Origin: Nitrospirota bacterium
GTDB lineage: Bacteria > Nitrospirota > Nitrospiria > Nitrospirales > UBA8639
Direction of reading: 5' to 3'
Assembly: GCA_029864405.1 (NCBI GenBank)
Contig: JAOTTP010000019.1
Span: 1-43,887, forward strand
Length of the DNA: 43,887 nucleotides
Below are positions 1 through 43,887 of this stretch, in pieces. Numbering within the stretch: the stretch's first letter is position 1; the number at the start of each line of letters is the position of its first letter. The notes below the pieces were generated by a model that saw only the letters and a list, made by a program, of their open reading frames with translations, made no database searches and was not told the origin of the DNA. A program made the position numbers and the translations under genes.

Positions 1-2051
1 TGTTCCTCATCAAACGACAGATGGCCGGTGATGTGATTGAGAGGAAGCCTCTCTGCGGAGGTGGAAAGATGTATTCCGTCAAGCACGAGTTCTCCATCAA
101 GAATATGCAATTGAGACGGGTGAGTCAGAGGGCCGGTTATCCGTGTAGAGAGGTGCATGTTCCCTTGAACGCCATGATAGAGGGACAGTGGTTCAAACAA
201 AGATTGACTGCGAGGGTCGCGGAGCAGGGCCTGATGCACATCATGAGCCGACAAAAGTCCTTTCCCTTGCAAGTCCATGAAGATGTCCGAGTCTTTCCAT
301 TCCAGTGTCGCCTCCTTCACAAGCAGCTTGGAAGTCTCCATTGTGGCTTTGGCATTTAATACCCGGACGAGATTGGAATCAAAGACCACCTCCCCAGAAA
401 GATGGGTTAAAGGGGGATGGTGGGGATCGACCAGGACGTGCCCGTTGGCCACACGGATCACTCCTTCCGACATCACGGTGTTGGCTTCATCCCCTATCCA
501 CTTGACTGAGCCGGTGAGGAGTTCCATCTTGCCATCAATGTCTCGTTCCGTCAGTATGGTGTGAACGGAAACAGGGCGCCAGGGCTCAGGTAGAATGTTG
601 GCAAGGTGTTGGATGGAGATTGGCAAGGCCGATCCCGAGACCGTCACCGCGGGGGGTTCATTTTGACTATTGATGAATGCGGCTGTCCCATTCAGGTTCC
701 AGTCCTTATCGGAAATCTGAAATGCTGGAATCGAAAGTCGGACGGTCTCCCCTTCAAGGGCAAGTTTGGCTTCCGGGGCTGTGATGGTTAACGGAGCGAT
801 GGTTCCGCGGACCTGAGAAATCTGAACAACAGAGGGCGCAAAGGTGACGGTCGCAGACACATTGGTAATAAGGGGTTGGCCTGGGGCGGGAAGGTATTGG
901 CCTCCTTTCAGACCAACTGCTCCATTCGCTTCCCAGGAACCATTCCCGTCCAGTGGCCCACCTAAAGATCCCCTCTGAAGTTCTATCGTTCCGGCGACTT
1001 GATGATCTTTGAGAAAAGGCCTGAGTTGTGGCGGCGTCCAGTCATCGGGTATCAGGTCCGGGAGCCGTTCGATGGCCACGGGTTGCGTTGATCCTGAGAC
1101 TTTCAACCAAGGCGACTCATGGAGGACGTTCGCGATACTGCCCTGGCCGGCAAACGACCATTCGTCCAAGGCAACCTGAAAACTTTGAAAGTCGAGGAGA
1201 TCCTGTTCTTTCTGGACAGTAAAGGAGAAGGTTCCTTGAAAGTTTGCTTGTGTGTGAATCGGTGCTTCCAACGCTCGTCCCCTCAGAAATTGGACAAGTC
1301 GGCCAAGATGAAATTGTGAAATTTCAACTTGCCCTTGGACTTCCACGGCGGGAAAACCGGACAGTTCCTTTTGGTCGGAGGAGGGGTCATCCTTGTCGAG
1401 AAATGTCATCGTCCCATTGAGGGTGAGGGCCGAGGAAGGCTGAGGATCTGGAATCTGAGCCGAGAGGTGAATGAGTGCCGATCCTTCTGATCCCACCTCC
1501 ATGACCGAGAGTTGAATGGCTTCCCAGTCGAGTGCCATGTTCTGCGCTGGCAGGGGTGAGGTGTGGATCAGATGGAGTGTTCCGTTACGAATGGCGAATT
1601 CCTGAATAGCAGGAAACTGCCTGGTGATCGGCTCTTCTTCTTTTGTGACCAGGGGAACTTCAAGAGTCAACTCCGGCTGATCGATCACGGCGCGATTAAT
1701 GAACAATTTCTTGTCCCAGAGCGATTGCCAACCGATGCCCACTTCCACCTGGTTGGCGCGAAGGGCAACAAAGCCCGGATCATGTGTCTCGAATGATAAG
1801 CCCGCCACGTGGATTTCAGGAGAAGGAAAAAGATTCAGGTTTAAAGTTTCAATCTGAATGGGCCCACCGGCCGTACCTTCCAGGATAGAAATCAAGGATT
1901 CTTTGACCCACCTGGTATCCGACAGGACGGTAAGGGTGAAGAGCAGAATCCCCATGGCGAGGACTCCACAGGCCACGATACTCCATAGTATCCGTGGAAG
2001 CCAGAATGACACGGGGAAAGTTCGAAATCCGGACGGCACCATTACTCTCAT
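1..2051 (-). CDS. AsmA-like (YhdP/DUF3971-type) envelope protein, C-terminus cut by window edge
   Basis: The minus strand is open from 2051 to the window edge, giving about 683 residues with no stop. The N-terminus is basic and followed by one hydrophobic segment (about residues 16-38), then a long, low-complexity beta-rich region with AsmA-like wording such as GPIQIETLNL near residue 60 and repeated L..GG.L / L.GE..F patterns. AsmA/YhdP/TamB proteins are anchored in the inner membrane and span the periplasm, moving phospholipid to the outer membrane or assisting its assembly; this implies a diderm cell. The first ATG (2051) has an AGGGA only 3 nt upstream; a second in-frame ATG at 2042 has it about 12 nt upstream, so the start is uncertain by three codons. 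It sits 47 nt downstream of the lipoprotein gene and is probably co-transcribed with it. The family is clear; the exact subfamily is inference. Confidence 0.75.
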   Translation of the reverse strand, partial: MRVMVPSGFRTFPVSFWLPRILWSIVACGVLAMGILLFTLTVLSDTRWVKESLISILEGTAGGPIQIETLNLNLFPSPEIHVAGLSFETHDPGFVALRANQVEVGIGWQSLWDKKLFINRAVIDQPELTLEVPLVTKEEEPITRQFPAIQEFAIRNGTLHLIHTSPLPAQNMALDWEAIQLSVMEVGSEGSALIHLSAQIPDPQPSSALTLNGTMTFLDKDDPSSDQKELSGFPAVEVQGQVEISQFHLGRLVQFLRGRALEAPIHTQANFQGTFSFTVQKEQDLLDFQSFQVALDEWSFAGQGSIANVLHESPWLKVSGSTQPVAIERLPDLIPDDWTPPQLRPFLKDHQVAGTIELQRGSLGGPLDGNGSWEANGAVGLKGGQYLPAPGQPLITNVSATVTFAPSVVQISQVRGTIAPLTITAPEAKLALEGETVRLSIPAFQISDKDWNLNGTAAFINSQNEPPAVTVSGSALPISIQHLANILPEPWRPVSVHTILTERDIDGKMELLTGSVKWIGDEANTVMSEGVIRVANGHVLVDPHHPPLTHLSGEVVFDSNLVRVLNAKATMETSKLLVKEATLEWKDSDIFMDLQGKGLLSAHDVHQALLRDPRSQSLFEPLSLYHGVQGNMHLSTRITGPLTHPSQLHILDGELVLDGIHLSTSAERLPLNHITGHLSFDEE

Positions 2052-2098
2052 TCTTCCCTGAATGACTAGGAGGGGATATGATTGATCACGATCGAGGG

Positions 2099-2746
2099 CT
2101 ATTCATCTGTCGCGTGTTCCTGATTCGTTCCCACGGGTATCTGATCTTCAAACGGACCAATCAAGTTGGTCGTGTGAAAGCCAATAAAAAATAACACCGT
2201 GTATTCGTTAAAATAGGTAAAGGCTTGCAACCACGGTGTGGAACGAACGAATATCCCGGTCGTGGTTTCGAAAAAGTCCAGGCGAAACCGGGAATACCCG
2301 TTTTGTTTTTGAGCCTTATACAATGGAAGTTCTGGTAACGCGAAAGGCAGTAGCCCGCCCTGAACCGCTGGCATGCCAAAAAAAGATTGGCTTTGTTCCG
2401 TTCCCAAAGCCTGGATGAGAATATGTACCCGGTAGGTGGCCTTTTCATCTTTGGGTTGAATATGTAATCCCTGTTCACCCAGCCATCGGCCAACCGCTCC
2501 AAGAAGAAAGCGCTGTTCCACGGTGAGCCCTGTCGTCTCCAGTGTGACTGTTGTTCCTTTCGGCAACGGTATGGCCTGGACGTCTTTCGCAGTAAGACTC
2601 AATTCTATCGCCTGGGTAAGGAGTAACTGATCGATGGCTGATAAATGAGCCGGATCTGGTAAATCGTTCGTCGTGGCACAGCCTGGCAGGATTGTCAGGC
2701 TGAAGATGGCAATGAGCCCTAGTGTTTTCAGCATGTGACGGTTCAT
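2099..2746 (-). CDS. Putative outer-membrane lipoprotein of unknown function
   Basis: The 215-residue product starts MNRHMLKTLG and has a hydrophobic signal ending in the lipobox LPGC, so it should be lipidated at Cys22 and exported. The body has no motif I recognise. A longer open frame reaches 2941, but that would overlap the upstream CNNM gene by 100 bp and bury the signal peptide; the ATG at 2746 with GAGAAAG upstream places the signal peptide first and removes the overlap. It lies between a CNNM-type membrane protein and an AsmA-like protein, which fits an envelope role, but the function is unknown. Confidence 0.7.
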   Translation of the reverse strand: MNRHMLKTLGLIAIFSLTILPGCATTNDLPDPAHLSAIDQLLLTQAIELSLTAKDVQAIPLPKGTTVTLETTGLTVEQRFLLGAVGRWLGEQGLHIQPKDEKATYRVHILIQALGTEQSQSFFGMPAVQGGLLPFALPELPLYKAQKQNGYSRFRLDFFETTTGIFVRSTPWLQAFTYFNEYTVLFFIGFHTTNLIGPFEDQIPVGTNQEHATDE

Positions 2747-2841
2747 CGCTTTCTCAGCAGGCTTTCCCGCTGAATGAGGGTGTGGCTTACGTTTCATGTC
2801 ATCATGAAATTCCATATGGAAGTCTTTCGTGTCCTTCCCCT

Positions 2842-3876
2842 TTACATGAAATTGACCAGGGAATTTCGTTTGGCAATTCCGCGCAAGAGTCGGCCTAAAA
2901 TATCGGCGCCGGTAATAATCCGTTTGTGCGTTGGTGTCCAAATCAAAATCAGATCGTGGTCAATGACGTCATCCTCAAGGTGTTCGGGGTTGACCTTGAA
3001 TTGCGTCAGAAGTTCCCCGAGGGGAATATGGGTGTGTGTAAGAATGATGGGCCGGTGACAATGGCGAAGAGGTTTGTCTCGATGTTCCACCAGGAGTTCC
3101 CGCAAGAACCCGTCCGCATCTAACACGATATGAGGGACGTGCTCTTCATCCGTAATCACCACCCATTTTTCCTTTGACGCATGGATTTGTTGAACGAAGA
3201 GGTCAGAGGCGGAAGGCGTGATTGGTGGAAAACACACCTTTTCCCCGTCAAAGGGGAGCGAAATGATGCTTTGAGGATGGAGCGGCGATCCTTCCTCAAG
3301 GGCGGAGATATCATCAAGATTGAGAAAATTGGATGCTCCATGTCCCTCGACTCCGCTGATATCTGTTTCAGGAGCTTGCGCATGAATTTTTATTAGGGTA
3401 TCGAGTTCATGTTCCTTCAGCCAGGTGATCCCTTCTTTCCCGACCAAGCGATCAAGGAGGAGAGCCGATGGTTTGGCCACGGGATAGAAGATGAGTTGCA
3501 AGAGATGAACAACAGGGGTGAATTTCGCCCCCAATCTCAACGCATTTCTTGAAAAATACGCTTGTGGAAGAATTTCTCCAAAAAGGGTGATCCCAAACAA
3601 CGAGAAGAAAAAGGCCAGCAGACCGACCATTTGTTTTTCGGCGAGAAGGGTCAGCAGGACATTGACGGCTACGTTACTCCAGAGAAGCGTGGCAAGAAGG
3701 AAATTGGCATCCTGCCGGATTTGTAAGATCGTGTTGGCGGCGTTGTCCCCTTGTTGGGCTAAGAGTGCCAGGTGAATGCGGCTTAGACTGAAGAAGCCAA
3801 GGGTCAAGCCTGAGCACATGGCCGATCCGGTCAAACAGAGAAAAATGCCAATCCAACTGAGTAGTGAAATCGTCAT
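2842..3876 (-). CDS. CNNM/DUF21 transmembrane protein with degenerate CBS-pair region
   Basis: This 344-residue protein has an N-terminal CNNM (DUF21) membrane domain (about residues 1-150; hydrophobic segments near 5-25, 58-78, 82-105 and 118-140) with the characteristic MCSGLTLGFFSLSR and LFGEILPQ motifs. The cytosolic C-terminal half carries a CBS-like stretch (about 190-335) that is divergent. CNNM/CorC proteins are linked to Mg2+ or Co2+ efflux and resistance. An MgtE Mg2+ transporter follows within 200 bp on the same strand, which supports a metal-homeostasis role. The typical C-terminal CorC/HlyC domain is absent. Substrate is inference. Confidence 0.8.
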   Translation of the reverse strand: MTISLLSWIGIFLCLTGSAMCSGLTLGFFSLSRIHLALLAQQGDNAANTILQIRQDANFLLATLLWSNVAVNVLLTLLAEKQMVGLLAFFFSLFGITLFGEILPQAYFSRNALRLGAKFTPVVHLLQLIFYPVAKPSALLLDRLVGKEGITWLKEHELDTLIKIHAQAPETDISGVEGHGASNFLNLDDISALEEGSPLHPQSIISLPFDGEKVCFPPITPSASDLFVQQIHASKEKWVVITDEEHVPHIVLDADGFLRELLVEHRDKPLRHCHRPIILTHTHIPLGELLTQFKVNPEHLEDDVIDHDLILIWTPTHKRIITGADILGRLLRGIAKRNSLVNFM

Positions 3877-4065
3877 ACCTGAAAGTCTATACGCATCCCT
3901 AAGTGTAAGGGAGATACATTACCTACTTTGTCCGGAAACAGAGTTGTCGTCCGGGTAAGGGTGACGTATTGGGGCTTGGACAATTGACGCGCCCGCCAAG
4001 TTTGGCCAGCGTCACAATCAGTCGGGGCCCAATCCCTATATTACACGATAGTTTCACGCGGGTGC

Positions 4066-5370
4066 CTATTCTAAGAGAGCTGAAAACACCGTAGCCAGCC
4101 CTAAAAAACTAAAAAATCCTGCCACATCGGTCACGGTGGTTAAGATAATCGATGATGATTGAGCCGGATCTTGTTTCAGGGATCGAAGAATGATGGGAAT
4201 GATCGCCCCCGAAAACCCCGCCATGACCATGGAGATCACCATGGAGACGCCGATGACCATGGTCAAGCCCCATGATCCGCTCCAGAAAAACACGGCCGTG
4301 CCCGTCGTTGCGGCAACCGCGACGCCATTCGCCAAGGCGACATAGGATTCTTTCAAGGTCACGCGAAGCCATTGGGAAGGACGGATATCTCGCAAGGCTA
4401 ATCCTCGCATGACCACGGCCAGCGCTTGAGCCCCCGTATTGCCTGATTGGCCCGCCACGACGGGGAGCAAGATAGCCAAGGCTGTAAATCGGGCAATGGT
4501 GTCCTCAAATAACCCCACGACAAAAGCCGCCAGAAAGGCGGTGAGCAGATTGATTTGCAGCCAGGGTAGGCGTTTTCGAATGGCGAACCCTGGCGGCGAC
4601 AGGGCTCGTTCGTCCTTGCTGGCACCCACCATGGTTTGCATGCTAATGGTGGCTTCTTCTTTTTCAACCTGAATGATATCTTGACTGCTGATAATCCCGA
4701 GTAGGCGTCCGTCCAAATCGGTGACTGGAATAGTCAGCACTTTCCATTCGTTACAAATTTCCACGACCTGTTCCTGATTTTCCAGGGGATGAATGGTCGG
4801 TAATTCTCGCTTCATCAAGACCGCAAGGTTCTTCTTTGGAGAGGCTAAAAACAGATCTCTGAGAGATAGAGTCCCAACGAGGACCTGGCGGCGATCAATG
4901 ATATAGATCTCATTGAGATGCTGGGTGGCATGCGTGCGAATCTGTTGGATCGCTTCCTCGACTGTCAGGTCTTCCGGGAGGGCAAAGAATTGGACATCCA
5001 TGAGCATGCCGACCGAATCCTCCGGATACTCCATGAATGGGCCAATATCGGCAGAGACGTGCTGGGGTAGAGCGCCCAGGATGGCCACACGGGTCTCATC
5101 GGGCGTTCGTTGCAGGAGAGAGGCGGCCAATGAGGGTTGAAGATGAGAAAGAGCACTCAGCAGTAACGGTTGAGGAATGATTCCGAGGAGGTCAGCGGCC
5201 AATGATGGTGACATGACCGAGAGGACTTTCGCGACAATAGTGGCAGGGAGCTCGGCAAGTATGTGGATCACCTCCTGGGGATCATAGGACTCAAACACAT
5301 GCGCGGCTTCATCGGGAAATTTGGCAATAAAGGCCTGATGCATCTGTTCGGTTGGTGCAAGCGTCGTCAT
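4066..5370 (-). CDS. mgtE: Magnesium transporter MgtE
   Basis: The 434-residue product has the full MgtE layout: a superhelical MgtE_N domain (about 10-115), a CBS pair (about 125-250) that senses cytosolic Mg2+, a plug helix, and five membrane segments (about 300-434). The pore motif LLPVVAGQSGNTGAQ and the preceding FEDTIARF are present. MgtE is a homodimeric, Mg2+-gated Mg2+ channel/transporter of the inner membrane. The open frame extends upstream to 5475, but that part overlaps the preceding gene; the ATG at 5370 overlaps its stop by 4 bp (ATGA), indicating translational coupling. The product starts MTTLAPTEQM. Confidence 0.95.
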   Translation of the reverse strand: MTTLAPTEQMHQAFIAKFPDEAAHVFESYDPQEVIHILAELPATIVAKVLSVMSPSLAADLLGIIPQPLLLSALSHLQPSLAASLLQRTPDETRVAILGALPQHVSADIGPFMEYPEDSVGMLMDVQFFALPEDLTVEEAIQQIRTHATQHLNEIYIIDRRQVLVGTLSLRDLFLASPKKNLAVLMKRELPTIHPLENQEQVVEICNEWKVLTIPVTDLDGRLLGIISSQDIIQVEKEEATISMQTMVGASKDERALSPPGFAIRKRLPWLQINLLTAFLAAFVVGLFEDTIARFTALAILLPVVAGQSGNTGAQALAVVMRGLALRDIRPSQWLRVTLKESYVALANGVAVAATTGTAVFFWSGSWGLTMVIGVSMVISMVMAGFSGAIIPIILRSLKQDPAQSSSIILTTVTDVAGFFSFLGLATVFSALLE

Positions 5371-6230
5371 GGTGTTTCCTGTTCTTCCCGGGCAGGGACG
5401 GGAGGTGTCGTCGTGGTCAGGGCGTCTCCCAAGGCGGTCATCAGTCCGATACCGGAAAGCGAATAGGCTTCCCACAGTTGCAGGAGGGCGTCGGAGAGAA
5501 AAGCCGGTTGATAGTCGCGAGATCGTGACTGGAGAAACTGTCTCAGTGTTCGATGTCGAAGAGCGCCAATAAACGTGTGGTCCTGATCAATGACCGGAAG
5601 GCTGTCGTATTGGGCCCATGCGGGGTGGGCGACAATGTCGAGGGCATTGGCGGAGGCCGGTATCACTTTGACGTCCTGCTGCATGATGGAAGACAGTGTG
5701 AGGGTGGGCTCGGCTCCAAGAAGCTCTTTCAGGAGGATGACTCCGCGCAAGGTCGTCCGATGATCAATGATGTATAAATAGTAGATGGCTTGCCCGATGG
5801 TTTGGGACACGCGCTGTAAGGCCTGCGCGACGGTGATATCCGGGGGGAGCGACAGGACATGCGGATCGGCGAGGCTGCCGGCAGTATGATCCGGAAGATT
5901 GATTGATCGACGAAGATGCGCACTGATGGCCGGGTCAACCTGATCCAACAGAGAGGTTTGTGTGGGTGGGTCATATTGCCGGAGCACGGCCCGTGCTGCA
6001 CGGGCGGATAGTCGGCTGAGTATGGCGGCGCTGGTTGCCAGTGGATACTGTTTTAGAATGTCCGCCGTGGGGCCGGGAAGACAATACTCCAGGAAGGCGG
6101 CGACATGTTCTGGCTTCATGGCGTGCAACATTTCTCCCGCTGACTGAGCCGGAAGTTCTTCCACGTATCGTGCGGCCTCTAAGGGGTGTTCCTGTATAAA
6201 GGTTTGCCGAAGCTGTTGGGTCAAATTCAT
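5367..6230 (-). CDS. Membrane-less MgtE-like sensor protein (MgtE_N plus CBS pair)
   Basis: The 287 residues align in pattern with the cytosolic half of the next gene's product: an MgtE_N-type superhelical domain (about 1-110; EAARYVEELP matches EAAHVFESYD in the partner) and a CBS pair (about 125-250; YYLYIIDHRTTLRGVILLKELL matches the partner's first CBS). After residue 260 there is only a Pro/Glu-rich tail and no membrane segment. Its stop overlaps the mgtE start by 4 bp. The family use of MgtE_N-CBS is Mg2+ sensing and gating; a separate regulatory subunit for the transporter is my inference, and an independent regulator is possible. Confidence 0.82.
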   Translation of the reverse strand: MNLTQQLRQTFIQEHPLEAARYVEELPAQSAGEMLHAMKPEHVAAFLEYCLPGPTADILKQYPLATSAAILSRLSARAARAVLRQYDPPTQTSLLDQVDPAISAHLRRSINLPDHTAGSLADPHVLSLPPDITVAQALQRVSQTIGQAIYYLYIIDHRTTLRGVILLKELLGAEPTLTLSSIMQQDVKVIPASANALDIVAHPAWAQYDSLPVIDQDHTFIGALRHRTLRQFLQSRSRDYQPAFLSDALLQLWEAYSLSGIGLMTALGDALTTTTPPVPAREEQETP

Positions 6231-6233
6231 CGG

Positions 6234-7067
6234 CTACTCCTCCGTTGGAGAAAGAATGCTGGTGACTTCAGTAAATTGCGCGGCAGGAATCACGACCCGT
6301 CCTTTCTCCGTATCCAAGACGACGACCATGGGAGTCACCGCCGTCACGGTGCCAAAGTAGGCGCCGACCTGAATTTTTTCCCCTATTCGGACAATGGATT
6401 GAATGTAGTGAGCGGCAATCAGGTTTTTGACTGCTGAACGGGAACCGATTCCGAATGATAACGCGGCCCCGGCAATGAGTCCGGCAATGACGATGACGAT
6501 GATTTGGTTGAGGAGCGACGTGTCAATCCCCAACTCATTGATGGCCGTCACCAGAACAAGCAGCGTGGCTGCCACATAGACCGTTTGGGCGATGATGGTG
6601 CCTTGGCGGATTCCAGAAGAATCGCACGTGACAGAGATGAGGTCGCGCACGAAGTTTGCGGCGAGGAGACCTAGAACGAGAATAAGGGTGGCCATGCCGA
6701 ATTTCGGCAGATAGTGGACCAGTGCTGTCAAGGTTTCAGACAAGAGGGCCAAACTCAAGGCTTCGGTGGCGGAAATCAGAAAGAGGAGAAAGACCAGCCA
6801 AAATCCTAGGAGGCCAATAATCTGAGATATCGTTTTTTTGCTTCCGATTTTTTTGAGCAGCGACAGAATGCCGGTCCCGCTGAGTAAGCGATCGACGCCG
6901 ATCATGTTCAGCACGCGGCTCGTTCCAGCTTCAACGATTTTTCCCAATAGGATTCCCAGCCCTAACAACATCAAGGCCCCAAGGCTTTTAGGGAGAAAGG
7001 CCATGAACAGCTTAAAACTGTACTCAAACGATTCCTGAAGGGTTGCGGTCCAAAGGGATATATCCAT
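6234..7067 (-). CDS. TM-helix-repeat (MscS-like) small-conductance channel
   Basis: The 277-residue protein has several hydrophobic helices (about 25-50, 80-105, 120-140, 150-190) with the TM-helix repeat pattern typical of CmpX-type proteins, followed by a short beta domain resembling the MscS pore-lining and beta-domain region (ALSFGIGSRSAVKNLIAAHY, then VRIGEKIQVGAYFGTVTAV). Such proteins act as mechanosensitive or osmotic channels in the inner membrane. It ends 3 nt before the MgtE-like sensor gene, so it is probably in one operon with the Mg2+ transporter. A paralogue is at 17446-18300. Confidence 0.85.
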   Translation of the reverse strand: MDISLWTATLQESFEYSFKLFMAFLPKSLGALMLLGLGILLGKIVEAGTSRVLNMIGVDRLLSGTGILSLLKKIGSKKTISQIIGLLGFWLVFLLFLISATEALSLALLSETLTALVHYLPKFGMATLILVLGLLAANFVRDLISVTCDSSGIRQGTIIAQTVYVAATLLVLVTAINELGIDTSLLNQIIVIVIAGLIAGAALSFGIGSRSAVKNLIAAHYIQSIVRIGEKIQVGAYFGTVTAVTPMVVVLDTEKGRVVIPAAQFTEVTSILSPTEE

Positions 7068-7080
7068 GGGAATAACCTCC

Positions 7081-7227
7081 TTAGAAATAAGTAAGCAGAA
7101 ATAGGGTAAACGCTCCGACCAAGAGCTGGACGATCAGAAGGACGACATTCCTCATTGCGCCTGTTGGACTGATGAGTTTCACGTTGCGTTCGATCACCGT
7201 GAGAGGTTTTCCCCACCGGAGTGGCAT
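7081..7227 (-). CDS. Tiny putative membrane protein
   Basis: A 48-residue product starting MPLRWGKPLT ends in one hydrophobic helix (about residues 28-46). AAGG lies 3-4 nt before the ATG at 7227; the same frame can be extended to a TTG at 7287 (68 residues). It fits neatly between the channel gene and the next membrane-anchored protein on the same strand, which is the main reason to believe it. I do not recognise it. Confidence 0.4.
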   Translation of the reverse strand: MPLRWGKPLTVIERNVKLISPTGAMRNVVLLIVQLLVGAFTLFLLTYF

Positions 7228-7290
7228 CCGGCCTTGTTGAGCCCACCTGTTATTCCGTGGCGGTTTCCTTTTCTCCTTTGCCCTCAACCA

Positions 7291-7761
7291 TTAATTGAGG
7301 GGGAGGTGAGATGGATCTGTGTTCTCAGATGTCTCTCCAGATGCAGGTGAAGGGTTCAACTGAGAGTCCGAGAGAGGTTCGGGTTCCATGGAAGAAGGTG
7401 GGGCTGGTGCCGGGACCTGCGGTGTTTGTTTGTTGACTTTGAGGACCGGTGGGTCAGTCACAAAAGGTTCATATTGCTTGACGTTCAACGTGACCGAATC
7501 CTGTTCCTCGACAAGCAGGTCAATTTCCGGAACCTGTTTACGAAAGGTCGCCAAGATGGTGCCATCTTGTGTGGTGACCGTCATTAGCAAGCGATCCTGC
7601 TCGCGTTCTTTATGTGTGACAGTCCCCGTCAGGGGATGAACCGTTTCTTGAAAAAACTGGGGTAGATAGGGTTGGGCATATCGGGAGGCGAGGAAAGGTG
7701 CTCCTAACCCGAATCCTACTCCGAACAAAAACAGCGTCACGTAGACGATCAAAGATTTCAT
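7291..7761 (-). CDS. Membrane-anchored or exported protein of unknown function
   Basis: This 156-residue protein begins MKSLIVYVTL and has one N-terminal hydrophobic segment (about 4-25), then a predicted small beta-rich domain (about 40-105, TGTVTHKERE...LNVKQYEPF) and a Pro/Ser-rich tail (about 110-156) of low complexity. The pattern suggests a periplasmic domain held by a signal anchor, with a disordered end. No family recognised. It belongs to the run of minus-strand envelope genes. Confidence 0.65.
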   Translation of the reverse strand: MKSLIVYVTLFLFGVGFGLGAPFLASRYAQPYLPQFFQETVHPLTGTVTHKEREQDRLLMTVTTQDGTILATFRKQVPEIDLLVEEQDSVTLNVKQYEPFVTDPPVLKVNKQTPQVPAPAPPSSMEPEPLSDSQLNPSPASGETSENTDPSHLPLN

Positions 7762-7773
7762 GTATGTATTCTC

Positions 7774-8034
7774 CTAGGTTGAAGAAGGACTTTTTGGCTC
7801 ATCCTTTTCAGGCGAAGACTCCGGCGAAGACGATTTATCCTGGCCGCGAATAAAAGACTCGAAGCGACCGAGGGCATCCGCCGTCAGGTCGCGCGCGCCT
7901 TTCGTGGCCTGCTCACTTTTTTCACTCAAATCTTCCATTTGTTTACGGAGATCGTGAATGCCGCCCGTTCGCTGAAAAGCCAACACGGCAATGACTAACG
8001 CCGCAATGGCAATCAAAAATGTTAAAAATTCCAT
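7774..8034 (-). CDS. Small single-pass membrane protein with coiled-coil segment
   Basis: The 86 residues comprise a hydrophobic N-terminal helix (about 3-22), a charged heptad-like stretch (about 28-65; HDLRKQMEDLSEKSEQ) and an acidic Ser/Pro/Lys tail. A GAGG-type ribosome site precedes the ATG. It is spaced 12 nt from the next gene on the same strand. Function unknown; the architecture resembles small membrane-tethered coiled-coil proteins. Confidence 0.65.
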   Translation of the reverse strand: MEFLTFLIAIAALVIAVLAFQRTGGIHDLRKQMEDLSEKSEQATKGARDLTADALGRFESFIRGQDKSSSPESSPEKDEPKSPSST

Positions 8035-8177
8035 GTCAGCCTCCTTAGAATAGAAGAATTTTCGGATTTCCCTCTTGGGAAACGCCCATCACCTTTTTCA
8101 AATATTTCTTTGAATCTACAATCGTATCTCTGACTCTATAACGTAATTTTTCGATGTCATTGATGACCCTGCTAGGG

Positions 8178-8318
8178 TCAGTCCGTTTTATCAGAAGGAG
8201 GACTATGTTTAGATTGATACGGCTCTTTAGGCGACCTTCCCCAATGATACCAATTGAGGATAGCGAGAAAAATGGCTAACAACAATACTCCGGCTAATAC
8301 GATGAGCATAATTGTCAT
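8178..8318 (-). CDS. Possible 46-residue membrane protein (short ORF)
   Basis: On the minus strand an ATG at 8318 opens a 46-codon frame ending TGA at 8178. The product has one strongly hydrophobic helix (about residues 3-22: MLIVLAGVLLLAIFLAIL) followed by a polar tail. AGAGAGA lies about 8 nt upstream. It resembles the other tiny one-helix proteins in this block. It is below common length cut-offs, so the call rests on hydrophobicity and context only. Confidence 0.4.
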   Translation of the reverse strand: MTIMLIVLAGVLLLAIFLAILNWYHWGRSPKEPYQSKHSPPSDKTD

Positions 8319-8697
8319 GTATGTTTTCTCTCTAGATTACCCGAACATTTCTCCATCCAGGGCGATTCCTCTCATGCGTATGACTGCTTGCTCATAATGA
8401 GAAGATGGTTGTTTCGAATCTAAAAAGGTGAGCCTTATCCCCTCACTCAAATTCTATAGGCTCTGGTCATGGGCAGGGTTGATGCCACGCCTGCGGAGGG
8501 CCGGCGTTGAGCCGCACCCCGAAGGTGCTGCTCAACACTCGTTCCACTCTTTCTTTGAGAAGGGCCCCCTGAGGGCCAAGAAAGAAATGCACCCCATGGG
8601 AAGGGCAGAGGAGGTGGGGGACTCTCTGCCGATTGGTCTGTGTGTGATTTGTCTTGGAGAACAAATCAATATCTTCCTAGGTCTGGAAGTTTGAGTC
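8319..8697. other. Gene-free stretch with three successive hairpins
   Basis: No convincing gene is visible on either strand. Between 8506 and 8630 there are three inverted repeats in a row: GTTGAGC/GCTCAAC with an inner GCACC/GGTGC (8506-8536); TCTTTCTT/AAGAAAGA around a GGCCC/GGGCC core (about 8550-8585); and GGCAGAG/CTCTGCC (8604-8630). Two opposed open frames here (65 and 88 codons) have odd composition and look like by-products of the palindromes. Confidence 0.55.
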
Positions 8698-8895
8698 TTA
8701 TTTCACGGTGATGCTATTTTTGACTAACACCACACCCTTCACCTCTCGAACGAGTTCTTCGGCTTTGCTGGATTCCGTGATGGAATCCACCAATCCATTT
8801 AAATGAACCCGGCCTTTAAAGGTCTCCACATGGATATCTAGACCACTTACCTCAGGATCACTCAACATCGCCGTTTTGACTTTGCTCGTAATCAT
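8698..8895 (-). CDS. Cytosolic BON-domain protein
   Basis: The 65-residue product consists of one BON domain (VKTAMLSDPE...GRVHLNGLVDS...AEELVREVKGV..VKNSI), the fold found in OsmY and other osmotic-shock proteins, where it is thought to bind phospholipid surfaces. No signal peptide is seen, unlike OsmY, so it may act on the inner face of the membrane. A TTG lies one codon upstream of the ATG at 8895; the ATG is preferred. Located among Asp23/AmaP and small membrane proteins, consistent with envelope stress. Confidence 0.85.
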   Translation of the reverse strand: MITSKVKTAMLSDPEVSGLDIHVETFKGRVHLNGLVDSITESSKAEELVREVKGVVLVKNSITVK

Positions 8896-8934
8896 CAATC
8901 TATGTCCTTCTAGCTCGTCATAGGATGGCCTCGT

Positions 8935-9141
8935 TCACCGGTCACGGCCATTGGGGGCAAACACTCCCGCCAGAATGGCGACGCCGACCAGCATAAGTAT
9001 CAGGCCGACAATCCATCCCAGTAGTGCAGGGTGAACGATGACCAACCACCCAAGGATGATCAGTAACGCTGCCAGGACGATGGAGACCACGGGCCCCAGG
9101 CCTTGGGTCATGGCCGACAATGCTGACAAGAGGTTATTCAC
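8935..9141 (-). CDS. Small two-helix membrane protein
   Basis: The product is 68 residues from a GTG at 9141, chosen because AAAGGAG lies about 8 nt upstream; a TTG 21 bp further up is in frame but lacks a site. Two hydrophobic segments (about 16-36 and 40-60) are separated by a short turn with HPALLGW. It sits directly after the AmaP-like gene, a position where Asp23 operons often carry small membrane proteins. No family assigned. Confidence 0.65.
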   Translation of the reverse strand: MNNLLSALSAMTQGLGPVVSIVLAALLIILGWLVIVHPALLGWIVGLILMLVGVAILAGVFAPNGRDR

Positions 9142-9165
9142 TTGGTTTTCTCCTTTTGGCAATCC

Positions 9166-9750
9166 TTAGCGAACCCGGGATTGCACTTTTTTCTTACTCT
9201 TTTCTAGTGGGGCCATTTGGGTTTGAATGTGTATCCCGACCACATTTCTTCCTAAATAGCGCTCGACGACTTCCTTCGCACGCTCTTGCACTTGAGGACC
9301 AAGTGAATTGGCGCTTGATTGTGGCGTCACCGATAGACGGCAATGGAGATGAATGCCATCTGATGATTCCTTGGCCGTTGTCGAACTTTCCAAGACGCCT
9401 TCGATCTTCCCCGCTTCCCGATTCACAAGGTCTTGAATGCTCGTCACGGATGCGCTGATCTGTCCCAGGTCGTCCTTCTTGACTGTTACCGCAGATTCCT
9501 TTCTGGAATGTGGCACTAACTCCACGAACAACAGACAGACGCCCAGACACCACAGACCAAAACACATGCCCACCACACTCCACCAATTTGTCCCCTCTAA
9601 TTGCGTCAATGGGGTGAAGACCTGGTGCCATGGGGATGGCATCATTTGCTCAGGCGCCCACATGCCCAAGGTTATCAACAAAACAGTGCTGCACCCCATC
9701 AGTAAAAGAAGGATGCCGAGGATCACCAATATTCGATTAAATATATTCAT
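9166..9750 (-). CDS. amaP: AmaP-like alkaline-shock membrane anchor
   Basis: The 194-residue protein has two N-terminal membrane helices (about 5-30 and 60-80) and a cytosolic domain (about 95-175) with the AmaP/Asp23-like pattern (VTVKKDDLGQIS...SIQDLVNREA...CRLSVTP...ERAKEVVERYLG.NVVGIHIQTQ). AmaP anchors Asp23 to the membrane in Firmicutes. Three Asp23/Gls24 genes lie immediately upstream in the same operon, which fits that pairing. The C-terminus is Lys/Arg-rich. Confidence 0.82.
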   Translation of the reverse strand: MNIFNRILVILGILLLLMGCSTVLLITLGMWAPEQMMPSPWHQVFTPLTQLEGTNWWSVVGMCFGLWCLGVCLLFVELVPHSRKESAVTVKKDDLGQISASVTSIQDLVNREAGKIEGVLESSTTAKESSDGIHLHCRLSVTPQSSANSLGPQVQERAKEVVERYLGRNVVGIHIQTQMAPLEKSKKKVQSRVR

Positions 9751-9754
9751 ATTC

Positions 9755-10090
9755 TTATTCTGTTACGTGAACATCAGCAATTCGGATATTGATCCACCCT
9801 ACCCGTTCTGAAGTGAGGGATTGAATTTCGGCACGTACCATGTCGCGCACGCGAGCCGAGATTGCTGGTATGGAACTATCTTTATCAATGGTCATGACCA
9901 GCTCAATAGCAATATTCAACGTTTCTCTTTCCCGATGAACGGCAACGCCCCATACGCGCCATCCTGGCCCTACCGTGGAGAAGTTCGCTTCCGGACCGGT
10001 GAGGATGGCTGTTTCTGGAACGCGAGACACACTTCTGGTCACCGCTTCCGCAATCAGGTGTTCGTCAAGTGGTGAAATCGATTGGGTCAT
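9755..10090 (-). CDS. Divergent Asp23/Gls24-related protein
   Basis: The 111-residue product has the Asp23-like order: a conserved helix-strand start, VHRERETLNIAIELVMTID in the strand region, a helix (AISARVRDMVRAEIQSL) and a terminal strand (VGWINIRIADVHV). It lacks the usual N-terminal ISNEVV...IA..E...V segment, so it is a truncated or divergent member. It ends 4 nt before the AmaP-like gene. Assignment is by pattern and neighbourhood. Confidence 0.65.
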   Translation of the reverse strand: MTQSISPLDEHLIAEAVTRSVSRVPETAILTGPEANFSTVGPGWRVWGVAVHRERETLNIAIELVMTIDKDSSIPAISARVRDMVRAEIQSLTSERVGWINIRIADVHVTE

Positions 10091-10108
10091 GTGAACTCCC
10101 CGTTCGTT

Positions 10109-10540
10109 TTATTCCACTCTGCGGGCACTGGCCTCGGCAGGTTTGTCATCGGGATAGAAGAGCCCACTGATTTGGATATTAACTTCTTTCACAATTAGGC
10201 CAAGATACCGTTCAATTCGATCAATAATAGATCGCCGGAGATTGATGGCCAGGTCGGGAACCTTCACCCCGTAATCCGCGATGATACGCAAGTCAATGGC
10301 AACTTCGCGTTCGCCTACTTCCACCACTATCCCTTGCCCTGATTGCCATTTTCCCGACAACCGTTGGGTCAGGCCGGTGATTTGTTCCCCGATCCCTTGT
10401 TTCGCAATACCATGGACGCCCTGGACTTCCTTGGTCGCTATTTCCACGAGTTGGGCCACCACCTCATCGGCTATTGTGGTTTTTCCTAATTGGGGCACTC
10501 TTTGGCCCGGATTGTTTGTGGTCGTGACGCCCTCTGTCAT
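10109..10540 (-). CDS. Asp23/Gls24 family envelope stress protein
   Basis: The 143-residue product starts MTEGVTTTNN at 10540, where GAGGAG lies about 9 nt upstream; a longer frame to 10723 would run into the preceding gene and is rejected. It has the full Asp23 domain: TTIADEVVAQLVEIATKEVQGVHGI, IVVEVGEREVAIDLRIIADYGV, LAINLRRSIIDRIE and VKEVNIQISGL. Asp23-type proteins form a membrane-associated meshwork under alkaline or envelope stress in Firmicutes. It is closely similar to the next upstream paralogue, suggesting tandem duplication. Confidence 0.9.
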   Translation of the reverse strand: MTEGVTTTNNPGQRVPQLGKTTIADEVVAQLVEIATKEVQGVHGIAKQGIGEQITGLTQRLSGKWQSGQGIVVEVGEREVAIDLRIIADYGVKVPDLAINLRRSIIDRIERYLGLIVKEVNIQISGLFYPDDKPAEASARRVE

Positions 10541-10646
10541 AAGGCAGATCTCCTCATCAAGATGAATGTCCTGGGTTGTAAGTACGTGGATGTGAAACGA
10601 AGCCACACGCAATGGATGGGGAATGAGCTCACGCCCCATACCGATT

Positions 10647-11087
10647 TTATGCGACGCGTGGCTCCGGTCGTTCGACAGGCTTGTCTTTGGATTCTTCGGC
10701 GAAATACAGACCGGTGACGTCAATATTCACTTCTTTAACCGTGAGTCCCGTCATGGTGTTGACACGACTGGCGAGATTCCGTCTGATGGCCGCTGCGAGC
10801 TGAGGAATGCTCACACCATATTCCACGACTATCTTGACATCGACCGCCACTTCACGTTCCCCCACTTCAACATTCACGCCTTGGGTACTCTGTCCTATTT
10901 TTGATGCTCGTTGGGCCAAACCCGTGAGCGTATCGCTTAAGCCCAATGTTCCCATTTCATGGACCCCAGCTATTTCCTTTGTGGCAAGAGCGACAATTTT
11001 GGCCACGACTTCATTCGAGATGGTGGTTTTCCCGTCTTTGGTGACTAATTCTGAATTTCCTCGCTGGGTTTCTTTGGAATCTGCCAT
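10647..11087 (-). CDS. Asp23/Gls24 family envelope stress protein
   Basis: The 146-residue product carries the Asp23 signature: KTTISNEVVAKIVALATKEI, VEVGEREVAVDVKIVVEYGV, LAAAIRRNLASRVN and VKEVNIDVTGLYF. A strong ribosome site (GGGGGAGG) lies 6 nt before the ATG. It is the first gene of the Asp23/AmaP run and so the likely start of the operon. A decayed copy of its first third plus its upstream region occurs at 16826-17229. Confidence 0.92.
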   Translation of the reverse strand: MADSKETQRGNSELVTKDGKTTISNEVVAKIVALATKEIAGVHEMGTLGLSDTLTGLAQRASKIGQSTQGVNVEVGEREVAVDVKIVVEYGVSIPQLAAAIRRNLASRVNTMTGLTVKEVNIDVTGLYFAEESKDKPVERPEPRVA

Positions 11088-11290
11088 GTTCTACCTCCCC
11101 CTTTAAATAGTTGTGAGTTGATTGTGAGAAAATCTATGTTGCGAGGAATGGCGCCCAGACCTTTCCCCTTTTTTTTGGGATAATATTGGTTATTCTTTTT
11201 GGTTGTTGCTCGTTATTTCACTTATTTAGACAACTGAGAGTGAAAAATCGTCACATAATTATTTTTATCAAAAAAAACAATGAGTTAAGG
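10886..11290 (-). repeat. Source copy of a duplicated asp23 5' end and upstream region
   Basis: This stretch (the first part of the Asp23 gene and about 200 bp upstream) matches 16826-17229 over roughly 400 bp with many substitutions. In the non-coding part an 18-nt block (11222-11239 here, 17161-17178 in the other copy) is identical, and TGTGAC / TCATTG blocks around it are kept. The conserved block is a candidate promoter or regulator site; I could not assign it to a sigma-factor class. Confidence 0.75.
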
Positions 11291-11379
11291 AGGATGTGTG
11301 AGAATTAATAGAAGGGTTATGCCTGGTTGATGAGGTACAAATAACGACAAGCTCATGCCATGACAAGGAAAATTCCGCT

Positions 11380-11785
11380 ATCCGCTCCGTGCCAGCATTT
11401 CAAGCAAGAGGAGCGCGTATCGCACCATTCTGTGAAGCGACTTGCCGGTCGCCTGAGAGATTGAAGTCGCTGAATCCTATTCTGGGGTGGGACATCTCAG
11501 AGGGAAACGAGGGCGAGGGGCGTACGGTCAAGCCAGCGTCTTTGGGATTGTCCAACGGAATAAGCAGTTTGACACGAACTGGTATCCGGCTGCCGAAAAC
11601 TCCCCGCGGCGGTTAATTATTCGTGGCCATGTCGCCCTTGATAGTGTGATCTATTTGGATGGGTGGCTAGTGTCCTATGGCGCCACGATAAATTTGTGCG
11701 AGACCGAGGGTATGTGAAGGGGCTTGAAGAGTTAGGGGTTTTTCTAAAATTCGCCTGCTCCGCTTCCGAGGTATTCACAAATAGT
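11380..11785 (+). pseudogene. IS1595-family transposase remnant
   Basis: The plus strand reads, with breaks, as the DDE half of an IS1595/ISXO2-type transposase: EIEVAESYSG (family EVDESYFGG, with the catalytic Asp changed to Ala), GKRGRGAYGQASVFGIV (family GKRGRGA.GK.PVFGL), then RGHVALDSVIYLDGWLVSY (family DS.VYTD.W..Y) and, in another frame, FSKIRLLRFRGIH (family FWGFAKRRL.KF.G). A TGA lies just before EIEV, and at least one frameshift separates the last part. The gene is clearly dead and lacks its N-terminus; no terminal inverted repeats were identified. Confidence 0.72.
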
Positions 11786-11895
11786 CCTTAGAACTTTTTC
11801 CGAGTGCGCCCCTCCAAGTTGTCTTTGCGCATGAGTGATATCCCGTTTATCGTTTTAGGCTGGCTTTTGTCTGAGCTTCTGGCGCCGCCGCCCCG

Positions 11896-13590
11896 CTATT
11901 CTTTAGTAGGGGTTCCCTCGGAGATTTTCACGGTCAGCTGGGAACGTGCAATACGCCGCGCTAGCTTGAAGATCCCGTCGAGTATCTCGATCAGTTCAAC
12001 CTCGCGAACATAGCTCGTGAGCCCCGCTTTAGGGGCCGTGGAAAGCCGCTTGACGCTTTCCGATTCAATCTGCTGGGTCATTAAGCCAACTTCTCGCTTC
12101 ATCGCGCGCACCTCGGCAGCCAGCACATCATCGTTGTTGACCACCGCTTTGACACTCTCGCGTAGCGCGGCGGCGACTTCCCCGTGCAGTCGCATGACCG
12201 GTTTCAAGGCGGTTGGCGGCAACTGAACGCGCGCCACGATCCGTTTTCGTGCAGAGGTGACGATATCGGTGGCGATGCGGTCGGCAACGTGTTCAAGATC
12301 GTTCGCCACTTCGGCCAGTCGCATGAGCGTTCTTCCCTCTATCGCCGAGAGGGAGGTTAGGGAAATTTTACCCAGATACGCGAGGATTTCCCGATGCAGG
12401 TCGTCGGCTGGTTTATCCAATTCCTCCAATACGTCCAGATCGCGCGACGATTGGGAAACGGCCGCAGGCATTGCTTTCTGAAGCATGTCATGAACATATT
12501 CCCCAAGCCTGCCGATTTCCAGGCGTACATTGCCAAGTGCAATGGCGGGGGTCGAAAGGAGTGAGGCGTCGAGAAATCTCGGCGGGAGCAGTTCCATCTC
12601 CGAAAGCGGGCGATCCGGTACGATCCATTCGACCAATCGCGCGAATTGGGTGGTGAAGCCAATGAAAAGAAGGGTGTTGGCGATGTTGAAGATCGTATGC
12701 GCGTTCGCTATTTGTCTGGGTATCTCCGCGGCATGGCGTGTCGCGGTCGACAGGCCATCGACTGTTGGCGTAATCAGCCGCGCCAAATCGGCTAGTTGCG
12801 GAATGAAGGAGACCCAGACCAGCACGCCGGCAACGTTGAACAGCACGTGAACCACCGCCGCCCTAACCGCCTCGCGTGGTTTGCCGATGACGGTCAGGCC
12901 CGCCGTCGCACAGGTTCCGATATTGGCGCCGAGCGCGATCGCGATCGCTGTCTCGAGCGTCATCAGGCCCTGACCGGCGAGCATAATAATGATCCCGGTT
13001 GTTGCCGCCGAAGACTGGATGACTGCTGTGAACGCGGTCCCCACCAAAATCGCCGCATAGGGATTCAGCAGGGAAGCAACGAATTCGGTAAACGACGGGT
13101 AGGACCTCAGCGGCGCCATCGAATCGCTCATCAGGCCCATGCCGTAGAAGACGAGCCCGAACCCAAGCAGCATGTGCCCATAATCGCGCCAGACGTTGCG
13201 ATTGGCTAGTGCAGCGATCAGGACGCCGACCGCGATCAGAGGCAACGAGAATTCGGTGACTTTAAAGGCAAGGATCTGAGCGGTAACGGTGCTGCCGATA
13301 TTAGCGCCCATGATGACACTAATGCTTTGCGTCATCGACAAGAGCCCGGCCGAAATGAAGCCGACCAGAATGACCGTGGTCACCGAGGACGAATTGACGA
13401 TCCCCGTGATAAGGGCTCCGACGCCAACTCCCATGAAACGGTTGCGCGTCAGCCGTCCCAGGATTTCCTTCAGATAGTCGCCCGCGGCGCGTTTCAGCGC
13501 GCCGGTCATCAGATCCATGCCGAACAGAAACAGCGCCAGCCCGCCAAACAGACCCGTCCATAACGCGTAATGATTAATGGACAGTTCCAT
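11896..13590 (-). CDS. Na+/phosphate symporter with C-terminal PhoU-like domain (NptA/YjbB type)
   Basis: The 564-residue protein has two repeated Na/Pi cotransporter units in the membrane half (about 1-330) with the signature NSSSVTTV near residue 66 and QSSAATTG near 190, and a cytosolic helical PhoU-like domain (about 345-555). It should move phosphate with Na+ across the inner membrane. The ATG at 13590 has GAGGAGGG just upstream; an ATG 12 bp earlier is inside that site. It overlaps the end of the uspA-like gene by 17 bp, indicating coupling. Base composition is visibly GC-richer than the flanking genes. Confidence 0.93.
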   Translation of the reverse strand: MELSINHYALWTGLFGGLALFLFGMDLMTGALKRAAGDYLKEILGRLTRNRFMGVGVGALITGIVNSSSVTTVILVGFISAGLLSMTQSISVIMGANIGSTVTAQILAFKVTEFSLPLIAVGVLIAALANRNVWRDYGHMLLGFGLVFYGMGLMSDSMAPLRSYPSFTEFVASLLNPYAAILVGTAFTAVIQSSAATTGIIIMLAGQGLMTLETAIAIALGANIGTCATAGLTVIGKPREAVRAAVVHVLFNVAGVLVWVSFIPQLADLARLITPTVDGLSTATRHAAEIPRQIANAHTIFNIANTLLFIGFTTQFARLVEWIVPDRPLSEMELLPPRFLDASLLSTPAIALGNVRLEIGRLGEYVHDMLQKAMPAAVSQSSRDLDVLEELDKPADDLHREILAYLGKISLTSLSAIEGRTLMRLAEVANDLEHVADRIATDIVTSARKRIVARVQLPPTALKPVMRLHGEVAAALRESVKAVVNNDDVLAAEVRAMKREVGLMTQQIESESVKRLSTAPKAGLTSYVREVELIEILDGIFKLARRIARSQLTVKISEGTPTKE

Positions 13591-14101
13591 TGCCCTCCTC
13601 ATGTCCCTTGACTACGACGACTGGCATTGGCGCGAGCTGTACGACTCGCTCTGCCACCGAGCCGAGGAGGATGTGCGTCAGACCGGTGCGTCCGCGGCTG
13701 CCTATGACGATGAGGGGTGCGTTGATCGATTTGGCAACCTCGACGATGCGGCTGGCAGGGAGTCCGGTCACCAGTTTCGCCTCAGCAGTGGCAAGGGCTG
13801 TCAATGAGGGATGTGCTGCTCGTGTTTCTCTCAAGAAAACATCCATCATCTCTCGGGCCAAGTCGGCCATTGGCCGGAGCCAGTCCACCTCCACATGTCG
13901 ATAGAATCCTGGGCTCGAAGCCGGGTCGTGGACGACATGCAGAATCATGAGCCCGCACCCCAGATGTTCGGCTTCCCGGCTGGCCCATAACACCGCCTCA
14001 CGGGAATCCTTCGAGAAATCGACGGCGACCAGAAGGGTGCCCTGACTGTCTCCATTGACGCCGCCCTTCCCCCTTGTCTCAGGTTGGTTGGCGTTCGTCA
14101 T
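13574..14101 (-). CDS. Universal stress protein (UspA family)
   Basis: The 175 residues form one Usp domain: LLVAVDFSKDSREAVLWA at the start and the ATP-binding signature GSRGRTGLTHILLGSVAERV (G-x2-G-x9-G-S) near residue 132. A short N-terminal extension (about 20 residues) precedes it. Usp proteins with this motif bind ATP and help survival under stress or starvation. It lies between two phosphate transporters, overlapping the PiT stop by 4 bp and the symporter start by 17 bp, so it is probably co-translated with them. A link to phosphate status is inference. Confidence 0.93.
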   Translation of the reverse strand: MTNANQPETRGKGGVNGDSQGTLLVAVDFSKDSREAVLWASREAEHLGCGLMILHVVHDPASSPGFYRHVEVDWLRPMADLAREMMDVFLRETRAAHPSLTALATAEAKLVTGLPASRIVEVAKSINAPLIVIGSRGRTGLTHILLGSVAERVVQLAPMPVVVVKGHEEGNGTVH

Positions 14102-15669
14102 GGCAGCATAATCCCGCGGATCATGAAAAACAGCCCCGCTGCAATCATGGCCGTGACCGGCACCGTGATCAGCCAGGCAGCAGCAATTCGCATCAGGAGC
14201 GTGCGCTTCACTAACTCGATCCGATGGATTTTCCGCAGGTTCTTACGTTCGGTCTTGTGCAGGAGGCCCTCACCCTTTTGCGCCTTCAGCTCAAGGAGCA
14301 TTTTGCTCCGTTCGGGCACCGTCGTGGCTTCGAACCGCATCAGAAACGCTTCGACCTCTTCGGGGCTGTCGTTGGAATGATGAAGTTTAATCTCCTCAAT
14401 CATGCGCGAGTAGTTGACTTTGATATATTCGCGGAGGAAGCCAACGCCGAACACGCCCCCGACGGCGATGTGGGTTGAACTGACCGGCAGCCCGAGCTGC
14501 GACGCGATAATCACGGTGATGGCCGCCGCCATGGAGATGCAGAAAGCTCGTGTCTGGTCTAGCTCGGTAATCTGAGAGCCGACCGTATGAATCAACTTGG
14601 GACCGTAGAGAGCCAGACCCAAAGCAATCCCGATCGCACCGACCAACATCACCCACATGGGAATGGGTGCCTCCGAATGTAATCCGCCACTTATGATCGC
14701 ATCATGGATGCCGGCAAGCGGACTGACCGCGTTGGCGACGTCGTTGGCCCCATGCGCGAAGCTCAACAGCGCCGCTGCGAAAATCAACGGGATCGTAAAG
14801 AGTTTATTGACGCTTTCCTTGGTATCCGACAGCCGCTGCGCCATCCGATTCACGTACGGTTTGACGAGAAAATAGCCAATGAGGACGGCAGCGATGCCTC
14901 CGCTCAGCATGGCTGTCAGGAAACTGACATGAATAATCTTCCTCATTCCCTTAAGCATGAGGTAGGTGACGAAAGCCCATGCCATGAGCCCGACAAGGCG
15001 CGGGACAACCCGACGGGCGGCCGCGAGCACGCTTGGCTTATAGGTTATCGTATGCTTGATCACGTAAAGGAAGCCGGCTGCGATCATGCCGCCTAGGACC
15101 GGCGAGATGACCCAGCTTGCCACGATCCGAGAAACCTCGCTCCAGTTCGCGATCCCCCAACCGCCCGCCGCGATGCCTGCCCCCAGCACGCCGCCGACGA
15201 TTGAATGGGTCGTCGAGACAGGGGCACCGATGGCGGTTGCGAAATTGAGCCACAGCGCGCCTGCCAGCAGTGCGCCGATCATCAACCATATAAAGGTCTC
15301 GTTGTCTGGGAGCAGCGTTGGATCAATGATGCCGCCCTTGATGGTTCGGACCACATCGCCACCAGCAATCAGTGCTCCAGACGTTTCGAATATCACGGCG
15401 ATAATGATCGCTCCGACCAACGTGAGGGAGTGAGAGCCAACCGCCGGTCCAACATTGTTGGCGACATCGTTCGCTCCGATATTCATTGCCATGTAGCCGC
15501 CGACCATGGCGGCAACCACAAGCAGTACGCTATTCGTCCCTCCCTTGCCCTGTACGATCGTGAACAGCATAATTCCGACGATGAACAAAAGCGCCGTGCC
15601 GAGCCGGAATAACTCGTCACGATTGGCCAGCGTGGCTTTCTCGAGAGTCTTGACGTTCAAAATGCTCAA
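14098..15669 (-). CDS. pit: Inorganic phosphate transporter, PiT family
   Basis: The 523-residue protein has 10-12 hydrophobic segments and the duplicated PiT signature GANDVANNVGPAVGS (about residue 65) and GANDVANAVSPLAG (about 308). PiT proteins are low-affinity metal-phosphate/H+ symporters of the inner membrane. The start is a TTG at 15669, supported by GAGG 5 nt upstream; the product starts MSILNVKTLE. A charged cytosolic tail region (about 415-470) precedes the last two helices. First gene of the GC-rich phosphate trio. Confidence 0.95.
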   Translation of the reverse strand: MSILNVKTLEKATLANRDELFRLGTALLFIVGIMLFTIVQGKGGTNSVLLVVAAMVGGYMAMNIGANDVANNVGPAVGSHSLTLVGAIIIAVIFETSGALIAGGDVVRTIKGGIIDPTLLPDNETFIWLMIGALLAGALWLNFATAIGAPVSTTHSIVGGVLGAGIAAGGWGIANWSEVSRIVASWVISPVLGGMIAAGFLYVIKHTITYKPSVLAAARRVVPRLVGLMAWAFVTYLMLKGMRKIIHVSFLTAMLSGGIAAVLIGYFLVKPYVNRMAQRLSDTKESVNKLFTIPLIFAAALLSFAHGANDVANAVSPLAGIHDAIISGGLHSEAPIPMWVMLVGAIGIALGLALYGPKLIHTVGSQITELDQTRAFCISMAAAITVIIASQLGLPVSSTHIAVGGVFGVGFLREYIKVNYSRMIEEIKLHHSNDSPEEVEAFLMRFEATTVPERSKMLLELKAQKGEGLLHKTERKNLRKIHRIELVKRTLLMRIAAAWLITVPVTAMIAAGLFFMIRGIMLP

Positions 15670-15684
15670 AGCAACCTCTTCCCC

Positions 15685-15701
15685 TTGACCAGCGCGGTCA
15701 A
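15685..15701. promoter_or_regulatory. Inverted repeat in the leader of the phosphate-transport operon
   Basis: TTGACC and GGTCAA face each other across 5 nt, ending about 10 nt before the ribosome site of the PiT gene. It could be an operator or a small hairpin limiting translation. No protein partner is evident. Confidence 0.35.
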
Positions 15702-15794
15702 ATAAAAATTTCTAGATATTAACATATCCACCAAACATCAGTTGACTACCTTCTGTCGTGGTACACAGATTCATCACCGCACTCTTTGTATTTT

Positions 15795-16010
15795 TCATGG
15801 TGACTTCCGCCTTCCCTTTGCCAGTGCAAACTCACCTTCTGCGGCCACATATTTGCCTGCAAAGTCAGGCACCTTGGTTAAATGGTAGACCTCTCCTTTG
15901 AAAACACTATCGATGGTGGTTCGAAAGTCCCTCCTATTGATCTCGTTGAGATTGATCTCCTTTAGACGGCTGTTTGTGGGTAGACGTGATTCGTCCCAGA
16001 AGGAAGCCAA
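15795..16010 (-). CDS. Small unrecognised ORF, possibly a gene fragment
   Basis: A 71-codon frame begins with TTG at 16010 and overlaps the 3' end of the LapA-like gene by 77 bp in another frame. Its C-terminal half (FKGEVYHLTKVPDFAGKYVA) reads like real protein, but there is no convincing start after the overlap. It may be the tail of a decayed gene or a frameshifted extension. Function unknown. Confidence 0.3.
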   Translation of the reverse strand: MASFWDESRLPTNSRLKEINLNEINRRDFRTTIDSVFKGEVYHLTKVPDFAGKYVAAEGEFALAKGRRKSP

Positions 16011-16158
16011 TGACTACGCACATCGCGATTAATACAATCCGACGTGCCTCAAATGTCCAGATAAGAAATGTTAATTCCACAGAGGCCATATTCTGAAAAG
16101 CGATTAGCACTACAAGGGCTCCTAATAGGATGGCCGCAGTAGATTTCAATTTCTTCAT
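15934..16158 (-). CDS. LapA/DUF1049-like small membrane protein
   Basis: The 74-residue protein has two hydrophobic helices (about 5-25 and 38-58) with the LapA-type motif F.NMASVELTFLIWTF between them and GFLLGRI after the second. LapA (YciS) proteins are inner-membrane proteins tied to lipopolysaccharide regulation in enterobacteria. Here the context gives no further clue. Confidence 0.8.
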   Translation of the reverse strand: MKKLKSTAAILLGALVVLIAFQNMASVELTFLIWTFEARRIVLIAMCVVIGFLLGRITSTHKQPSKGDQSQRDQ

Positions 16159-16302
16159 GACACAACCGTATTCGAAAGCTTGTATTTTCTTATGCGAAAT
16201 ACTGATGGGTCGTTGGGAGAAAACAATATCCGTTCCGGATAAACGTGCAGGTGGTCGGTAGGGGAAAAAGAACGAAGAGGGAATGGGATGAATGACACGC
16301 CT

Positions 16303-16770
16303 TCAACTCACAGTTTCCTCTATTACTGTGTTCACTGACAACACGGAGCTTTTGGCAAGGTGGGAAATGGATCGGTTCAGGATATGTAAAAGTTCAGGTG
16401 GGGTGAAGGGTTTATAGAAGACAGCAAGGGCCCCATCCCGCAAAGCTTGCCTGCGGAGGGAAAATGACGAGTTCTCGGTGAGCAAAATAAATGGAATACC
16501 CCTCGTTTTCGGGTTGTTCTGCAGCGTTTGGAGTAGTCGAAGACCATCCATTTTTGGCATCTGAAAGTCAGACAATATAAAGTAAGTGGTTGGGTGCTGA
16601 TGGATGAGCGCGAGAGCCTCCATGCCGTCACTCGCTTCTTCGCAGGAATATCCGGCTGGTTCAAGAATACTTTTCAAAAGGTTGCGAAGAATTGGATCAT
16701 TTTCCACAACTAAAATCGTTGGGGGTTCGAGAGTTTGTGGAAAGGCGCCTTCGGAGTCTGAGGATGTCAT
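16303..16770 (-). CDS. Single-domain response regulator (receiver only)
   Basis: The 155-residue product has one receiver domain (about 17-135): acidic pair in VVENDP, phospho-acceptor Asp in LSDFQMPKMDG, Thr in LLTENS and Lys in YKPF. There is no output domain; the last 20 residues are low complexity. AAGGG lies about 6 nt before the ATG. It stands alone, so its kinase partner is unknown; the kinases at 20-28 kb are candidates. Confidence 0.9.
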   Translation of the reverse strand: MTSSDSEGAFPQTLEPPTILVVENDPILRNLLKSILEPAGYSCEEASDGMEALALIHQHPTTYFILSDFQMPKMDGLRLLQTLQNNPKTRGIPFILLTENSSFSLRRQALRDGALAVFYKPFTPPELLHILNRSISHLAKSSVLSVNTVIEETVS

Positions 16771-16825
16771 ATCAGTCCCTTCTTGTTAACCCTCATGAAA
16801 AGGAGGTATCAGTGTCAGCATCACC

Positions 16826-17229
16826 ACTCTGCTTACCCTATTGACCGCTTGTTGGGCCAAACCGGTCAGGGTATCGCCAGGGCCCAATTTTCCTATTTCA
16901 TACACTCCAGGAATCTTCTATGTGGCAGGAGCAATAATGTTGGTCCCGACTTCATCGAGAAATGCTGGTTTTCGCCACATTGGTGACCAACTCTGAGGTG
17001 CCCCCTTGGTTGTTTTTGATTCCGCCCTGTTTTTTGCTCACTATCTGACCAATTAGTAACTGGAAATTCATGCTGATTATGAACAAGTGGGATGATCCGC
17101 TCCTGTACCTGGTTTTCGAAAATCGGATTAATTCTGTTCGGTTGTCCTTCGTTGTTTTAGTTATTTAGACAACTGAGAAGGGGAAATGGTCACATTGTCA
17201 TTAAAATCAAGAAAAGCAATGGGTTGAGG
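16826..17229 (-). pseudogene. Decayed partial copy of asp23 with its upstream region
   Basis: The minus strand of about 16826-17028 matches the first third of the Asp23 gene at 10647-11087 with many substitutions and at least one indel; its ATG position now reads AGG. The adjoining 17029-17229 matches the non-coding region upstream of that gene, including an identical 18-nt block at 17161-17178. No open frame survives. This is a degenerate duplicate of the operon head. Confidence 0.78.
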
Positions 17230-17445
17230 TGATGCAGTACGCAACAATGGAATATTTTATGTGGGGTGCTTTAGGAGAGATTAGAGAAGAGGGATAGAAA
17301 TTAGTTTTTGGTTTAGAGAGAAGGGGGTATAGAGTTCCGCCAAATGGATCTTCTTTGAACCGTCTTGCCTAATATGTCGATCAGGCTCAGGTGGAAAAGC
17401 CTGTCGTGAAGGGGCTAAATCGTCGGGGAATGGAGGTTGTGCATT

Positions 17446-18300
17446 TCAGAGATTTTCGGATTTCCGACTGTTGGATCCTTCCTCAATGATGCGTGCATTG
17501 GGAATGTACAACTTTTCATCATCCTCTGTTTTGATGACGACGGAAACAGGGGTAAGCTTAATGATGGTTCCTTTTTGACCGGCCAGCGACACTTTATCTC
17601 CGATGTGAAAGAGTTGGGCGATGTAATATCGCGCAAGGACATTCGAGATAATGAATCGACTTCCCAAGCCAATTGATAGTGCCATGGCCAATACAATGCC
17701 AGCAATGATGATGGTGATATTGGCGCTGAAGATCGTCATGTCCAATCCTAATTCGGTCAAGGCCATGACGATGCCAAAACCGACAATTAGAATTTCCAAC
17801 ACCGAACTCAAGGCTCCCGCATAGGCAATATTCAGGTTTGAGGATGCCGAGACGATGCCTTCTTTGATGACTTTGGCAAGATATAACGCAATGATCAGAA
17901 TCAAAAAGGCCCCAAGGACGTGGGGAAGATAGGCAATTAATGTGTTCAGTGTGTTGAGGACCACAGTGAATCCCAAGATCTCAGAGGCCGAAATGAGCAC
18001 GATGAGGAGGACCATGTAATAGATTAAGCCTCCAATAATTTGATCGAGGCTACTGCTAATCCCGATTTTTGCCAGCATGTCATTGAATTTGATCTTCTGG
18101 CTTAATTCCACAAGGCCGCAGACGCGTAACACTTTTGAGGTGAGCCCTCTTAACATTTTTGCTCCGAGCCAACCTATAACCAGGACGATGATGGCGCCAA
18201 GCACCTGGGGTAAATATCCACCTATTTTTTGCAGGAATTGTTGAAAGAAAACCAGGACAACCCTTCCCCATTCCATGAGTTCATTTTGCGTCCCTACCAT
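17446..18300 (-). CDS. CmpX-like TM-helix-repeat mechanosensitive channel
   Basis: The 284-residue protein has about five hydrophobic helices (near 10-45, 80-105, 115-145, 155-185, 195-215) and an MscS-like ending (MALSIGLGSRFIISNVLARY, then FHIGDKVSLAGQKGTIIKLTPVSV). It resembles CmpX of Pseudomonas, which lies beside the ECF sigma factor gene sigX. The ATG at 18300 is preferred because AGAGAGG precedes it; a GTG at 18324 would overlap the upstream gene. It is the third gene of the sigma-factor operon and a paralogue of the channel at 6234-7067. Confidence 0.85.
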   Translation of the reverse strand: MVGTQNELMEWGRVVLVFFQQFLQKIGGYLPQVLGAIIVLVIGWLGAKMLRGLTSKVLRVCGLVELSQKIKFNDMLAKIGISSSLDQIIGGLIYYMVLLIVLISASEILGFTVVLNTLNTLIAYLPHVLGAFLILIIALYLAKVIKEGIVSASSNLNIAYAGALSSVLEILIVGFGIVMALTELGLDMTIFSANITIIIAGIVLAMALSIGLGSRFIISNVLARYYIAQLFHIGDKVSLAGQKGTIIKLTPVSVVIKTEDDEKLYIPNARIIEEGSNSRKSENL

Positions 18301-18316
18301 AGTACCTCTCTCCTCA

Positions 18317-18499
18317 TCATTCACTTATTAAATCGTCAAGTAACGTTCCAGGGATCGATGCGTGAAATGCGCCGATTTCCTTTGCCACGCTAAGGAAAAA
18401 TACGGCCCTCATGACTTGTTCCTTGGTCCTCTGGTCAGGTTCCGGTATATGTAAGGCATCCAGTACCTGTTCAAAGACCAGATCTTCCTCGTCATTCAT
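18317..18499 (-). CDS. Small protein coupled to the ECF sigma factor
   Basis: The 60-residue product starts MNDEEDLVFE at 18499; the start overlaps the sigma-factor stop by 4 bp (ATGA). It is acidic at the start and mostly helical, with no Cys/His cluster and no membrane segment, so it is not a typical zinc anti-sigma factor. Its place between a sigma factor and a CmpX-like channel mirrors the small CfrX next to cmpX and sigX in Pseudomonas; that parallel is from position, not alignment. Confidence 0.7.
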   Translation of the reverse strand: MNDEEDLVFEQVLDALHIPEPDQRTKEQVMRAVFFLSVAKEIGAFHASIPGTLLDDLISE

Positions 18500-19035
18500 G
18501 TGTTGACCTCCTCTCGGAGTTTTGTGATCAATCGTGACACCCGCATTTTGGCTGCGCTGACACTGATTTCGCAAATGGACGCAATTTCTTCGTAGGTATA
18601 TTCGCCCATAAATTTCATAGCCAGGATGGTCCGGTCTTCAAGGGAAAGTTTTTGAAGGAGATGATGAACGTCAATTGTCGAGGTTGAGTCCTCGTGAATG
18701 AGTTCCTCAGATGTCTGTTGCGTCCCTGATTGCTCAGAATGGGCCTTTGATTTGATGTAGTTGAGGCAGTGGTTGGTGGTCAGGCGATACAACCAGGAGG
18801 AAAATGCGGCCTGCTTCTTGAAATCATGGAGATGAAGGAACACTTTAATCCAGATTTCCTGCATTAAATCAAGGGCTTCTTCCTGATTGGCACAGATGAA
18901 GAAACAACGTTTTAAGACTTTGCCGGCATAACGATCATATAAACCTTCAAAGGCTTGAATGTCGCCTTGCGTGATGGCATCGACAAGATCATTGTCCGGA
19001 GAGTGTTCGTTAGACGACATGGAATGAATGGTCAA
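18496..19035 (-). CDS. ECF (sigma-70 group 4) RNA polymerase sigma factor
   Basis: The 179-residue protein has sigma region 2 (about 20-90: AFEGLYDRYAGKVLKRCFFI...EALDLMQEIWIKVFLHLHDF...FSSWLYRLTTNHCLNYI) and region 4 (about 122-175: LLQKLSLEDRTILAMKFMGEYTYEEIASICEISVSAAKMRVSR, a helix-turn-helix). A TTG at 19035 is favoured because GGAG lies just upstream; an ATG at 19020 is an alternative. It leads the operon sigma / small protein / CmpX-like channel. A promoter is seen at 19112-19140. No obvious anti-sigma factor is encoded nearby. Confidence 0.93.
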   Translation of the reverse strand: MTIHSMSSNEHSPDNDLVDAITQGDIQAFEGLYDRYAGKVLKRCFFICANQEEALDLMQEIWIKVFLHLHDFKKQAAFSSWLYRLTTNHCLNYIKSKAHSEQSGTQQTSEELIHEDSTSTIDVHHLLQKLSLEDRTILAMKFMGEYTYEEIASICEISVSAAKMRVSRLITKLREEVNT

Positions 19036-19111
19036 ATTGCTCCAATATTACCTGGGCCATGTGATCGTGCCACTCGGTTTTCCTCTGAGAGAGGAGACAT
19101 GAAAAGGCGGC

Positions 19112-19140
19112 AGTGTAGCAATGCCGTCAAAGCTTCTCAA
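19112..19140 (-). promoter_or_regulatory. Sigma-70-type promoter for the sigma-factor operon
   Basis: On the minus strand TTGAGA (19140-19135), 17 bp spacing, then TACACT (19117-19112), about 75 nt before the proposed TTG start. Five of six and four of six consensus bases match. An ECF-type autoregulatory promoter was not recognised. Confidence 0.5.
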
Positions 19141-19340
19141 ACACCATCATCTTGTAGGGCTCCGTTATTGCTCGATGGCTAATGAGGATGCCGTGGCGTC
19201 GGGCGTATGGTCCATCAAACAATGGACACAATCCTGATATGTGGCAACAAAATATGGAGGGCGCTAAATCTTCGGTTCACCTCAAACGGTTTTCCGCAAA
19301 GCGGCAATCAAGACACTAGTCCGGAAAAGTCCTAGAGCCC

Positions 19341-20222
19341 TCATGTTCCCGTCGAGGAGATGGGAAGAGGTAAAGGGGTACGTAAGTGCAGGTCCCTTTG
19401 AGGAAAAGGAATTTCCACGCCATTCTTCCGAAATTTCTTGACAATGGCGCAATTGATCTCGGATTGAACCTGCCTCCGGCCTTGGGGATCTTCTACCCAG
19501 GCCAATAAACGCATGTTCCAGGCGGAATCTCCAAAACTCATGAGCCAGGATTTTGGCTCTGGGTGCGGTAAGATCAAGGGGTGCTCTTTCGCTGCTTCCA
19601 AAAGTGAATTCATCACTTTGTCTAAATCTGAATTGTAAGAGACTCCCACCTCAATCTCCAACCGAGTTTTGGGATCTCCGTGCGACCAGTTGATGACCGT
19701 AGAAGAGATAAATTCGGAATTAGGGACCACGATGGCAACGTTGTTCAGAGAGCGAATGGTGGTGGATCGAATATTGATTTCTGTCACATCCCCCTCGTTG
19801 TCTCCCACGGTGATGCGATCCCCAACTTGAATATGTTGTTCGAACAGCAACATGAGCCCGGCGATAAAATTGGACGTCAGATTTTGCAGGCCAAATCCGA
19901 TTCCGACAGAAAGAAATCCAAAAATGACGGCCAGGCCGCTGAGGTCGATCCCGATGATTTGAAATGCAATCACCGTCCCGACAAAGAGCAGAACATATTG
20001 AATAATGCGGGTTAAGGTGTATTGTGTCGCCTTGGGCATCTTCGAGTGTTTGAGTAATTGGTTGCGGAGAAAACGTCGTACCAGGGTGTTCATCATCCAA
20101 AAGCCACACATGATGAACGCAAAGAATGACAGAGACGAGAGGGTGATCGGGGTTTGATTGATGGTAAATAAGGGATAGGTGAAAAAGTGATCCAAGGTGT
20201 TCAGGATCGTTGAAAGATCCAT
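19341..20222 (-). CDS. MscS-family small-conductance mechanosensitive channel
   Basis: The 293-residue protein has three or four membrane helices (about 25-50, 70-95, 98-130) and a typical MscS domain: FGFLSVGIGFGLQNLTSNFIAGLMLLFE (pore helix TM3 and amphipathic continuation), VGDRITVGDNEGDVTEINIRST and VVPNSEFISSTVINWS, then the alpha-beta cap. MscS channels release solutes on hypo-osmotic shock. An AAAGGAGC ribosome site precedes the ATG. Likely its own transcription unit. Confidence 0.95.
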   Translation of the reverse strand: MDLSTILNTLDHFFTYPLFTINQTPITLSSLSFFAFIMCGFWMMNTLVRRFLRNQLLKHSKMPKATQYTLTRIIQYVLLFVGTVIAFQIIGIDLSGLAVIFGFLSVGIGFGLQNLTSNFIAGLMLLFEQHIQVGDRITVGDNEGDVTEINIRSTTIRSLNNVAIVVPNSEFISSTVINWSHGDPKTRLEIEVGVSYNSDLDKVMNSLLEAAKEHPLILPHPEPKSWLMSFGDSAWNMRLLAWVEDPQGRRQVQSEINCAIVKKFRKNGVEIPFPQRDLHLRTPLPLPISSTGT

Positions 20223-20629
20223 GGTCGTGCTCCTTTGAGACGTTGTGGATTTACTTCCACGTTGTTATTGGTGAAGAGACTGTTTCGGTAGCTTCCCTGT
20301 TCATTGCTGTGAGGTTAGGTGAATAAAACAGAAACGTGACAGAAAAGATAGAGGTAAAAAGAGCTTAAGGAGGAGCATGCGATGACTGGGGCATGCCTCT
20401 TGAGATCAAAGGATTGCGAGGGGCCAAGGAAATGTAGCCTAGTGCTTAGGCCTTATTGGACTAGAGAAAAGCCAGGTAGAACAGAGAACGATTCCCTCGC
20501 GCCAGAGCGGAGAACTGCGAAATGTCCGATCAGGGATGGGCGTGGTATGCAAATGAGGTGATGCCGTCCAATTTTTGATTGTTCGAGACCAGAGAAGGTT
20601 TTTTTGTGTGATGAGCAGACAAGAGCTTT
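20223..20629. other. Intergenic stretch with one short possible ORF
   Basis: No gene of normal length. On the plus strand an AAGGAGGAG ribosome-like site precedes an ATG at 20382 that opens 59 codons (to 20561) with three cysteines; the product has no recognisable pattern. The start lies in an imperfect hairpin formed by GCATGC repeats at about 20375-20400. I leave the ORF as unproven. Confidence 0.4.
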
Positions 20630-21778
20630 CTACTGAACCGTCTGTTGAGACTGAAGATTGGGTTTCTCGGTTTCCTCGTGAGGAAATGTGAAATGGAAGG
20701 CTGTGCCGACTTGAGTATTGGATTCCACCCAAATGCGGCCGCCATGGAGTTCGACAATTTTCTTGCAGAGCGCGAGCCCAATGCCCGTGCCCTCAACCTG
20801 GCTTCCCGTATTCAAACGTTGAAACACGCCAAAAATTTTGTCAAATGATTCAGCAGGGATCCCTATGCCATTATCCGAGACGGTAATAATCCATGTGAAT
20901 CCTGATGAGCGTGCCGTTACATTGATCTGGGGTGGGTCTTCTCTCCGGAATTTTATGGCATTCCCAAGAAGATTTTGGAATAATTGATTAAGGAAGGTGC
21001 GGTTTCCAGAAATCGCTGGCAGCGAACCCACGCTAATGTTGGCGCTCGTGCAGCCAAGGGGAAATTCCATCTGCGCTACAATATCCTTTACCACGTGCTG
21101 TAATTCCACGGACTCAAAGCCATGGGAGCCACCACCGACGATGGCATAATCCAACAAGTCTTGAATGAATCGTTGCATATGCTGGGCACCCTTTTTGGCT
21201 CTTTCCAAATAATCCCGTGAGCGTTCAGTCAACTGATCATTGAGATCCATCTGGAGAAGTTCCAGGAATTTCGTGATACGACGTACTGGCGCTTGGAGAT
21301 CATGAGACGCGGTATACGCAAATTGTTCCAACTCTTTCTGGGAGCGTTCAAGTTCCGCCCGTTGTTTTTCATTGGTCCGGAGAAGCGACGATTTTTCAAT
21401 CGCTTTCGTGACGGCCCGGTAAATTCCCGTTGGGGTGAGTTTCCCCTTGACTAAATAATCGGCAGCACCGTTTTTCATGGCTTTGGTTGCCACGTCTTCA
21501 TTGCCTTGTCCGGTTAACATCAGGACGGGAAGAAACCGGCGACTGTTGTCTTGGGACAGAGACTCGATAAATTCAAGCCCATCCAACTCAGGAATTTGGT
21601 AGTCAAGTAACACGCAATCCGGGTGTTCGGTTTGACATAGTTCCAAGCCTTCGATGCTGGAGTCGGTCTCAATAATGCGAAATGGCTGATCGGCGTTCTG
21701 CTTCAAGAATCGACAGAGCATTTCTCGATCCTCAGCGCAGTCATCAATGATGAGGACGGTTGTGCTCCCCGAATTCAT
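20630..21778 (-). CDS. Hybrid receiver-histidine kinase
   Basis: The 382-residue protein has an N-terminal receiver domain (about 6-125: LIIDDCAEDRE, phospho-Asp in CVLLDYQIPELDG, Lys in LVKGKL), a coiled linker, a HisKA domain (His in FAYTASHDLQAPVRRITKF, about 155) and a HATPase domain (about 255-372: N-box LLGNAIKFR, VSDNGIGIP, GTGIGLALCKKIVELHGG). No membrane segment, so it is cytosolic. It overlaps the stop of the preceding receiver gene by 4 bp. Receiver-first kinases of this sort usually relay a phosphate from an upstream kinase; partner assignments are inference. Confidence 0.95.
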   Translation of the reverse strand: MNSGSTTVLIIDDCAEDREMLCRFLKQNADQPFRIIETDSSIEGLELCQTEHPDCVLLDYQIPELDGLEFIESLSQDNSRRFLPVLMLTGQGNEDVATKAMKNGAADYLVKGKLTPTGIYRAVTKAIEKSSLLRTNEKQRAELERSQKELEQFAYTASHDLQAPVRRITKFLELLQMDLNDQLTERSRDYLERAKKGAQHMQRFIQDLLDYAIVGGGSHGFESVELQHVVKDIVAQMEFPLGCTSANISVGSLPAISGNRTFLNQLFQNLLGNAIKFRREDPPQINVTARSSGFTWIITVSDNGIGIPAESFDKIFGVFQRLNTGSQVEGTGIGLALCKKIVELHGGRIWVESNTQVGTAFHFTFPHEETEKPNLQSQQTVQ

Positions 21779-22236
21779 TGCGCCCTCTCCATCTGTTCGG
21801 GAATAATGACGACCTCAAACCAATAGTCTCGTACGCGGGCCATGGCCTGGATGAATTTTTCGAAGTCTAACGGTTTTTGAATATAACTGTTGGCTCCTCG
21901 AGCGTAACAATCGTGAACATCGCGCTCATCAGCAGAGGTGGTGAGCACGACGATAGGAATAACTTTCAAGTCGGGATCCTTCTTAAGTTCTTCGAGGACT
22001 TCGCGGCCGTCGGTCCCCGGCATATTTAAGTCCAAGAATATAATCCCCGGAACCCATGAGGCGTCATGCTCGCAATAGGCGCCACGGCGATATAAATAAT
22101 CCAAAGCGTCATCGCCATCTGTGCAGTGGACAATAGGATTGTTCAGCCCTGCCATCCGCAAGCTTCGAACGGTGATTTCAAGGTCTTCTGGGCTATTTTC
22201 CACCAATAGAATTGGTCGACCAGGGACTCGTCCCAT
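21775..22236 (-). CDS. Rcp1-type single-domain response regulator
   Basis: The 153-residue product starts MGRVPGRPIL at 22236, with AAGGAG about 9 nt upstream and one base after the kinase stop. It is a receiver with the long beta-alpha insert of the cyanobacterial phytochrome regulator Rcp1 (ALDYLYRRGAY...), phospho-Asp in IIFLDLNMPGTDGREVLEEL, and Lys in IQKPLDFEKF. No output domain. It lies between a GAF-PAS kinase and a hybrid kinase, typical of a phosphorelay shuttle. Confidence 0.93.
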   Translation of the reverse strand: MGRVPGRPILLVENSPEDLEITVRSLRMAGLNNPIVHCTDGDDALDYLYRRGAYCEHDASWVPGIIFLDLNMPGTDGREVLEELKKDPDLKVIPIVVLTTSADERDVHDCYARGANSYIQKPLDFEKFIQAMARVRDYWFEVVIIPEQMERAQ

Positions 22237-22237
22237 G

Positions 22238-24247
22238 TCATGCACTCCTTTGTAACGTAAAGAAAAATGCGGTGCCCTCTCCCAGGGTCGATTCAACCCA
22301 CAGCTGTCCTCCATGTCGTTCGATCAATTTCTTGGCTATCGTCAGGCCCATTCCGGTTCCTCCTCCAAATTTTTCTCGTCCATGAAGCCGTTTGAAGAGT
22401 CGAAAAATCTGTGATACATGCGTTTCCTTGATGCCGATTCCATTGTCTTTGACAAAGAAGACGGGAACATCTGATGGAATGGCCTTCTTCTGAAAAAGAG
22501 GGTCACTTCCTTTCTGATACCCAATATGGATCCATTTTTCCTCTTTATCATTGTATTTTATGGCGTTGGTAATGAAATTTCGAAAAATCTCTCCCACCCG
22601 TATTGAATCGCAATAGATGGTGGGTAAAGGCTCTGGAGCATCGATGAGGATGCCTTGCTCCTTTAAGCTCACATCGAGAGAATCCAGGATTCCACCGAGG
22701 ATGTGGTCCAGATTGGTAGGTTTCATGGCCAATTCTGTTCGGCCGACCCGAGAAAAATAGAGGAGCGCGTCAAGTAATTCCTCCATCCGGCGCGATAAGC
22801 GCAGGATGGTTTGGCAGCGGGCTTTGGCATCCTCATTGAGAGACGGGCCATGGTCCTCGAGCAGGATTTTTGAATAATTAAATATCCCTCGTAGGGGTTC
22901 CTTGAGGTCATGGGAGGCAATGTACGCGAAATCATCTAAGTCTTTGTTGCTTTTTTCTAATTGGGTCATATGAGTGCGCAAAAGGTCTTCTGCCATTTTT
23001 TCTTTGGTGATGTCCCAATTCAACCCGATTATCCTGATCGCAGTGCCGTTGGATATCTGGTCGACGATCCCGGCTCCTTTGAGGTAATGCACGGATTGGT
23101 CTGGCCAGATGACTCGAAATTCGGTCGTGAATTCCTGTTCTCCCCGAATGGCATTGTGAAGGGTTGCCTCTGAAGCTTCTCGATCTTCCGTATGGAGAGC
23201 ATTAACCCAGGTGGCGTACGGTTCCTGTTTGGAATCAGGGGGCAGACCATATAAGGCATACATTTGGGAATCCCAGGTTAGTTCGTGCTTCCTTAGGTCC
23301 CACTCCCATATTCCGATATTGGCGGACTGCGTCGCTAATAACAATCGGTTTGATATTGCCTGAAGCCGTTCCTCACGGATTTTCCTTTCGCTAATATCGA
23401 AAACGGAGGCTAATACGAATGGCTCCTCGTCTATAGAAAGGGGGCTTAAGCCGATTTCAACGGGAAATTCCGAGAAGTCCTTACGGAGTCCATAGAGATC
23501 TTGTCCATTGCCCATACGACGCGGTTCCGGTGAGGCGAAGAAGGCTGTCCTCCCCGCAGGGTGGTGTTTCCGGAAACGTATCGGCACAAGAGTTTCAATG
23601 GATTGCCCCAGCAGTTCTTCACAGCTATACCCGAACTGCTGGGCGACCAGTTGATTGGCCAAGACGATGGTCCCCTGAGTATCAATCATGACCATACCGC
23701 TGGGGACCGCTTCCACGATGGATTGAAAATAGGATTTGCGTTGGTTGACGCGGAAGAGTTGCTGGCGTAATTCTAGTTGGGAAATGACCTGTCTGGATAA
23801 TGCGCCCAACGCCTGTCGTTGTTCTTGGGTCAGAGAACGGGGAATCTGATCAATGACGCATAATGTTCCTATGGCTTGCCCATCGGCTGTTTGCAAGGGT
23901 GCACCTGCATAGAACCGGATATGAGGGTCAGTGGTGACCAGGGGATTGTCAACGAAGCGAGGATCTTGTAAGGCATCAGGAATTTCAAACACTCCAGTTT
24001 CTAAAATGGCATGGGCACAAAAGGCGATGTCTCGAGGTGTCTGGGTGGCCGTGATCCCAATCTTTGATTTAAACCATTGACGATGGGCATCGATCAAACT
24101 GATGAGGGCAATCGGTGTTTGACAAATGTGAGCTGCTAGCATGGTCAGGTCATCAAACAACGCTTCCGGCACGGTATCTAAGAGTTGATACCGTTCGAGC
24201 GCGGCGAGACGCTGGACTTCATTGTGAGGCAATTGGGCTGTGATCAC
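22238..24247 (-). CDS. GAF-PAS-PAS sensor histidine kinase
   Basis: The 669-residue soluble protein has a GAF domain (about 20-165; [26 protein letters not shown]), two PAS domains with PAC ends (about 175-290 and 300-420), HisKA (phospho-His in [19 protein letters not shown], about 445) and HATPase (about 540-668; [38 protein letters not shown]). The GAF resembles the phytochrome-adjacent type, but I see no chromophore Cys motif that I can assert. GTG start with GGGAG 8 nt upstream. The HisKA/HATPase sequence is of the type found with Rcp1-like regulators, and one follows directly. Confidence 0.95.
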
Positions 24248-24510
24248 CTACTGGACTCCCGTAATAACATTGTTGTTCTCTTTCGGTTCATCTCCATTTC
24301 TTCTTGAAAAGTAACTCCCTTTGGGTGTGGTGGTGCAGGCCGGTGTTGGGATTTTTGCGGGGGGACTCAAGTGGGTCGTGACGTGTCCCGTTCTCCGGTT
24401 ACCTAAAGGGAATCGAATGGACCCAATGGCGTTCCCTTGCATGCCAGCCCTGGTGGCCCAGATTCGCCTTAAGCTTCTATTGGTTAGACCGATAACATTG
24501 ACGTAGCGTG
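24248..24510. other. Divergent intergenic region between two signalling operons
   Basis: No gene supported; the minus-strand open frame 24248-24631 runs through the riboswitch and lacks protein-like character. It must contain promoters for both operons. A weak plus-strand candidate is TTAAGC (24469-24474), 18 bp, TAACAT (24493-24498), placed just before the riboswitch. Confidence 0.4.
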
Positions 24511-24598
24511 AAAAGAGCAAACCATCCGTAAGGGTGGGACGCAAAGCCAAGGGACCTTCTTCGTCGTTCGTCATGGTTGAAGGTTTGCCAGGTTGCCA
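24511..24598 (+). promoter_or_regulatory. Cyclic-di-GMP-I (GEMM) riboswitch aptamer
   Basis: The plus strand shows the GEMM core: GAGCAAACCATCC, a GTAA tetraloop, GGGTGGGACGCAAAGCC, then a second stem closed by GGACCTTC and GAAGGTTTGCC, ending GGTTGCC. It matches the Vibrio cholerae Vc2 aptamer block by block (AAACCATTC-GAAA-GAGTGGGACGCAAAGCC and GGTAGGTAGCGGGGTTACC). Such RNAs bind cyclic di-GMP. A terminator 27 nt downstream makes transcription attenuation the likely mechanism. The controlled genes are the response regulator and kinases from 24868 onward. Confidence 0.92.
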
Positions 24599-24624
24599 CG
24601 GAATAAATTGTTGTGGTGAGGTTG

Positions 24625-24662
24625 CGCCCATCTTCCAGGAATGAGGATGGGCGTTTTTTTTT
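24625..24662 (+). terminator. Intrinsic terminator, riboswitch expression platform
   Basis: CGCCCATC (24625-24632) and GATGGGCG (24646-24653) form a perfect 8-bp stem over a 13-nt loop, followed directly by nine T. Its position after the c-di-GMP aptamer suggests ligand-dependent termination; whether c-di-GMP turns expression on or off cannot be read with certainty. Confidence 0.9.
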
Positions 24663-24768
24663 GATTTGGTGGTCGTCGTGCATATTTTGAATATAAAGGA
24701 TAGTGCAGTGATTCAGACGAAAGATACGGGGAAACTCGCGGGTGGACGACGGGTGATCGAAACGTCGT

Positions 24769-24784
24769 GGGCATCATGATGCCC
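24769..24784. promoter_or_regulatory. 16-bp perfect palindrome in the leader
   Basis: GGGCATCATGATGCCC is fully self-complementary. It lies between the riboswitch terminator and the first codon of the regulator gene. It could bind a dimeric repressor or activator, or fold as an RNA hairpin with a tight loop. No known regulator recognised. Confidence 0.45.
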
Positions 24785-24887
24785 TCCTGCTTTCTCCCGT
24801 TGGGTTCCCGAGAGACAACGAATCGCAACTGCAGCCGAAGTCATTTTTGGAAGGAGGGTTGTTCAATATGCTACGACATGCCCCCCA

Positions 24888-25313
24888 ATGGTTCTGATCG
24901 CAGAAGATAATTCTGATGACTGTCTCATTGCGATGCGAGCCTGGGAAGAAAGCCGTTTAGGGTTTGATGTGCGTTTTGTGCATGATGGTCGAGAGCTCAT
25001 GGATTATGTGTATCGTCGTCGAAAGTGGCATGGGTCGTTGGATCTTCCCTTACCGCAACTCATTCTTTTGGATTTAAATATGCCGCGAAAGGATGGGAGA
25101 CGGGTGTTGGAAGATCTCCAGGGTCATCCCGAATGGAGTCAGATTCCCATCGTGATTCTTTCAGGGTCTCGGCACCCACGAGATATTCAACAATCTGAAA
25201 TGTTAGGAGCCTATGATTTCATCACGAAACCTGAGACCTTTGACGAATATCAACGAATGATCACTCAATTAGGTCAAGCGGTGCTAGAGAAGAATAAGAG
25301 GCAATTCGCGTGA
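24888..25313 (+). CDS. Rcp1-type single-domain response regulator (start region possibly frameshifted)
   Basis: The 141-residue frame is a receiver of the Rcp1 type: acidic residues in IAEDNSDD, the YVYRRRKW insert, phospho-Asp in LILLDLNMPRKDGRRVLEDL, Lys in FITKPETF. The annotated ATG at 24888 has no ribosome site. A strong GGAGGG (24853-24858) instead serves an ATG at 24868 that reaches a stop after nine codons; one extra C in the six-C run at 24881-24886 would join it to this frame and give a normal N-terminus (MLRHAPP plus MVLIAEDN). Its stop overlaps the next gene by 4 bp. Function as phosphorelay shuttle is inferred. Confidence 0.9.
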   Translation: MVLIAEDNSDDCLIAMRAWEESRLGFDVRFVHDGRELMDYVYRRRKWHGSLDLPLPQLILLDLNMPRKDGRRVLEDLQGHPEWSQIPIVILSGSRHPRDIQQSEMLGAYDFITKPETFDEYQRMITQLGQAVLEKNKRQFA

Positions 25314-26479
25314 ACAATCCCACCGACAGGGACGGTAAGCTCAAAGTGTTGTTGATCGAGGATGACGAAGATGACGCGCTGATTACTCGGAGTCTTCTTG
25401 AAAAACTCTCGAATCCCCTCGTGGACTTGGAATGGGTTCCGTCCTATGCCGAAGGGCTTGAGCAGATCAAATCGCACCATCATGATATTGGCCTTTTGGA
25501 TTATCAACTTGGTTCACGGACTGGACTGGAATTGCTTCAGGAAGCCAAAAGCCATGGCCTGCATCTTCCCTTGATTATGTTGACGGGCCAGGGCAATGAA
25601 TCACTTGTGATGGATGCCTTGGAGTTGGGCGCAATCGACTATATTCCAAAGCGAATCATTTCCAGTGAAAGTCTCCAACGGGCTATTTGCCATGGGATCG
25701 AAAAGGCTCGTTTGCAGGCGGCAATAGCTGCCCATCAACGGGAGCTAGAAAAAACGAATCAAGAGCTGCAACGGAAAAATGAAGAAATTCAGCGTTTCTA
25801 TCATGTGGTTGCCCACGAATTGAAAACGCCGTTGACGGCCGCCTCAGAGTTTGTGGAGATTCTGCTCGAAGGGATTTCTGGATCGTTAACCGCAACCCAG
25901 GAAGAATACCTTCGGCTCATCCAGCGGTGTTGCGGTCATCTAAATCGTAATATCAATGACTTGTATGAAATTACACGCTTTGAAACCGGTAAGTTGAGCA
26001 TCCATCCTCAGTTGGGCTCATTGCCTGAGTTAATTGACTATGCGGTGAAGGTGTTCACTCCTGATGCGCAGGCAAAGGGCATTGCCCTGAACGTGTGCGT
26101 GGCACCTGATCTTCCACTTCTGGCAATCGATCCCCAACGCATTCGACAAGTGTTGTTGAATTTGCTAGGGAATGCGCTAAAATTTACTCAGAGGACAGGG
26201 AAAATCCTGGTCTCGGTGTGCGTCGATTCGTCTTGTGGAGGGAGGGTGCGCGTCTCGATTGAAGACACCGGGATTGGGATTGCTCAGGATCAGTTGGAAC
26301 GTATTTTTGAACGGTTATATCAGGTCAACGAAGACGCGTCTGCTTCCGCCTCTGGTTTGGGTCTCGGATTATTTATCTGCCGAGAAATTGTCAAGTTACA
26401 TGGTGGGACGATGATGGCCACAAGTGACTTGGGAAAAGGTAGCATTTTTAGTTTTACCCTGCCCTATCAGTCTGTATAG
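25310..26479 (+). CDS. Hybrid receiver-histidine kinase
   Basis: The 389-residue cytosolic protein begins with GTG at 25310, overlapping the previous stop. Domains: receiver (about 10-130; LLIEDDEDDALI, phospho-Asp in IGLLDYQLGSRTGLE), a coiled-coil linker (about 140-165; LEKTNQELQRKNEEIQR), HisKA (His in HVVAHELKTPLTAASEF, about 172) and HATPase (about 270-385; LLNLLGNALKFT, IEDTGIGIA, GLGLGLFICREIVKLHGG). It mirrors the pair at 20630-22236 on the other strand. Confidence 0.95.
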   Translation: MNNPTDRDGKLKVLLIEDDEDDALITRSLLEKLSNPLVDLEWVPSYAEGLEQIKSHHHDIGLLDYQLGSRTGLELLQEAKSHGLHLPLIMLTGQGNESLVMDALELGAIDYIPKRIISSESLQRAICHGIEKARLQAAIAAHQRELEKTNQELQRKNEEIQRFYHVVAHELKTPLTAASEFVEILLEGISGSLTATQEEYLRLIQRCCGHLNRNINDLYEITRFETGKLSIHPQLGSLPELIDYAVKVFTPDAQAKGIALNVCVAPDLPLLAIDPQRIRQVLLNLLGNALKFTQRTGKILVSVCVDSSCGGRVRVSIEDTGIGIAQDQLERIFERLYQVNEDASASASGLGLGLFICREIVKLHGGTMMATSDLGKGSIFSFTLPYQSV

Positions 26480-26523
26480 GAACTGATGTTTGTCTTTGAT
26501 GAGCCTCACCACCGGAGAACGAT

Positions 26524-26913
26524 ATGGAGAAGACACTGTTAATTGTGGAGGATGATGAAAACATTTCCAAGGCTCTTGAAGTTCGGCTGAGTGCCCGCGG
26601 GTTCAATGTTGTGACAGCCTTTGATGCGATCATTGGGATGCAAAAGGCGGTACAAATGATTCCTGATGCCATTGTGTTGGATATCACCTTGCCTGGGGGA
26701 AATGGGTTGGCCCTGGCCCAGCGATTAAAGGAGTCGGCCAAAACCAAGGAGATTCCGTTCATTTTCTTGACGGCGAGTAAGCAAGACGGCTTACGTCAAC
26801 AGGCCACCTCACTCGGCGCAGCGGCTTTTTTTGAAAAGCCGTATGATTTTGAATATCTTTTGGCGGCTATCCGGGCTGTCGTTGAACATCCTCATGCGCG
26901 ATTGTCGTTGTAA
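26524..26913 (+). CDS. Single-domain response regulator
   Basis: The 129 residues are one receiver domain: LIVEDDENIS at the start, phospho-Asp in AIVLDITLPGGNGL (about residue 53), Thr in FLTASK and Lys in FEKPYDF. No output domain. It is 44 nt downstream of the hybrid kinase on the same strand and probably in the same operon. Partner unknown. Confidence 0.93.
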   Translation: MEKTLLIVEDDENISKALEVRLSARGFNVVTAFDAIIGMQKAVQMIPDAIVLDITLPGGNGLALAQRLKESAKTKEIPFIFLTASKQDGLRQQATSLGAAAFFEKPYDFEYLLAAIRAVVEHPHARLSL

Positions 26914-26992
26914 CGCCTTCTCTATGATTGATCAACCCAGGCATCCTAGGAACCCCTCATTCTAAGTGAATCAATATATTCTTGGAGGATTC

Positions 26993-28276
26993 ATGACAGT
27001 TGGGATTAATGCAGATGTTGATAATGTTCGCGTCTTGCTGATCGATGATAGTGAAGACGATGCGATTATTGCTCGAGCCATGCTTTCCAGAGTCCGTGGG
27101 GTGATTTTCGAGGAAGAATGGGTTCCGACATTTGATGAGGGTGTCAGGAAACTTAAAGAAAATACCCATGATATTTGTCTTTTGGATTATTGCCTTGGCA
27201 AAGAAACGGGTCTTGATCTGTTGCGGGAAACCATTAAATTTGGATGCCGGGTTCCCATTATTATGTTGACGGGGACCAATAATCAGGAAATTGATGTCCA
27301 AGCGATCAAGCTGGGTGCCGCCGACTACGTGGTGAAAGGCGAAACCAATCCCGCCTTACTGGAGCGGGCTATTCGCCATGCTCGTGAGCGGAAAAAGGCG
27401 AGGACGGAACGCGAATTACTGAATCAACAGTTGGTCGAAAGTTCCCGCTTGGCGGGTATGGGAGAAGTGGCTTCGCATATCCTGCATAATGTGGGCAATG
27501 TGCTCAACAGTATCAATGTGTCAGTGGGGTTGCTCTCGCAATACCTTCACGAGATGCCGATTGACGATGTCTCACGCGTCGCTCATCTTTTCGAAGAGCA
27601 TAAGGAAGACGTTGGAGAATTTTTGACCTCTCATCCCAAGGGGAAGCGGATTCCCTTGTTTTTAACTCAAATAGGGACGCATTTGGGGCAGCATTTTACT
27701 GCCGCGAACAAAGAACTCGAGGGACTGGTTTCGCAGCTTGATCATGTCAATCAAATTATGGCCACGCAAAAGACACTTGCGAACGCGGCTGAGGTTGTGG
27801 AGCCAGTGATCTTAGGTGAATTGATAGAGCAAGCCCTGCTTATGAATCAGCCTGGATTTGAAACAGATCATATTGCGATCAAGCGGGAAATTTTCAATAT
27901 CCCACAAGTCATGATTGACAGGCATCAAGTCTTGCAAATTCTGACCAACCTCATTGGAAATGCCAAAGACGCGATGCAGGCTCAGGGGGGGGACTCTCAC
28001 CGATTAACTGTGCAAATGGTGAAGCATCCCGACCGGGAAGGGTTGGTGCGGATTCAAGTGAGCAATACGGGCATTGGGATATGTCCAGAGCATCTGACCC
28101 GGATCTTTGCCCAAGAATTTGGCGTTAAGAACCAGGGGTTAGGGCTTCATGCCAGTGCGTTAGCTGCGAAAAAAATGGGTGGTTCTCTCACGGCATGGAG
28201 TGCTGGAGAAGGGCGTGGTGCGACGTTTACCCTAGACCTGCCCATGAAGACTCTTGAGGTTATTGCACCTAATTAA
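26993..28276 (+). CDS. Receiver plus atypical histidine kinase
   Basis: The 427-residue protein starts at ATG 26993, where GGAGG lies 4 nt upstream; a longer frame to 26966 lacks a site. Domains: receiver (about 8-125; LLIDDSEDDAII, phospho-Asp in ICLLDYCLGKETGLD), a short coil, a dimerisation helix with the uncommon H-box GEVASHILHNVGNVLNSI (about 158-175), a long helical insert, and a HATPase domain (about 305-420; LTNLIGNAKDAM, VSNTGIGI, NQGLGLHASALAAKKMGG). The LHNVGN-type H-box belongs to a distinct kinase subgroup. Last gene of the riboswitch-led operon. Confidence 0.92.
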   Translation: MTVGINADVDNVRVLLIDDSEDDAIIARAMLSRVRGVIFEEEWVPTFDEGVRKLKENTHDICLLDYCLGKETGLDLLRETIKFGCRVPIIMLTGTNNQEIDVQAIKLGAADYVVKGETNPALLERAIRHARERKKARTERELLNQQLVESSRLAGMGEVASHILHNVGNVLNSINVSVGLLSQYLHEMPIDDVSRVAHLFEEHKEDVGEFLTSHPKGKRIPLFLTQIGTHLGQHFTAANKELEGLVSQLDHVNQIMATQKTLANAAEVVEPVILGELIEQALLMNQPGFETDHIAIKREIFNIPQVMIDRHQVLQILTNLIGNAKDAMQAQGGDSHRLTVQMVKHPDREGLVRIQVSNTGIGICPEHLTRIFAQEFGVKNQGLGLHASALAAKKMGGSLTAWSAGEGRGATFTLDLPMKTLEVIAPN

Positions 28277-29090
28277 GTAATAATGGCTCATTATAGTGGC
28301 TTCATTGGAATGGCAAGTAGGGTCTTATGAGATCCGAGGGATGTGGGCGAAGCAAAGAGTTTTTTCGTGCTTGGGACGAGAGCAACCACCACGAGTTGAT
28401 CGAGTTGTGTGTGGTCAATCCTGGTGAAGTCTTTTTCCTCATTCCTCCAAGAGACTATCACTGAATAAGCATTGAGACACATATCCCCTTCTGTCTCAGT
28501 TTTTTGGAAAGCCCCAGAATTCATGTTGCCTTTTTGAGAACCGAGATGCCTGTCGGTGTCGCGTGTGACCACGAGTTTCAACTCGCGTTGAACGGTAGAT
28601 CCAAGCCCTTTCCCTTTGCTCGGTTGCGCGGATAAATCGAGTGCGTAGAACTTGTAGCGGGAGTGTTGTTGAATGTGCTACCCCTAGTTTTTCCCTGTGA
28701 AAACCAGAGAACAAGTTGTCCCATCCTGCCTCGCATAGATTCCTACTGATTCACAATTTCTTGACCCTCTACAAGAATTATCTTGGATAGTGGAGCCCCT
28801 CAATGTTGAGGATCCATAAGATTCAGGAGTTTAACACCCGCGGAGAGACAAGTGGAGACGTGCAGGGATGGATTGTTGGTGAGAGCATGGACAGAGAGCA
28901 ACAGGCACGGAGTCGAGAAACGCCGGTTGCGAATATTTCCCCCAAGCCTTGCAATGTTCTACAGGTGAATCAGGTCAGGTTGTGCGTTGCGGTACTCAAG
29001 GAAGGAGGAGGTAGCTATAGGGTGTGACCGAAAAACAGTCACAGGACGAGAAGGGCCATCATGCTGATGGTTCGGATGCGGGCTCCAAGA
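28277..29090. other. Long intergenic region with an unexplained open frame
   Basis: The minus strand is open without a stop from about 28683 to 28291 (about 130 codons, ending MKPL). An ATG at 28524 with AAAGG upstream could give 77 residues, but the protein-like pattern begins before it, so a decayed or mis-started gene is possible. I recognise no family. At 29023-29043 TGTGAC and GTCACA face each other across 9 nt. A 74-codon plus-strand frame at 28803 lacks protein-like pattern. Confidence 0.4.
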
Positions 29091-29408
29091 CTAGGCGTCG
29101 ATATAATCAACCCAGGTTTCTTTTTCCGCCAAGTATGTTTGGCCTTTGAAATTGAGGCGAGTCCGCATGGTGGTAAAGCCTAATTCGCGCAGTTGATCGG
29201 TGATGTCCTTCAGGGTTTCCTGCACGGTTCGATAGACTTGTGACTGCAGGTTCAGCGCTTCGTACATGACCGTTCCCGAGTATCCGCGTTCCACTCGTTT
29301 GATCGGGATCATTCGATTGAAATATCGGTCACTGGGGTCCATGCCCTCCAATTGATGCTTTTCCACGACGGCATTTTTGACTCGAAAGGATAAGGGAAGC
29401 GATGTCAT
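29091..29408 (-). CDS. Conserved-looking hypothetical protein
   Basis: The 105-residue product starts MTSLPLSFRV at 29408, with GGAG 9 nt upstream. The frame can be extended to a GTG at 29465, but that codon lies within a few bases of the predicted transcription start of the promoter at 29468-29496. Composition is ordinary and soluble (strand-rich start, helix VYRTVQETLKDITDQLRELG, strands at the end). I do not recognise the family. Confidence 0.65.
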   Translation of the reverse strand: MTSLPLSFRVKNAVVEKHQLEGMDPSDRYFNRMIPIKRVERGYSGTVMYEALNLQSQVYRTVQETLKDITDQLRELGFTTMRTRLNFKGQTYLAEKETWVDYIDA

Positions 29409-29467
29409 ATGCTCTAGCTCCAGCTTAACGATGGATAGCGGTGGATTTTCTATCCTGATAGCCACGG

Positions 29468-29496
29468 ATTATAGGCCGCACCGATGAGTGTCGCAA
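29468..29496 (-). promoter_or_regulatory. Sigma-70-type promoter
   Basis: Reading the minus strand: TTGCGA (29496-29491), 17 bp, TATAAT (29473-29468), a perfect -10 box. It drives the hypothetical gene ending at 29091 and gives a leader of about 55 nt to the ATG at 29408. Confidence 0.7.
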
Positions 29497-29581
29497 GCGT
29501 GGTTGACTTCCTTCAGAAACCCCGCGTAACCTTCCCTACGCTTAGGATAAAATACGGTGGTGAGAAAGGCGTTGTGTCGAA

Positions 29582-30160
29582 ATGGACCGCGAGTCACGGG
29601 TTGCCGACAATCCAATCAACCTTCCCAACAGTCTCACGGTCCTCCGGATTCTGCTTGTTCCGGTCTTCGTTGGGTTTTTGCTCTACGAATACTTTGATTA
29701 TGCCCTCGTCACGCTGTTAGTCGCGGCGGTGACCGATGGGCTGGATGGGGCAATTGCCCGTATCACCGACCAGCGCACTCGCCTTGGCGAGTATCTCGAT
29801 CCTCTGGCTGACAAGTTACTCCTCGTGTCGGCCATCGTGACTTTATCCGTTCTCCATTTTATTCCTCTCTGGGCAGTGATTCTCGTCGTGAGTCGTGATG
29901 CCATCCTCCTCACCGGGACGGTATTGGCCAATTTGACGGAAATAGATATTGATATTGCTCCCACCTGGCTGGGAAAGGGTACCACCTTCGCACAAATTTG
30001 TTATGTCATTATGGTGATTCTCTTTGCGACTGAGCGTGTTTCTGCCGAACACGTCATTCCTTTTCTCTCCGTTATGGTAATCCTGACGACGGGTTCAGGA
30101 GTGCATTATTTGTTCCGGGGAATTCAACATCTCAATTCCTCAGGTGAGAAAAAAGGGTAG
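29582..30160 (+). CDS. pgsA: CDP-diacylglycerol-glycerol-3-phosphate 3-phosphatidyltransferase
   Basis: The 192-residue membrane protein has the CDP-alcohol phosphatidyltransferase signature in full: DGLDGAIARITDQRTRLGEY followed by LDPLAD (D-x2-DG-x2-AR-x8-G-x3-D-x3-D, about residues 52-75), with five or six hydrophobic helices. It makes phosphatidylglycerol phosphate, the committed step to PG and cardiolipin. The N-terminal LPNSLTVLRILLVP is typical of PgsA. It heads the plus-strand series and is 14 nt from the pilus ATPase gene. Confidence 0.93.
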   Translation: MDRESRVADNPINLPNSLTVLRILLVPVFVGFLLYEYFDYALVTLLVAAVTDGLDGAIARITDQRTRLGEYLDPLADKLLLVSAIVTLSVLHFIPLWAVILVVSRDAILLTGTVLANLTEIDIDIAPTWLGKGTTFAQICYVIMVILFATERVSAEHVIPFLSVMVILTTGSGVHYLFRGIQHLNSSGEKKG

Positions 30161-30174
30161 AGGGGAGGTTGCCG

Positions 30175-31992
30175 GTGAATCGAGAGCGGGTCGGACTACA
30201 GTTGGTGGATGCGAAGGTGATCTCTTCAGATGATTTGTCCCAGGCACTTGATATCCAGCAGGGAGAAGGCGGACGCCTCGGGAGTATTCTCGTTCGGATG
30301 GGGGTCCTGTCCGAATCCACCTTATTAGAGTTTCTCAGTCAGCACTATGGGGTCGCCACCGTTGAATTGTCTACGTGTTCGATTGACGGGAGTCTTCGAG
30401 GACTGGTTCCTTATGACGTTGTCCACCAACACCTCGTCTTGCCGGTGCGGAAAACCACTTCACGGCTGAGTTTGGCTATGGCCGACCCCACGAATGCGTC
30501 TTTGCTCGATGATTTGCGATTTCGTACGGGACTGCACATCATCCCGATGGTGGCCACGGAGTCGGATTTACGGACAGCGATTTCCCACGTGTATGGCCAG
30601 GGGCAGGATGGATCTTCCTCGCTCATGGAAGCTTTTCCAAAAGATGAGCGGGGTCATTCCAACAGTCGGGGAGATAGCGACCGGGTCTCACCCAATTCGA
30701 TGGGGAAGTCTGGTGGCCGTGTCTCTTCCTTTGCTAACGAGTTAAATGATCAAGAAAGACCCATGATTCTTCAGGATAAAGCTGCGATGTCTCTCGGGAA
30801 GCTTCATATCAAAATTGATAAAGACTCTTCGGCTGTGGATGTCGTGAATCGCCTTGTTCAGCAGGCCATTGAAATGGAGGCGAGCGATATTCACCTTGAG
30901 CCGATGGAGAACATGATCCGGATTCGCTTCCGGTTGGATGGTGTCTTACGCCCGATTCAAAATCTGCCTAAAGATCTTCATCAGGCATTACTCGCCAGGG
31001 TGAAAATTCTTTCTGATCTGGATATCGCCGAGCGTCGGTTGCCCCAAGATGGACGGATGAAGATGGAGGGTTTTCCCCACGTCGATATTCGAGTGGCCAT
31101 TCTCCCGTGTTTGTTTGGCGAAAAAGCGGTCTTGCGTCTCTTGAATCAGTCGGGGCTAGCGTTGCATTTGACGAATATTGGGCTCGATCAGCCTGATTTG
31201 GATCGGGTGACGACGGCCCTGGAAAATCCCTATGGCATGATTCTGGTGACGGGGCCTACGGGGAGCGGGAAGACGACGACGCTCTATAGCGCGTTGCAAT
31301 TTCTGAATACCCCTCAGATGAATATTGTCACTGTCGAAGATCCCGTGGAATACCAAATCCAGGGCATCAATCAATTGCAAATTCATGAAGAGATCGGATT
31401 GAATTTTTCCGCCGGGTTGCGTGCTTTCCTACGGCAGGATCCCGATGTCATGATGGTGGGGGAAATTCGTGATCGGGAAACCGCGCAGATCGCGATTCAG
31501 GCTTCCCTGACCGGCCATCGAGTCCTTTCGACCTTACATACGATGAATGCTCCAGGAGCGATTACCCGGCTCATCGATATGAGCATTGAACCGTTTTTGG
31601 TGTCTTCTGCCGTTTCGCTTATTGTGGGACAACGATTAGTACGGAAAATTTGCGATCATTGTCGGGAGCTCGATACGGTTTCTCAGCTTCAGTTGCGGGA
31701 ACTGGGGTTTGCTGAGAATGTGCTCGGGGCGGTTCAAGCGATGAAAGGGCGTGGGTGTGTGTTCTGCCATCTGACCGGATTTAAAGGACGTATGGCGTTA
31801 TTTGAAACCTTGCCTATTTTTGAAGGGCTGCATGATAAAATCTTGGCACGGGCATCGACGCATGAATTGATAGCCTGTGCGATAGACGAAGGATTTCGCA
31901 CACTCAGGCAAGCGGGGATGGCAGCTGTTCAAAATGGTTTGACCACTGTGGGCGAGGTGTTTGCCGAAACGAGATCTGATGTTTCTGTGTAA
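30175..31992 (+). CDS. pilB: Type IV pilus/type II secretion assembly ATPase (PilB/GspE)
   Basis: The 605-residue protein has an N-terminal MshEN/GspE_N domain (about 5-140), a linker, N2 (about 205-320) and the RecA-like ATPase core with Walker A GPTGSGKTT (about 360), Asp box VTVEDPVEYQ, Walker B DPDVMMVGEIRD and His box TGHRVLSTLHT. A tetracysteine zinc motif (CDHC...CVFC) is present near the end. It powers pilin polymerisation at the inner membrane. A GTG at 30175 is chosen because GGGGAGG is 6 nt upstream; a TTG at 30169 would abut it. pilT and pilC follow, so PilB rather than a secretion GspE is likely. Confidence 0.92.
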   Translation: MNRERVGLQLVDAKVISSDDLSQALDIQQGEGGRLGSILVRMGVLSESTLLEFLSQHYGVATVELSTCSIDGSLRGLVPYDVVHQHLVLPVRKTTSRLSLAMADPTNASLLDDLRFRTGLHIIPMVATESDLRTAISHVYGQGQDGSSSLMEAFPKDERGHSNSRGDSDRVSPNSMGKSGGRVSSFANELNDQERPMILQDKAAMSLGKLHIKIDKDSSAVDVVNRLVQQAIEMEASDIHLEPMENMIRIRFRLDGVLRPIQNLPKDLHQALLARVKILSDLDIAERRLPQDGRMKMEGFPHVDIRVAILPCLFGEKAVLRLLNQSGLALHLTNIGLDQPDLDRVTTALENPYGMILVTGPTGSGKTTTLYSALQFLNTPQMNIVTVEDPVEYQIQGINQLQIHEEIGLNFSAGLRAFLRQDPDVMMVGEIRDRETAQIAIQASLTGHRVLSTLHTMNAPGAITRLIDMSIEPFLVSSAVSLIVGQRLVRKICDHCRELDTVSQLQLRELGFAENVLGAVQAMKGRGCVFCHLTGFKGRMALFETLPIFEGLHDKILARASTHELIACAIDEGFRTLRQAGMAAVQNGLTTVGEVFAETRSDVSV

Positions 31993-32016
31993 GGATCCCA
32001 GAAGACAGGTGGTCCG

Positions 32017-33129
32017 ATGGAATTGACAGAACTACTTGGTGAATTGTGCCGGAAGGGTGGCTCGGATTTGCATCTGGTCGCGGGTAGTGTGCCCCGACTT
32101 CGGGTGGACGGGCATTTGCGGCCTATGGAGTCTCGGACGTTGACCAGCCAGGATATGTCTCGGTTGACAGAAAGTCTGTTGACGGAGGCACAGCACCATC
32201 AGGTCACGCAGACCGGAGAGTGGGATGGAGCATACAGCGTTCCTGCTATTGGCCGGTTTCGGATCCATGTCTATACCCAACGAGGATCATTGGCCATGGC
32301 TATTCGTACCGTGTCCGGTAAGATCCCGACGTTTGAAGAATTAGGACTACCGCCCATTGTTGAAGAATTGACGAGAAAGCCCCAAGGGCTGATTTTGGTG
32401 ACGGGGCCGACGGGAAGCGGAAAAAGTACGACATTGGCCTCAATGCTGGATCATATTAATGAAGAGCGGCCTGCCCATATTATTTCGTTAGAAGACCCCA
32501 TTGAGATTCTGCATACGCACAAAAAGAGTTTGGTATCTCAAATGGAAGTCGGATCCGATGTCCGCGAATTCCAATCCGCACTGAAAGGTATTTTACGGCA
32601 GGATCCCGATGTGGTGTTTTTGGGAGAATTGCGAGATCTCGAGACCATTCAGGCGGCTCTTATCATGGCCGAAACCGGGCATCTGACGGTGGCCACCTTG
32701 CACACGAATTCTGCGATTCACACGCTGACACGATTGGTCTCGGTGTTTCCTTCCCACCAGCAACAGGAAATTCGCATTCAGTTGTCCATGGTACTGGAAG
32801 GCATTCTGGCTCAGCGGCTTCTGCCTCGCTCAGAAGGAAAGGGCCGAATCCTGGCTTTGGAAATTCTGATTCCCTCTCCGGCCATTCGGAACCTGATTCG
32901 GGAAGACAAGATTCATCAAATGTATTCCATGATGCAAACGGGACAAGCGCAATATGGCATGCAGACGATGAATCAGGCGTTGGCCGACTTAGTTGGCCAA
33001 GGAGTGATTTCCTCTGAACTGGCCATGGGACTCACGACACTGCCTGACGAGCTAGCCAAACTATTGGAACGCACCAGCCGGGTTCGGTCTGGGGCGATGT
33101 CCATGGCCAGGTTGCGTCCTCGGATGTAA
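32017..33129 (+). CDS. pilT: Type IV pilus retraction ATPase PilT
   Basis: The 370-residue protein has the PilT N-domain (GGSDLHLVAGSVPRLRVDG, about 14-32), Walker A GPTGSGKST (130-138), Asp box ISLEDPIE, Walker B DPDVVFLGELRD, His box TGHLTVATLHT, and the PilT-specific AIRNLIRE motif near residue 288. No zinc motif, as expected. PilT depolymerises the pilus and drives twitching motility. It lies between pilB and pilC. Confidence 0.95.
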   Translation: MELTELLGELCRKGGSDLHLVAGSVPRLRVDGHLRPMESRTLTSQDMSRLTESLLTEAQHHQVTQTGEWDGAYSVPAIGRFRIHVYTQRGSLAMAIRTVSGKIPTFEELGLPPIVEELTRKPQGLILVTGPTGSGKSTTLASMLDHINEERPAHIISLEDPIEILHTHKKSLVSQMEVGSDVREFQSALKGILRQDPDVVFLGELRDLETIQAALIMAETGHLTVATLHTNSAIHTLTRLVSVFPSHQQQEIRIQLSMVLEGILAQRLLPRSEGKGRILALEILIPSPAIRNLIREDKIHQMYSMMQTGQAQYGMQTMNQALADLVGQGVISSELAMGLTTLPDELAKLLERTSRVRSGAMSMARLRPRM

Positions 33130-33177
33130 GTGATGGCCTGCCTGATCTCTCAGAGAGAAAGCGAGCAATAGTTCGAG

Positions 33178-34410
33178 ATGCCTAGGTTTGAATACCGTGC
33201 AAAAGATGGCGCCGGACAGACGGTGCAAGGGGAAGTGTTGGCTGCCACTTCCGTGGAGGCATTACAGCTTCTGCGTGGGCAGGACGTGTTGGTGACCTGT
33301 TTGCAGGAAAAAGTTGAACGGGTATTCAATCTCAGCGACCAGCTGACCGGCTGGAGCCGTCAGTGGAATTTGCGAGGCGTGAGTAGCAAGGAATTGGTGG
33401 TTTTTACCCATCAGCTGGCGACGTTGATTCGTGCGGGCGTGCCTCTTTTGGAATGTTTGGACATTCTCTCCAGCGAAGGTGAAAACCCGACCTTGCAGCA
33501 GGTGGTCAAACGTATTCGAGCGGACGTGGAGGGCGGGACCTTCTTGGCCGATGCTTTGAAACGCTACCCGACTGTCTTTCATGAATTTTACCGGAGTATG
33601 GTGGAAGTGGGGGAGACGACGGGTCGCTTGGATGAGAGTTTGACTCAACTGGCGGTGTACCTGGATAAACAGGCTCAGCTGCGGGCGAAAATTTTTTCTG
33701 GATTAGCTTATCCAGCTTTGCTCGTGGCTGTGGCGATGATCGTCTTGGTCTTTTTACTGATTTGGGTGGTCCCTCTTTTTTCGGGCTTATTTCAAGATAT
33801 GGGCGAATCGCTTCCCTGGTTGACGCAGGTGGTGATTGACGTGGCTGAGGGGGTTCGACATCACTTTTTTCTGTTGGTGACTCTGTTGGGAACCTTTGTT
33901 ATGGGTATCCGGTGGATGCTCAAAAATCAGAAAAGTCGACAGGCCATTGATGGGTGGGTCTTACGAGTTCCCCTTTTGGGATCCGTGATCCAAAAAGCCG
34001 CAACTGTGCGCTTTGCCAGAACATTGGGGTTTTTGGTCCGTCGTGGGGTCCCGTTGTTATATGCCTTGGGTGTGGCGGGAACGGTGACTGGCAATAAGGT
34101 ATTTGAGCAAAGCATCAAGTTGGCGACCACAGGGGTTCAAGATGGAAGGCCTCTCTCCGAAACCTTACGGGCTCGCCAGATCTTCCCTCCTATGGTGCCC
34201 CAGATGATCAAGGTGGGTGAATCAACCGGTTCCATCGATGTGATGCTTGAAAAGATTGCGGATCTCTTTGAGCAAGAGGTCGATCGAACGGTAGCTACTT
34301 TAACGTCGGTTCTAGAGCCCTTTATTATCTTGGTGGTGGGCTGTGGGATTGCCCTTGTCGTCGTGGCGATGTATCTTCCCATCTTTTCAATCGGTTCAGT
34401 CATTGGATGA
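33178..34410 (+). CDS. pilC: Type IV pilus inner-membrane platform protein PilC (GspF family)
   Basis: The 410 residues contain the N-terminal F.Y.A.D..G segment (MPRFEYRAKDGAGQTVQGE) and two T2SSF domains (about 75-195 and 275-400) with ELVVFTHQLATLIRAGVPL and MIKVGESTGSIDVML, and three hydrophobic helices (about 175-205, 220-245, 380-405). PilC couples the PilB and PilT motors to pilin subunits. The spacer to pilT is 48 nt; no SD is obvious immediately upstream of the ATG. Confidence 0.95.
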   Translation: MPRFEYRAKDGAGQTVQGEVLAATSVEALQLLRGQDVLVTCLQEKVERVFNLSDQLTGWSRQWNLRGVSSKELVVFTHQLATLIRAGVPLLECLDILSSEGENPTLQQVVKRIRADVEGGTFLADALKRYPTVFHEFYRSMVEVGETTGRLDESLTQLAVYLDKQAQLRAKIFSGLAYPALLVAVAMIVLVFLLIWVVPLFSGLFQDMGESLPWLTQVVIDVAEGVRHHFFLLVTLLGTFVMGIRWMLKNQKSRQAIDGWVLRVPLLGSVIQKAATVRFARTLGFLVRRGVPLLYALGVAGTVTGNKVFEQSIKLATTGVQDGRPLSETLRARQIFPPMVPQMIKVGESTGSIDVMLEKIADLFEQEVDRTVATLTSVLEPFIILVVGCGIALVVVAMYLPIFSIGSVIG

Positions 34411-34428
34411 GTTTGGAGGTTTTTCGAC

Positions 34429-35385
34429 GTGAGTGAGAGCGCTATGTCAGCTACCGAAATCGTGGTACGGGCGCCAGCCAAAGTGAATCTGTTGATTCGG
34501 GTTCTGGATCGATTGCCCAATGGGTATCATAAATTGTGGTCCCTCATGCATACCGTCGATGTCTTTGATCTTCTTCGAATCCGGCTTAACCCTGCTCGAG
34601 AGGGTCTTTTCTTGGCATGTGGAGATGCCCCGTTGCCATTGGATAAGGGAAATTTGGTCTATAGGGCGGCTGACTTAGTGCTTCAGCGCGCTGGAAAGTG
34701 TGTGGGTGTTGAGATTGAACTGACCAAAGTCATTCCCTTGTCGGCCGGTCTGGGAGGCGGGAGTAGTGATGCCGCCGCCACACTCTATGGTCTGGCTCAC
34801 TTGCTGCAGTTAGATTGGACTGTATCTGACTTATGTGAGGCCGGTGCCGCTCTCGGAAGTGATATCCCCTTTTTTTTTAGAGCTCCCTGTGCAGTAGTTC
34901 AGGGGTGGGGCCAGGAAGTGACCTCCTGTTCTCTCAAGGGGGAACGGTGGGTTGTTCTCGTCAATCCTGGCTTTGCAATTCAGACCAAATGGGCCTATGA
35001 ACAGTTGGCCTCCCAACGGTCGGCTGTCCTGCCTCTTGGTGAATTTCCGAGCAGGGTAGATCGTGAGTTGAGCCTCTCTTGGGAGGATGTGATCGGGGTA
35101 ATGGAGAATGATTTTGAAGCGCCGTTGTTTCCGTTTTATCCGATTTTGGGGTTCATTAAAGACACCTTACTCTCTCTCGGGGCTCAAGCCGCATTGTTAT
35201 CGGGTAGTGGAGCCACTGTATTTGGGGTTTTTCACACTCAAGAAGAAGCCAGGCAGGCTTCGACCCGATTACGTCGTGATACCAGGTGGCGAATCTTTGA
35301 TACCTCGATGGGTTCGACCGAATTACCTCATGACCCATTCCATGTTGCCTCCTCTTCCAAGGCTTCCAAAATACAGATTCAGTGA
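34429..35385 (+). CDS. ispE: 4-diphosphocytidyl-2-C-methyl-D-erythritol kinase
   Basis: The 318-residue GHMP kinase has the family start APAKVNLLIRVLDRLPNGYH, the ATP loop PLSAGLGGGSSDAAATL (about residue 102) and the C-terminal LLSGSGATVFGVF. It phosphorylates CDP-ME in the methylerythritol phosphate route to isoprenoids in the cytosol. GTG start at 34429 with GGAGG 9 nt upstream; an ATG 15 bp later is in frame. The ispE-prs-rplY-pth order that follows is common in bacteria. Confidence 0.95.
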   Translation: MSESAMSATEIVVRAPAKVNLLIRVLDRLPNGYHKLWSLMHTVDVFDLLRIRLNPAREGLFLACGDAPLPLDKGNLVYRAADLVLQRAGKCVGVEIELTKVIPLSAGLGGGSSDAAATLYGLAHLLQLDWTVSDLCEAGAALGSDIPFFFRAPCAVVQGWGQEVTSCSLKGERWVVLVNPGFAIQTKWAYEQLASQRSAVLPLGEFPSRVDRELSLSWEDVIGVMENDFEAPLFPFYPILGFIKDTLLSLGAQAALLSGSGATVFGVFHTQEEARQASTRLRRDTRWRIFDTSMGSTELPHDPFHVASSSKASKIQIQ

Positions 35386-35386
35386 T

Positions 35387-35415
35387 TTGAGTTGACAAGT
35401 CGCAGAACGTAGAAT
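35387..35415 (+). promoter_or_regulatory. Sigma-70-type promoter for prs
   Basis: TTGAGT (35387-35392), 17 bp, TAGAAT (35410-35415), starting right after the ispE stop. The leader to the prs ATG is about 65 nt and contains a run of nine T without a GC-rich stem. Confidence 0.5.
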
Positions 35416-35487
35416 TACCTTTCCTCTGCTTTTTTTTTGAAAATCTGCTACGGTTCATAAATACCTAGGTAAGTTGAGATCACCACC

Positions 35488-36429
35488 ATGCTCCGAGATT
35501 TAAAATTGTTCACGGGCAACTCCAACCCTGCGTTGGCCAGAGAAATTGCCCAGTATATTGGGCAGGATTTGGGTCAGGCGACGGTTACGACCTTTAGTGA
35601 TGGGGAGATCAGGGTTAGAATTGATGAGAATGTGCGGGGAGGCGATGTCTTTCTCATTCAATCCTGCTGCCACCCGGTGAATACCTCGATCATGGAATTG
35701 TTGCTCCTGATCGATGCGGTTAAACGATCCTCGGCTTCTCGGATCACGGCGGTTATTCCTTATTACGGATACGGGAGACAAGATCGAAAAGATCAACCGC
35801 GAGTGCCCATTAGTGCCAAATTAATTGCGGATTTGATCACTGCCGCCGGCGCGAATCGGATTCTGACCATGGACCTTCATGCCGGACCCATTCAAGGATT
35901 CTTTAATATTCCCGTTGATCACCTTTATGCCATGCCGGTGTTGTTGGACTATATTAAAAAGCAAGATGTTTCTGATTTGGTGATCGTTTCCCCTGATGCG
36001 GGAGGGGTGGAGCGTGCCAGGGCATTTGCCAAACGACTGAATTCTTCCCTCGCGATTATTGATAAGCGGCGGGAAACGCCCAATCAGGCTGAAGTGATGA
36101 ATATTATTGGCGATGTCCAAAACAAGCATGCGTTATTGTTTGATGACATGATAGATACGGCCGGGACCATTGTCCAAACGGCTCAAACCTGTATGGATAA
36201 TGGAGCTCTGTCGGCTTGGGCGGGAAGTACGCACGCGGTTCTATCTGGTCCTGCTTTGGAACGGATACAAGCGTCCTGTCTCCGTGAAGTGATGGTGACC
36301 AACACCATTCCTTTGAATGGGAAAGATCAGCAATGTTCCAAACTGAAAACCCTCACAGTTGCTCCTCTATTAGGTGAGGCGATTTTGAGGATTCATCGTG
36401 AGGAATCGGTGACATCCTTGTTTGTGTAA
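35488..36429 (+). CDS. prs: Ribose-phosphate pyrophosphokinase
   Basis: The 313-residue enzyme makes PRPP from ribose 5-phosphate and ATP, feeding purine, pyrimidine, His and Trp synthesis. It has [14 protein letters not shown] at the start, the flexible-loop region [11 protein letters not shown], the conserved [13 protein letters not shown] and the PRPP-binding loop [12 protein letters not shown] (about residue 215). Length is typical. Lies upstream of rplY. Confidence 0.97.
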
Positions 36430-36478
36430 ATTCGCTAACGCATGGTTCATTCACTCTCAATGAGAAGAGGTCAAGACG

Positions 36479-37204
36479 ATGAAATATGAGCTTGAAATTG
36501 AAAAACGGGAACAGGCTGGAAAAGGTGTGGCACGGCAGCTTCGGCGACAGGGGAAAATTCCTGGAGTCTTCTATGGAGGGGGGAAGTCTGAATTTGTGGC
36601 CATGGACCATAAGATTGCCCGTAATCTGGTGCTTGCTCAGGCTGGCCATGCCGGTCTGCTGGCTGTTCGGATTTCCGGGGCAGAAGAACGGATCGCAGTT
36701 CTCCAAGACCACCAAATTGATCCGATCACCGGGGCAATTTTGCATGTGGATCTCTTTGAGGTTTCGATGACGAAGCCCATTCGAGTCAATGTTCCCGTGA
36801 TGATAATCGGAGAAGTCCCAGTTGGAGTGAAAGAGGGTGGTATTTTGCATCAGCCTATGCGCGAATTACATATTGAATGTCTGCCGGCTCAGATTCCGGA
36901 CCATGTTGAAATTAATGCCTCAGGGTTTGGGATTGGTGATGGTGTGCATGTCAAGGAAGTTGAAGTCCCGACAGGCGTCAAGATTCTGGATGACGAGGAT
37001 CTCATGGTTGCGCACGTTGCCACTAAGATGTCTGAAGCGAAGTTGGAGTCCCTGCTGGCTCGCGAGGCGGGTGAGGGAGTGGCTCCTGTTGCCACAGCAG
37101 AAAAAGCCACAGTTGAAGGGGCGGCCGCTGGAGCGGCTGTGGCGGCGGCAGATAGTAAAGCGAAGGTTGCGCCAGATAGTAAAGCGAAAGAAGGCAAGAA
37201 ATAA
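36479..37204 (+). CDS. rplY: 50S ribosomal protein L25/general stress protein Ctc
   Basis: The 241-residue protein has an L25 5S-rRNA-binding domain (about 3-92; ELEIEKREQAGKGVARQLRRQG) and the TL5/Ctc C-terminal domain (about 98-185), then an Ala-rich tail ending in Lys with a near-repeat of DSKAK (16-bp direct repeat CAGATAGTAAAGCGAA at 37149 and 37173). AGAGG precedes the ATG. The long two-domain form is usual outside gamma-proteobacteria. Confidence 0.95.
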   Translation: MKYELEIEKREQAGKGVARQLRRQGKIPGVFYGGGKSEFVAMDHKIARNLVLAQAGHAGLLAVRISGAEERIAVLQDHQIDPITGAILHVDLFEVSMTKPIRVNVPVMIIGEVPVGVKEGGILHQPMRELHIECLPAQIPDHVEINASGFGIGDGVHVKEVEVPTGVKILDDEDLMVAHVATKMSEAKLESLLAREAGEGVAPVATAEKATVEGAAAGAAVAAADSKAKVAPDSKAKEGKK

Positions 37205-37207
37205 GCC

Positions 37208-37777
37208 TTGCATGTGGTAGTAGGCCTTGGGAATCCCGGACGGTCGTACGAACACACGCGACACAATCTAGGGTGGAAGGTTCTTGAACAGGCGGCCGAT
37301 CGTTGGAGTGTCGCCTTGGTCAAACAGGAGCACGGGTTTCTAGGGCAAGGTGCCGTTAAGAACCATCCGGTTTTGCTGCTTCTTCCCCTGACGTGGATGA
37401 ATCAAACTGGGGTTGTCGTTCAGTCTGTCCTTCAGGCTTTTTCTCCTGTATCGCCGGATCTCATTGTTGTGCATGATGATCTGGACCTGTGCCTTGGAGC
37501 GATCAAGATCAAAACCCGTGGTGGCGCGGGTGGACATAATGGCCTGCGGTCGATTATGTCGTGTGTGGGGACGGAAGAATTCTCTCGGGTCAAAGTTGGA
37601 ATAGGACGTCCTCAGAACAATGAGGACGTTGCGAATTTTGTGCTTTCGCCATTTCCAGCAGAGGAGTGGAAAGAGGTTGTTTCAACTCTTCCGAAAGCCG
37701 TCGATGCGCTGGAATGTCTTATTTGTGAAGGTCCGGACGTGGCTATGAATCGATTTCATGCGCGGTCTTCTGAATAA
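37208..37777 (+). CDS. pth: Peptidyl-tRNA hydrolase
   Basis: The 189-residue enzyme frees tRNA from stalled peptidyl-tRNA. It shows VVVGLGNPGRSYEHTRHNLG with the catalytic His near residue 20, the LLLLPLTWMNQTG segment, the Asp in VVHDDLDL, and GGAGGHNGLRSI. The start is a TTG at 37208, 3 nt after the rplY stop, with only a weak site upstream; it is probably translated by coupling with rplY. Confidence 0.95.
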   Translation: MHVVVGLGNPGRSYEHTRHNLGWKVLEQAADRWSVALVKQEHGFLGQGAVKNHPVLLLLPLTWMNQTGVVVQSVLQAFSPVSPDLIVVHDDLDLCLGAIKIKTRGGAGGHNGLRSIMSCVGTEEFSRVKVGIGRPQNNEDVANFVLSPFPAEEWKEVVSTLPKAVDALECLICEGPDVAMNRFHARSSE

Positions 37778-38288
37778 GGAATACAATAAGTTTGTAGTTA
37801 TTCGTGGATTGATCAGTTTGCACGGCGACAGCGGAACAATCCATTTATTGTGTTCGCATGGGATTGAGCCCAATACAAAGGAGCTCATTGCGCGCCCTTT
37901 ACATTGGGAAATCACCTTTGGTAAGTCAAAAGTTTCTGGCGTGCGGATGTAACCATGCCGACATGAATTTTTATGCGTAATGGAGCCTAGGTAGATGAAA
38001 GGTGAGCAATCTTTGACTGATCAAAGTGTCCGGTTTCCCATAGGGGCTTGTTGAGAGTTTTTGGTGGGAATATCTGAGGCCGATGTTCTTCGGTTGTTTT
38101 AAGGTCTGAAAAGCCCATCCCCACTCAGAAAAAATATCAGATTTTTTACTTTCTGAATCAGTCAGATGCTTTTTCTGAGACGAGTTTGACACTCCATTTT
38201 ACCCTATGGTAGCTTGTGTCCCCTTTTGTGATACAACACGATTGCTCTGCCTGAAAACTAGAAAAATCCTTCAGAGGGAAAGGTTACT
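37778..38288. other. Intergenic region between pth and rpsF
   Basis: No gene supported. A 64-codon frame at 37758-37952 overlaps the end of pth and has no protein-like pattern. At 38124-38179 CTCAGAAAAA and TTTTTCTGAG form perfect 10-bp arms around about 36 nt that can fold further (CAGA/TCTG inside). The rpsF promoter lies immediately after. Confidence 0.45.
38186..38215 (+). promoter_or_regulatory. Probable promoter for the rpsF-ssb-rpsR operon
   Basis: A perfect TTGACA (38186-38191) is followed after 18 bp by TAGCTT (38210-38215), a weak -10. The leader to the rpsF ATG is about 70 nt and could hold ribosomal-protein autoregulation. The -10 assignment is uncertain. Confidence 0.4.
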
Positions 38289-38639
38289 ATGAAACTGTAT
38301 GAATCGCTGTGTATTCTTCGTCCCGTTCAAGCGGAAACAGAAAATGAGCGGGTGATTGAAAAAATGAAGGAAGTCCTGACTCAGGCTGGAGCGAATATTT
38401 TAAAGCTCGATAATAGTGGGAAAAAGAAATTGGCCTATGATATTCAGCACGAGCGGAAGGGGACCTATATTACGGTTCAATTTGAGGGCCCTCCGACCGT
38501 CGTTTTTGAGTTGGAGCGCTTTCAGCGTATGGAAGATCAGGTCATGAAGTTTATGACGGTACGGCTGAACCCAAGCGACCTGGTAGCCGTAGCTGAAGCA
38601 AGTGGAGAGGATCCAGAAGAAGATGGTGGGATTCAATAA
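38289..38639 (+). CDS. rpsF: 30S ribosomal protein bS6
   Basis: The 116-residue protein has the S6 pattern: MKLYESLCILRP at the start, GGN-like loop replaced by LDNSGKKKLAYDIQHERKGTYITVQFEG, and FERFQRMEDQVMKFMTVR-like ending. An acidic tail (EASGEDPEEDGG) follows, as in other S6 proteins. It binds bS18 on the 30S platform. The ssb start lies inside its 3' end. Confidence 0.96.
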   Translation: MKLYESLCILRPVQAETENERVIEKMKEVLTQAGANILKLDNSGKKKLAYDIQHERKGTYITVQFEGPPTVVFELERFQRMEDQVMKFMTVRLNPSDLVAVAEASGEDPEEDGGIQ

Positions 38640-39033
38640 AGTCATTTTAATTGGAAATCTGACTAGAGATCCTGAGCTTCGGTATACACCAAGCGGAACA
38701 CCTGTGGTGAATTTCCCGTTAGCGGTCAATCGCCGATATCGTCAGGCCGATGAGCAAAAAGAAGAGGTGTGTTATGTTGACATTGTCGTGTTTGGGCGAC
38801 AAGCCGAACATTGTGGCCAATACCTCAATAAAGGTGACGGGGCCATCGTTGATGGTCGCCTACAGCAACGGCGTTGGGAAACGGACGACGGGCAGAAGCG
38901 AAGCAAACATGAAGTCGTTGCTCAAACAGTGACGTTCTTGCCGAAAAAGTCCTCCTCTGGCAGCTCTGGGTCAGGAGTGGCTGAGGAATCTACTGATGAT
39001 TCGGAAGAGTATTATCCTGACCCCATGCCCTAA
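38623..39033 (+). CDS. ssb: Single-stranded DNA-binding protein
   Basis: The 136-residue protein begins MVGFNKVILIGNLTRDPELR, an OB fold (about 1-105) with the aromatic-rich strands expected, then a Ser/Gly linker and acidic tail. It starts inside rpsF, overlapping its stop by 17 bp; the longer frame to 38602 is rejected. The extreme C-terminus reads YYPDPMP rather than the usual DDDIPF-type tip that docks partner proteins; an acidic stretch precedes it. Confidence 0.96.
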   Translation: MVGFNKVILIGNLTRDPELRYTPSGTPVVNFPLAVNRRYRQADEQKEEVCYVDIVVFGRQAEHCGQYLNKGDGAIVDGRLQQRRWETDDGQKRSKHEVVAQTVTFLPKKSSSGSSGSGVAEESTDDSEEYYPDPMP

Positions 39034-39057
39034 TTTTTAGCCGAGGAGAGGTTTCTA

Positions 39058-39285
39058 GTGGAAAAAGGACGATTGTTTCAGCGGAAAAGAGTGTGCCGCT
39101 TTTGCTTCGATAAGACGCCATTGGATTACAAGGATGCGAATTTATTAAGGAATTTCCTTACAGAGCGAGGGCGAATTATTCCTCGTCGAACTTCGGGTAA
39201 TTGCTTGCGGCATCAACGGAAATTAACCCAAGCAATTAAGCGTGCCAGGCACGTGGCTATCCTTTCATTTGCAGAAGAACACTGA
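39058..39285 (+). CDS. rpsR: 30S ribosomal protein bS18
   Basis: The 75-residue basic protein has the S18 pattern [24 protein letters not shown] followed by [13 protein letters not shown] and [24 protein letters not shown] start at 39058 with GAGGAGAGG 6 nt upstream. Follows ssb in the classic rpsF-ssb-rpsR order; rplI, the usual next gene, is absent here. Confidence 0.96.
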
Positions 39286-39328
39286 GGTCACGTGTTTTCT
39301 TCGAAATTTGGCAGTAGGGTAGAATAAC

Positions 39329-39967
39329 GTGGTTGAATGTTGTGATATGTCGTTAACTATCAACCTACTCGATGTTCCCCCAACCGGGCTTCAAATTCAT
39401 CATGAGGTGGAGCCGTCGGCTTTATCGCTTTCCCATGATGAGGGAACTCCTATTGGGAACCTAAGTTGTGACGGAAGTATATTCTTGATTGACGAGCGGA
39501 CGGCATATTTTCAAGGGGAAATATCGGGAAGATTTTGCAGGGAGTGTGTTCGCTGTCTAGATCAATTTGAGGAATATCTATCCTTATCGTGTGAGGTGGA
39601 ATTTAAAAAAGCTGTGAAAGCGGTCAATGTTATTGTACCGCATAGGAATAAAGACAAAGGGGTAAAGGGGCATGACAAATCCCTCGATGAGGATGCGACT
39701 GACGAGGATATCTACCCTATTTCAGAAAATGACATCGACCTTCTTCCAGCTATTCGAGAGCAGGTCATACTTGCTACCCCACTTCAATCCTTGTGCAAGG
39801 AAAATTGCCTTGGGTTGTGTCAAGTATGTGGAGGCAATTTAAATGAAGGCATATGTGGGTGTTGTACGCCAGTTACGGGTTCAGCACCAGTGGCCAACTT
39901 TCAGCAAACGGTATCAAGAAAGAACCCATCCAAGCGCTCCTCTGTTTCTGTTCGAAGGGGATCGTGA
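39329..39967 (+). CDS. DUF177 (YceD-like) protein
   Basis: The product is 212 residues from a GTG at 39329 (AGGG 9 nt upstream) or 206 from an ATG at 39347; I cannot decide. It has the DUF177 pattern of two cysteine clusters: FCRECVRCLDQFEEYLSLSCEVEF in the middle and NCLGLCQVCGGNLNEGICGC near the end, which probably bind a metal. DUF177/YceD is nearly always next to rpmF, as here, and affects 23S rRNA or ribosome assembly. A Ser/Arg-rich tail of about 35 residues extends past the family end. Confidence 0.9.
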   Translation: MVECCDMSLTINLLDVPPTGLQIHHEVEPSALSLSHDEGTPIGNLSCDGSIFLIDERTAYFQGEISGRFCRECVRCLDQFEEYLSLSCEVEFKKAVKAVNVIVPHRNKDKGVKGHDKSLDEDATDEDIYPISENDIDLLPAIREQVILATPLQSLCKENCLGLCQVCGGNLNEGICGCCTPVTGSAPVANFQQTVSRKNPSKRSSVSVRRGS

Positions 39968-40005
39968 AGGCACCAGTCACCTCTTAACTCAAAAGTTGGA
40001 CTATT

Positions 40006-40188
40006 ATGGCAAATCCTAAACACAAAATCTCTAAAGCCCGTAGAGATAAACGGCGATCCCATCTCAAGCTCACCCCGCCAAATTTGTCGACGTGCCCTCA
40101 ATGTCATGAGCCCAAGCCATCTCATATGACCTGCTTGAATTGTGGAACCTATAAAGGGATCGCCATTATTGCGGTTGAAGAGGGATAA
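40006..40188 (+). CDS. rpmF: 50S ribosomal protein bL32
   Basis: The 60-residue protein starts MANPKHKISKARRDKRRSH and has the zinc-ribbon cysteines CPQC...CLNC typical of the zinc-binding (C+) form, then GTYKG. The DUF177-rpmF-plsX order is standard. Confidence 0.97.
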   Translation: MANPKHKISKARRDKRRSHLKLTPPNLSTCPQCHEPKPSHMTCLNCGTYKGIAIIAVEEG

Positions 40189-40232
40189 CGGCCTCTTCCT
40201 TCCCGAGTCAGTCATCTTTTAACACCAATCCC

Positions 40233-41228
40233 ATGAAAATAGCCGTGGACGCGATGGGGGGAGATCATGGTTTATCTCCCAATGTCGAAGGAGCCATACA
40301 GGCTACAAGGGAATCGTCTCTCTCGATTATCTTGGTCGGAGACGAACCCTCTCTCAAATCTCACCTGGACAAACTAGGCGGTACAAAAGCCAATATTGAA
40401 ATTTTTCATGCCTCACAAGTGGTGGATATGCATGAATCTCCAGCGTTGATTGCCAGAAAAAAACGGGATTCTTCCATATGGAAAGCCACAGAGTTAGTTA
40501 AAAATAAGCAAGCCGACGCGCTGGTGAGTGCCGGGAATACCGGTGCGACGATGGTGTCGGCGTTTTTTCTTTTGGGGTTGATTCAAGGGGTTGAACGACC
40601 AGCAATTGCAGCGACATTGCCGACCCGCCAGGGCAAAGCGATCATGTTGGATGTCGGCGCGACTGTAGATTGTACAGCTCGACAACTCTTCCAGTTTGGA
40701 ATCATGGGGCATGAATACGGCAGGCATCTTTTGGGAACTGATCGACCCCGAGTGGGTCTGTTGAGTATTGGGGAAGAAGATACGAAGGGGAATGAAGTCA
40801 CGAAAGAAACGTTTAAATTGTTGAAGGACAGCCCTATTAATTTCATTGGCAATGTTGAAGGGCGAGATGTGTATAGTGGGAATGCTGATGTGATTGTGAC
40901 GGATGGGTTTATTGGAAATGTTGCTTTGAAAATTTCTGAAGGGTTGGCGGATGCGATAAAAAAAATGCTGATGAAAGAAATTGCCCAGTCAGCTCTTGGT
41001 CGGCTTTCATACCTGTTTGTGGCCGGGCCCCTCTTGCGGTTACGGCGAAAAACCGATTATGCCGAATTTGGCGGCGCTCCTCTTTTAGGAGTCGAGGGCA
41101 TCAGTATGATCTGTCATGGTCGCTCCTCCTCAAAGGCGATCAAAAATGCTATTCTCCGGGCCCAGGCTTTGGCGGAAGGCGGCTTAATTGAGGCAATCCG
41201 AGGTGACATTGCGCAAGGGTGTCGTTGA
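40233..41228 (+). CDS. plsX: Phosphate acyltransferase PlsX
   Basis: The 331-residue protein begins MKIAVDAMGGDHGLSPNVEG and has SAGNTGATM, GVERPAIAATLPT, LDVGATVDC and GFIGNVALKISEG, all PlsX signatures. It makes acyl-phosphate from acyl-ACP for the PlsY step of phospholipid synthesis. Starts 44 nt after rpmF and precedes fabH, the usual order. Confidence 0.97.
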   Translation: MKIAVDAMGGDHGLSPNVEGAIQATRESSLSIILVGDEPSLKSHLDKLGGTKANIEIFHASQVVDMHESPALIARKKRDSSIWKATELVKNKQADALVSAGNTGATMVSAFFLLGLIQGVERPAIAATLPTRQGKAIMLDVGATVDCTARQLFQFGIMGHEYGRHLLGTDRPRVGLLSIGEEDTKGNEVTKETFKLLKDSPINFIGNVEGRDVYSGNADVIVTDGFIGNVALKISEGLADAIKKMLMKEIAQSALGRLSYLFVAGPLLRLRRKTDYAEFGGAPLLGVEGISMICHGRSSSKAIKNAILRAQALAEGGLIEAIRGDIAQGCR

Positions 41229-41249
41229 GTTCAACGCGGTGTCTCAAGC

Positions 41250-42224
41250 ATGAATAGTCTGATTCTAGGAACAGGGGCCTATGTTCCCAAGCGAATCTTG
41301 ACCAATGCGGATCTAGAGCGCATGGTTGACACTTCTGACACCTGGGTGGTTGAACGAACAGGGATTCGGGAACGCCGCGTAGTTGAGCCGGGGCAGGCCT
41401 GTTCCGATTTGGCCGTTGAGGCGGCTCAGCATGCGCTAATTGCTGCTGATGTGGCCCCATCGGAGATCGATTTGATCCTCTTAGCCACCTGCACCGGGGA
41501 TTCTCCTCTTCCTTCAACAGCCTGCCTCATCCAACATCGCTTAGGGGCTAAACGGGCAGCGGCTTGTGATATTTCTGCGGCCTGTTGTGGGTTCATTTAT
41601 GCGTTGGCCATTGCAGATGCCTATGTGAAAAATGGTATGCGGCACGTCTTGGTCATTGGTTCCGAAGTCATGTCAGCGATTACCGATTGGACCGATCGCA
41701 ATACGTGCGTCTTATTTGGTGACGGGGCTGGGGCGGTTGTGGTAGGGCAAGGTACTGAAGGATCGGGGATCCTTTCCACGCATTTGCATGCCAATGGCGG
41801 GCTCTCTGACATGATTCAGGTGCCTGGAGGCGGATCGCGGGAACCGGCTTCCGAGCAGGTTCTTCAGGGAAAACGATGCTTTATAAAAATGAAAGGCAAT
41901 GAAACGTTTAAAATTGCCGTTAAATCAATGGAAGAGGCTACCAAAGAGGCGTTAGACGCCAATAAATTGCACATGGACGATGTAGATCTGTTCATTCCTC
42001 ATCAGGCCAATATGCGGATTTTGAATGCCGTGAGTCAGCGATTGGGCCTGGCTCGAGAAAAGTTGATGATAAATTTAGACCGATTTGGTAATACCTCTGC
42101 AGCATCGATTCCCTTGGCGCTCGATCAGGCTGTCCGGGAGGGAAGAATTCACAAAGGGAGTGTGGTGCTGTTGGCTGCATTTGGTGCAGGTCTCACCTGG
42201 GCTTCCGCTGTGGTTCGTTGGTAA
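41250..42224 (+). CDS. fabH: 3-oxoacyl-ACP synthase III
   Basis: The 324-residue condensing enzyme has the triad Cys in CDISAACCGF (about residue 113), His in FIPHQANMRI (about 252) and Asn in GNTSAASIP (about 280). N-terminal GTGAYVPKRILTN is typical. It starts fatty-acid synthesis by condensing an acyl-CoA with malonyl-ACP. 21 nt from plsX. Confidence 0.97.
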   Translation: MNSLILGTGAYVPKRILTNADLERMVDTSDTWVVERTGIRERRVVEPGQACSDLAVEAAQHALIAADVAPSEIDLILLATCTGDSPLPSTACLIQHRLGAKRAAACDISAACCGFIYALAIADAYVKNGMRHVLVIGSEVMSAITDWTDRNTCVLFGDGAGAVVVGQGTEGSGILSTHLHANGGLSDMIQVPGGGSREPASEQVLQGKRCFIKMKGNETFKIAVKSMEEATKEALDANKLHMDDVDLFIPHQANMRILNAVSQRLGLAREKLMINLDRFGNTSAASIPLALDQAVREGRIHKGSVVLLAAFGAGLTWASAVVRW

Positions 42225-42346
42225 TGTAACGGACGGCGGGTATCCCTTTCCTGATTGAGAACATTGCCACAAAAGCAGAGGAAGAATCCGAAGCTTCCAA
42301 CAAGAGCAAACCAAATGTTCTGAGAGGTTTAATAGAGAGGGGAATT

Positions 42347-43162
42347 ATGTCTGGAACGACCTCATGGGGTGAAAATGATTGGGCGCTGATTCTTGGAGCC
42401 TCTAGCGGTTTTGGAGAAGCGGCAGCATTGGAACTGGCCAATTTAGGGTTGAATATCTGCGGTGTGCATCTTGATCGAAAATCAACCCAGCCGAATGCTG
42501 AGCGCATTGCCTCACAGATTCGTTCACTCGGGCGGGAGGTCATGTTTTTTAATGTCAATGCGGCTGATCCTGAAAAGCGTGCTGACATTTTGAAGGCGAT
42601 GAAGCAGCGCGCGGAAGAATCCGGGAAGCCCGTCTGTGTGCGAGTGTTGTTACATTCGTTAGCTTTTGGGACCCTGAAACCGTATATTGCGGAATCCCAT
42701 GCAGAAGCCATTAATAAAGCGCAGATGGACATGACGTTAGATGTCATGGCCAATAGCCTGGTGTATTGGACACAGGATTTAGTAGCACAGAAATTTTTGG
42801 GATCAGGGAGTCGAATCTTCTCCATGACCAGCGCCGGAGGCGCACGAGTCTGGCGAACGTATGGCGCGGTTTCCGCCGCGAAGTCGGCCCTGGAGTCTCA
42901 CACCCGACAATTAGCGCTGGAACTGGCTCCTCTGGGTATCACCGTGAACTCGCTGATGGCGGGTGTAACCGATACCCCGGCTTTGCGTAAAATACCCGGT
43001 TCTGATGAAATGCTGGCCTTAGCCAAACGAAAAAATCCTTCAAACCGACTGACCACGACCCAAGATGTCGCCGATGCGCTAGGACTGTTAAGTCATCCGA
43101 AAGCTCATTGGATCACGGGAAATGTGATCTGCGTGGATGGTGGAGAGTATATTGTTGACTAG
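42347..43162 (+). CDS. Enoyl-ACP reductase, short-chain dehydrogenase type (FabI/FabL-like)
   Basis: The 271-residue Rossmann protein has a classical SDR cofactor loop GASSGFGEAAAL, an ENR-like LLHSLAFGTLKPY segment, and the catalytic pair spaced as in enoyl reductases: TYGAVSAAKSALE, Tyr-x6-Lys, not the Tyr-x3-Lys of FabG. The end NVICVDGGEYIV is typical of the superfamily. The mixed features point to FabL-like ENR; cofactor choice is not clear. GAGAGGGG precedes the ATG. Between fabH and fabD, so an FAS-II reductase role is expected. Confidence 0.85.
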   Translation: MSGTTSWGENDWALILGASSGFGEAAALELANLGLNICGVHLDRKSTQPNAERIASQIRSLGREVMFFNVNAADPEKRADILKAMKQRAEESGKPVCVRVLLHSLAFGTLKPYIAESHAEAINKAQMDMTLDVMANSLVYWTQDLVAQKFLGSGSRIFSMTSAGGARVWRTYGAVSAAKSALESHTRQLALELAPLGITVNSLMAGVTDTPALRKIPGSDEMLALAKRKNPSNRLTTTQDVADALGLLSHPKAHWITGNVICVDGGEYIVD

Positions 43163-43236
43163 TTCGTGCAAGTGAGATCAGCCATGTTGTGGACTGTCGC
43201 TGAATCATGGCATTTTTCAGATCGTGAGCGAAAAGG

Positions 43237-43887
43237 ATGACGCCAGTCTTCGGTTTTCTGTTTCCTGGTCAAGGCTCTCAGTCTGTTGGCATGGGCAGGC
43301 CTCTTTTTGATGATAGTCCCACGGTTCAGGCCCTCTACAAGGAAGCCACGGATATCTTGGGATATGATGTCGGAGCCTTGTGTTTTGAGGGGCCGTCGGA
43401 GCAACTCAATCGAACGGAATACACGCAGCCGGCATTACTGGTGACCAGTCTCGCGGCGTTTCAACTGGTCAGCGGTGGTCCGCTGATCCCTGCCGCGGTT
43501 GCCGGTCATAGCTTGGGGGAATACACCGCATTAGTGGCGGCGGGAGCGCTGAAATTTCGAGAGGCGCTCAACCTTGTGCAGAAGCGCGGGCGTTATATGG
43601 CGGAAGCAGTGGCTCCTGGGAGCGGGTTAGTTGCCGCGGTCTTAGGCCTTTCGGAAGGGGATGTTCGAAGCGTCTGTCAAGAAGCGGGATCTGTGGGAGT
43701 TGTGGCTCCAGCCAATTTCAATTCCCCAGGCCAAACGGTGATTGCCGGAGAGAGAGCCGCAGTGGAGTATGCGGGGGAATTGGCCAAAACACGTGGAGCC
43801 AAGCGGGTCATGCCACTTCCGGTCAGTGTTCCGGTTCATACCCCCTTGATGCAGATTGCTGCCGACAGGCTGAAAAAAGATATTGAT
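43237..43887 (+). CDS. fabD: Malonyl-CoA:ACP transacylase, 3' end beyond window
   Basis: The plus strand opens MTPVFGFLFPGQGSQSVGMG at 43237 and continues without stop to the window end (217 codons). It has the oxyanion GQGSQ, the active-site Ser in AGHSLGEYTAL (about residue 90), the Arg in QKRGRYM and the His in VSVPVHTPLM. It loads malonyl onto ACP. The only upstream site (AAAAGG) abuts the ATG, so the exact start carries some doubt. Confidence 0.95.
   Translation, partial: MTPVFGFLFPGQGSQSVGMGRPLFDDSPTVQALYKEATDILGYDVGALCFEGPSEQLNRTEYTQPALLVTSLAAFQLVSGGPLIPAAVAGHSLGEYTALVAAGALKFREALNLVQKRGRYMAEAVAPGSGLVAAVLGLSEGDVRSVCQEAGSVGVVAPANFNSPGQTVIAGERAAVEYAGELAKTRGAKRVMPLPVSVPVHTPLMQIAADRLKKDID

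Follow-up and report, generated by a model that had tools for sequence, protein, structure and literature searches.

Three questions are raised by a riboswitch that stands in front of signalling genes: whether it belongs to those genes, in which direction it acts, and which ligand it reads. Such a locus lies on contig JAOTTP010000019.1 of a Nitrospirota bacterium (assembly GCA_029864405.1), whose 43,887 nucleotides are here called the window. A sequence-only reading had described it as a c-di-GMP riboswitch that puts a phosphorelay operon under direct c-di-GMP control. We consider it likely that a GEMM-I cyclic-dinucleotide riboswitch uses transcription attenuation to set how much of a conserved His-Asp phosphorelay is made, OFF with ligand, on a transcript with a FliA/WhiG-type start; one predicted circuit would thereby link the phosphorelay to a second messenger and to a flagellar-type sigma factor. 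New beyond the sequence-only reading, which named no direction for the switch, are an A at position 24516, the FliA-type promoter, the predicted OFF direction and a GEMM-I aptamer before a second FliA-type sigma gene.

Aptamer, terminator and operon

The aptamer, the terminator, the promoter match, the conserved synteny and an alternative pairing were directly computed. The features of the locus, all on the + strand, are:

24469 to 24495, +: sigma-28/FliA-type promoter, TTAAG-N15-CCGATAA (exact consensus match)
24506 to 24600, +: GEMM-I (c-di-GMP-I, RF01051) aptamer (cmscan, 58.1 bits, cut-off 35)
24516, +: A at the equivalent of Vc2 G20, the ligand-specificity base (model position 11, cmscan alignment)
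24531 to 24544, +: aptamer strand and predicted antiterminator, P2 3' strand plus J2/3 with A24539 bulged (duplex energy, orthologue pairing)
24595 to 24617, +: predicted hairpin of the ligand-free fold, capturing the aptamer 3' strand (MFE of a transcript ending after the terminator 5' arm)
24622 to 24634, +: antiterminator partner, its 3' part being the terminator 5' arm (UUGCG conservation)
24624 to 24662, +: intrinsic terminator with 12-pair stem, 7-nt loop and T run (sequence, folding)
24868 to 25313, +: stand-alone receiver, Rcp1-like (PF00072, 2e-16)
25310 to 26479, +: RecHK kinase, receiver plus HisKA plus HATPase_c (domain matches)
26524 to 26913, +: stand-alone receiver (PF00072, 1.6e-20)
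26993 to 28276, +: receiver plus HATPase_c kinase with no HisKA match (domain matches; best solved match LvrB)

Where a GEMM aptamer had been proposed (24511-24598), RF01051 matches over its full model length (1-87, E 6e-9) with a score above the cut-off, and this is the only Rfam gathering-level match across the window. P2 reads CCAUCC-GUAA-GGGUGG with a GNRA loop, and J2/3 is conserved too (GGGACGCAAAGCC), both as in GEMM-I; in 8 orthologues, 97.9% of the cells in the P2 columns are paired. The window aptamer shares with the RF01051 class the covariance model, the three-way junction, the GNRA loop and the terminator platform, but differs from it in having A, not G, as specificity base and in a P3 partly gapped against the model, the gap falling in the CUAA portion of the P3 tetraloop receptor in the cmscan alignment. 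The intrinsic terminator, previously put at 24625-24662, has its stem at 24624-24635/24643-24654 and a T run lasting until 24662, with a hairpin energy of -20.4 kcal/mol; it was found in 8 of 12 orthologues and is absent in G040-G043.

Behind these elements lie the four + strand receiver and kinase genes that had been described, and there is, as had been noted, no GGDEF or EAL match on the contig. The label "Rcp1-type" for the first regulator is fair, as the RcpA and RCP1 structures are among its ten best solved matches; its open frame has an ATG at 24888 and a better ribosome site precedes 24868, so that it probably starts nearer the latter. The open frame of the last kinase spans 26966-28276, with a better start at 26993. 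The riboswitch had been tied to these genes by position and strand, a link that conserved synteny supports: in each of 12 genomes (G000, G001, G005, G011-G013, G040-G044 and L043) the same kinase genes lie behind an orthologous copy of the aptamer, which gives a RecHK orthologue behind an aptamer in 11 genomes other than that of the window (10 plus L043). These orthologues are kin, and counts among them are not independent.

Promoter and direction of the switch

The sequence TTAAG-N15-CCGATAA is the sole zero-mismatch match in the window, while a search allowing two mismatches gave four matches there, equal to chance expectation; across the 2.9 Mb genome there are three exact matches, against one for the backward control. 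In the 11 orthologues scored, the best promoter match lies 35-39 nt upstream of the aptamer, with the scores of G011 and G012 slightly under the 99% level of shuffles. The genome has, besides this consensus promoter, two FliA_WhiG matches above the cut-off, on C74 and C152, and in our model a FliA/WhiG-type sigma factor would initiate the transcript just upstream of the aptamer. In 8 of the 9 genomes searched, a GEMM-I aptamer is found 225-240 nt upstream of the second FliA_WhiG match; the antiterminator pairing is clear in only 4 of 8 of these sigma-gene leaders. With this second sigma gene likewise behind a GEMM-I aptamer and terminator, a rising cyclic dinucleotide could shut the operon at two levels.

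The direction of the switch is suggested by the P2/J2-3 strand of the aptamer, which is complementary to the 5' arm of the terminator; an OFF switch is therefore predicted, the computed elements being a terminator and a mutually exclusive antiterminator built on an aptamer strand. The antiterminator duplex of the window has an energy of -19.1 kcal/mol (z -3.5), equalled by 1 of 200 shuffles, and 11 of 12 orthologues have a duplex of -14.8 to -22.4 kcal/mol located +21 to +29 past the aptamer; at that place the pairing is absent in G040. Tested singly against shuffles, the duplexes of G001 (15/200), G042 (9/200) and G044 (6/200) stand out only weakly. Over 8 orthologues, 97.1% of 102 antiterminator cells are paired, as against 36.5-50% when the strands are slid. 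UUGCG (24622-24626) has a mean majority fraction of 0.97, compared with 0.53 in the preceding spacer, and is conserved even though in 4 of 8 orthologues the terminator stem takes in only one of its 5 bases. Strong covariation was sought in the antiterminator and not found (the score was reached by 74 of 500 shuffles), since 8 of the 13 pairs never vary; platform swaps among 11 orthologues cost about 1 kcal/mol on average. The wider alignment, inspected by eye, covered 38 of 40 listed terminator-bearing leaders, with L128 and L134 left out. For the terminator-less G040-G043, masking of the Shine-Dalgarno sequence was considered and rejected, the duplexes being no better than shuffles (z 0.3-0.9).

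In transcripts that run through the terminator 5' arm only, the antiterminator has a probability of 0.90-1.00 in all nine orthologues folded (of 12). For the full-length RNA the folds disagree, the probability being 0.13 for the window and 0.05 for G001, 0.57-0.70 for three orthologues and 1.00 for G011 and G044, and the OFF model therefore needs a kinetic decision plus ligand. In the mechanism that we propose, the CGCAA of J2/3 in ligand-free RNA would act as a toehold, pairing with the nascent UUGCG as the RNA grows; the pairing would extend through the P2 3' strand and sequester the terminator 5' arm, letting polymerase enter the operon. With ligand bound, P2 and J2/3 would be locked in the aptamer, the 5' arm released, and the terminator formed. 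Ligand would thus probably turn off the conserved two-component signalling genes.

Two other uses of the leader have to be weighed against ligand-OFF control. A switch in which the bound aptamer blocks termination, like the cGAMP-sensing ON switch of Geobacter pilM described in the available portion of PMC9262584, seems quite improbable here, because it is an aptamer strand required for binding that opposes the terminator, so that binding should favour termination. Class I switches of Clostridium difficile are likewise described as OFF, though one downstream gene rose (PMC6200980, in the part available). Still less probable, and in our view very much so, is a leader that works chiefly as a small terminated RNA or as a sponge for the ligand, with little read-through. 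Its model would be the merRNA of Bdellovibrio, where according to the available part of PMC3627812 a FliA regulon (TTAAG-N16-CCGATA) and a c-di-GMP riboswitch RNA co-occur in one attack-phase programme, as FliA consensus and riboswitch do here; merRNA, however, is a non-coding RNA described there as having no conserved reading frame behind it, whereas the window aptamer heads an operon, with conserved kinase genes directly downstream in 12 genomes.

Related riboswitch systems

A phosphorelay under a c-di-GMP riboswitch had been presented as a reversal of the usual order, which overstates its novelty, as the phosphorelay operon cmrRST of C. difficile directly follows the c-di-GMP riboswitch Cdi-2-2 (PMC6837544, in the portion available). 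That switch is of class II and positive, and a sigma-A promoter and an invertible element accompany it, whereas the window switch is of class I, predicted negative, and preceded by a FliA-type promoter, its operon encoding kinases and receivers without output domains. The C. difficile flgB operon, as far as the accessible text describes it, resembles the second FliA gene in having a class I OFF switch (Cdi-1-3) above a sigma-28-type factor (sigD); here, by contrast, the second sigma gene is separate, and a promoter of its likely type precedes a further riboswitch. In Cd1 the antiterminator pairs residues 86-87 adjoining the pocket (PMC9262584, same portion), as against the predicted P2/J2-3 in the window. 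Judged by titles, no riboswitch study of this clade was seen among the papers searched.

Ligand and the specificity base

We take model position 11 to be Vc2 G20. The base that usually reads the ligand is changed in the window genome and variable among its relatives: the operon orthologues have 4 A (G005 among them), 2 C (G001 and G042) and 5 G (G011 and G013 among them), plus an A in L043, an alternation that takes no fewer than 5 changes when placed on the RecHK tree, while 116 of 126 other aptamers of the same bacterial family have G. The family set comprises 137 aptamers (83 plus 54), with L043 outside it and G045:C129 left out at 30.2 bits, below the cut-off; L015 was assigned G by hand, as its sequence reads, L164 was scored A under a looser rule, and L236, whose base is unreadable, was tallied as not G. 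The window has not the G of c-di-GMP-sensing aptamers but the A of the GEMM-Ib cGAMP type. The available portion of PMC9262584 equates Cd1 residue 11 with Vc2 G20. The riboswitch stands before the phosphorelay genes as had been claimed, but c-di-GMP as its ligand is not established, because the specificity base is A and varies among A, C and G in orthologues; c-di-GMP and 3',3'-cGAMP are the likeliest candidates. An RF01051 match should accordingly not be called c-di-GMP without checking the base at position 20.

That the A20 genomes sense 3',3'-cGAMP appears unlikely. The window has the A of the Geobacter cGAMP riboswitch and, at the sites that we equate with positions 47 and 92, an A and a C; A14 of Geobacter presumably corresponds to G20. 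In the Geobacter riboswitch A14 contacts the ligand, and a GEMM-I G20A mutant binds cGAMP (PMC6274999, in the part available). Those switches belong to another phylum, with pilM ON where the window is predicted OFF. Against a cGAMP ligand, no cGAMP cyclase of the kinds sought was seen in the genomes searched here. Of 36 GGDEF matches in G001, G002, G005, G041 and G043, 29 gave a readable motif (7 did not) and no Hypr GGDEF was seen among these 29, all of which keep Asp; Asp is also kept in 4 of 5 matches of the window's own genome (assembly 66% complete). An exact codon pattern for Hypr candidates gave four matches in 20 genus genomes, none inside a GGDEF, and two in the Geomonas control, one of them a GGDEF with Ser; a single SMODS model had no match in 6 genomes. 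Assigning cGAMP from A20 alone was therefore rejected, and the ligand could still be c-di-GMP.

We lean slightly towards a switch that still senses c-di-GMP, with A20 or C20 only weakening affinity and so giving a higher c-di-GMP threshold than the cell's other switches. That no cGAMP cyclase was found in the genomes searched and that bases alternate at one locus agree with this, and the available portion of PMC9262584 describes the position-20 base as a factor in selectivity, not a hard filter, and has cGAMP riboswitches binding c-di-GMP via a protonated adenine; against it, A at this position is what is recognised in Geobacter as marking a cGAMP switch. Rather unlikely, though with larger consequences, is that one orthologous riboswitch has repeatedly switched ligand within one family (c-di-GMP, cGAMP and, for C20, something undescribed), with promoter and operon kept; given that no known cGAMP cyclase was seen, this would imply an unknown cyclase or ligand. 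With orthologous aptamers carrying different specificity bases, the drift of riboswitch specificity, and whether A20 by itself means cGAMP, become directly testable; a repeated change, if true, would be a natural experiment on how riboswitches select their ligands, set in relatives of nitrite oxidisers.

Aptamer, terminator and operon

The sequence-only reading had proposed a GEMM aptamer and an intrinsic terminator ahead of four phosphorelay genes. The Infernal/Rfam check bears out the aptamer, which is the sole gathering-level cmscan match in the window (RF01051, 58.1 bits); the terminator is real, and the genes lie on the same strand in the order described.

24469-24495: exact sigma-28-type promoter match, TTAAG-N15-CCGATAA
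24506-24600 (+): RF01051 aptamer
24868-25313 (+): receiver
25310-26479 (+): receiver-HisKA-HATPase kinase (RecHK)
26524-26913 (+): receiver
26993-28276 (+): receiver-HATPase kinase, with no HisKA match (RecHK2)
20630-24247 (-): second signalling set, of GAF-PAS kinase, Rcp1-like receiver and receiver-kinase, next to the operon and divergent from it

The nearest named records for the kinase are the MAGs Nitrospiraceae bacterium UBA8639 (86%) and Nitrospirales bacterium OFTM42 (67%). The absence of GGDEF and EAL proteins from the window also stands, with no match to either on this contig; the source assembly (66% complete, 186 contigs) has four RF01051, five GGDEF and three EAL matches.

When the operon proteins were compared by tblastn with the fetched GEMM-I loci, 11 genomes (G000, G001, G005, G011, G012, G013, G040, G041, G042, G043, G044) showed an aptamer immediately 5' of a gene orthologous to RecHK, at 53-100% identity, and a twelfth case, locus L043, was recognised by sequence. 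The arrangement thus recurs in related genomes, and chance adjacency is unlikely because it does so in two genera of the family. Every case has both RecHK and RecHK2; the complete four-gene set is present in G000, G001, G005, G013 and L043. In the fetched loci, tblastn detected no stand-alone receiver in G011 and G012, and no first receiver in G040-G044, where RecHK is the first gene. All three genes of the divergent set are retained beside the operon in loci L040, L051 and L056. At 24868-24890, the interval from the start with a good ribosome site to ATG 24888 lacks one base relative to G005, in which both candidate starts of the first receiver are in frame; the difference may be a sequencing error or a real change.

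Novelty is partial, as Clostridioides difficile cmrRST is likewise a phosphorelay operon under a c-di-GMP riboswitch, Cdi-2-2, with positive action (PMC6837544). By title, the open-licence papers searched included no Nitrospira study joining riboswitch and c-di-GMP. We regard the original observation as sound, its mechanism as sharpened, its c-di-GMP label as partly supported, and the whole as in part precedented.

A flagellar-type promoter match and a second sigma gene

The promoter match is the only one without mismatches in the window (with two mismatches allowed there are four, as in shuffles, mean 4.5), and it resembles the Bdellovibrio FliA consensus TTAAG-N16-CCGATA given in PMC3627812. 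The exact pattern occurs three times in the source genome against once for the pattern read backward, and 16 times against six in four genomes (three against three in G013), so that the pattern alone is only modestly enriched; a GEMM-I aptamer lies 3' of six of the 16 sites. Scoring of 11 orthologues puts the best match 35-39 nt 5' of the aptamer; it exceeds the 99% level of single-base shuffles in nine, G011 and G012 falling slightly under; the L043 promoter was read by eye. Further exact sites precede two conserved genes (loci L300, L302, L303 and L304, L306), for what by eye are an exported protein and a small protein resembling a STAS-domain factor.

With TIGR02479, all nine genomes searched gave a FliA_WhiG match over the cut-off, and eight gave a second, whose start is 225-240 nt beyond the 3' end of a GEMM-I aptamer; G005, a fragmented assembly, gave no second match over the cut-off. 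In the source genome this gene is:

C152:2629-3612 (locus L002, from 1501): second sigma gene, with GEMM-I aptamer and terminator directly 5'

All eight sigma-gene leaders have a correctly placed hairpin with a T run. Their antiterminator pairing was equalled by at most two of 100 shuffles in four, the source genome included, and is weaker in the others (7, 9, 15 and 27 of 100). The second sigma factor may act on the promoter at 24469. In C. difficile, SigD is encoded within a riboswitch-controlled operon (PMC6200980).

Predicted antiterminator and switch direction

Aptamer bases 24531-24544 (P2 3' strand and J2/3) are predicted to pair with 24622-24634 (UUGCG and the terminator 5' arm), at -19.1 kcal/mol (z -3.5; 1/200 shuffles equally good). 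The pairing recurs at the equivalent place in 11 of 12 orthologues, the exception being G040, with weak single shuffle tests in G001 (15/200), G042 (9/200) and G044 (6/200). Across the eight terminator-bearing orthologues, 97.1% of 102 cells are paired, against 36.5-50.0% when slid; their covariation score was reached by 74/500 shuffles. UUGCG is conserved at 0.97, against 0.53 in the adjoining variable spacer, and because the predicted terminator stem begins at its last base in G011, G012, G013 and G044, the terminator does not account for the other four bases of the motif.

In RNA ending after the terminator 5' arm, the predicted antiterminator probability is 0.90-1.00 (nine of 12 orthologues folded); at full length, in seven terminator-bearing orthologues, it is 0.13 (window), 0.05 (G001), 0.57 (G013), 0.63 (L043), 0.70 (G005), 1.00 (G011) and 1.00 (G044). 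Given this range and a program that takes no account of ligand, the choice between the folds would have to be made while the RNA is being transcribed. Our model is a ligand-OFF switch, since the strand competing with the terminator is required for ligand binding. C. difficile class I switches are described as OFF, one downstream gene being positively regulated (PMC6200980).

The specificity base and the ligand

The assignment to GEMM-I stands; c-di-GMP and cGAMP are both candidate ligands given an A at 24516, model position 11, equivalent to Vc2 G20. The other three source-genome aptamers have G; two of the four (L001, L002) score higher with RF03167 (c-di-GMP-I-GGC) than with RF01051. We take A14 of the Geobacter cGAMP riboswitch to be the equivalent of G20. 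According to PMC6274999, A14 contacts the ligand and a GEMM-I G20A mutant binds cGAMP; in PMC9262584, base 20 is said to contribute to selectivity without acting as a hard filter, and cGAMP riboswitches to bind c-di-GMP.

Within 137 family aptamers, the operon orthologues carry A in four, C in two and G in five, and the remaining 126 carry G in 116, A in eight and C in one, with one unresolved (Fisher p 3e-4, entering the unresolved row as not G and counting related sequences as if independent). On the RecHK tree the base must have changed at least five times if A, C and G are told apart, or three times if G is set against not G. We know of no described ligand for C at this position.

A cGAMP cyclase was sought in five genomes (G001, G002, G005, G041, G043), where all 29 readable GGDEF matches of 36 keep Asp where Hypr has Ser, five of the other seven being partial or split. 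Asp is kept in four of the five source-genome matches, the fifth being a degenerate GGDEF-EAL. A screen of 20 genus genomes for the codons of the Hypr signature, matched exactly, hit no GGDEF (in a Geomonas control, one of two matches was a GGDEF with Ser), and no SMODS was found in six genomes searched. A cGAMP reading is therefore left with no visible ligand source; A20 or C20 may instead tune affinity.

C at position 20 occurs in three GEMM-I aptamers (L163 301-392, L210, L223). A pair of aptamers in one genome, with about 3 kb between them and each ahead of a similar exported protein, is distinguished solely by position 20, A against G (L123 and L019; G001:C1:1139945-1140021 and 1143021-1143097).
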